A DNA stretch of 64,000 nt from NCBI GenBank assembly GCA_964035545.1, contig OZ037772.1, positions 4,625,733-4,689,732 of the forward strand. The letters run 5' to 3'. The translations under genes and the position numbers were made by a program. The notes under the pieces were generated by a model, which saw nothing but the letters and a program-made list of their open reading frames with translations, did no database searches and was not told the DNA's origin. The DNA is from Bugula neritina. Lineage: Eukaryota > Bryozoa > Gymnolaemata > Cheilostomatida > Bugulidae. Of the stretch, positions 1 through 64,000 are shown piece by piece; within the stretch, counting starts at the first letter, position 1; the number at the start of each line of letters is the position of its first letter.

Positions 1-443
1 CAGATACAGCAGGTGACATCTTAAGAACAGGTTGAGTGTCTGCAGTGAGAGTAGAAGTAGAAGTGTCTGAGTTCACTGAATGTTTATACTGTTCTGTAGA
101 GTCTAAACTATCATAAAAAGTCTCCCAGTCAGCATAGTGATATGTTTCTTGTTTGTAGTCATTTATAGCTGTTTCCAGGATCTTCTGTTGGTCAACAACT
201 ACAACATGATAACAAAGAGATTTACATACAAAAAGATACTTATAACATACATCTTTGAAGGATCTCCTGGTGGCTAGGAACTGTAACAAAAAGATTTACA
301 TACATAAGTAAACTTACTAAGAAGTTGTCTCTACATGCTTTACACTGTCTGTTGCAAATATTGACATGTAGTTTGTAAGTTTTACAGAATGATATACTTA
401 CATTCATGGTGGTACACAGACATGTTGGATGATCTAGAGATTG
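1..443 (-). CDS. ZnF-1: 5' part of a C2H2 zinc-finger gene, cut by the window edge
   Basis: Only the first two coding exons are inside the window; the finger exon lies to the left. Exon 1 is 402-443: an acceptor (tttctcag) precedes it, the ATG is at 421-423, and it ends at a strong donor (T|gtaagtat) after 22 coding bases (MSVYHHE plus one base). Exon 2 starts at 198 (phase 1) and runs off the window at base 1. It encodes the family N-terminal region, including the [18 protein letters not shown] block and the beginning of MSPAVSD. The same splice sites and phases recur in the four downstream copies, which is the main support for the model. The exon-2 region has no domain I recognise. The function is inferred from the paralogues, which end in C2H2 fingers and so probably bind DNA in the nucleus. 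Confidence 0.75.
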
Positions 444-2063
444 CTGAGAAACAATGATAATTATTAGTGTAAATAATGTTAAAATAATTAAATATTGACT
501 ATGACATTAAGATATCTAGTTTACAAGATAAAATGGGCTCTAAATCATTCATTGACAATATTATAAGCTAAAGCTGTTTACTAAAGCATTTTGCTATTCA
601 GTTAGCTGCCTTGCAGTTTAAAGCTGATATAGAACAATAGTATGAATCTCTAACTCAAATCAAGCTCTGAATTGTTCCATTGACTGACAAAACATTTCCT
701 TATAATAATATGTTCATCATTACTGGCAAAAGTTTATGTTATAAACATAGATCAAAAGCCTTGGCGATAGAAAGCAATATGCATGAATGAAAATAAATTG
801 TGATGATGGCATTATCAAATAATTCAAGTGGAAAGAATTTTTATTCACAAAATATTCCTCCCACCATATAAAAAAATTTATAGCGTTTTCAAATATCTAT
901 TGTTGACTTTGCAAAATACAGCATTTTTTTCATGCTCCATGTTTAAATGAATTAGTAAAGAATAAATATAATTTGTAGCATCTTAATTTTCATTTAACTG
1001 CACTGGACCACGGCTGCTTCTTAATTTTCATAATCACCCGATGTTTCTATAAAACATGTATTCTGTGTGACTCAGTAATTTATAAGTTTTTATAAACAGA
1101 ATTAAAGAGAAAAATCAATCATTGCTCAATGAATAAAAAGTTTATAGATAGAAAGATAACTTTAAGTCAGTAGGTAAATATTCTGCCTATATACCCGGGC
1201 TTTGTTTGAATATTCTAGACTTGAAAGCAATAGTGTATATTGTTGTAATTATAGAAACCCAACTCTAAAGCCATGATCATTCATGTATAGTCAGGATACT
1301 AGTGTCTTATGGTATAAATTCATTGTTTGCATTAATAATTGAATATATATAAGATGTATGTATTACTTGGTGAAATAAATATTAATGCACAAAGATATTT
1401 TAATTAGAATTTAAAAACTGGTATATGAGTTAAAAGTGTTGCAACATAGATGTTACTCTCGCATGAAGATGTGGGGACAATATCAGAATTGAAACTATTA
1501 AAATAATCTATCAATAATAACTAGAAAATGTAATCAACTAAAACAATAATGATTTAAGTTTATGACTCACTATGAATATAGATAAAAAAACGTTTTAATT
1601 GGTAAAAAGAGCATAATTGGAACCAATGGATATTGCAGATACATAATTATTTTGCTAACACACCATATATAGACTTTAAAGTTAAAACTTAAAACCTGAC
1701 ATGGAGTGCAAAAAGATTCCTATATATAATATTATTGAATAAGTTAGGGTACAAGCAATAAGTCTCTTGTGTAACTGGATATTAGACATAGATAATTATA
1801 ATGTGTCTACATCTGCATTTAGGCCAATCTGAATTTCATAATTTATATGATCTATTTTTACAAATATGTTTAAGTTGTATGTTCTAATGCAGTTAGACAG
1901 AGCCTCTGAAGACAGATGCAGTTTCTTGTAGATTCTCAAATATGTTGTGTCTAACTTACAAATAGCAGTATGTTGGTTCTCCTGCACTGGGGTTCGGAAT
2001 GAGAAATTTACTGTATATAACATGTCTTTGTAAATACACATTTTCTAACTTCACCAGCAAGTC
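444..2063. other. AT-rich spacer between ZnF-1 and ZnF-2
   Basis: This is the 5' flank of ZnF-1 and the 3' flank of ZnF-2. It is alignable by eye to 5040-6560, and in part to 8800-9400 and 24400-25900, so it belongs to the duplicated unit. I see no coding region; the short open frame at 1796-2041 has no family resemblance. Confidence 0.6.
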
Positions 2064-2511
2064 AAGTTTCTTGTTTGTGTTTTTTCACCCAACAAACAAG
2101 ATGTACTCTCTGAGCAGCCTTATAGCCACACAGTTTATACAGTAGAATTGCTTTCTTTAGTGGGTTTCCTCATGTGTGCACTGTAAAAGTACCTTGCTGA
2201 GTAAAAGCATGACCACAGACTTTAAAGGCAAAAGGCTTTTCCTTTGTGTGTACTCTCATACGCCTGGTTAGATTACTTTTACCTTCCGCTTTGTGACTAC
2301 AGAGAAGACATCAAAAATGTTTCATCTTGGTCTGCCATTTTCTGTGTTTAGTGAGTCTAATCGGTTTTGTAGATCTATCTTCAGCAGTATTATGTACGAA
2401 TTCCTTCTCGTTGAAGTTTGTTTTTGCTGGACTCACTGCATCTTGTTTCTGATCAAACACTTGTACAAATACATTGGTAGCTCCACGCTGTAAATTCATG
2501 TTTTCATGCAT
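2064..2511 (-). pseudogene. Relic of a second zinc-finger exon 3' of ZnF-2
   Basis: Directly after the ZnF-2 stop, in another frame, lies sequence that resembles the third exon of ZnF-5: a linker (VFVQVFDQKQDAVSPAK versus IFGNVFDQEENVVSPVK) followed by finger remnants (CLLCSHK, then [11 protein letters not shown] and [10 protein letters not shown]). A TGA sits where the other copies have Gln just before the first finger Cys, a Cys of the second finger is lost (AFKVC for VCKVC), and further stops follow. It is a decayed exon, not part of the ZnF-2 protein. It suggests that the finger exon now used by ZnF-2 and the ZnF-5 type of exon once lay next to each other. Confidence 0.65.
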
Positions 2512-5012
2512 AGATTCCCATGCAGCAAATCAAGATTCTTTGTTGTGTTTTTTACATGGCGGACAAGATGCCGTTTTAGAGCAGCCTTGTAGTCACATAG
2601 TTTACAGTGGAATGGTTTCTCCCCAGTGTGTTTCCTCATATGACTAGTGAGATTATTTCGCTGAGCTGCCTTGTAGTCACATAGTTTACAGTGGAATGGT
2701 TTCTCTCCAGTGTGTATTCTCATGTGAGTTGTCAGGTTACTTTGTTGAGTAAAAGTCTTTTTGCAAACATAGCAGAAAAATGGTTTATTCCCAGTGTGTT
2801 TCCATTTGTGCTGAATAAGACCCTTCTTAAATCTGGTCTTATAGTCACACTGATTGCACTGAAAAGGTTTGTTTTCAGTGTGTATTCTCATGTGCTTTAT
2901 AAGGCTACTTTGCTCTGCTGACTTGTAGTCACAGTGATCACACTGAAAAGGTTTTTCTCCAGTATGTCTTCTCATGTGTGCTTTGAGATTACATTTATGA
3001 GTAAAAGCGTGACCACAGACTTTGCAAATAAATGGCTTTTCACCAGTGTGGATTCTCATGTGTTTAGTGAGATTACCTTTCATAGCAAAAGCATAATTAC
3101 AAACTCCACAAACAAATTGTTTCTCTCCAGAATGTGTTTTTGCATGTTGTGTGAGATGAGGTTTCTGAGTAAAAGCACGACCACAAACTTCACAGACAAA
3201 TGGCTTCTCTCCCGTGTGAGTTCTTCTGTGTCTAGTGAGATTAGATTTCTGAAGAAAGGTTCCACCGCAGACTTCACAAACAAATGGTTTGTCATTAGTG
3301 TGTATTCTCTTGTGTGATTTTAAAGATTTTGTGCAAATGAATTCCTTCTTACAGACATCACATTCAAAGGGCTTTTCTCCAATGCTTTGGTTCATATTTA
3401 AAGTTGTGCAGTAATTTTGAGCAAATGATTTATTTAAAACACCAGAAGGAAATGCTTTTTTTTCTGAAGGTTTTTCAGTTAATTTGCTTTTCCAGGTGTC
3501 ACACGCGGTTGTCTTAGCATCAGACTTTGCTCTTACATCTTTCACCAGAACATCTTTTTGATCCTGTTCATCTCTACAAGGTGCTCTATCAGTACTCAGT
3601 GTATCACAAGCACTACACTCTGTATCTTTGTATAACCTGCTAAGCACCTTATAGTCATCTGCCATTTTGAAAATTGTATCAACTAGACTGACAAAAAAGT
3701 TTCTTATCTTTAAATCAGTTTGCGTTTGATCTGTAAAACAAAGACGTAAAACAGTATCTGTAACATTTCAACAACAATTCTAGCTCATCAAACTTTAGTA
3801 CAAACTATAATAATGTATATTACGTTATAGTCTTTTGATAAAATAGCAGATGATAATTTTACTGCAATTCTGTTGCCTAATACAAGACTTTTTCTATAGC
3901 AAGGCTATTTAGACATATTCTTGAGATAGGAAAAAAATTTTTTGCGTTAGTGATGCAAGTATATACAAATGGATGTAGAAGTACATTTTATTTAAGCATT
4001 ACGATTTTTACAAAAATATATTACTTTTAAAAGCAAACTTGCATGAGTTTCTATGCTACCAATACTGTTGAATTTGTGCATGCTAGTATAAGTGATTTTA
4101 CTTATAGAAAGTACATATCAGGGTTGGAGTAATTGCAATTTGTCATTGTAATCGGCTGTAATTATTTAAATTTTATCAAGTAATTGAATGTAATTTGTAA
4201 CTGATATGTAAAAATTTGATTGTAGTTGTAATTGTAATTAATTATTTATCTAATGTAATTGATTTTTACAATTACTTTATAACTACATGTCAATTACCTA
4301 ATCAAACTCATGGTACTTTTATCTTCTCATAAACAATTTTTTTTAGAAGATTTATTTTGAATGTCATAAAAATGAATTTACAACTAATCAGAGAGACTCA
4401 CCAGTTAAATTGAAATCTGATGTAATATTCAGTCCTAAAACTGTAAAAGCCTCAGAGATAACTTCAGACAGAGAAACATCAGGTTCTTCTGTTACACAGT
4501 TGTCATATACTAAATCTTTTGTGTCAACAGAGCTTTGATAGTTTGCATCAATTGTTTGGAATAGATCGACTGAGTTTACAGGAAAAGAATTTTGATCTAG
4601 ACTAAGGTTCTCCCAGCAATCCGAAAGCTCCCTGACAGTACCATTTGGTAGATAAGTGTCAGATACAGCAGGTGACATCTCAAGAACAGGTTGAGTGTCT
4701 GCAGTGAGAGTAGAAGTAGAAGTGTCTGAGTTTACTGGATGTTTATACTGTTCTGTAGAGTCTAAACTATCATAGAAAGTCTCCCAGTCAGCAAAGTGAT
4801 ATGTTTCCTGTTGGTAGTGATTAGATGTTTGAAGAATCTCCTGGTGGTCAACAACTGTAACATGGTAAAAAAGATACCTATAACATACATAAGTAAACTT
4901 ACTAAGTAGTTGTCTCTACATGCTTTACACTGTCTGTTTCAAATATATACATATATATAGTTTGCAAGTTTTACAGAATGATATACTTACATTCATGGTG
5001 GTACACAGACAT
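2496..5012 (-). CDS. ZnF-2: intact C2H2 zinc-finger protein, about 569 aa, 10 fingers
   Basis: Three coding exons: 4991-5012 (22 nt, ATG at 5010-5012), 4402-4854 (453 nt) and 2496-3730 (1,235 nt including stop). Donors (T|gtaagtat, G|gtgagtct) and acceptors (ttacag, ttttacag) are canonical and both joins are phase 1, giving 1,710 nt without interruption. Residues 1-158 are the unfamiliar N-terminal region, ending in a conserved block ([14 protein letters not shown]); then comes a Lys/Asp-rich linker, then 10 fingers of the C-x2-C-x12-H-x3-H type from about residue 282 to 555, joined by TGEKPF-type linkers. The tenth finger lacks its last His (HVKNTT), so nine are complete. The product is likely a nuclear DNA-binding protein; no KRAB, BTB or SCAN domain is visible. 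Unlike the other copies, the non-coding acceptor upstream of exon 1 is deleted here, so the 5' UTR must differ. Confidence 0.85.
4119..4310 (-). repeat. End fragment of the foldback (CAGGGTTGGGGTAATT) element in ZnF-2 intron 2
   Basis: Starts CAGGGTTGGAGTAATTG and continues through TAATTGAATGTAATTTGTAA to ACATGTCAATTACC. This matches, base for base over most of about 190 bp, the reverse complement of the right end of the complete element at 30200-31365. It is only one end; no matching second terminus is present. The same fragment is at the same intron position in ZnF-3 (about 7837-8030) and ZnF-4 (about 23452-23640), so it predates the duplication of these copies. Confidence 0.65.
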
Positions 5013-6572
5013 TGTAGCAATGATATAAATTATTGTAAATAATGTTAAAAGAATTAAATCTTGACTATGACATTAGGATATATAGTTTACAAGATAAAAT
5101 ATGCTATAAATACTTCATTGGCAATATCATAGGTTAGCTGTTTACTAAAGCATTTTATTGCTATTCAGTTAGCTGCCTTGCAGTTTAAAGCTGATTGCAC
5201 GATGGTAATTTCTGACTAAAGTCAAGCCCTGAATTTTTCCATTGACTGATGAAACATTTCATTATAATATGTTCATCATTACTGGCAAAAGTTCACATTA
5301 TAAACATAGATCGAAAGCATTGGCGATAGAAAGCAATATGCATGAATGAAAATAAATTGTGATAATCTCATTATCAAATAATTCAAGTGGAAAGAATTTT
5401 TATCCACAAAATATTCATCCCACCGTATAGAAAAAGTTATAGCATTTTCAAATATCTATTGTTGACTTTGCAAAATACAGCATTTTTTTCATGTTCCATG
5501 TTTAAATGAATTAGTAAAGAATAAATATAAATTGTAGCATCTTAATTTTCATCTAACCGCACTGGACCATGGCTACTCCTTAATTTTCATAATCACACCA
5601 TGTTTCTATAAAAAGCGTATTCCACATGACTGAGTAATTTATAAGTTTCTATTAACAGGAATAAAGAAAAAAATCAACCATTGCTCAATGAATAAAAAGT
5701 TTATAGATAGGAAAAATAACTCTAGGTCAGTAAACCTTTGGCCTATATACTCAGGCTGTGTTGTATAATCCTAGAGTTAAGAAAGTGATAATGTACAATG
5801 ATATACTAATATAAATATTGTGTGCGCATATTATACCCGCGGTTCTGAATGAAATACTATTCGTGAATATATAAAAGACATATATATATTACTTTGTGAA
5901 ATAAATATTAATGCACAAAGATATTTTAATTAGAATTAAGAAAACTAATATATGAGTTAAATCTGTTGTAACATAGATGTTACTCTGGCATGATGATGTT
6001 TTATTTGGAGACAATATCAGAATTGAAACTATCAAAATAATATATCAATAATAAATAGAAAATGTGATCAACTAAAACAATAATGATTCAAGTTTATGAC
6101 TCACTATAAATATAGGTAAATAACGTTTTAATTGGTAAAAAGAGCATAATTCGAACCAATGGATATTGCAGATGCATATACATATTTTGCTAAGACACCA
6201 TATAGACTTTAAAGTTGAAAGTTAAAACCTGACATGGAGTGCAAAAAGCGTTATATATGATGATGAATAAGTTAAGGTACGAGCAATATGTTTCTTGTCT
6301 AACTGAATATTATAGATAGATGATTATATTGTGTCTATATAACTGCATTTAGGTCAATCTGGTTTTTATAATTTATATCTATTTACCAGTTTTACAAATA
6401 TGTTTAAGTTGTATGTTCTAATGCAGACAGATGCAGTTTCTTGTAGAGTCTCAAATGTGCTGTGTCTAACTTGGAGTTGGAAGTGTGAAAGTTCTCCTAC
6501 TGTTTAGTATGAAAAATTTACTGTACAACAACATCTCTTTGTAAACACACGTTTTCTAACTTCACCAGCATG
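5013..6572. other. AT-rich spacer between ZnF-2 and ZnF-3
   Basis: Non-coding part of the duplicated unit, similar along most of its length to 480-2060. I see no further gene, RNA or complete mobile element. Confidence 0.6.
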
Positions 6573-8762
6573 TTAAGTTGCCTTTTTGTGTTTTTTCATA
6601 TGACGAACAAGATGTGCTTTCTGAGCAGCCTTATAGTCACACAGTTTACAGTTGAATGGTTTCTCCCCAGTGTGTATTCTAATGTGCACAGTGAGGCAAC
6701 CCTGCCGGGAACACCTATAGTCGCACTGATTACACTGAAAAGGTTTCTCTCCAGTATGTCTTCTCATGTGAACTGTGAGACTACCTTGCTGAGTAAAAGC
6801 GTGACCACAAACTTTGCAGACAAATGGCTTCTCTCCAGTGTGAACTCTCATATGTGTAGAAAGATTATTTTGTAAAGCAAAAGCACAATTACAAACTTCA
6901 CAAACAAATGGTTTCTCTCCCGTGTGAATTCTTGTGTGTGTCGCAAGATGAGATTTCCAGGTAAAAGTTTGACTGCAGACTTCACAAACAAATGGCTTAT
7001 CATAAGTGTGTCTTCTTTTGTCTGATTTTAAAGATTTATTGCAAATAAATTCTTTGTTACAGACATCACACTCAAAAGGCTTCTTTCCGATGCTTTGGTT
7101 CATATTTGAAGTTGTGCAGTAATCTTGAGCAAATGAATTATTTAAAACACCAGAAAAAAAAATTTCTTTTCAGAAGGTTTTTTAGTTAATTTGCCTTTCC
7201 AGGTGTCACAGGCAGTTGTCTTAGCATCAGACTTTGCTCTCACATCTTTCACCAGAGCATCTTTTTGATCCTGTTCATCTATACAAGGAGCTCTATCAGT
7301 ACCCAGTGTATCACAAGCACTACTCTCTGTATCTTTGTATAACCTGCTAAACACCGTATAGTTATCTGCATTTTTGAAAATTGTATCAACAAGACTGACA
7401 CAAAAGTTTCTTATCTTTAAATCCGTTTGAGTTTGATCTGCAAAACAAAACGTAAAACAGTATCTGTAACATTTCAACATCACTTCTAGTTCATATAAAA
7501 ATTTATCAGTACAGATTATAGTATTTTGTGTTACGTTATAGGCTTTCGATAAACTAGTAAATGATAATTTTACTGCAATTCTGTTGGCTAATGGAAGACT
7601 CTTTGTATATATAGTACAGCTATATGTAGACATATTCCCGGAATAGGAAAAAGTTTGATTTAGGCAAGTTACGCAAGTATATGCAAGTGGTTATAAAAGT
7701 ACATTTCATTTAATTTTCTTTTAAAAAAGTATTACGCTTATAAATGCAAACTTGCAGGAGTTTCTTATATGCTACCAATACTGTTGAAGTTATGTACGCC
7801 AGTATAAGTGATAGTATTTATAGAGAGTACATATCAGGGTTGGAGTAATTGTAATTTGTAATTTCAATTGTTTTTAATTATTTACATTTTTTCAAGTAAT
7901 TGAATGTAATTTGTAACTAATGTATGAAAGTGTGATATTGTAGTTGTATAATTGTATTTAATTACATATCTAATGTAATTGATTTATACTATTAATTTAT
8001 AATATTAATACATGTCAATTACCTAATCAAACTTATGGTAATTCTATCTTCTCATCTTTGATGAACAACTTTTTTTAGAAGATTTATTTTGAATGTCACT
8101 AAAATGAAATTACAACTATTTAGAAAGACTCACCAGTTAAGTTGACATCTGATGTAATATTCAGCCCTAAAACTGTAAAAGCCTCAGAGATAACTTCAGA
8201 CAGAGGAACATCAGGTTCTTCTGTTACACAGTTTTCATATACTGTAGCTTCTGTGCTGACAGAGTTTTGATTACTTGCATTGATTATGGAAGTTGAAGTA
8301 ACTAAGGTTACAGTGGAGGAATTCTGATTCGCATTTACATTTTCCCAACAATCCGAATGTTTCCTGACTGTAGCATTTGGTAGATAAGTGTTAGGTACAG
8401 CAGGTGACATGTTAAGAAAAGGTTGAGTGTCTGCAGTGAGAGTAGAAGTAGAAGTGTCTGAGTTTACTGGATGTTTATACTGTTCTGTAGAGTCTAAACT
8501 ATCATAAAAAGTCTCCCAGTCAGCATAGTGATATGTTTCTTGTTGGTAGTGATCAGATGTTTGAAGAATCTCCTGGTGGTCAACAACTGTAACATGATAT
8601 AAAAGATAATTTTAACATACATAGGTAAACTTACTAAGAAGTTGTCTCTACATGCTTTACACTGTCTGTTACAAATATTGACATATATAGTTTGCAAGTT
8701 TTACAGAATGATATACTTACATTCATGGTTGTACACAGACATGTTGGATGATCTAGATATTG
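6573..8762 (-). pseudogene. ZnF-3: C2H2 zinc-finger gene with a one-base frameshift
   Basis: Exon 1 is 8721-8762 (ATG at 8740-8742, MSVYNHE), exon 2 is 8134-8586 (453 nt) and exon 3 begins at 7437, all with the family splice sites and phases. Exon 3 stays in frame to about 7160, then is one base short relative to ZnF-2 at a run of nine A (7154-7162 on the plus strand). The first frame stops at 7142-7144; the finger frame continues as an open frame from about 7103 to 6573. That segment encodes six fingers; the first has Asp instead of its first His (LKSDKRRH), the other five are canonical. Either the gene is inactivated, or the homopolymer was miscounted in the assembly. The rest of the sequence has no other lesion. 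Confidence 0.75.
7837..8030 (-). repeat. End fragment of the foldback element in ZnF-3 intron 2
   Basis: Begins CAGGGTTGGAGTAATTG and carries the same ATTACA/TAATTG-rich succession as the ZnF-2 intron and the complete element at 30200-31365. It is orthologous in position to the ZnF-2 copy. Confidence 0.6.
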
Positions 8763-10560
8763 CTGAGAAAAAGTAATAATTAATTATGTAAATAAAATTT
8801 AAATAAATAAATATTGACTATAAAGTTATGAGAGATAGTTTACAAGATAAAATATGTTTTAAATGCTCCATTGAAAATATCATAGGAATTAGCTGTTTAC
8901 TAAATAAAGCCTTCTGCTATTCTGTTAGCTGCCTTGCGATCTAAAGCTGACTGCAAAATGGTAATTATTGACTAAAATCAAGCCAATCTAGTTTTTTCCA
9001 TTGGCTGAAAAAACATTTCAATATAATTTATATCAAAGCTGGTTATAAAATCATTATATAGGCATAAAATTGGTGTTTTGTTTCCATCTGCTTTATATAT
9101 TTAAATGAAATAAAAAGTAAATATAATATGTATAGCATCTTAAGTATCATCTAACCGCACTGGACCACGGCTGCTCCCTGATTTTCATAATCACCCTATC
9201 TTCCTATAAAATATGTATTCAGCATGACTCAGTAATTTAGAAGTTGCTATAAATAGAAATATAGAACTGCTTGTGCTGAGAAAAATCAATCACTGCTCAA
9301 TGAATAAAAAGTGTATAGATAGGAAAGATTCCTCTATAGGTCAGTAAATCTTCTGCATTTATATATACTATAGCACTGTGTTATTTAATGTCACATTTTA
9401 TACCTTAAATTTTTATAAAAACTGTTTAGTACTTTTATGCAATCTTCAATTAGAGTAACAATGTAAACATAAGTTAAAAATTACTATCGTGTTTTTAATA
9501 AAAAAAAATTTTATCTTTGAGAAAAGTTGTAGTTAAATCAGGAATTTAAAAACCCTGTTTATCTGAATTGCTATGATACAAATGTGACAAATATTTGAGC
9601 AGCTGGAAATATAATTAACGATTATAATATATGACTTAATTTATATACCACAGAAGGTTTAACATTAAAAAACTATGGTCACCATATTGATATTACACCA
9701 ATATCTTCAATAGGATGGTTGTAGTGTTTAGATTGACTGATGAAGCTGATAAATTGTTATGATAAATTATAACTGACGACACTGTATAAGATATTTTCTC
9801 CCAAACAATTTAATTTTTTAGCTGCAATCATATTATATAGTTACAACAAGCAAAAAAAATTTGCAAATTATGAAAGCAAAATTCTTTAAAGATATAACTG
9901 TGTATATATTATAAGATGTCATTGCAATAGATTGCTATTGAAAGAACGATAGTATTAACTAGAACAATATAATTTCAGCTTTATTTCACATATTTTCATT
10001 CATGCAAAAGCACCAGATAAATAAAATGATAGAAAGTGATTACATGTTGAAAAAAAGTGTTTTGAGTTGATAAAAGTTATAGTAAACTCAGATTGACAGT
10101 CATTGAATAGTAGTTGGTTTGGAGACTACACTTTTTTCAATGATTTAAAACCACGGTTACAGCAAACAGTAAGTAGATTCATACACAATCATATATGCGC
10201 TGGTAGCTGGTTGTACGATGGCTTACAATTATAGTTATATAATAATTATATTCCCTTGCCTCTAAACTCAATTTTATACATTGTATTATGTCAACTACAT
10301 TTGTGTGAATCAATATTTTAAAAGTTTAATTTAACAGTTTTACATTTAAAGTGGATCTGATAAAAGCAAACTTTAGAGAACAATATATATTCCTATGCAG
10401 ATGCATTTTTTTTGCGCTGTATAACATAAGAGTTTGAAAAATTTTGTGTCAGACTCAGAGATAGCAGTGAAGAGATTTTCCTGCGCTGTATTTTTTGTAA
10501 AATTTGCTAGAAAACCACATGACTTTGTAAATACACATTTTCTGAGTTTACCAGCAAATC
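8763..10560. other. AT-rich spacer between ZnF-3 and ZnF-4
   Basis: Parts match 28260-29990 upstream of ZnF-5 (for example around 9450-9620 versus 29840-29970), so this is duplicated flank. I see no gene. The last ~130 bases match the 3' flank of ZnF-5 (25850-25970). Confidence 0.55.
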
Positions 10561-11203
10561 AAGCTTCTTTTTTGTGTTTTTTTTTATATGACGAACAAGA
10601 GTTCCACTCCTGGCAGCCTTGTAGTCACATTAATCACATTGAAAAGGTTTTGCTCGAGTGTGTCTCTTCATGTGTGTAGTAAGACTACTTCGATGAGTAA
10701 AAGCATGACCACAGACTTCACAGACAAATGGCTTCTCTCCTGTGTGTCTTCTCATGTGTGTTATGAGAACACTGTGCTGTGTTGACTTGTAGTCACATTG
10801 ATTGCACTGATAGGGTTTCTCTCCAGTATGTCTTCTTATGTGTGCTATGAGAGTAGTTTGTTGTGCTGATTTGAAGTCACATTGATCACACTGAAAAGGT
10901 TTCTCTCCAGTATGTTGTCTCATGTGCACTGTGAGATTACTTCGCTGAGTAAAAGCGTGACCACAGACTTTACAGACAAATGGTTTTTCTTTTGTGTGTA
11001 CTCTCAAATGCTGGGTAAGACTACTTTTGTGTTGCGTCTTGTAATCACATAAAAGACATTGAAAGTCTTTTATTGTTGCATGTAGTTTTTTATGTTTAGC
11101 ATTAGACTTTGCTCTCACATCTTTCACCGGAGCATCTTTTTGATCCTGTTCATCTCTACAAGGTGCTCTATCAGTACCCAGCGTATCACAAGCACTACTC
11201 TCT

Positions 11204-11208
11204 GTATC
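11204..11208. repeat. Target-site duplication of the outer LTR element, left copy
   Basis: GTATC here and at 22942-22946. In ZnF-2 and ZnF-3 the uninterrupted sequence is ctctGTATCtttg, so the empty site is seen in the paralogues. Confidence 0.9.
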
Positions 11209-11421
11209 TGTTAGATTACCACAATGTAATAGTATGTCTTACCAGTGATAAAGCTGCTAGATGAAAGAGACCGTTCACTCTGTTTGTCTGGGTTTTATCT
11301 GCCTTAGCTTGTAGCTATCTCAGCTATACGGTGGCTGGTAGGGCAACTCTTAGTAACACGATAGCTCAAGTATCTGATAGGCTATTGTCATTAGCTAAAC
11401 TCTCAGCGTGCCACTATAACA
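11209..11421 (-). repeat. 3' LTR of the outer element (213 bp)
   Basis: Begins TGTTAGATTACC and ends CACTATAACA; identical to 22729-22941. Confidence 0.92.
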
Positions 11422-11589
11422 TGCCCCCTTCCAATAAAGGCTGGTGACCACCTGCTAAAACTAAGCATTTCAATTACATACTATTTCTAAAAGCTATAAG
11501 CTGATGAGTACCACATGTCTGTGGGTAAACTTACTCACCTCTATATGCCAGAAACTGTAAACACAAGCTCTAACTATTTGTAATTTAGT

Positions 11590-11828
11590 AGTTCGCGAGT
11601 CAGTGTGTCGTTGAGTGTGTGAGTAAATAAGTAGGTGAGTAAGTTAGGTAAGTAGGTTGTTTAGTGTGTCGGTAAGTGTGTAAGTAAGTGAGTTGGGATC
11701 GGAGGATGTTCCCACCCTCTTCTCCCTCAGTCTCAGTTGCCTGAGACTGACCAGAACCTCAATGCAGTGCTTCGGGATTAGAAGATGTTTCCATCTTCAC
11801 CTCCCCAGTCTCAGTTGCCTGAGGCTGA
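11590..11828. repeat. Short tandem and direct repeats in the outer element's 3' untranslated part
   Basis: 11597-11690 is a run of GTGAGTAAGT-like words. After it, two related copies of about 60 bp begin at 11696 (GGGATCGGAGGATGTTCCCA) and 11778 (GGGATTAGAAGATGTTTCCA), each ending CAGTTGCCTGAGRCTGAC. Confidence 0.55.
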
Positions 11829-12800
11829 CTAGGACTGTAGGTCGGTCTCAGACCAAGGTCTGAACCACCATGTACACCGGGGGGTCTGGGGCTCTACGGC
11901 CATTGACTCCTCCCAAGTGTTGTCCCGAGAGCAACCTGGGGTCGGCGACTCCTCTACGGCCTTTGACTCCTCCTGGTTACCACTGGGACCTTCCGCAACT
12001 GTGGTTGCAGGGTTTAGTATTGTGCTACCCAACCCTCTGGAATGCACGTTGGCCACGCTGGCCCAGTTTTCGATTGCTACTTTAATAGCCATTGAGCACT
12101 GATACTCCTTTTCCAAGAGACTCTCTCGCTCACTGATCTCTTCCATTTGCCTGTTGAACTTTCGTTGAAGTTCTTGCTTTTTTCTATTTAATTCCTCTTT
12201 CCTTAGTGCATAAGCCTCCCCACCCAGGAAGTCGCACCCCGTCAAGCCATTCAGGAACCCTGAAACTTCACTGACTATAACATTTTTAGGCTTTAATGCA
12301 TGAACATAGCTTGATGATGTAGCTACACCACCAGAGGCAACACTTGCATAGTTTGATTTCTGACTACCTGAAACCTTGGCTAATTTTGGTGCTGGATCTT
12401 GAGAGTCAACACCATTAACAGCCTTCCGCTTGAAGCTAGAAGGTGCGTGACTACAGTCTGAGGTTTTGTGTTCGGCTGCGACACAACACCAACTGCAATA
12501 GACTTCTCTGCAGTCCTCCACCCAATGACCTTTCTGCCCACACCTGTAACACTTATTATTGGGACAGTCTCGGGCAGAGTGATCCCTGAAGCATCTACAG
12601 ATGGCACACCTAATTGTGCCCTTGTTGCCACATACCTCATGTGGCTTCTTAAGCTTAGCCTTATCTTCTGTATTCTTGGGCTTACCCTGGGGGTTAGCTA
12701 CTTTTACCATTTCTTTATGTCTTCCTGAGGGTCCGGCTTTAGACCAAGAGTCCATGTCGGGTTCCCCTATACCTTCCTTCTCTTTCTCACTATTGCTCAT
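11829..12800 (-). CDS. Zinc-knuckle protein of the outer element (second ORF, about 323 aa)
   Basis: Taken from the first ATG (12798-12800, MSNSEKEKEG); the frame is open a little further upstream. It lies downstream of the gag-like ORF, separated by about 190 bases. Near the N-terminal third are three Cys/His clusters in a row: CAICRCFRDHSARDC, CYRCGQKGHWVEDC (a canonical C-x2-C-x4-H-x4-C knuckle) and CSWCCVAAEHKTSDC. A Gln/Glu/Lys-rich, probably helical stretch follows (around RKKQELQRKFNRQMEEI), then a Pro/Glu/Ser-rich tail. Zinc knuckles of this kind usually bind RNA or single-stranded DNA. No catalytic motif is visible. It could be a nucleocapsid or ORF1-like chaperone; its role is unknown. 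Confidence 0.7.
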   Translation of the reverse strand: MSNSEKEKEGIGEPDMDSWSKAGPSGRHKEMVKVANPQGKPKNTEDKAKLKKPHEVCGNKGTIRCAICRCFRDHSARDCPNNKCYRCGQKGHWVEDCREVYCSWCCVAAEHKTSDCSHAPSSFKRKAVNGVDSQDPAPKLAKVSGSQKSNYASVASGGVATSSSYVHALKPKNVIVSEVSGFLNGLTGCDFLGGEAYALRKEELNRKKQELQRKFNRQMEEISERESLLEKEYQCSMAIKVAIENWASVANVHSRGLGSTILNPATTVAEGPSGNQEESKAVEESPTPGCSRDNTWEESMAVEPQTPRCTWWFRPWSETDLQS

Positions 12801-12989
12801 TGTTTGTCTCTTTCTCTTTCTATATATTGTTTTTCTCAAGTTTTCTAAAACGATATCTATAAAAACACATTATTATTTATACCTCTGCATGTTTAGTCTA
12901 TTAGGAGGTTTGCTTAGTCTCCCCCGTCTAGTATGCGTAATTTCTCCTTGTTCAGGAGGAAATAACTTGCTGTCATTGCCATCATATAG

Positions 12990-14126
12990 TCAGCTTGCAA
13001 ATCTGACTCTCCTATAACCCTTATTCCTATCACTACTCCCACTACTTGACCTATAAGGTTTGGTCTCTCTTTCGGGGCAATCTTTAGTGGTGTGCCCTCG
13101 GCAGTTACATACAAAGCACCTTACATCAGGGCAGTCCCTAATTCTATGATCATGTTTTTTACAATGATAGCAAAGATTTCCTTCTCTTCTAGGGGAGCTA
13201 AACCTTTTAGACCTAGAATGATAGTAACCCGAATTCAGTCTATCTACGAGAGGTTTTTCATCCCTCCTCCTTCGTTGGCTTGAACAGAATTTATCCCTAC
13301 TATTGTAATGTCGTTTACTATGATCATCAGAGCTATTACTAGATCCACTCGAGCTTCTACTTCTATAGTGGTCACTATTCCTAAGGCTACTTCTCAAATA
13401 AGGTCTCCACTTTATTCTAGATCTAGAAACCCTATTAACAGAATAACTGTCACAGGTGTCACTGCAACTGTTTCTAGTCTGCTTAAGAGAACTTACAGCC
13501 CCGACTTCTTGTTTGACGTCCACTATTGTCCTAGCTTCATTTAAAAGTAGGTCTGAGTCTCTAGCTAGCTTTTTTGCTTTAAGCTTGGTATTTAAGTCGT
13601 CCCAGGATAAATCGGGTTCTTGCAATAATTGTCTCCTAGCATTAGTATCGCGCAAGCCATTTACTGCTAAGGCAACACTAAGTCTCCTTCTAACATCCTC
13701 GGTCCCAGCACCTAAACCTAATTCTCTACTAAGTTTTTCTACTCTCAGCAAGTATTCTCTTTCATCCTCACCAATGGCCTGTGACACTGTCACAAACCTC
13801 ATTGTTTTAACATAAAAGCTATCTGACCTATCATAGTGGCCCCTAAGTAGACCTAATGCTTGCTCATAGCCTTCATTCCCATTGTTTCTCAAATCAAAGC
13901 CAAGAGATTGTAACGTGGCTCTACCATCATTGCCTATTGCGCTCAACAATGCTAACAACTTAGTCCTCCCTCTAAATTTATTTACTTCTACACCCTCCAC
14001 TGTCTCTTTTCCCAGATTCAAAGTAGTTAACTCTACTGTTATCTCAAATTGAGCTAGCCAATCATTCCATGATCCTGTCACATCATTACAATTCAATTGA
14101 AGTCTTGGAAATGAATTTAAATCCAT
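12990..14126 (-). CDS. Gag-like protein of the outer element, 378 aa
   Basis: Starts at a true ATG (MDLNSFPRLQL). Residues 10-200 look like a retrotransposon capsid: a WNDWLAQFE start, a GRTKLLALLSAIG segment, RGHYDRSDSFYVKTMRF, then an L-rich segment with EDVRRRLSVALAVNGL. Then comes an Arg/Ser-rich region and, near the C-terminus, two knuckles, CYHCKKHDHRIRDC and CFVCNCRGHTTKDC. The expected role is assembly of a particle and RNA packaging. No protease motif follows, and the frame closes before the next ORF starts. This layout (capsid plus knuckles, no polymerase) is that of a non-autonomous gag-only LTR element. Confidence 0.8.
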   Translation of the reverse strand: MDLNSFPRLQLNCNDVTGSWNDWLAQFEITVELTTLNLGKETVEGVEVNKFRGRTKLLALLSAIGNDGRATLQSLGFDLRNNGNEGYEQALGLLRGHYDRSDSFYVKTMRFVTVSQAIGEDEREYLLRVEKLSRELGLGAGTEDVRRRLSVALAVNGLRDTNARRQLLQEPDLSWDDLNTKLKAKKLARDSDLLLNEARTIVDVKQEVGAVSSLKQTRNSCSDTCDSYSVNRVSRSRIKWRPYLRSSLRNSDHYRSRSSSGSSNSSDDHSKRHYNSRDKFCSSQRRRRDEKPLVDRLNSGYYHSRSKRFSSPRREGNLCYHCKKHDHRIRDCPDVRCFVCNCRGHTTKDCPERETKPYRSSSGSSDRNKGYRRVRFAS

Positions 14127-14334
14127 GACTTTGTTGTTACAATTCCCTGTGCTACAAAGGTTACTACTTGTACTAGCTTGGAGCCTTGATTTAATCGTGT
14201 GTTATGTCAAGATGCCAATCACAAAATATCTTAAACACTGAGTATCACTGTTTCGGTCACTTGTTGTAAATGACTGTAGTATCACAGTTGCCAGCTGTGA
14301 ATCACGATATCAAATTAAGATTATCACTCATTAG

Positions 14335-14597
14335 ACTACACTAACAATAACACTACACTAACAATAACACTACACTAACAGTAACACTGCACCACCAGTA
14401 ACACTGCACCAACAGTAGCACTGCACCAACAGTAACACTGCACCAACAGTAACACTGCACCAACAGTAACACTGCACCAACAGTAACACTGCACTGCACT
14501 ACACTACACTACACTACACTACACTACACTACACTACACTACACTACACTACTCTACACTACACTACACTACACTACACTACACTACACTACACTTA
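14335..14597. repeat. Tandem repeats in the outer element leader: CACTGCACCAACAGTAA units, then (ACACT)n
   Basis: About eight degenerate 18-base units (CACTGCACCAACAGTAA) at 14380-14490 pass into about twenty copies of ACACT at 14490-14595. On the minus strand this is the untranslated leader upstream of the gag-like ORF. Confidence 0.9.
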
Positions 14598-14701
14598 TAT
14601 TATTATATTATATTCAAAACACTTGCAACTGATAATGATTAATTGAAGAAAGTACTTATCTATCATCTATAGTTGTAAGGACAGAAAGAGTTTCTCACTG
14701 G

Positions 14702-14705
14702 CAGG
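14702..14705. repeat. Target-site duplication of the inner gypsy element (CAGG), left copy
   Basis: CAGG is repeated at 22698-22701. It could be read as 5 bp (CAGGT) if the LTR is taken to begin one base later. Confidence 0.75.
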
Positions 14706-15097
14706 TGTGATAGTTTTGTGGATTGTGAATGAAACTAGTGCTGTTACATGCTTGTATGAGAAACAAGGCGAGAAATAAGGTAGAATGTAGATAATCTTTA
14801 TTGTAGTATAGTCCGAGTGAATCAATGGTCTTTATCCAGCGAGCTCCAGTAGTAGACTGAACTATACTGGAACTCGCTGGCTTTTATATACATGCAGGAC
14901 AAAGACATTCCTTTGTTTGCCGAGATCGGAGACCCGAAATACCGAATATCGGCATTTCGGGGATCCGAAATGCCGAATCCGGCATTTCGGTACTTCGGTA
15001 TTCCGATATGCCGAGAATCGGCATATCGGTGTTTCGGAGGACCGAAGTACCGATCTCGGCAACAAAGGACACACACACACAACATAAATTTACCACA
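14706..15097 (-). repeat. 3' LTR of the inner gypsy element (392 bp)
   Basis: Starts TGTGATAG and ends TTTACCACA. It contains a dense palindromic block at 14919-15060 whose outer arms are GCCGAGATCGG and CCGATCTCGGC, filled with alternating CCGAAAT and ATTTCGG words. Confidence 0.92.
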
Positions 15098-15398
15098 CAC
15101 ACCCCCCATCGGAAAGCATGCTTTCCGATAAAGAGGCGTACACAACACAAACACACAACAGGGAATGACACGACAATAAAACACACAGTTGAAAGTAACA
15201 CACGAAAAAAAATATGGTAAACATGCAGTGATAGTAATAATACAATGATAACACAAAAAAAACAGGGAAGATTTGTGCACACACAAGAAAAACAGAGCAT
15301 GAATAGGTACATACATTACATGAAGCACTTACACACATATAATAAACAAACAAAGAATAAGAGTAGAAAAGAAAAGAAAAAAAACTATACAAATAGTC

Positions 15399-18300
15399 TC
15401 AGCGGCGGTCGCCAGATCGACCCCGCTCCAGGCGGCTAACTCGTCTCCGGAGTTGCCCCAGCTCCTCTTCATATCTGCGGAGCTGCCGGCGTAACTGGTG
15501 AACCTCCTCTGCCAACTGAGCTGACGTCTGGTGCCTAGGGCGGTCGGTAGTACCACGGGCAGGACGTCGCTGGCGGTGCGTCTGCTTCTCGCCCGCCGCC
15601 GAGGGTCGGGGGCCCAGGTCCGATGAATCGGCCCTGGCACCTGGTCCGACCCGTGCCAGCATGACCCGAAGTGGCTGGGTGGCTGCCGGTTGGGGTGTCG
15701 CGGGCTCCCCTTCTTCCTCCCGAACAGGCCTACACGCGGGGAATCCCAGGGCGAGAGCAGCCCGTTTGTGGGGATCCGCCACGTGTGGCAGCACCAGGTC
15801 CCGAAATTCGGGAAAGGAGGCCTGGTCTACAGCAAACGTGTAGCCCGTGTGGCAGTGAGCTATGCGCTGATGTCTCAACACATAATCCCTCTGGTAGGAG
15901 AACTCCCAACACGGGCAAAACACGTTGATGTAATGCTGAGGGGCGTGTACGCGCAACCGCCGTGCAGAGGAGAATTTCCTCTTACACTCATGGCAGATGC
16001 GGTTGCCCGGCTCACCGCAAGCATCACCAATTTTTAGGTTGGTGGGTCCAGTCACCCAATACTGGCGGGCGACCAGGGCCCGAGGCAGGGCCAGTATTGG
16101 GGAGGCATCTTCTTCTGTTGGCAGGTGGTCGCCGTGTAGGATGCCCTGCTCCTCCCCGGCCGTGAGCTGAAGCTCGACTGGTTTGGGGTCAGGGCCAACC
16201 ATGGCGGAACACACCTCTGTGGAGGAGGTGGCGGCCTGCTGGCTGGTAGAAGCCGAAGCAAGGCCCGGTGGGGGAGGGGAGTCGGACCGACTGGCCTCCT
16301 CAACGTCCATTCGCTCCTCTAGAATAGATAGTAGAGGCTGTGAGAAGCCGGTCTCACTATCGCCGAAATTCGGCACAGGTGTGAATGGAGATAAGTTAAA
16401 AACCGAGGGCCGAGGTGTATCGCAGAAATTGACTGAGCCTACATCGTGATTCAACAATGTATCAATGGCAGAGTCATCTCCGAGATCCATCTCGGCCTCC
16501 GGTCCTAAGATATCAGAACCAAGTAAATCTAGTAAAGACCAGTCTACTGTAGTTTGATTAGACTCCGCAACTGGAGGATCTAATCTAGAAGAAATACCTG
16601 ATTGTGTATCTGGTAGAGTGATCCCCATAGCCGCTGATAGCGTACGGAGAATAGTGGTAAAATCAAAATGAGTATTAGAATCAGAATTTAGTTTGAGTTG
16701 CAACTGCCGTGCGAGCTGTGTGAAGTCAGAATGAGAAATGGCCGAACCTCGTGCTTCAGAAGTTTTACCTGCTGAAGCCCGAGTCGCGTGGCTCGTGGGA
16801 ATTTCCCCCGGATTTCGAGGAGACAACTCGCGTGATCGAGTGTCTTCCGAAATTCGGTCGGCCATTTCTTCTTCTTGGTGGAATTCTCCGGGGTGATGGA
16901 GGGAATTTCCAACCAAGATGGGGTGGCAGTCAGTGTGGGGGGGGTCTTCCTCAGGAGGGGGCCCCTCCAGGTGTCCTACAGCATAGTCTGCCAGGTACCT
17001 GAGAGGTCTTCTTGGCCGCTGGCTCCTCTCAAGTGGAACAGACTCTGGTGGTGTTGGTGGCTCCTGGTCTACCCTGGTAGGGGGGTCCACGTTTTCACCC
17101 CGTACGGGGGTGGGGGTGTCCTCCCCCGGGAAGGGTTGTGAGCCAAGGGCTTGCTGCTGTTCCTGCTCCCGCTCCGCTCTCTGCTGTCGCTCCAGCTGCT
17201 CTATCAGGGCGGCTTGCTCCTGGTCTGCCTCCCTGGGGACCATGATCTCCACCTCACGGGGCCGGGTGGCCCGTCCACGACGGTTGGGCTGACGGTGGGG
17301 CTCCAAGAGGGGTGGAGCCTGACCCACCGCGTCTGGGCTGGCATGGTAAGGTTTGAGGCGCTGCTCGCTCTGGACAGAGACCTGTCCAGAGCGCTCCACA
17401 CGGTATGTGTGGTTGGGCAGCACCTCTACTACGCAGTAGGGGCCGACGAACTTGGGCTGAAGCTTAGCCGACTGTCCACGCCGCCTACGATAACTCACCA
17501 TCCAGACCCAGTCTCCCACTTGGTACAACGGGGGCTCCTCTGAGTCCTCGGTGCGGGTCTGCCACTGCTGGGTGCGCAGCGCATCATGAGCTTTGCCCAT
17601 GATGTCCATCAGACCCTCCACATATTCGTGTACCGGTGACTCGGGGGCAGGAACATGGTACGTCAGGTGTTCCGGGACCCGCGTCTCCCGGCCTAGCATC
17701 AGGAAGTTTGGGGTCTCCTGCGTGGCGGAGTGTGGTGTGCTGCGGTAAGCCCGCATGATCTGCGGCAGCACCACGTCCCATTCTTCCTGACCTCGACCAA
17801 GCAGCAGGCTCCGGAGCGCGTCACCCAACATCCTGTTGTTCCGCTCGACGACTCCGTTCCCTTGCGGGTGATATGGGGTGGTCCGACTCTGGTTCACCCC
17901 CCATATCCGGCAGAGGTCTCCCATGAGCTGGGACTGGAACTGGGCACCCTGGTCTGTATGTATCTGCTCGGGCAAACCGAGGTAACAGAATACATGTTGG
18001 TCCAGGGTCCGGGCCACCGTGGGGGCGGTGGCGTCTGGAATAGCCAGAGCATCTGCCCACCGGGTAAAGTGGTCCGTGAGCACCAGTATCCAGTTGTTTC
18101 CTCTGGCGGATAACGGCATAGGCCCGACGAGGTCTACCGCCACTACTTGCCACGGTCGACCAACGTACAGCCGGCGTCGACCAGTGGTTTCCGTGGGGCG
18201 GCCATGCTTGCTAGCTTGGCAGACCTCGCATTGCCGTACCCGCAGTCGTACGTCCCGAGTCATTCCGGGCCAATACCAACGCAGCCGCAGACACCTGATG

Positions 18301-20378
18301 ACCCGACTGACTCCAGCATGAGCCTGCTTATGGGTGTCCCAGATCAGTTCCCGCCGGAGGGCGCGTGGACAGACGACGCGGTCCCTCTTCTGCTGGCGGT
18401 TGTCTGCTGCTAACGTTATCATCAGGAGGCCATCAGGACTGACCTTGAGGGCATCCCAGCGACGACAGAGGAGTTGGAACTCAACGTCTCCCTGCCGCTG
18501 CTGTTCCTCGCTAGGTCGTCGGCCCTCCTTCTTGGCCCGGAAGATGTCCGCTACCGCGCCGGGTAGCGTCTCCTGGAGTCGGCACAGCTCCTTGACGTTC
18601 TGGTGCAGAGTAGGGTTGGTGTGGAGCGCCTGGACACCGTCCTGGTGGGTTTCGGTCCGAAGATGGCCATGCTCCCACCGGTAGGCGGTGCCCTCCACTA
18701 GCTCTGTTTCCACGTCAAGGCGAGCGGGTCCCCCGTCCCGCTGTTCAATGTGCAGGCATTGCTTACAGTCCTCTACCGGCCGGCGGCTCATGCCGTCGGC
18801 GTTCCCATGCTTCCGGCCTGCACGGTGCTCTATACGGTAAGAGAACTCGGCAAGAATCTCTAGCCAACGAGCTACCTGGCTCGAGGGCTCTGCACGTTTA
18901 CACAGCCATATCAGTGATGCATGGTCTGTTCGCAAACGGAACGATTTCCCATACAGATATGGCCGAAAGTGCTTGACCGCCTTGACTACTGCTAGGAGTT
19001 CCTTCCTAGTGGTGCAGTAGTTCTTCTCGGCGGCCGCGAGAGTCTTGCTATAGTAAGCCACGACCACCTCACTTCCACCCTGGACTTGAGACAGGACGGC
19101 TCCCACGCTGTGGTCGCTGGCGTCGGTGTCCAGGATGTACTCCTTGGCTGGATCAGGATACGCCAGGATTGGCGCTTCCATTAGCCGTTGCTTGAGGTGG
19201 TCGAATGCCTGCTGCTCCTCCTGTGTCCACTGCCACCGGACTCCCTTGGCGGTCAGCCGATTTAACGGCTGAGCCACTCCTGCGAAACCAGGTATGTACT
19301 GCCGGTAGTACCCTACGAGGCCCAGGAATGCACGCAACTCAGGGAGGTCGCGGGGAACAGTCCACTCCTTCACAGCTTGTACCTTCTCTGGATCGGTAGC
19401 GACCCCATCACGGCCAACCACATGGCCCAGGTATGTGACTTCTGGCTGCAGGAGTGCGCACTTGGAGGGCTTCAGCTTCAGTCCGGCTGCCCGGAGACGG
19501 TCAAAGACCTCCCGCAGACGACTGACTTGAGTCGAAAAGTCTGGGGAGATGACAATGACATCGTCCAGATAGATGAGGAGGGTCTTCCAGTGTAACCCAC
19601 TGAGGACTTGCTTCATGAGCCGTTGGAATGTTGCCGGAGCGGACGTTAGTCCGAATGGCAGTACTTTCCACTTCCAGAGCCCGTCGCGAGTAATGAATGC
19701 TGCTTTGTCCTGGGCATCAGGACTGAGGGGCACTTGCCAGTACCCGCTAAGCAGATCCAAAGTACTGAAGTACTTGCTACCCGCGAGGGCATCTAGAGAC
19801 TCATCTATCCGTGGGAGAGGGTAGGCGTCCTGGATGGTGGCGTTGTTGAGTCTGCGGTAGTCTACGCAGAATCTCCAGCTACCATCCTTCTTCTTGACCA
19901 GGACCACTGGGGAGCTCCACGCACCGTGGGCAGGCTCAATCAGATCCCGGTCCAGAAGATCCTGTACCTGTCGGCTCACCTCCTTCTCCTTCTCCGGGCC
20001 CAGACATCGGGTAGGCTGCCTGATGGGAGTGGTGTCGGCTGCCAGGGGTATCTCGTGAGAGATAACCTTAGTCAGCCCCATGTCTCTATCGCCACGACTA
20101 AAGACATCACTGTACTCCGCGAGTAGTTGAGCCAGTACTTGGCGTTCAGTACTACTCGTACAGTTTCCGCATGCTCCGCCATACAGGTCAGCCAGATGCT
20201 CCGGGACTGCTTCTTGTCTGGTGTGAGGGGGTTTCCCTGGTTGTCGGCCACTGTCTCCAGTGCCGGACCCACATCCGCTTCCTGGATGGAGTGGTACTTC
20301 CCCACCAGCGCTCCAGCCGATAGTTGGACAGGTTCCGGGAAGGGGTTGATGCACTGCACGAGGAGCTCTTGCCGACAA
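15399..20378 (-). CDS. pol: Pol (RT, RNase H, integrase) with a ~500-residue zinc-finger/coiled-coil C-terminal extension
   Basis: 1,659 codons, probably entered by -1 frameshift from the protease frame rather than at the first Met; family-like sequence starts at about residue 55. RT occupies 110-310 with the catalytic Asp in [11 protein letters not shown] and in YLDDV (270-273). RNase H is around 410-530 (DTDAS, RTDHASL). Integrase has the HHCC zinc-binding part (about 683-720, CEVC) and the core Asp749, Asp809 and Glu845 (D-x35-E), then a GPY-type module (about 975-1010). A usual pol would end near 1130 (RPLRYLADYAVG). Here the frame continues: an acidic Ser/Pro-rich region, then C-x2-C-x12-H-x3-H (1462-1482), a second Cys/His cluster FCPC...RHQRIAH (1488-1508), and a C-terminal Arg/Glu heptad-rich helix (about 1615-1655). 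The extension occupies the place where retroviruses carry env, but no signal peptide or membrane segment is visible. Confidence 0.9.
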   Translation of the reverse strand: MSARAPRAVHQPLPGTCPTIGWSAGGEVPLHPGSGCGSGTGDSGRQPGKPPHTRQEAVPEHLADLYGGACGNCTSSTERQVLAQLLAEYSDVFSRGDRDMGLTKVISHEIPLAADTTPIRQPTRCLGPEKEKEVSRQVQDLLDRDLIEPAHGAWSSPVVLVKKKDGSWRFCVDYRRLNNATIQDAYPLPRIDESLDALAGSKYFSTLDLLSGYWQVPLSPDAQDKAAFITRDGLWKWKVLPFGLTSAPATFQRLMKQVLSGLHWKTLLIYLDDVIVISPDFSTQVSRLREVFDRLRAAGLKLKPSKCALLQPEVTYLGHVVGRDGVATDPEKVQAVKEWTVPRDLPELRAFLGLVGYYRQYIPGFAGVAQPLNRLTAKGVRWQWTQEEQQAFDHLKQRLMEAPILAYPDPAKEYILDTDASDHSVGAVLSQVQGGSEVVVAYYSKTLAAAEKNYCTTRKELLAVVKAVKHFRPYLYGKSFRLRTDHASLIWLCKRAEPSSQVARWLEILAEFSYRIEHRAGRKHGNADGMSRRPVEDCKQCLHIEQRDGGPARLDVETELVEGTAYRWEHGHLRTETHQDGVQALHTNPTLHQNVKELCRLQETLPGAVADIFRAKKEGRRPSEEQQRQGDVEFQLLCRRWDALKVSPDGLLMITLAADNRQQKRDRVVCPRALRRELIWDTHKQAHAGVSRVIRCLRLRWYWPGMTRDVRLRVRQCEVCQASKHGRPTETTGRRRLYVGRPWQVVAVDLVGPMPLSARGNNWILVLTDHFTRWADALAIPDATAPTVARTLDQHVFCYLGLPEQIHTDQGAQFQSQLMGDLCRIWGVNQSRTTPYHPQGNGVVERNNRMLGDALRSLLLGRGQEEWDVVLPQIMRAYRSTPHSATQETPNFLMLGRETRVPEHLTYHVPAPESPVHEYVEGLMDIMGKAHDALRTQQWQTRTEDSEEPPLYQVGDWVWMVSYRRRRGQSAKLQPKFVGPYCVVEVLPNHTYRVERSGQVSVQSEQRLKPYHASPDAVGQAPPLLEPHRQPNRRGRATRPREVEIMVPREADQEQAALIEQLERQQRAEREQEQQQALGSQPFPGEDTPTPVRGENVDPPTRVDQEPPTPPESVPLERSQRPRRPLRYLADYAVGHLEGPPPEEDPPHTDCHPILVGNSLHHPGEFHQEEEMADRISEDTRSRELSPRNPGEIPTSHATRASAGKTSEARGSAISHSDFTQLARQLQLKLNSDSNTHFDFTTILRTLSAAMGITLPDTQSGISSRLDPPVAESNQTTVDWSLLDLLGSDILGPEAEMDLGDDSAIDTLLNHDVGSVNFCDTPRPSVFNLSPFTPVPNFGDSETGFSQPLLSILEERMDVEEASRSDSPPPPGLASASTSQQAATSSTEVCSAMVGPDPKPVELQLTAGEEQGILHGDHLPTEEDASPILALPRALVARQYWVTGPTNLKIGDACGEPGNRICHECKRKFSSARRLRVHAPQHYINVFCPCWEFSYQRDYVLRHQRIAHCHTGYTFAVDQASFPEFRDLVLPHVADPHKRAALALGFPACRPVREEEGEPATPQPAATQPLRVMLARVGPGARADSSDLGPRPSAAGEKQTHRQRRPARGTTDRPRHQTSAQLAEEVHQLRRQLRRYEEELGQLRRRVSRLERGRSGDRR

Positions 20379-21358
20379 TCTAGCCGATTCAGGCTGTTTG
20401 CTAGTCGGATGGCTCCGTGCGTTCCTTCAACCATCCCCAGGCCGGCGATCCCCTTGCAGTTGACTCTACATCGGAGAGTCGCCTGGGACCTCCCCGGAAC
20501 TGTGCAGTCCCGTACTACCTGGACTCCGCCCACCAAGGGCCTGCCAAACTTGTCAACACAGACAAGTTCCTTCCCAGCCATCACCACCACTGACTTCTGG
20601 AAATCCATGTGGCACTGGTGTTTCTCCAGGAAGGGCATTCCCAAGATGGCGTCCTCCTTCAGCTGGCTGACGATAAACGTCTCGTGAACTGCTTGATCAC
20701 GGACGCGTCCAGGTAGTGAAATGACGCCGTAGAAAGGAATGCATGATCCGTCCGCCAACGTACCATGCGCACCTTCATACGGCTCGAGGCTCGCCCGCTC
20801 TCGTGCACCAAGGGTGTCAAAGAGACGCCTACTCAGCAGGTTGGTAGTGCACCCAGTATCCAGTAGGAATGTGGCAGCTTTACCCGAAATCTTTCCGGGC
20901 AGGAAGTAGCTGCTTCCATACGGCTGGGTGCTCCTGGAGCGGTCAGTCTCTGGGGGAGACACGACTTGGGTCCGCACAGCGGGCCTCCTCTTCGTCTTAG
21001 AGACAACGGGGGTTTTCTGAGGTCGGGAGGGTAGCTTGGGATACTCTTGCGAGTAAGCTGAATCCTCCTCCACAACCTCCTCGGGCAACCCCGCGAACCG
21101 GTTACGGAGTGGCCAGGCTGGAGGATCGGGTAGACCTTGCGGCCTCTGAGATCTCCGAGGTGCCTGCCATCCGGTTTCTTCTAGTTCCATCCGGGTATCG
21201 AGTGGCAGGGCAGGAGGATCGGGTAGGCCTTTCGGTCTCCGAGATCTCCGGTTTGCGTGCCACTCGATATAGGTCGACTCTGGAGAGGTCTCTTCTACTG
21301 TCTTCCGAGTCCTATCCCGGACCGGATTGGCATGGGGCCCACGGGTGGCGGAATTCAC
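20072..21358 (-). CDS. Protease-containing ORF of the inner gypsy element (gag-pol link)
   Basis: This frame is -1 relative to gag and overlaps its end; it is open upstream through the slippery site at 21373-21379, so it is most likely read as a Gag-Pro fusion. After a basic N-terminal part with an internal duplication (RRSRRPKGLPDPPALPL at about 37-53, RRSQRPQGLPDPPAWPL at about 68-84), the aspartic protease motif LLDTGCTTNLL is at about 165-175, with DAILGMPFLE further on as the second conserved strand. After about residue 345 the frame carries no pol-like sequence; the match to pol continues in the frame of the next ORF, again a -1 step. Confidence 0.85.
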   Translation of the reverse strand: MNSATRGPHANPVRDRTRKTVEETSPESTYIEWHANRRSRRPKGLPDPPALPLDTRMELEETGWQAPRRSQRPQGLPDPPAWPLRNRFAGLPEEVVEEDSAYSQEYPKLPSRPQKTPVVSKTKRRPAVRTQVVSPPETDRSRSTQPYGSSYFLPGKISGKAATFLLDTGCTTNLLSRRLFDTLGARERASLEPYEGAHGTLADGSCIPFYGVISLPGRVRDQAVHETFIVSQLKEDAILGMPFLEKHQCHMDFQKSVVVMAGKELVCVDKFGRPLVGGVQVVRDCTVPGRSQATLRCRVNCKGIAGLGMVEGTHGAIRLANSLNRLDCRQELLVQCINPFPEPVQLSAGALVGKYHSIQEADVGPALETVADNQGNPLTPDKKQSRSIWLTCMAEHAETVRVVLNAKYWLNYSRSTVMSLVVAIETWG

Positions 21359-22254
21359 CGTGAGCCTCGGGTGTTTAAAGGCTTCTGTCCCTTAGGGCAG
21401 TGCCTTCTCACATGTCCTGGCATCCCGCACTCCCAGCAAGTGGGCATAGGGGGGCGGACAGGGTCGTCCCGCGAGCGGGGAGCCCGCCTGTCCGTCTGGT
21501 TGCGCTGCAACTCCGTCACTGTAGCCTGCAGGCCTTTCATCATGCTCATCAGCATGTTGAGCTGCGTCTGCTCAGGTGACGGGGTAGCTGCTGCTGCCAC
21601 TTGTGGGGTTGGGGGTATCTCTTCTGCATCTCCGGCCACCTGGCGAGCTGCGTAGTTCGCCCTCCGTGGCTCTTCCACCTGGAAGTAGGCCTTCCCCATC
21701 TCTAGTGCTTTGTCTAGGCTCTTGACTTTTGCGGCTAGCCAGTACCGCTGGAGGTCCGGGTGGTTCACACTCCGGAAGAACGCGTTAAAAACGAGGCGCT
21801 TCCGATCGTCGCCAGTGGCGTGACCGAAAGCAGCCTGAGCCAGGCGCTCTACCTCGTTAGCGTGATCTTCCAGAGATGTCCGTCGGTCTCTCCTCATCAC
21901 TTGTAGCTGGTCTGACGCCTCTTCCGTGGTCAACCCGAACCGGGCCCTAAGAGCCCGCAGGATGTGGGCTTCGTCGGGTCCCAGTGCGAAGTTCCTGGCC
22001 CGGCCTGTCAGACAGGCCCGGAGTTGGAGGACGCGCACCCGTACTGGCCATTCAGCGGTGGCGGCCACGTCCTCGAACTCCTTGATGAACTGTTCCACGT
22101 CTCCATCTCCTCCGAAAGTCGGGGGCTGGAGGCGATACCTGTCACCAGGTGCTGCCTGTCCTTGCCCCCGCAATCCCTGGAGGGCTGTGACCAGCGCCTC
22201 AATAGTGAGGGCTGGTGGTGCTGCTGCCTCAGGGGCTGGGTCCCCTGGGGCCAT
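21355..22254 (-). CDS. gag: Gag of the inner gypsy element, 299 aa
   Basis: True ATG at 22252-22254 (MAPGDPAPEA), a short distance downstream of the primer site. Residues 40-210 have capsid-like character (GDVEQFIKEFEDVA, WPVRVRVLQLRACLTGRARNF, LHANEVERLAQAAF-like segment DHANEVERLAQAAFG). One CCHC knuckle, CWECGMPGHVRRHC, is at 273-286, followed by 13 residues and the TGA. Expected to assemble the capsid and bind the RNA genome. The stop overlaps the protease frame. Confidence 0.88.
   Translation of the reverse strand: MAPGDPAPEAAAPPALTIEALVTALQGLRGQGQAAPGDRYRLQPPTFGGDGDVEQFIKEFEDVAATAEWPVRVRVLQLRACLTGRARNFALGPDEAHILRALRARFGLTTEEASDQLQVMRRDRRTSLEDHANEVERLAQAAFGHATGDDRKRLVFNAFFRSVNHPDLQRYWLAAKVKSLDKALEMGKAYFQVEEPRRANYAARQVAGDAEEIPPTPQVAAAATPSPEQTQLNMLMSMMKGLQATVTELQRNQTDRRAPRSRDDPVRPPMPTCWECGMPGHVRRHCPKGQKPLNTRGSR
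21373..21379 (-). promoter_or_regulatory. Candidate -1 ribosomal frameshift site TTTAAAC between gag and protease
   Basis: On the minus strand the end of gag reads CCT TTA AAC, containing the classic X XXY YYZ heptamer T TTA AAC in the correct phase, 15 bases before the gag stop. The next ORF lies in the -1 frame and is open across the site. A downstream stem or pseudoknot was not worked out. Confidence 0.7.
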
Positions 22255-22284
22255 CCTATTTCTCTTAGCAACTAGCTATTCGTA

Positions 22285-22304
22285 GAATCCCACTGCTGCC
22301 ACCA
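22285..22304 (-). promoter_or_regulatory. Primer-binding site of the inner element (tRNA-Leu type)
   Basis: Plus-strand GAATCCCACTGCTGCCACCA looks like the 3' end of a tRNA-Leu including CCA. It lies one base inside the 5' LTR (22306-22697). Confidence 0.8.
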
Positions 22305-22305
22305 A

Positions 22306-22697
22306 TGTGATAGTTTTGTGGATTGTGAATGAAACTAGTGCTGTTACATGCTTGTATGAGAAACAAGGCGAGAAATAAGGTAGAATGTAGATAATCTTTA
22401 TTGTAGTATAGTCCGAGTGAATCAATGGTCTTTATCCAGCGAGCTCCAGTAGTAGACTGAACTATACTGGAACTCGCTGGCTTTTATATACATGCAGGAC
22501 AAAGACATTCCTTTGTTTGCCGAGATCGGAGACCCGAAATACCGAATATCGGCATTTCGGGGATCCGAAATGCCGAATCCGGCATTTCGGTACTTCGGTA
22601 TTCCGATATGCCGAGAATCGGCATATCGGTATTTCGGAGGACCGAAGTACCGATCTCGGCAACAAAGGACACACACACACAACATAAATTTACCACA
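22306..22697 (-). repeat. 5' LTR of the inner gypsy element (392 bp)
   Basis: Pairs with 14706-15097, with one substitution (22631). On the minus strand it should carry the element's promoter. Confidence 0.92.
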
Positions 22698-22710
22698 CAG
22701 GTTCGTTAAA

Positions 22711-22728
22711 ATCCTGCTGACTGCGCCA
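22711..22728 (-). promoter_or_regulatory. Primer-binding site of the outer element (tRNA-Ser-like)
   Basis: ATCCTGCTGACTGCGCCA on the plus strand directly abuts the LTR. It ends in CCA like a tRNA; assignment to tRNA-Ser is from resemblance to known serine tRNA 3' ends. Confidence 0.65.
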
Positions 22729-22941
22729 TGTTAGATTACCACAATGTAATAGTATGTCTTACCAGTGATAAAGCTGCTAGATGAAAGAGACCGTTCACTC
22801 TGTTTGTCTGGGTTTTATCTGCCTTAGCTTGTAGCTATCTCAGCTATACGGTGGCTGGTAGGGCAACTCTTAGTAACACGATAGCTCAAGTATCTGATAG
22901 GCTATTGTCATTAGCTAAACTCTCAGCGTGCCACTATAACA
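22729..22941 (-). repeat. 5' LTR of the outer element (213 bp)
   Basis: Identical to 11209-11421; followed by the GTATC duplication at 22942-22946 and the 5' part of ZnF-4 exon 3. Confidence 0.92.
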
Positions 22942-23451
22942 GTATCTTTGTATAACCTGCTAAATACCTTATAGTTATCTGCCATTTTGAAAATTGTATC
23001 AACTAGACTGACACAAAAGCTTCTTATTTTGAAATCTGCTTGAATTTGTTCTGTAAAACAAAAACATAAAACAGGATCTATAACATTTCAACATAACTTC
23101 TGGCTAGTCAAACTCTGGTACAAGTGATAGTATGTTGCATTATGTTATAGGCTTTTGATGAACTATATCAGTGGATGATAGTTTTACTGCAATTCTGTTG
23201 GCTAATATAGGGCTCCTTGTATAGCACGGGTATGTAGACATATTCTCGGAATAGGAAAACGTTTTATTTAAGTTAGTTACGCAAGTATATACTAGTGGTT
23301 CTAAAAGTACACTTCATATAGGCATTATAATTTTCACAAAAAAGTATTACTTATAAATGCAAAACTGCATGAGTTTCTATGCAAACAATACTGTTGAATT
23401 TGTGCATAATATGCCAGTATAAGTGATAATGTTTATAGAGAGTACATACCA

Positions 23452-23640
23452 GGGTTGAGGTAATTGGAATTTGCATGTAATCGTAATTGGTTGTATCTAT
23501 TTACATTTTTTCAAGTAATTGAATGTAATTTGTAACTGTTGTATGAAAGTGTGATTGTAGTTGTAATTGTATTTATAATTACATATTTAATGTAATAAAT
23601 TTATACAATTACTTTATAATTACATGTCAATTACCTAATC
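23452..23640 (-). repeat. End fragment of the foldback element in ZnF-4 intron 2
   Basis: CAGGGTTGAGGTAATTGG, then TTCAAGTAATTGAATGTAATTTGTAAC and ACATGTCAATTACC, as in ZnF-2 and ZnF-3. Confidence 0.6.
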
Positions 23641-24359
23641 AAACTAATGTTAATTCTATATTCTCATAAACAATTCTTTTTAGAAGATTTATTTTGAATG
23701 TCATTAAAATTAATTTACAACTATTCATAAAGACTCACCAGTTAAATTGAAGTCTGATGTAGTATTCAGTCCTAACACTGTAAAAGCCTCAGAGATAACT
23801 TCAGACAGAGGAACATCAGGTTCTTCTGTTACACAGTTGTCATATACTGTAGCTGTGTTATCAGAGTTTTGATAATTTGAATCCATTGTTTGGAATAGAG
23901 CGACTGAGTTTACAAGAAATGAATTTTGATTCAGACTAAGGCTCTCCCAGCAATCCGAAAGTTTCCTTGTAGTACTACTTGGTAGGTATGTTTCAGATAC
24001 AGCAGGTGACATGTTAAGAACAGGTTGAGTGTCTGCAGTGAGAGTAGAAGTAGAAGTGTCTGAGTTTACTGAATGTTTATACTGTTCTGTAGAGTCTAAA
24101 CTATCATAAAACGTCTCCCAGTCAGCATAGTAATATGTTTCCTGTTCGTAGTGATTAGATGTTTGAAGAACCTCCTGTTGGTCAACAACTGTAACATGAT
24201 AACAAAGAAACTTACATACATAAGTAAACTTACTAAGAAGTTGTCTCTACATGCTTTACACTGTCTGTTACGAATATTGACATGCAGTTTGCAAGTTTTA
24301 CAGAATGATATACTTACATTCATGGTGGTACACAGACATGTTGGATGATTTAGCTATTG

Positions 24360-25972
24360 CTGAGAAACAATGATATAAATTAGTGTAAATAAAATTAAAA
24401 TAAATAAATATTGACTATGACATTAGGGTGGATATTCTACAGGATAAAATATGCTGTAAATCCTTCATTGACAATCTTAAAGGTTTGCCATTTACTAAAG
24501 CATTTTACTATACAGCTAGTTAGCTGCCTTTCAGTTTAAAGCTGATTAAACAATAGTAATCTCTGACTAAAATCAAGCCAAGAAATTGTTCTATTGACTG
24601 CAGTAGAAAATTTTTTGTTATATTTTTATCAGAGTTGGCTTGCAGAATTATTATAAAGATATGCAAAAGTCATTGGCAAAAGAAAGCAATATTCAGTAAA
24701 TATAAAATGTGATGAGGACATCATCACATGATTTAAAAGAACAATTTTAAACAAAAAGTTTTCTACTGTTATAAGAGATGTTCAGTATTGCCAATTTGTC
24801 TCATTTTTTGACTTTGCAACAAAAAGGTCCTTTGTTTTTATGCCAAATGTTTCAATGAAGTGAAACATCAAAGTAATGTATCATTTTGACTTTTATAAGG
24901 ATATTTTTATATAAAATATGTACTCTTTGAGCAATCACTATATTTTACTAATTTAGCAGTTCTCTAAGTAAAATTATTGAAATACTCGCGTTGAGTAAAA
25001 AAAATCACTGCTTTATAACTGAAAACTACAATCAAAAGAAAGATAACTCTAAATCTACTGTTTCTCTGCATATATAATTGTTTTATGGTTCAAAGTTGGC
25101 ACTATAAGGGCAATATAGTATCTTGGTATAATTTTGGAAACAATTTCAAAAAGAAAATGCAGGAATCCGAGAATTAAATAACCTACTTTCATATATTGTT
25201 TGTATACTTGGGGCTCTTATTGAAACATGCTGGTATAAAATAGGTCATGCTGTTTATGTAGTTATTTAAAATAAAATGTATTATGTTTTATAACAAAAGT
25301 ACTTAAATTACAAGCAATAAAACTGATATAACACTTTGTGGTTGAATGAGCACTATATAATTTACTTAAAAAAACTGCTCCCACCAGAAGAAATTCATAG
25401 CAGAAATGATGCAGTTATAATTTAATCAACTAAAGCTACATCTTTCCAATTTAATGAAAAATTAACAGCATATAAAATTAGGTTTTCAAACTAATACCCA
25501 ATTTTGGCAAAAAAAACAGAATTCTAATCAGTCATCTGTACACATGGCTTGTCATGACACTGAGAGATTTTTCACTGGCTAAAAGCAGAGAACCAACAGT
25601 TGTAAATAGATTTATACAAATTCATAGATAGGTTAGTTTACAAAGATTATCTCAACTTAATTTTGTAGATCACTATAATATTGTCTGGAATAAAGTTTGG
25701 TTTTAGCAACTTTCATTAGACAGTTTGACAGCTATTGTTAGAAATACAAACTTCTGATAGAAAGCAAAGAGCACTATCTATAGGGAGCTAAGATGTAATT
25801 GTTATACACATACATGTTTCTTCCTGTAGAGTGTGAAATACTATAATATGTGTCAAACTCAAAGATAGCAGTGAAGAAGTTTTTCTACCATCACACATGT
25901 AAAATCTACTTACTGTAAAATAACATGCTTCTGTAAATGCATGTTTTCAGGCATATATCCCCATACAGCAAG
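24360..25972. other. AT-rich spacer between ZnF-4 and ZnF-5
   Basis: Duplicated flank. The first ~200 bases match the 5' flank of the other copies and the last ~150 match 10430-10560 downstream of ZnF-4. Nothing else recognised. Confidence 0.55.
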
Positions 25973-28259
25973 TCAAGTTTCTTTGCTGTGTTTTTTCATG
26001 TGACGAACGAGGCTTCCTTTCTGAGCAGCTTTGTAGTCACAGAGTTTACAGTGGAATGGTTTCTCCCCAGTGTGTTTCCTCGCGTGTTTAGTGATATCAC
26101 TTTTCTGTGCTGATTTGTATTCACAATGTGTGCAATGAAAAGGTTTTTCTCCAGTGTGTTTTGTCATGTGCTGAATAAGATTACTTTTTCTTCCAGTTTT
26201 ATAGTCACATACATTGCACTCAAATGGTTTCTCTCCAGTGTGTTGCCTCATGTGTCTAGTGATATCACTTTTCTGTGCTGATTTGTATTCACATTGTGTG
26301 CAATGAAAAGGTTTTTCTCCGGTGTGTTTTTTCATGTGCTGCATGAGAGTACTTTTTCTTCCAGTTTTATAGTCACATACATTGCACTCAAATGGTTTCT
26401 CTCCAGTGTGTTTTCTAACGTGTTTTGTGATATCACTTTTATGTGCTGATTTGTATTCACAATATGTGCAATGAAAATGTTTTTCTCCTGTGTGTTTTTT
26501 CATGTGCTGATAAAGATTACTTTTTCTTCCAGTTTTATAGTCACATACATTGCACTCAAATGGTTTCTCACCTGTATGAGTGCGTATATGTGAAACTAGA
26601 GTGAGTCTATGACTGAAAGACTTTTTACAAACATTACACTCAAATGGTTTACACCCAGTGTGTCTCCTTTTGTGTCTAATAATATCACTCTTAACTCTGG
26701 TCTTATAGTTACATTGATCACACTGAAACGGTTTTTCTCTAGTATGCTTCATCATGTGTGCTGTAAGACTAGCTTGCTGTACAGCCTTATAGTCACATTG
26801 ATCACACTGAAAAGTATGTCTTCTCATGTGCGTGGTGAGATTACTTTGCTGAGTAAAGCACGACCACATACTTTACATACAAATAGCTTTTCTTTTGTGT
26901 GTGTTCTCATATGCTGGGTAAGACTACTTTTATGTTGAGTCTTGTAATTACATAGAAAACATTGAAAATATTCTTTCTTGGTCATCTGCCACTTTTTATG
27001 CTTACCGAGTTTAACCTGTCTTAGAGATTCATATTCACAAGTGTTATCAACAAGTTCCCTCTTTTTGCAATTTGATTTTACTGGACTCACTACATTTTCT
27101 TCTTGATCAAATACATTTCCAAATATGTTGGCAGTTACACTCTGATTTTTACTAGTGTGGGTTTCTGTAATTTTGTTTGCGTTGTATTCATGTGCTCCAG
27201 TACACAATACGTCTACTAAGTTATCAGTAGAATCTCTTCTATCAACTTCTGTTTGAATTTTCTCTATAAAACATGAACAAACTTATAGCATCTAAAATTT
27301 ACTGATCAATTTGTAGATTGTACTTTAGGTAATTAATTGTTGTAATGTAAGGACAATAGTTCAGTTAAATAGGACAATAAATGTATTTCAAATACTGCAC
27401 CTGGTTATAAATTTGTTGTATACTAAAATGAGAATTGTAAATCAAACTAATTTATTGAATATATCAAATCAAAATTTTTTAATTTCATAAAGAATGATGT
27501 ACTCTATATTTATACCAAAACTATAGTTCAAACATCTAAAAGAATAAAGTTGATTATAATGTCACACCAACATTATAGTTTTGAAAGGAAGAGATTGTTC
27601 TAAATATATCTTAATAAATATGATACTCACCACTTGAGTTGACATCTGATGGAATATTCAGTCCTAAAACAGTAAAAGCCTCAGAGATAACTTCAGACAG
27701 AGGAACATCAGGTTCATCTTGATGTAGATAGTTGTTATATACTGTAGCTTCTGTGCTGACAGAGCTTTGATTGCTTGCATTGATTGTGGAAGTTGAAGTA
27801 ACTAAGTTTACAGAGGAGGAATTCTGATTTGTAGTTATGTTCTCCCAGCAATCCGAAAGTTTCCTTGTAGTACTATTTGGTAGGTGAGTGTCAGATACAG
27901 CAGGTGACATGTTAAGAACAGGTTGAGTGTCTGCAGTGAGAGCAGAAGTAGAAGTGTCTGAGTTTACTGGATGTTTATACTGTTCTGTAGAGTCTAAACT
28001 ATCATAAAAAGTCTCCCAGTCAGCATAGTAATATGTTTCCTGTTTTTGGTGATTAGACATTTCAAATATCTTCTGTTGGTCAACAACTGCAAAATGGTAA
28101 AAAAGAGACGAATATTACAGACCTATACATGATCCAACATATTAGAAAGAAGTTGTCTGTACATGTTTTACCCTGTATATTTCAATTATTAACGTAGAGT
28201 TTATTAATTTAAATACTTACATGGGGGACACCTAGACATGCTTAATGATCTAAACACAG
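25973..28259 (-). pseudogene. ZnF-5: C2H2 gene with a one-base frameshift and amplified finger pairs
   Basis: Exon 1 is 28221-28259 (ATG at 28237-28239, MSRCPP), exon 2 is 27631-28086 (456 nt) and exon 3 starts at 27263, with the family phases. Exon 3 has a ZnF-5-specific linker, one finger (CFLCNYK...), and breaks inside the second finger at about 26855, where three A replace the four of the other copies. The old frame stops at 26824 and the finger frame continues from 26869 to 25973. That part encodes ten more fingers after the broken one; one TGEKP linker is deleted in frame (RRHTFQCDQC). Fingers 4-9 of that part are three copies of a two-finger, 168-bp unit (CNVCDYKTGRKS, then a CEYKSAQKSDIT finger). 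It may be a pseudogene or a homopolymer error. Confidence 0.75.
26069..26572 (-). repeat. Three tandem 168-bp units, each two zinc fingers
   Basis: Units at about 26069-26236, 26237-26404 and 26405-26572 share most bases and encode alternating CNVCDYKTGRKS and CxYCEYKSAxKSDIT fingers. The pattern indicates recent unequal exchange inside the exon. Confidence 0.8.
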
Positions 28260-30003
28260 CTGAGAAGCAAAAAAGATAAAATATTGTAATTTAATTTAAA
28301 GTCAAATATTGACTATAACGCTAAGGGATGGATATTTTGAAAAATGATATATTTGTTCTTAATATCATAAGTTAGCTGTTTACTAAGGCATTTTGCTACA
28401 GCTATTTAGCTATTCTTCATAGAGAAAAGCTGAATACACAATAGTCATTTGTATGCAGATTCAAGCTAGAAGTTTTACTATTGACTATAGATAGAACATT
28501 TTATAATATGTTTATCAAAGCTATAAGCCAGAATTAAGATAAAAATACACACATATTTACAACAGAAAGCAACATTCAATGAAAATATGCAGTACTGATG
28601 ACATTATCAAATGATGTAAGTTGACAGCATTTTTATGCACAAAACATTTTACATTTATACCAAAGATATTCAGATTTACAACTTTCATTTGTTGAATTTG
28701 CAATAAAAAGGATTTTTTTTATTTTTATGTTTTAAGTTTCTATGAAGTAAAACGTCAAAATAACGCACCAACTTAGGCCCCAGAATAACATGTTTCCATA
28801 AAAATGTACTCGACATAATTTTTATTATATAGTTTCTTACTCTCTACGAAGAAAATTTTAGAACTGCTTGTACTGAGAAAAAAATAAACACTCCTCAATG
28901 AATCAAAGTTATATACAAAGGAAAGATAACTTTAAGTCAGTGAACTTTTTGCATATAATAATATACTCATGCGGTGCTATAAATGCAAAGCTAAGAGTAA
29001 TAATGTATCCTGTTATAAATACTGGAAACTAACTTTAAAGCAATGCTCACTCATGTATATTGTCTAGATACTAGGTCATTGTGTAAATTCAGTGTTTAGA
29101 TTATTTATATCATCTCTGTAACTTGTTATGTAACAAGAAAATCTAACCCACAATACAGTTTAATATAATTATTGTGTATATATATGTCTCTCATTGAAAT
29201 ATTATATTTTACAATAAAGGAAACATGTAATTTACTTGGTAAAATCAATTTTATTTTGTGTAAAAATAGTCTAGTTGAAATTAAAAAAACGCATATTATA
29301 AATGATCTGAATCTGTTAAAACAAGCGCGATACATTGGCATCTTATTAAGATGTTTTAATTGAGGGCAATATCAGAATTAATTGATACTATATTAGAATA
29401 ATATAATAATGTTGTATAGAAAATGTTAACAACTAAAAAAAACCGCTTTAAGTTCATGACAAACTCTAAATTTTGGATAATAGATCTTTAAAAAAATAAA
29501 ATAATTGGAATAGCTTATGATTATTACAAGTAAAAATACTTAGAACTAGTAAATACAGCAAAATTCAAACCAATAGACATCGTAAATACATTGTTTTCAC
29601 ACTGAAGAGTTTGGTTGACGGTTCAAACTTTGCATGATATGCAAATATGATTTATAAGTATGTTTCATTTATACAGTGAACAGTAAACATAAAAGTAGAT
29701 TGGAATGTCACAAAACATGCATTATTATGTGAAAGATGCAAGAATAAAAAACCCTTGTATATTATTATATGTCAAATCTTCAACTTTTGTAAGAAAACCT
29801 TCAGCATATAATAGGTACTTTTATATGAAATATTTAAATAGAGTGAAAATATAAAAATAAGTTACCGTTGTGATTTTAATGAAAAATGAGAAAAAATTGT
29901 AGTTAAATTAGTAATATAATGATTTTATTTTTTCTCATTACTATGATTCAAATGTGACAAATATTTAAGCTTTTAGAAGGAAAATTAACTATACGGCTGC
30001 AAT
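28260..30003. other. 5' flank of ZnF-5 and end of the zinc-finger array
   Basis: AT-rich. Similar in patches to the upstream regions of the other ZnF copies up to about 29980, where the similarity ends at a (TA)n tract. I see no gene. Confidence 0.55.
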
Positions 30004-30198
<195 letters not shown>

Positions 30199-30199
30199 T

Positions 30200-31365
30200 C
30201 AGGGTTGGGGTCAATTACATGTAAATGTAATTAATTACAATTACAATTACATGAAGATTTGTCAATTACAATTACAATTATAATTACAGTAAAAATAAAT
30301 GTAATTAATTACAATTACAATTACATGGCAATGTAATTAATTACAATTACAATTACTTTTGTTCTCACAAGGAATAAATAGAAGTCACTTCTAGGGTCTA
30401 GCTACCAGGGGCAGTGTTGACAGTGGTGAACCTCTTTTGTTTTCTACAGTGATACTATTATATCATTCCATACCAAATCAACCAACTTTCAAGGGGTCCC
30501 AAGTCTTTGTGTCTCAGATTTTGCTCATATTTACACTAAATGGACCTACACATGTTCAGATCACCATTCGTGAATATTTCTGGCCTGACACAAAAACACT
30601 TTGCGAAATTACTACTTTGGTGAACAAAGGTTGGAAAATATTTTGAGGAAAATTTGTGATTTATACTTTTAAACCAATTTATAAGTAATTTAAAATTTGA
30701 TTAGGCGAGTAATTGAAATTTTTCAAAATTTACAAAGATTTGTTCATATTCAATGACTTTGCATATATGCACACAAAGTATTCTGTAATATGTGTTGCTA
30801 CTAGTGCAAATTGATAGGTATTATCAAATCACACAGCAAATTTTAAGGCTCAGGCTAGAAAAATGATTGAGATATAGACGTTTATAGATTAGTCTAAAAG
30901 TAGAAATCACAAATTTTACTCAAAATGTTTCTCAACCTTTGTCCACAAAAGTAGTCAGTTCTCAAAAAAATTTGTGTCAGGTCAGAAATACTGAAGAAGA
31001 GTACTTGAGGCATGTGTAGGTCTATTTGGTGTAAACATGAACAAAATCTGAGACGCAAATAGACGCGTGCAATTCGGTGAGCTGGCATGGAATGACCCTA
31101 CTATATTGACCTAACTATCTGAACTTGTTATTTAACAGTAGGCATTGTAGAAAAAGAAGGAGTTTTTTAAGATTTAAAAGTTTGAAGTAATTGACATGTA
31201 ATTATAAAGTAATTGTAAAAATCAATTACATTAGATATGTAATTAATTACAATTACAATTACAATTACATTTTTAAGCCTCAATTACAAATTACATTCAA
31301 TTACTTGAAAAAATGTAATTAATTACAGCCAATTACAATTACAAATTACAATTACCCCAACCCTG
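30200..31365. mobile_element. Foldback, hAT-like non-autonomous DNA element (1,166 bp)
   Basis: Ends are inverted: CAGGGTTGGGGTCAATTAC at the left, GTAATTACCCCAACCCTG-type sequence at the right. They are flanked by the 8-bp duplication ATACATAT (30192-30199 and 31366-31373), the duplication length typical of hAT transposons. Subterminal parts are rich in ATTACAATTA words. The interior is a long imperfect palindrome: about 30510-30670 (CTCAGATTTTGCTCATATTT...) pairs with about 30890-31055. No transposase is present. Three ZnF introns carry one end of the same family. It is inserted in a (TA)n tract. Confidence 0.82.
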
Positions 31366-31373
31366 ATACATAT

Positions 31374-31630
<257 letters not shown>

Positions 31631-31860
31631 GAGATATTGAGATATTACGCTCTCATTTAATGCTCAGCAATGACATTAAATGATTGAGCACTTTCACCAT
31701 GGTCACAAACTCAAGCTGCTAGCATTTTGCAATGCTCGTGACTCCTAGGTGACCCCTAGAGTCACTCGAGCACTCTGGCTTGAGTTTACACACCTTTTAA
31801 ATATGCTTTAGTAAAACTATAAGTTTTACTATTGCGAAGGTGTGGGCCATGGTACTCTGT

Positions 31861-31907
31861 TCTGTGCTGATGAGGGGACAGATCCCGAAACAGCTGCTGT
31901 CCACAGA
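31861..31907 (+). ncRNA. Hammerhead ribozyme 1 (type I)
   Basis: Stem I strand TCTGTG (31861-31866), core CTGATGA (31867-31873), stem II GGGG/TCCC with loop ACAGA, core GAA (31887-31889), stem III ACAG/CTGT with loop CTG, cleavage after C31901 (GTC), and stem I partner CACAGA (31902-31907). All core bases of the consensus are present and stem I pairs over six bases. Confidence 0.93.
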
Positions 31908-32131
31908 TTGAGATATTACGCTCTCATTTAATGCTCAGCAATGACATTAAATGATTGAGCACTCTCACCATGGTCACAAACTTAAGCTGCTAGCATTTTG
32001 CAATGCTCGTGACTCCTAGGTGACCCCTAGAGTCACTCGAGCACTCTGGCTTGAGTTTACACACCTTTTAAATATGCTTTAGTAAAACTATAAGTTTTAC
32101 TATTGCGAAGGTGTGGGCCATGGTACTCTGT

Positions 32132-32178
32132 TCTGTGCTGATGAGGGGACAGATCCCGAAACAGCTGCTGTCCACAGA
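32132..32178 (+). ncRNA. Hammerhead ribozyme 2 (type I)
   Basis: Same as ribozyme 1, displaced by exactly 271 bases; predicted cleavage after C32172. Confidence 0.93.
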
Positions 32179-32402
32179 TTGAGATATTACGCTCTCATTT
32201 AATGCTCAGCAATGACATTAAATGATTGAGCACTCTCACCATGGTCACAAACTCCAGCTGCTAGCATTTTGCAATGCTCGTGACTCCTAGGTGACCCCTA
32301 GAGTCACTCGAGCACTCTGGCTTGAGTTTACACACCTTTCAAATATGCTTTAGTAAAACTATAAGTTTTACTATTGCGAAGGTGCGGCCCATGGTACTCT
32401 GT

Positions 32403-32449
32403 TCTGTGCTGATGAGGGGACAAATCCCGAAACAGCTGCTGTCCACAGA
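32403..32449 (+). ncRNA. Hammerhead ribozyme 3 (type I)
   Basis: Displaced by a further 271 bases; the stem II loop has ACAAA instead of ACAGA. The catalytic core and the stems are unchanged. Predicted cleavage after C32443. Confidence 0.92.
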
Positions 32450-32455
32450 TTGAGA

Positions 32456-32469
32456 TATAAATATATATA

Positions 32470-32504
<35 letters not shown>

Positions 32505-32506
32505 CA
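32456..32506. repeat. (TA)n tract to the right of the ribozyme array
   Basis: AAATATATATATATTTATATATATA..., ending before TTTCAGTACT. Confidence 0.85.
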
Positions 32507-33243
32507 GTACTATATAAGTAATGTGTGTGGCCTTTTTATGTACTCCAACTGATTGAACCTAACTTCTCAAATAAAATACAATTTACAAAACAACTTCATC
32601 TCACGCAGGTCATATATGCACAATATATCTAGTTGATTGCCTCATATAATCTTAATTAGCTTTCTGAGTGCACGGCAAGAAAAGCTGTTGTATAGACAGG
32701 GATATAATGTATATTATATATCATGAATAATTGAAATGAACTTGCTTAAAGTCATGTTGGAGTTACTTGCACCTGTGTGGTAATCCACTGAATAAGTTCG
32801 TCTACAGACAAGTTATTTACAACTTCTGGTCCAGCAGAGAAGGCTTTTAGCAACCAGACTTACATGTAACTTGAACGGAAGCTAATTAGGTGTAAGAACA
32901 GAATAAAACTTTTGCTAACGCAAATAAGCTGTATATTAGATAGTAGAATAGCAACACAACTTTGATATGGTAAAATATGTTGTATAAATTTCATTACTGA
33001 TAATTAACATATTATAATAATGCATATAAGCAGTGCAATTTCTGTTGAGTATATAATAATATACAGAAATATAATTACGATGTGAATGATATACACATTA
33101 TAATATACTTGACACTATCATGAGTGTGTGTATTGGTGAATTCTCTAGAATAAAATTATATACAGTCAGTGATCACAAATATTATCCATTTTATGTCCCA
33201 GTACCTCACTGAGCTGATTATTAGTAAACTGTAGCTGATAAAT
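32507..33243. other. 3' flank of TRIM-1
   Basis: AT-rich, no gene seen. 33000-33140 resembles 43550-43690 downstream of TRIM-2 (shared CATATAAGCAGTGCA and GACACTATCATGAGTGTG), so it is part of the TRIM duplication unit. Confidence 0.5.
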
Positions 33244-39878
<6,635 letters not shown>

Positions 39879-42800
39879 TATACTTTGCAAATGCTCTAAG
39901 AAAACAAGTTTCAATTGAAGTTATGAGGTAAACACCATTATATTTACAAGCAATCTTTATTTGGTTATACAAATTGCTTGCCTTTATAGAAATTTGAACC
40001 AGAGACCTGCGGCCTACAAGCTGACATGCCAACCATTACACCAAAAGGGCTGCTAGCTAAGCTCAATGCTATAGGGAGCCATATTAAAACTTCCATAATC
40101 TTTCGAAGCTTTCAAACTGCTAGCTTAATTTTGATAAATGAAGTTACTAAGTGTTCAACCTACCTGCTAGTTGTCAGTGTGCCGCAAAATGTTAGCCAAT
40201 ACACAAATGACTGTAAATAATGATGTTGTGCTGTTATAGATAAAGGGGCGGGTATGTTATGAGTCACCTGACATACAATAACCATGTAATGTCATGATTT
40301 AGTACAGTGGCTGTTGTTATCTAAACATAATAATGTTATCAGTGTTTACACATTATTGTCTCTATCTAATTTCAGTACTAAATATCAAGGACAGATTGTG
40401 CTCTAAACTAGGAATTATAGTTTCTATATTCTTCAGTTATGTAACAATAGTTTGTGTGATATGAATATGGTATATTTTTTCAAGTATAAATTTTCTGCAT
40501 TTTCTTAAATGTATGTTATGAAAAATTTGGTTCTACTTCTTTTATAAATTACAATGAATGTATAGCAGATCGATCATATTCCTGAGTTTTTTGCTTATAG
40601 CATGTACAGCAGTAATTTTCATTCTATATTGTATTAAATGTGTTGTATTACAAAAGTTTACTATGACACTATCCTAAAAACTGATGTAATGTAGAAACTC
40701 CTGGTTGAATGTAGAATCTGACTAGAGAATGACACTTGACAAAAATCTCTTACCTTAGCAGACACTCTGTGAATTAGGGAAGAATCAAATGAGTGACAGG
40801 TAACTCATAGTAGCTGTTGAAACTTCAGAGAAAATGAATTTGTAAACAGAAACTGTGCTTTGCCTAACGCCAGCTCCTAATAACACAGCAAATTTTGGCG
40901 TTAAATGATTGGTTTTCTTATATCCCAGTAAAATTTATATTCCTTTCTTTGGAAAGTTACAGTCTCTCTATCAGAGTATGTAAATGCTAAATGGAAGTCA
41001 ACTATTCTACTTATTAACCAACTTAGCTGTGCCAGTGTTCCTACAGCATGTGATGTAGTGTTAATATGTGTGGGCTCTCAGGTGACATACCCTAACTCTA
41101 GTATAAATAGTCTAGTCATGTGATATTAACTTCAGGCTACATTATATCACATGAGCATGTTTATCTCAAATATTATATCTATATTAAACACTATATATAA
41201 TGATAAGAAATGTCAAACTATTAATAAAGTTTGTTTAGTACTTGAATTGCGACAAATTTTAGATAACAGTTTTTCAATTAGAGTTGCTCTGTAGATAAAA
41301 ATTACCTATCGTGTGAAACTACACTGTAAATTTTTTCTCAAATCAACTTACTAAGAGCAACCTACAGTATATATTATTCACTTTTGCTATGGTTAAACAT
41401 GTAATCAGCAGTATTTCACATTTGTAATGTAAACTTAGTTCCGTATGGTTCCATGCAATCTAGCTTCATGAGCAAGCTATAAAATGTATGCAAAAGACTT
41501 TTAATAATGCATTACAGTTGAGGATAAGTCATCTGATGAAATCGATTATACAACAGCTAAAATGTGTTGCCATCTTTCTCTTTCTAATATGTTGTCATGC
41601 ATTTAGTATAACAAAATGGCTCGCTTTAAATACAAGAGTCTAACTCTGTTAATGATATAGACCAGGACTTGAGTTTAATCATAATATTCAGGCTGCTACA
41701 GGGAAGTGTGTATTATAATAAGCAAACACAAAATTACTATTTTATGTTATGATTTCGTTAATATATATTAGCAAATAATATCAGTTTTTCCTTCTTCCCA
41801 TTTATATAGCTTTATCCCTTTCCTTCATTATAGATTATGTTCCTCAATTTATATAAATTATTATAGGAGTTGTACCCTTTCACACTAATTATAGAAAAGT
41901 TGCTCATTAAGCTCTCAGGAGTAGACTGTGGCACGTTTACAGATAATCTAATTTCATTGTCCACACTATAACAAGTCCTTCCGAGAATATGGAGTGGTTT
42001 CAGCAAACATCTGGATGTGAGGATTAAGTAGAAGCTGACACTTATATATACAACACAATGTGTTTGTTAATGATTTTTCCTCCCCGAAGCTTCGATTGAT
42101 GAGCTATTAATTGTTGAGTCACTACTAAAAACTTTTTGACTCCATATTATAGATTGAGGTTTCAAATTAGCAGGTTTTGAATATGCTAGTCTCCACTGTA
42201 ATTAATTAGATCTCTTTGACTTTTTATGATTCTACCACTAAATAATGTTAGCACCACTAAAAGTAGCATGCTACTGAAAACATTGACAAGCTGCTCATTG
42301 TTGAGTTGCTCATAAAAATTTATTGACTTCCTTTTATGGATCGAAGTTCTAAATAAAGAAAATTTGAATAAATAGTTAATTGTTGTCAATTACACATCAC
42401 AATAATGCTTTATATTGTTTGAATAAACTCTGTTGGTTGATAAAACATTATTATGGGATTGAGAGCTTTAAAGTCTGGCTATACATACTCGTGAGAATCA
42501 CATGAGTCATGTGACAATTTTGTATGGTATCCTCTCAATGCTGACCCGCCACATGCTTGTTGAACAAATCAATACATAAAAAAATATTCTGAGAGAATGG
42601 GTCTTGCAACACAAGATAAAACCACTCTAGCTGCTACCTGTCAAACTAGTTTTGAGGATGGCTCTAGTTTCTATATTTGTTCACATGGTAACAAGCCATT
42701 AAATTACAATATCACACTGGTGATTAAACATATCTCTCTTGTTATTAGCATTAATAAAAAAGTGTATGATGAGGACAATTCTTCATTTATACCATTCCAC

Positions 42801-44057
42801 TATTTTGCAGTTTCTGTAGCCAGAACTCGCAAAACATCATCTCAATTGTTAGGTTCAACTGTTGTTGTGTGTTTATAATCAAAGTAAGATTTGTCCGACA
42901 GGCATCTCCGTAACCAAACTTCATTTATGATATTCTATTGTTGAAAAACACCAAACCGGGCAGCAAAAAACAGGAAACATGATATAACTGTAATAATAAT
43001 TGTTGTTAAAATTCTTTTGACCAATCAAGTGGTACTTATTATCAACTACGCTTTTTTTTCTATCATCTTAGCTGTGTGCACTTAGTGAACACAATTTCAT
43101 ACGGATTCTTTCAAATTTAATTGTATGTCTTGTCGTTTCCTGTAAATTATAGACTATATCTTGTGATTCTTATGAGTGTGTGCCCAGCCTTCACTGTAAA
43201 TACTGGCAGAATGGCTGATCACACATGCTTAGTAGACAATCCAAACTCATAATGAATATGACTCATTAGAGAAAGTATGTATAATTTGTAAATATCACTT
43301 TTAAAAGAAACCATACATAAGTATATCAACTTTTGTAAAAAAGCTGTTTTAGATTTGTCAGTGCATAACCTAGCTCAGCAGTAATATTTTGAAAAAATCA
43401 ACAATAAACACACTTTATTAGGTAATACCTAATGACTACATATAGTTGTTTTATATTACCTAATGAAGTTATACAATTTACTTCACTATATATTAAATAT
43501 TGATATTGAGTTATAAAGTGAAAGAAATTGCAAAACTAAAATTACTAATCAACATCAAATACTGCATATAAGCAGTGCAGCTGTCCTGTGGTACATATGA
43601 ATATTTACTGAAGTACAATCACACTGTAATTGAAATACACAATATATTATATCTGACACTATCATGAGTGTGAGTTTTGATGAACTCCCCGACACACTTT
43701 GCTAAAACGTCAAACATAATGTCAAATATCAGTTCTCAAAGCCTGCTATTTGGTATGATTTATGACACCTCATTGATTCATATCCAATGAGTTGACATGA
43801 ATGCCTCTCCATCCAATAAGAGCGCAGCGTTTTTTGATTAGGCAGTTTTTGATATTTAAAGTACCGTGACGTCGCACGGTCAGCCCATAGTTTTTTTAAA
43901 AATTGCTAAAATTTGACGTTACCCTCGATGTTACCGCAAGATGTGTCTGAGGAGTCATGTAATGAACACAATTTGTTGCCAGTGATTACAGAAAAACTGT
44001 CCAGTTTACTATGTGTACCTCACTGAGCTGAGTATTAGTAAACTGTAGCTGATATAT
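39879..44057. other. Intergenic region between TRIM-1 and TRIM-2
   Basis: Contains the presumed TRIM-1 promoter (not identified), a tRNA-like head near 40000, and AT-rich DNA. A GC-richer patch at 43780-43920 (ACCGTGACGTCGCACGG) stands out but matches no family I know. The 93-codon plus-strand frame at 42597-42878 has no recognisable family. Confidence 0.5.
39980..40062 (-). repeat. tRNA-like sequence, probably the head of a SINE
   Basis: On the minus strand, GCCCTTTTGGTGTAATGG resembles the 5' end and A box of a tRNA gene (TGGTGTAATGG). About 35 bases later GGTTCAAATTTC resembles a B box. Acceptor pairing is partial (GCCCTTT with AAAGGC), so a decayed tRNA-derived SINE is more likely than a working tRNA gene. 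Confidence 0.45.
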
Positions 44058-55379
<11,322 letters not shown>

Positions 55380-58300
55380 CTTGATTGTAGGAACAAAGAT
55401 TCTGCAAAACATACACATATACCCATAGCATATCTTTTTACAGTATATCTATGAAAGGTTGTTTTTCACCTTGAACCAGTCAAGAAACCGAGCTACTAAG
55501 TTCTAAGTCTCAACCAGATTATCAGCAACAAACCACACATTAAGATATAAAAATATGTTAAACAAAGCTGCTCATGCAGTAATATATCTGGTATGCGGGA
55601 TTGTGAAATAGAATAATTAGTATTATAGCTAAATATTCATTGAAGCAAACAGTGTGCTTATAGCTCACAAAAATCATATCAATCTTTCAGCTTCCAATGA
55701 GACTGTGTCAGTTCTGTTGCAATTTCAGTCCATTGTCACATTTCAAGCCCTATATGTATTATAATATAATACATACAATAATACAATTTCACAGTAAGGG
55801 TGAATACACGTCATATTATGACGTTTATTCACCCTCATTGTGAAATTTATAAAATCTATAAAACAACGTTGTGTGATGTACATAGCTATAATAGTATTCT
55901 GCTCTGTATAATCAATGTATCATATGACAAGGAAAGGGGCCATGCCAGGTTTCTATTTTGTTCTACTATAACACCTACTATTACATAAGATTTGAGTGTA
56001 ACTTAAATGTTTATAATAAACAACCGATCGATGTCTGAACATATCACTTATAATAGATAAGTAAAACTACGTTCATCTAGCCAATTTACTTGTAACAAAG
56101 AGCAAGAAATGTGGAGAAATTATACAATGCAAATTATAGTAAGCCCAAAACTCGTCTCATTTGAAGAATATCAAAATATTTGAGTAAATTAAAAATACTA
56201 AAAAATTCTTTCTTTTAATGACACAAGTGATGTAGAGATGGAGTCACTGCAAATATTGCACTTGGAAGAGCGTAGTATATGATTATTATGTATACAACCA
56301 GTATAAACTTACAAATATAAATATTGATGGTACAGTTATATTACTCACATCAGATGTTGAGATGATCAAGAGTCAGAATGTGCAGGCTGTATGTAGACTG
56401 AATGACTGCCAAATGCTGATTATATTAATTCAAATTACATGATTTGTTTAGGTTTAAAAATTGATAGAATGAGGCTTTTGTGTTTCACAACAAATTATTC
56501 ATTCATTATAATTATGCATTGCATGATTGCAGTTAATTTGTCAATATACATAACAATCAGAGCAGGAGGTTGAAATAATAACTCTATATTGATACTAAAA
56601 ACTAAATATATAACCTATACATATGTTGTTTTATGTGCCTAACAACATAATTGTAATAATACAAAAGAGCTATGCATAGCGACAAAGCTAATGGCTCAGT
56701 CACACTGCCCATCAGTATTATGAAGACTCTGACCCAAACTGGGATATAATAGTTCATGCAATAAATAATGATGAAATTTTAAAAAAGGAAATTCAGACAG
56801 TTGGAGACAAAGCACAATAACAGTACAGTGAGAAAGCAAATGTTCTCCTTTACAACAATAAAGAAAGTTCCCACCTAACCCAGCTTTTGACTAAAACTGA
56901 GAACTAAAACAGACAACTAGTAATATTGTATCTACAGTCTTTAGTACACAGCAAAATATGTTTTGTTTGCGTATATCCTACAGAACATTTCAGAGTGTTG
57001 GATAAAGAGTCAATTCTGGTATTTGTGGCATTACAGAACGAGTAGGAAATTATACCTATAAGGGAGGTAATATATATATAGTACTGCTAGAAGAAAACAG
57101 TCATCATGATGCTTGTGTCAGAATGTCCCAAGATATGTATATAAGGAGTGTATAGCATGTCTGCAGCAGTCGCGGGGAGAGAAGATATCAGTATAGAAAT
57201 ATATAAGTATGCAAGACAACTTGGCTTCAAGCGCCTTTTATTATCCCTAATTATAGAGACGATGACTTCTAGTAAAAAAAAGATAAAGCCCCATGACCAT
57301 GCATAAAATATTGTTGGCAGACTACCAGGGGTTGCTAATTGCTAACTACACACCCATCATGAAGACGAGACTAAAAAATGCTCTTTAAAGCAAGAGTCTC
57401 GAACCGAGCTAATGAAATATTGAGCACAAGCACAGACTAGTACCACAGCTAAGTTCAGAATGAAATTAATAAAGCTAGCAAGTAGGAAGATGTTGAGCTT
57501 TCACAGATAAAGTCATTGAAATGCTTGGTATAAAAAACAATTCAACCCATAAATAACGGGCAATGCAATCAAGGAGTAGAGAAAAAATCGGAAGACAAGT
57601 TACAAAACGGGTTTCAACATATTCGCAAGATGCTGATGTATAAATATTCGACTAACATTTTTTTATTGCAACAAGATGTGTCTGCTGACACAGCACTTAG
57701 TATATCAAGTAAATTCTCTAAAACTAAGATTTTGCAATACATTTGTAGAATTATAGCCTGGAAAAGTAACAACTAAATTGAGAATAAAGAATAACTAAAA
57801 AGTAGCAGGGGTAACTTAACGATGTGACCATGTAGATGAGGAAGAGAAGACTGTAATGGTATGTGTATGTATGCAGAAGAGGCAAAGCAGAGGACATGAA
57901 CAGAGTAGGCATCATCAGTTCTATTCAAGAAAAAAGAACAGCTAGGAGAAGGAACTAAATGGTACCATCAAATTATATATGAAAGCATGAAAATTGAATT
58001 GGACACGATAAGTGACAAAGTTGGATATATTGGAGATGACTATACAGAACCCTGTTACCCACAATGACTGAAATGGATGCGATGAAAATACGCGGAAAGA
58101 TTTCTTTAGACTTAGGTTTCTAGGCTGTAAACAATGTTTTTAATATGTTTTTACAACTTTTTAGCAGCTAACTTTAGCTGTTATATATTGTAATTTTATG
58201 CAATCCAATTATTTTCACAACCATTTGAATCCACAATCTAGACAGAAAAAGATTTCTTTAAAAAAGAGCTTTTCATACGTTTGCAGCAAAGCAACTTAAG

Positions 58301-58800
58301 CACATTGATTGAAAAATTGTATTTTATTGTAGTTTTATATAATAAATATTTGTGCGTTTATATTTGCATACATAATTGATAGTTTTGCAACTGATAATTA
58401 AACTCTTGCAAAAAACGTAATAAATGAGTTTTTTGTAAGCAAAAAAACAATGTCCCTTTGATTATAAGTTTATAGTTCAATGGTAACACACTAAAATATG
58501 AATTACCAATACATTTCAAAAAAGTCAAATGCAACAGATTTTCTCTAAAATTGCTACCAGAGCCTTATAAAATGTATATGTTAATGCTTGCTGAAATTAT
58601 TATGATACTCTTTTCTAGAGGTTATTATTTACTGGCAGTACCATTGTGTAACGCAAAATACACGTAATTATAGAAATAATGACATTAGCCATTAATAGAA
58701 AAGTTTCACTATTTCAATATTTCTAAACTTTTACACCATGGTTAAAGCAACTCAAGGATCATGTCACCCTATCTTCCAATTAGTATTGTAATTGAATTAT
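55380..58800. other. Region upstream of TRIM-2
   Basis: 3.4 kb of AT-rich DNA. The TRIM-2 promoter should be near 55380-55500, but I cannot point to it. No other gene, RNA or complete repeat recognised. Confidence 0.55.
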
Positions 58801-58805
58801 ATGTG

Positions 58806-58888
58806 TCATCCCAGATAGACGCTTCCCAGTTAAACGATAGACTAAACTTCCTACTTAGACATTTTACACTTGGACGCCTCCCACTTAG
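58806..58888. repeat. Left arm of a distant inverted repeat
   Basis: TCATCCCAGATAGACGCTTC...; about 58 bases match, with few differences, the reverse complement of 61720-61783. The arm consists of degenerate AGACGCTTCCCACTTAGA-like words. No clear target duplication is seen. Confidence 0.7.
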
Positions 58889-59519
58889 ATGTTATTTATT
58901 TATATTGGTACAATATATATTGTATGTATGTGCAATTATTAAAATATTATTTAAATCTTATATGTGTATTTAAATAAAGCACGTATTGAGGGCATAAATA
59001 AATCTCTTTGATCTGCATTAACATATTATTTTACATATCTTTTGCTTATTGTTTAAACAGATATTTTGGTTAATAAGTTTTAAATACTTAAAAATAATGT
59101 TTATTATTAATATATTACTGGTTTTTGTCCCACACAAATCTATGAAAATTAAAGTATTATTCTAGATAATTTACGCTTACTATTACAGCTATTAGCATTT
59201 TAGCTATTTAGCAATCAATACAACAGTTATATAGGTATACATATATTTAAATATAAGTATATTACTATAAAATTATATGGAACCAAAATAAAAAACAGCT
59301 TTTAACTGACAAGTGTCCATCTCATCTCATCTCATATAATTAATCTCACTCGGAGCGCTTTGGCTCCTTTATCGAGATGCAGTGGTGTATGAACAATTGT
59401 TTAAATTATCAGTAGTAAGGAAGAAAACCATTTTGTCTACGAGATAAGAATATAGTTAATTATGCTTTGATTCAAAGCTCAATAGCTAGCTACTGCCAGG
59501 AGAGAAAAAAAAGAAAAGA

Positions 59520-61714
59520 AGTAAATAAATAAATAAATATACACCGCACAGCTTCAGATGATATAAAGCAGAGTCGGTGTAAAGTGCTTATAATCAGTTA
59601 GGCAAAGCAGCTAGAATCATTAGAAAAGTTTATGGATGCGATGTTTATATGAATGTTTGGCAGTTTTGGTATTGATATTGCCCTTAATAGCACCATGTCT
59701 GGTATTGTGTGACTCTGCAAAATGAAGGGAGAACCGGTCTTGGTCTATAGCGGCACTACCAGAAAGCATACGAAAGTACATTTTTTGGTTTGCATTGTTA
59801 CGTCTTTGTGCAAGGCTATCCCAATTAGAATTTGTCATGAGCTCAGTTATATGATCTGGTTTTCTCTTACAGAATGTCCACCTGAAGGCTTTTCTATTTA
59901 TACCTTCTATGATGTTGATGTTTTCTAATTTAAATGGAGACCAGGTGTGGGTCGCAAATTCTAGTATAGGGCGACATACTGTTTTATAAGCTATGGCTCT
60001 GGTTTTACTTTTAGCCTTTTTTAGACAGCGCATCAGCATGTGTAATAATTTATTAGCTTTTGAGCAAATGTTTATTATATGTTGATCGAATGACAGTTTA
60101 TTATCAATCGTGACACCAGGGTATAATATTTTGTCAACACATTGTAAGGGGTCATTATTCATGCTGTATTGAGACACTAGAGGATTTACAGTGGAGCGTT
60201 GAATTGTCATATGCTCACATTTATTTATATTGAACTTTATCTGAGAACTGTCTGCTCAAGTTATAAGATGGTATAAGTCATTCTGAAATAAACTAGAATC
60301 AGCAGGTGTTGTGATTGGTTTGTACAATAAGAAATCATTTGCATATAGTTTAAGCTTGCTGTTGGCTACCGCAGAGTGCATGTCATTTATGTACACATTA
60401 AATAACAATGGTCCTAATACACTGCCTTGGGGCACTCCTGAAGTCACATGTCTAGTGGCCGATTTGACGTTGTTGAAACAGACTGAAAGTAGACGGCTCT
60501 GAAGCCATGAAAAAATCCACTTTTATCAGCTATTCCAATATTTAGCAGTTTAACCTGTAGTTCATGGTGCGACACAACGTCAAAGGCCTTTGAAAAATCC
60601 AAGACAGCGAGGTCAACCGGTATCATTTTGTCGAAAAAATCTATAAATTCACTCACGGTATTCAGCAACTGAGTATCGCAGCCATGATTTGTCCTGAAGC
60701 CATGTTGGTGTGGATAAAACTGGTCATTTGATTCTAGGAAACAGTTGATATTATGTGATACGATATGCTCGAAGATTTTGGATATGATAGAAGTGAGTGA
60801 TATTGGCCTGTAATTCAGCGGGTCTGTACGACTTCCTTTCTTGAAGATCAGTACAATGTTTGCTGTTTTCCTGTCTTGTGGTGTCTGAGATGTATCTTAA
60901 AAGTACTGAAAAACCTTTGTCAGGGGCTCATATATATAATGTGCAATATATTTTAGAAGTGCAGGAGAAAGTTCCTCTGGGCCAGCACCTTTTCGTGGAT
61001 CGAGTTTGGTGAGCTGTGTTAGGACTCCCCGAGGATCAAATTGTATAGGGGATGATATAGTTTGAGGTGGAATGCAGGGAGGGATACTACCATCATCAAT
61101 AGAAAACACAGAAGCAAAGGAGTCCGCAAAAGATTCAGCTATAGCAGTATTGTTGTTAGGGGGGATGTTGTCTAGTTGACGTACAGTATTTGAGCTGCCC
61201 TTTTTACTTGCTATGAACCAATAAAGAGGTTTTGAATCACCCTGCTCTAATGTATTGCATATGTGTTTGTTTATATAATTATTATAGTCCCTGTTACACA
61301 ATTTCTTGCAGTACCGGGACTGGGTGGCATGTTTTAAAATGTTGTGCGGGGTGCGATCGTTAAGGCAAGCTAGGTGAAGGTGTTTTCTTTTTCTGATCTC
61401 ACTTTTAGTTTCTTGGGATATCCAGAGTTCTGATTTTTTCTTTCTAAATTTGTATGGGATATTGGAATGTGCTACCTGAAGTATTCCAGATTTGAGATTA
61501 TGCCATAACTGTTCAGCGCTACATTTCTTAGAGATACCTGAGGTGATTTTACAATGTAGGGAGTAACAGTCGACGGTGATGTTCGTTATGCCTGCCTTTT
61601 CAAATTGCCAATATGGTTTTAGTTTGGTTAAGGATGCTGTCCTTTTAATGACATTATCCGCCAACACATTGAAATTGATAATAAAATGGTCAGAGCAGGA
61701 TGACTCAACTCGGG
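59520..61714 (-). pseudogene. 5'-truncated, inactivated Jockey/CR1-type LINE
   Basis: On the minus strand, the end of an endonuclease-like domain (CSDHFIINFN) is followed by an RT: NYRPISLTS and HGFRTNHG (60700-60850), LDFSKAFDVVSHHEL, GVPQGSVLGPLLFNVYINDM and a C-terminal part (59620-60210, with VTIDNKLSFDQHI and CRPILEFATHTW). Lesions: TAA at 60897-60899, a frameshift near 60510, TGA at 60256-60258, and the catalytic YADD is YAND (about 60345). The 3' tail on this strand is TATTTATTTATTTATTTAC at 59520-59540. It is a dead copy. Confidence 0.85.
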
Positions 61715-61719
61715 GGTTA

Positions 61720-61783
61720 GTGGGAAACGTCTAAGTGGAAAGTTTAGCCTATCGTCTAACTGGGAAGCGTCTATCTGGGATGA
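61720..61783. repeat. Right arm of the distant inverted repeat
   Basis: Ends ...GAAGCGTCTATCTGGGATGA; pairs with 58806-58888. The LINE begins immediately beside it. Confidence 0.7.
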
Positions 61784-62797
61784 AACCTTGAAATATATAA
61801 TATGTCTTTACACTCACCGTTTTTAACCTATAATAGCTGTCTTTGCAAACTTAGCATCGAGAAAATTTTTTAGTATTTGGGTTAGCTTGAATTATTGATT
61901 TACTGAATTTGCCCAACAAGCAGATTACTACAGTCATGTTTGAACTTTTTGTAATTTATTCAGAGTGACCTATACTGTATATGACATTATAGGGATTCAT
62001 CCCACTCAATAAACTTATCTTCTTTAAGCAGAGACTGTTGCACTTTGCACTGGAGAAAAACATTCAATTGGAGTTATCTTTTCTTGGTAAACTTTAAAAA
62101 ATGTATATTTTCTTTATCAGAGAATAATTATTTATTTGTAGATAAAGAGAATAAAAATACCGCACCTGGAAATTGCCTTCTCTCTTGCAGTACCAAAACC
62201 TTAAATGTTAATTAGCCAGATTCTCACAATATCCCAATAACTATCACAAATGAGACTAGAGAGTCACGTAACTTGTTGTATTATGTTTTCACGAATGAAC
62301 ACACTCTATTATGAAATATTCTGATGACTGTACACATAAGACATGTCAGTAAAATATTTGGTAAATTAGTATGTTTAGACATATATTTAGGTAAATTATA
62401 CCAAGGGGCAGCCTTTGCCTAATGGCCTAGTAAACTTAAAATCAAGGGATTGAGTCCAAACACTGGCAGCGGTGTTAGAAATAGCATCAAATCACAGTCT
62501 TACGACGCAACAAGCTTTTTGAAAGATTTCTTATCACAGGTTCTCACAGGGGTAGCAACTAAAAATTACTTAAAAGTTTGTTACAGCAAGTTTTGGCTGT
62601 TCTATATAGAACTAAACTATAATACTGATCAAAGTGTAAGGATACCGTAAGTGAAATGTGTATGTCTTTAGAATAATGAGTGTGTGTGCTGATAAATCAA
62701 AATACATATTGCATATATACATTCTAGGAATACAAATAGTTTCCAATTCATATCTCAGTGCTTCTGATTGACTGTTACAAAGCTGTTGACGACAATC
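61784..62797. other. 3' flank of TRIM-3
   Basis: AT-rich, with a tRNA-like sequence at 62404; otherwise nothing recognised. Confidence 0.5.
62404..62472 (+). repeat. tRNA-like sequence, possible SINE head
   Basis: GGGGCAGCCTTTGCCTAATGG has an A-box-like TTTGCCTAATGGCC; GGATTGAGTCCAAAC about 30 bases later resembles a B box. Decayed and short; a tentative call. Confidence 0.35.
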
Positions 62798-62934
62798 TCA
62801 GCATTGTATGGTGTATTTCTTGAGACCGTCTATACCACTTGCTAAAAACACAATGTTCCTGTTATACACAGCAATGTCCTTCACCCAGCTTCTCACATCT
62901 AGAGTTCGTCTAGGAATCCTAAGCACCAGTTGAC
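62798..62934 (-). CDS. TRIM-3: last exon of a third TRIM-type gene, rest outside the window
   Basis: Acceptor tttacag, then 137 bases ending TGA. The product (GQLVLRIPRRTLDV, then WVKDIAVYNRNIVFLA, ending KKYTIQC) aligns with the last exons of TRIM-1 and TRIM-2 (GQLVLTVPRESLGV, WVRDIAVYNSDTVFLA, RRYTIKY) and has the same phase; it is one codon longer. It is the end of the beta-propeller. The 1 kb to its right (62935-64000) would be its last intron and shows nothing else. Confidence 0.8.
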
Positions 62935-64000
62935 CTGTAAATAGAAGCATCATATTGTATCAGTTTGGTTTGTATTGGGAAGAAATTGGTAGAGCTCTTT
63001 CAAGCAGACTAGCGTGTTACAGTTAGATTTTGCCAATCAGTAGTTTACTGAGCTTCATGGTTTTTTTGTTTGCGTCATTGTAACCAATCTTCGTTACTTC
63101 GAGCCGAGCCGATACCTGGATTACAGTAAATAGAAACACCTTTGTTATGACTACTGCACTATTACATTATATGTAATCTATGCATGAACAAAGGTTGCTT
63201 GCAGCTAGTTATTGAAACCACTAAACTGAAACTTTATTAGTTATAGTTCAATGATTGAAACAAAGAACTATATACCTACACTGCTCATGCATGGAAGTGA
63301 GTAAATTTGCAAATAGATGACATTGAAGGAAAGCTACATGTTTCTATGCAATCCATAAAAAGTTGTCTTTTCTTAAAAAAGACAACTTGTTTTCAATTGC
63401 GGCATGTTACTTTCAAATGTAAGTTGACATGATCGACATTGGCTCAGTGCTACAGCCCTATGATAATTTTACTACTGTATCTCCTACAACTTTTGCTAGA
63501 ATAAATTCACATAAGAGATAAATACTTTGAGTCAGTTTTTTCTCTAATTTGAAAATCGAAAACTATATATTAAAGCGTATATTATCTTATGACTCTTAAA
63601 CAAAATTTGAAGAGCAGATTAAACTTTCAATATGAAAATAGTTCTCATCATAGAAATGCTTTGGCTTACAGAAACGCTTAATGGATTTAAGATAATCAGT
63701 TATCATGATCTTAAATATTAGCGGCTAAGATAAATAAAAGAATTTAGATCATTATAGAATGAGCTGCATTTTAGTGTAGGTTTTAACTTATAGTTATCGT
63801 TTATATCTGCGGTAATTATGTAACTAGCCGCCACAAACACTGATCTTTGCTTTCATCGCAAACGGTTTTATTTGATTCAATTGAAAGACTCGTTTTCAAG
63901 CTGTGCATAATGTGAATGGAATTTTCTTCCGTAGGAACCATTATAAAGTATTGCAGTTGCCGCTTTTCTTCAATGCAACTATTTCCATGAGGTGAATAAA
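62935..64000. other. Presumed last intron of TRIM-3
   Basis: AT-rich, no exon found; by comparison with TRIM-1 and TRIM-2 (2.4 and 2.8 kb) the next exon would lie beyond the window. Confidence 0.5.

Follow-up and report, generated by a model that had tools for sequence, protein, structure and literature searches.

A hammerhead retrozyme-like element at (TA)n tracts of Bugula neritina and its candidate Penelope-like partner

Introduction

Metazoan non-LTR retrozymes, as described in PMC7229834, carry a type I hammerhead once per tandem unit of 170-400 nt, have a GC content below 50%, lack both an LTR and a protein, give strongly self-paired RNA, lie dispersed in the genome as dimers to multimers, and share that genome with Penelope-like elements (PLEs). 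The Bugula neritina locus described here resembles them in each of these respects and, judged from its sequence, the kind of element is already known: a metazoan non-LTR retrozyme (PMC7229834). In the same account, PLEs are only a strong candidate for the mobiliser of animal retrozymes. Another description finds no conserved motif in retrozymes that would betray an autonomous mover, and for the animal retrozymes it points to PLEs as likely candidates (PMC7761336), and a 2024 review, where it deals with mobilisation, leaves LINEs or PLEs open (PMC11722881). Animal PLEs are described as having inverted ends, one of which may bear a tail, and as preferring simple AT-rich targets (PMC3846280). As reported for a lizard PLE in vitro, reverse transcription started internally, cutting was AT-rich and both strands were extended; the enzyme used unprocessed RNA, its own hammerhead being dispensable (PMC11167929). 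We consider it probable that our locus is an animal non-LTR retrozyme copied from a ring into (TA)n by PLE machinery, in a three-lap event.

Results

Three head-to-tail units in a TA-rich setting

The window, by which we mean the whole 64-kb stretch of DNA analysed, holds three head-to-tail units of 271 bp, as the preliminary description had claimed. TRF reported a repeat at 31636-32458 with a period of 271, 3.0 copies, 98% matches and 0% indels, and we take this plus-strand interval, 3.03 laps of the unit in length (row L001 of our insertion table), as the retrozyme insertion. By sequence and BLAST, unit 1 (31636-31901) starts at unit position 6, which is the 5′ end of the insertion, and a short extra TTGAGATA stands directly ahead of it; units 2 (31902-32172) and 3 (32173-32443), on the same strand, are complete cleavage-to-cleavage monomers. 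The three hammerheads, also on the plus strand, were found where they had been reported, at 31855-31912 (structure string and descriptor), 32126-32183 (descriptor) and 32397-32454, with C17, after which cleavage is predicted, at 31901, 32172 and 32443. The spacing of these sites agrees with the proposed cutting of the array RNA into 271-nt monomers; only two complete monomers would be expected, not three, because unit 1 starts at position 6 and no hammerhead lies upstream of it.

The (TA)n setting was likewise recovered by TRF, with a (TA)n-rich tract at 31366-31629 on the 5′ side and an (AT)n tract at 32455-32502 on the 3′ side, neither assigned to a strand. The 3′ tract takes in the last letters of the element, ATAT: the four plus-strand nucleotides at 32455-32458, unit positions 12-15, are the common 3′ end of the family and, as AUAU, the putative start of reverse transcription. 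The (TA)n around the array is likely the integration target, and the 5′ tract is probably what remains of it. The element appears to encode no protein, as had been supposed, the longest stop-free stretch being 49 codons in the unit of either subfamily (A1 and A2, below). The TRIM gene said to lie beside the array could not be confirmed, since none of three nearby frames tested had a Pfam match.

Elsewhere in the window, a gypsy-type LTR element at 14926-22661 has a 1675-aa open frame between matching tandem-repeat blocks (14926-15061 and 22526-22661, 7600 bp apart; TRF). On the minus strand, 2496-28114 carries several C2H2 zinc-finger frames (one checked against Pfam), interleaved with another recurring frame type, and 59620-61730 carries broken LINE-like frames, with RVT_1 in 60444-60893. 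At 36678-37078, TRF found short tandem repeats of TAAAAATGGCACAGA, with an inverted form about 200 bp on.

The hammerhead motif

Judged from sequence and pairing, the type I hammerhead core is complete and its three helices are present. Each unit has stem I TCTGTG/CACAGA, then CTGATGA, stem II GGGG/TCCC, GAA, and stem III ACAG-CTG-CTGT; in hammerhead 1, stem I comprises an outer CTC/GAG and the inner TCTGTG/CACAGA. Stem I is interrupted by a UGU/UU internal loop, and loop II reads ACARA (ACAAA, not ACAGA, in hammerhead 3).

The preliminary description had named a missing covariance-model hit as grounds for rejecting the ribozyme, and no significant hit was found: searching the window against Rfam gave no match at the gathering score, and the best hammerhead model, RAGATH-1, scored 15.2 bits against a cut-off of 56.3. 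Hammerhead_1 (RF00163) gave none in the whole genome among the 73 of 15744 candidates scored, with control genomes silent too and the reach of the model thus unproven. We do not regard this result as decisive against the hammerhead, since independent evidence comes from the core, from the tandem period and from the 582 sites in the genome described below. With Rfam scores below threshold throughout, we set Rfam aside as proof of a ribozyme and therefore used a descriptor with resampled controls. The strict type I descriptor (CTGANGA, stem II of at least 3 bp, GAAA, stem III of at least 3 bp with A15.1-U16.1, and stem I of at least 4 bp) matched exactly the three array sites on the plus strand of the 64-kb window and nothing on the minus strand. 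One match in total arose in 100 first-order Markov resamplings of the window (about 0.01 per window). Of the 60 terminal hammerheads tested, 51 still pass this descriptor. Hammerhead patterns found no match in viral and prokaryote collections.

Thermodynamic and comparative measures were less specific to the motif. The hammerhead fold has an energy of -12.7 kcal/mol against a predicted minimum of -15.6, that is, 2.9 above the minimum, and the isolated motif folds no better than its shuffles (z -0.22 to 0.14). Covariation inside the hammerhead was rejected as support: no pair shows a two-sided change among the aligned copies, and the share of paired cells, 98.8%, is the same as in shuffles, slid structures reaching only 26-56%. 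The substitutions between units, earlier read as a sign of retained function, are uninformative, because only 7 positions vary (over unit positions 6-271), one of them in the hammerhead, in loop II. Substitutions away from the majority, computed on 44 of the 45 aligned copies (L057 left out), are about equally dense inside and outside the hammerhead, both in subfamily A1 (12/1533 vs 39/5497) and in A2 (6/1060 vs 29/3814).

A dispersed family in the host genome

Searching the host genome (215.8 Mb in 295 contigs) for further copies, as had been suggested, showed that the unit belongs to a dispersed family whose members range from partial to multi-unit. The 3′ part of the hammerhead is matched with at most 3 mismatches at 582 places (291 forward, 291 reverse; arrays counted once per unit), against 0 for the control, and BLAST with the whole unit gave at least 71 matches from the 40 of 633 candidates scored. 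There are two subfamilies, A1 of 271 nt, to which the window array belongs, and A2 of 272 nt, with GC contents of 43.2% and 45.6%. They are 94% identical (window unit 2 vs a unit of L069), and their majority sequences differ at 13 alignment columns, one of which is in the hammerhead; an older copy, L057, matches at 76%. There is no sign of an LTR, since units abut directly and flanks are mostly TA, and simple Pol III box patterns had no match in the A1 consensus. The RNA of the unit pairs strongly with itself (z -7.69), to 71.6% when folded as a ring. Part of the divergence between units may preserve this predicted structure, because 2 of its 87 pairs change on both sides. The description of the array as metazoan retrozyme-like is thus supported by those of its features that can be tested: a hammerhead per unit, low GC, no protein, self-paired RNA and dispersed arrays.

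One common 3′ end fused to (TA)n

Of 73 terminal ends collected in a table, one was removed for its masked flank and another as an internal junction, so that 71 insertions remained; the A2 loci L071-L073 are absent from this table. The copies have their 3′ end in common: they stop 12-15 nt beyond the cleavage site and run into (TA)n, and this end reads CACAGATTGAG[A/G]TAT and then (AT)n, with small variants. If a 3′ TA run is defined as 10 nt or more of alternating TA no further than 40 nt from the common unit position, it is present in all 42 insertions from the whole-unit BLAST, a search that imposes nothing on the end, and in 27 of the 29 found by patterns; L062 and L065 are exceptions that lack a 3′ TA run of 10. 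The background is 1.2% of 3198 40-bp windows within the 64-kb window. Genome-wide, 19 nt of TA alternation come after an exact GATTGAGR at 297 sites (control 0).

The 5′ ends are scattered across the unit, 10 of the 71 falling at positions 10-16, where a whole number of laps completes. A 5′ TA run of 10 is present in 54 insertions and absent in 17, and in 44 of the 54 cases flanked by TA the first inserted base continues the alternation, a count for which the boundary is ambiguous and no chance level is set. Lengths extend from 0.13 to 5.05 laps, with 34 of 71 above 1.05. At the lower extreme, inserts of 18-23 nt span the cleavage/ligation point (two in L114, and L119, L120, L121, L123 and L126), consisting of the 15 nt after the cleavage site and the 3 to 8 nt before it. 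From these junctions, reverse transcription seems to begin within the unit, at the AUAU, with (TA)n as its target, and to continue through the cleavage site.

Two-strand priming was considered for pairs of retrozymes and rejected in L108-L110, because there the TA sits between divergent copies. The left copy of L109 (200-487, minus strand) has its 3′ end at unit position 27 without TA there, the TA being on its 5′ side. RNA-gene chimeras were sought at the non-TA 5′ flanks of 17 loci, with no Rfam match. At L127 (G000:C3:18792200-18792650), short variants GGGGACAAATC[CT]CGAAACAGCTGCTCTTTACACAGATTGAGATAT occur as three copies, in both orientations, within one TA-rich stretch.

A ring or an uncleaved multimer as template

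Since copies cross the cleavage site, the template would seem to have been circular or uncleaved RNA; a linear monomer ending at that site could not yield the very short copies, which likewise points to a ring or an uncleaved molecule. Full units within one array differ by a median of 1 (22 pairs), whereas loci of the same subfamily differ by a median of 4, or 3 when only array loci are compared. In 6 of the 11 arrays with at least two full units, every full unit carries the same non-consensus variant, the pattern to be expected from repeated copying of one ring. Such variants are not all private to their array, since the variant of L009 recurs in L111 and one of the two in L024 recurs in L028. 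The window array itself is mixed, with G251 in units 1 and 2 and A in unit 3, and at L016 variants are present in only some of the units; a single ring does not predict such mixtures without later conversion or a change of template.

The alternative that survives best is that the template was an uncleaved multimeric transcript of a genomic array, copied by the same PLE with no need of the hammerhead. We regard it as possible and, on balance, doubtful. Uncleaved RNA would also give copies that span the cleavage site, and it would accommodate the mixed units of the window array; lizard PLE, as reported in PMC11167929, took unprocessed RNA in vitro without needing a hammerhead. The variants shared throughout 6 of the 11 arrays sit less well with such a template, as does the passing of the strict descriptor by 51 of 60 terminal hammerheads, and related animal retrozymes are described as accumulating as rings (PMC7229834).

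A resident Penelope-like element with the same target

One locus, L128, contains an open 715-aa frame with a Pfam match to RVT_1 (E 1.4e-10) and no Pfam match to GIY-YIG. The frame has 650 scored homologues; among the 120 listed, PF26215 is present in all, PF00078 in nearly all, and PF01541 is listed for one, P0180. A search for a PLE by way of PF01541 was abandoned, having found only an SLX1-like frame (named by eye). A PLE endonuclease query gave 83 weak places, mostly over the same 34-45 residues, with a best E of 0.015 and 0.044 for L128, so that these weak matches can only hint at a GIY-YIG domain there. The 3′ region contains a hammerhead-like CTGAAGA...GAAATATC string, in which GAAA is AAAA in L128 itself.

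This PLE has two alternative 3′ ends, one short and one with a tail of about 30 nt, both joined to (TA)n. The short end occurs at (TA)n at 129 sites (at most 2 mismatches; control 7) and the tailed end at 166 sites (at most 3 mismatches; control 1). Among the listed ends, 37 of 43 neighbouring pairs within 4 kb face outward, and 34 of those 37 pair a short with a tailed end. We class the L128 type as a PLE with inverted ends and an optional tail at one of them.

Physical links between retrozyme and PLE

Nearness was counted on C1, C2 and the first 20.6 Mb of C3, with 100 retrozyme ends and 61 PLE ends listed. Five of these retrozyme ends have a PLE end no more than 1 kb away; uniform placement gave a mean of 0.11 and a maximum of 2 in 2000 runs. 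Because points were placed uniformly and not within TA tracts, this nearness shows at least a shared target, more than it shows a shared enzyme. At L130 and L131 a retrozyme 3′ end and a PLE 3′ end share one TA tract, and at L017 a PLE end, an apparent end of family B (below) and a retrozyme lie within about 2 kb. At L129 a PLE fragment is fused 5′-to-5′ to a retrozyme, with TA at both outer ends: a short PLE 3′ end at TA, an internal deletion, 7 nt, and the retrozyme ending at TA. This single case, chosen for nearness, has the head-to-head form of a PLE with a retrozyme as one arm, and we treat it as a lead. The flanks examined of the 71 tabulated insertions contain no direct PLE fusion. We infer that the resident PLE would mobilise the retrozyme.

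LINE-like elements were considered as the partner and set aside in the four families examined (two copies each, L097-L104, from a survey in which 150 of 2124 RVT_1 candidates were scored), whose tails are other than (TA)n: they end in (CAAA)n, (GTAATCAGAG)n, AGTA-type or short GACA repeats. Because these ends are short repeats specific to each family, repeat-tailed integration is suggested to be common in this genome.

Another reverse transcriptase, such as that of an unsampled LINE with a (TA)n preference, could have copied the retrozyme, the nearness to PLEs then reflecting nothing but a shared target; we think this distinctly unlikely. The neighbours at L130, L131, L017 and L084 can indeed be read as independent insertions into one TA tract, and the 150 RVT_1 candidates scored are a small part of the 2124. 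The other repeats at the ends of the four LINE-like families do not fit it, and the L129 fusion has the head-to-head form that is common among PLE insertions here.

A second hammerhead family, B (L063 near 1501; L066; L087-L096), is decayed, with a GUA cleavage triplet by eye. It has 13 sites within 3 mismatches, some beside TA tracts and some in inverted pairs (L088, L091). As a coding PLE it was rejected, with no RT-like frame seen by eye in the 16 kb around two copies, or in L063 and L066.

Discussion

The reading that we prefer, copying of the retrozyme from a ring by the resident PLE, can be set out as a series of steps. The element would be a 271-nt non-coding RNA parasite whose transcripts are cut at each hammerhead, and its monomers, by analogy with the known family and from the period, would be closed to rings. 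An endonuclease, presumably that of the PLE, would cut a (TA)n target, and the cut (TA)n would serve as primer for reverse transcription on the AUAU that lies 12-15 nt beyond the cleavage site, a start read from the common 3′ ends. The enzyme would then round the ring for anything from a fraction of a lap to five laps, after which the far end of the cDNA would be joined to the TA tract, possibly by microhomology; the window locus would be a three-lap event. In a wider form, towards which we lean with less assurance, the insertions would be a genomic record of reverse transcription round a ribozyme-made ring, and the resident PLE endonuclease-RT would serve both its own RNA and the retrozyme. 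A single TA break could serve the copying of both, one from each strand, as at L129, and the retrozyme would compete through pairing of its AUAU with the TA primer.

It is improbable, in our judgement, that the element itself added the (TA)n as a tail, through 3′ slippage, and that the (TA)n was not a target already in place. LINE-like elements of this genome do carry simple-repeat tails, and 17 of the 71 insertions lack a 5′ TA run of 10; the 54 that have such a run on the 5′ side too, and the presence of different elements at one TA tract (L130, L131), argue for a target. An ordinary satellite, expanded in tandem by unequal exchange and containing a hammerhead-like string by chance, would suit a small array without a gene but is scarcely credible given how many copies lie dispersed, whether single, partial or several laps long, with a 3′ end in common, and given a chance descriptor match of about 0.01 per window.

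If copying by the PLE from a ring is correct, the mobiliser of animal retrozymes and its start site would be known to the nucleotide. Between them, the 3′ junction, the target and a resident PLE that shares this target and has one copy fused to a retrozyme open the question of the mobiliser to a direct biochemical test in which RNA, target and protein are all defined.

Compared with metazoan retrozymes as described in PMC7229834, the element differs in its 4-bp stem III with a triloop, in its (TA)n target with one common 3′ junction, and in having a co-resident PLE with that same target and one fused copy. With hammerhead PLEs (PMC11167929; PMC3846280) it shares, on their published descriptions, an AT-rich simple target, tandem and partial copies, and an internal start of reverse transcription downstream of the hammerhead; unlike PLEs, it encodes no protein. 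Reverse transcription of the retrozyme would begin 12-15 nt beyond the cut, at a site that matches a TA primer, whereas the start used by the lizard enzyme is reported not to be homologous to the cut DNA (PMC11167929). Plant LTR retrozymes are similar in being hammerhead-bounded non-coding units thought to spread through rings (PMC4918200), and differ, as described, in their type III hammerhead, their length of 600-1000 nt, their LTR and the Gypsy-type helper proposed for them; they are also described as carrying a PBS and a PPT (PMC4918200; PMC7229834). Newt satellite and Schistosoma hammerhead repeats, by their descriptions, likewise place a type I hammerhead in short tandem genomic repeats, and the newt repeats share the weak stem III; the Schistosoma repeat is described as carrying tRNA sequence, unlike the A1 consensus with its lack of a simple Pol III box match. 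Relative to the metazoan retrozymes as PMC7229834 describes them, what goes beyond is the integration signature at nucleotide level and the physical link to a PLE.
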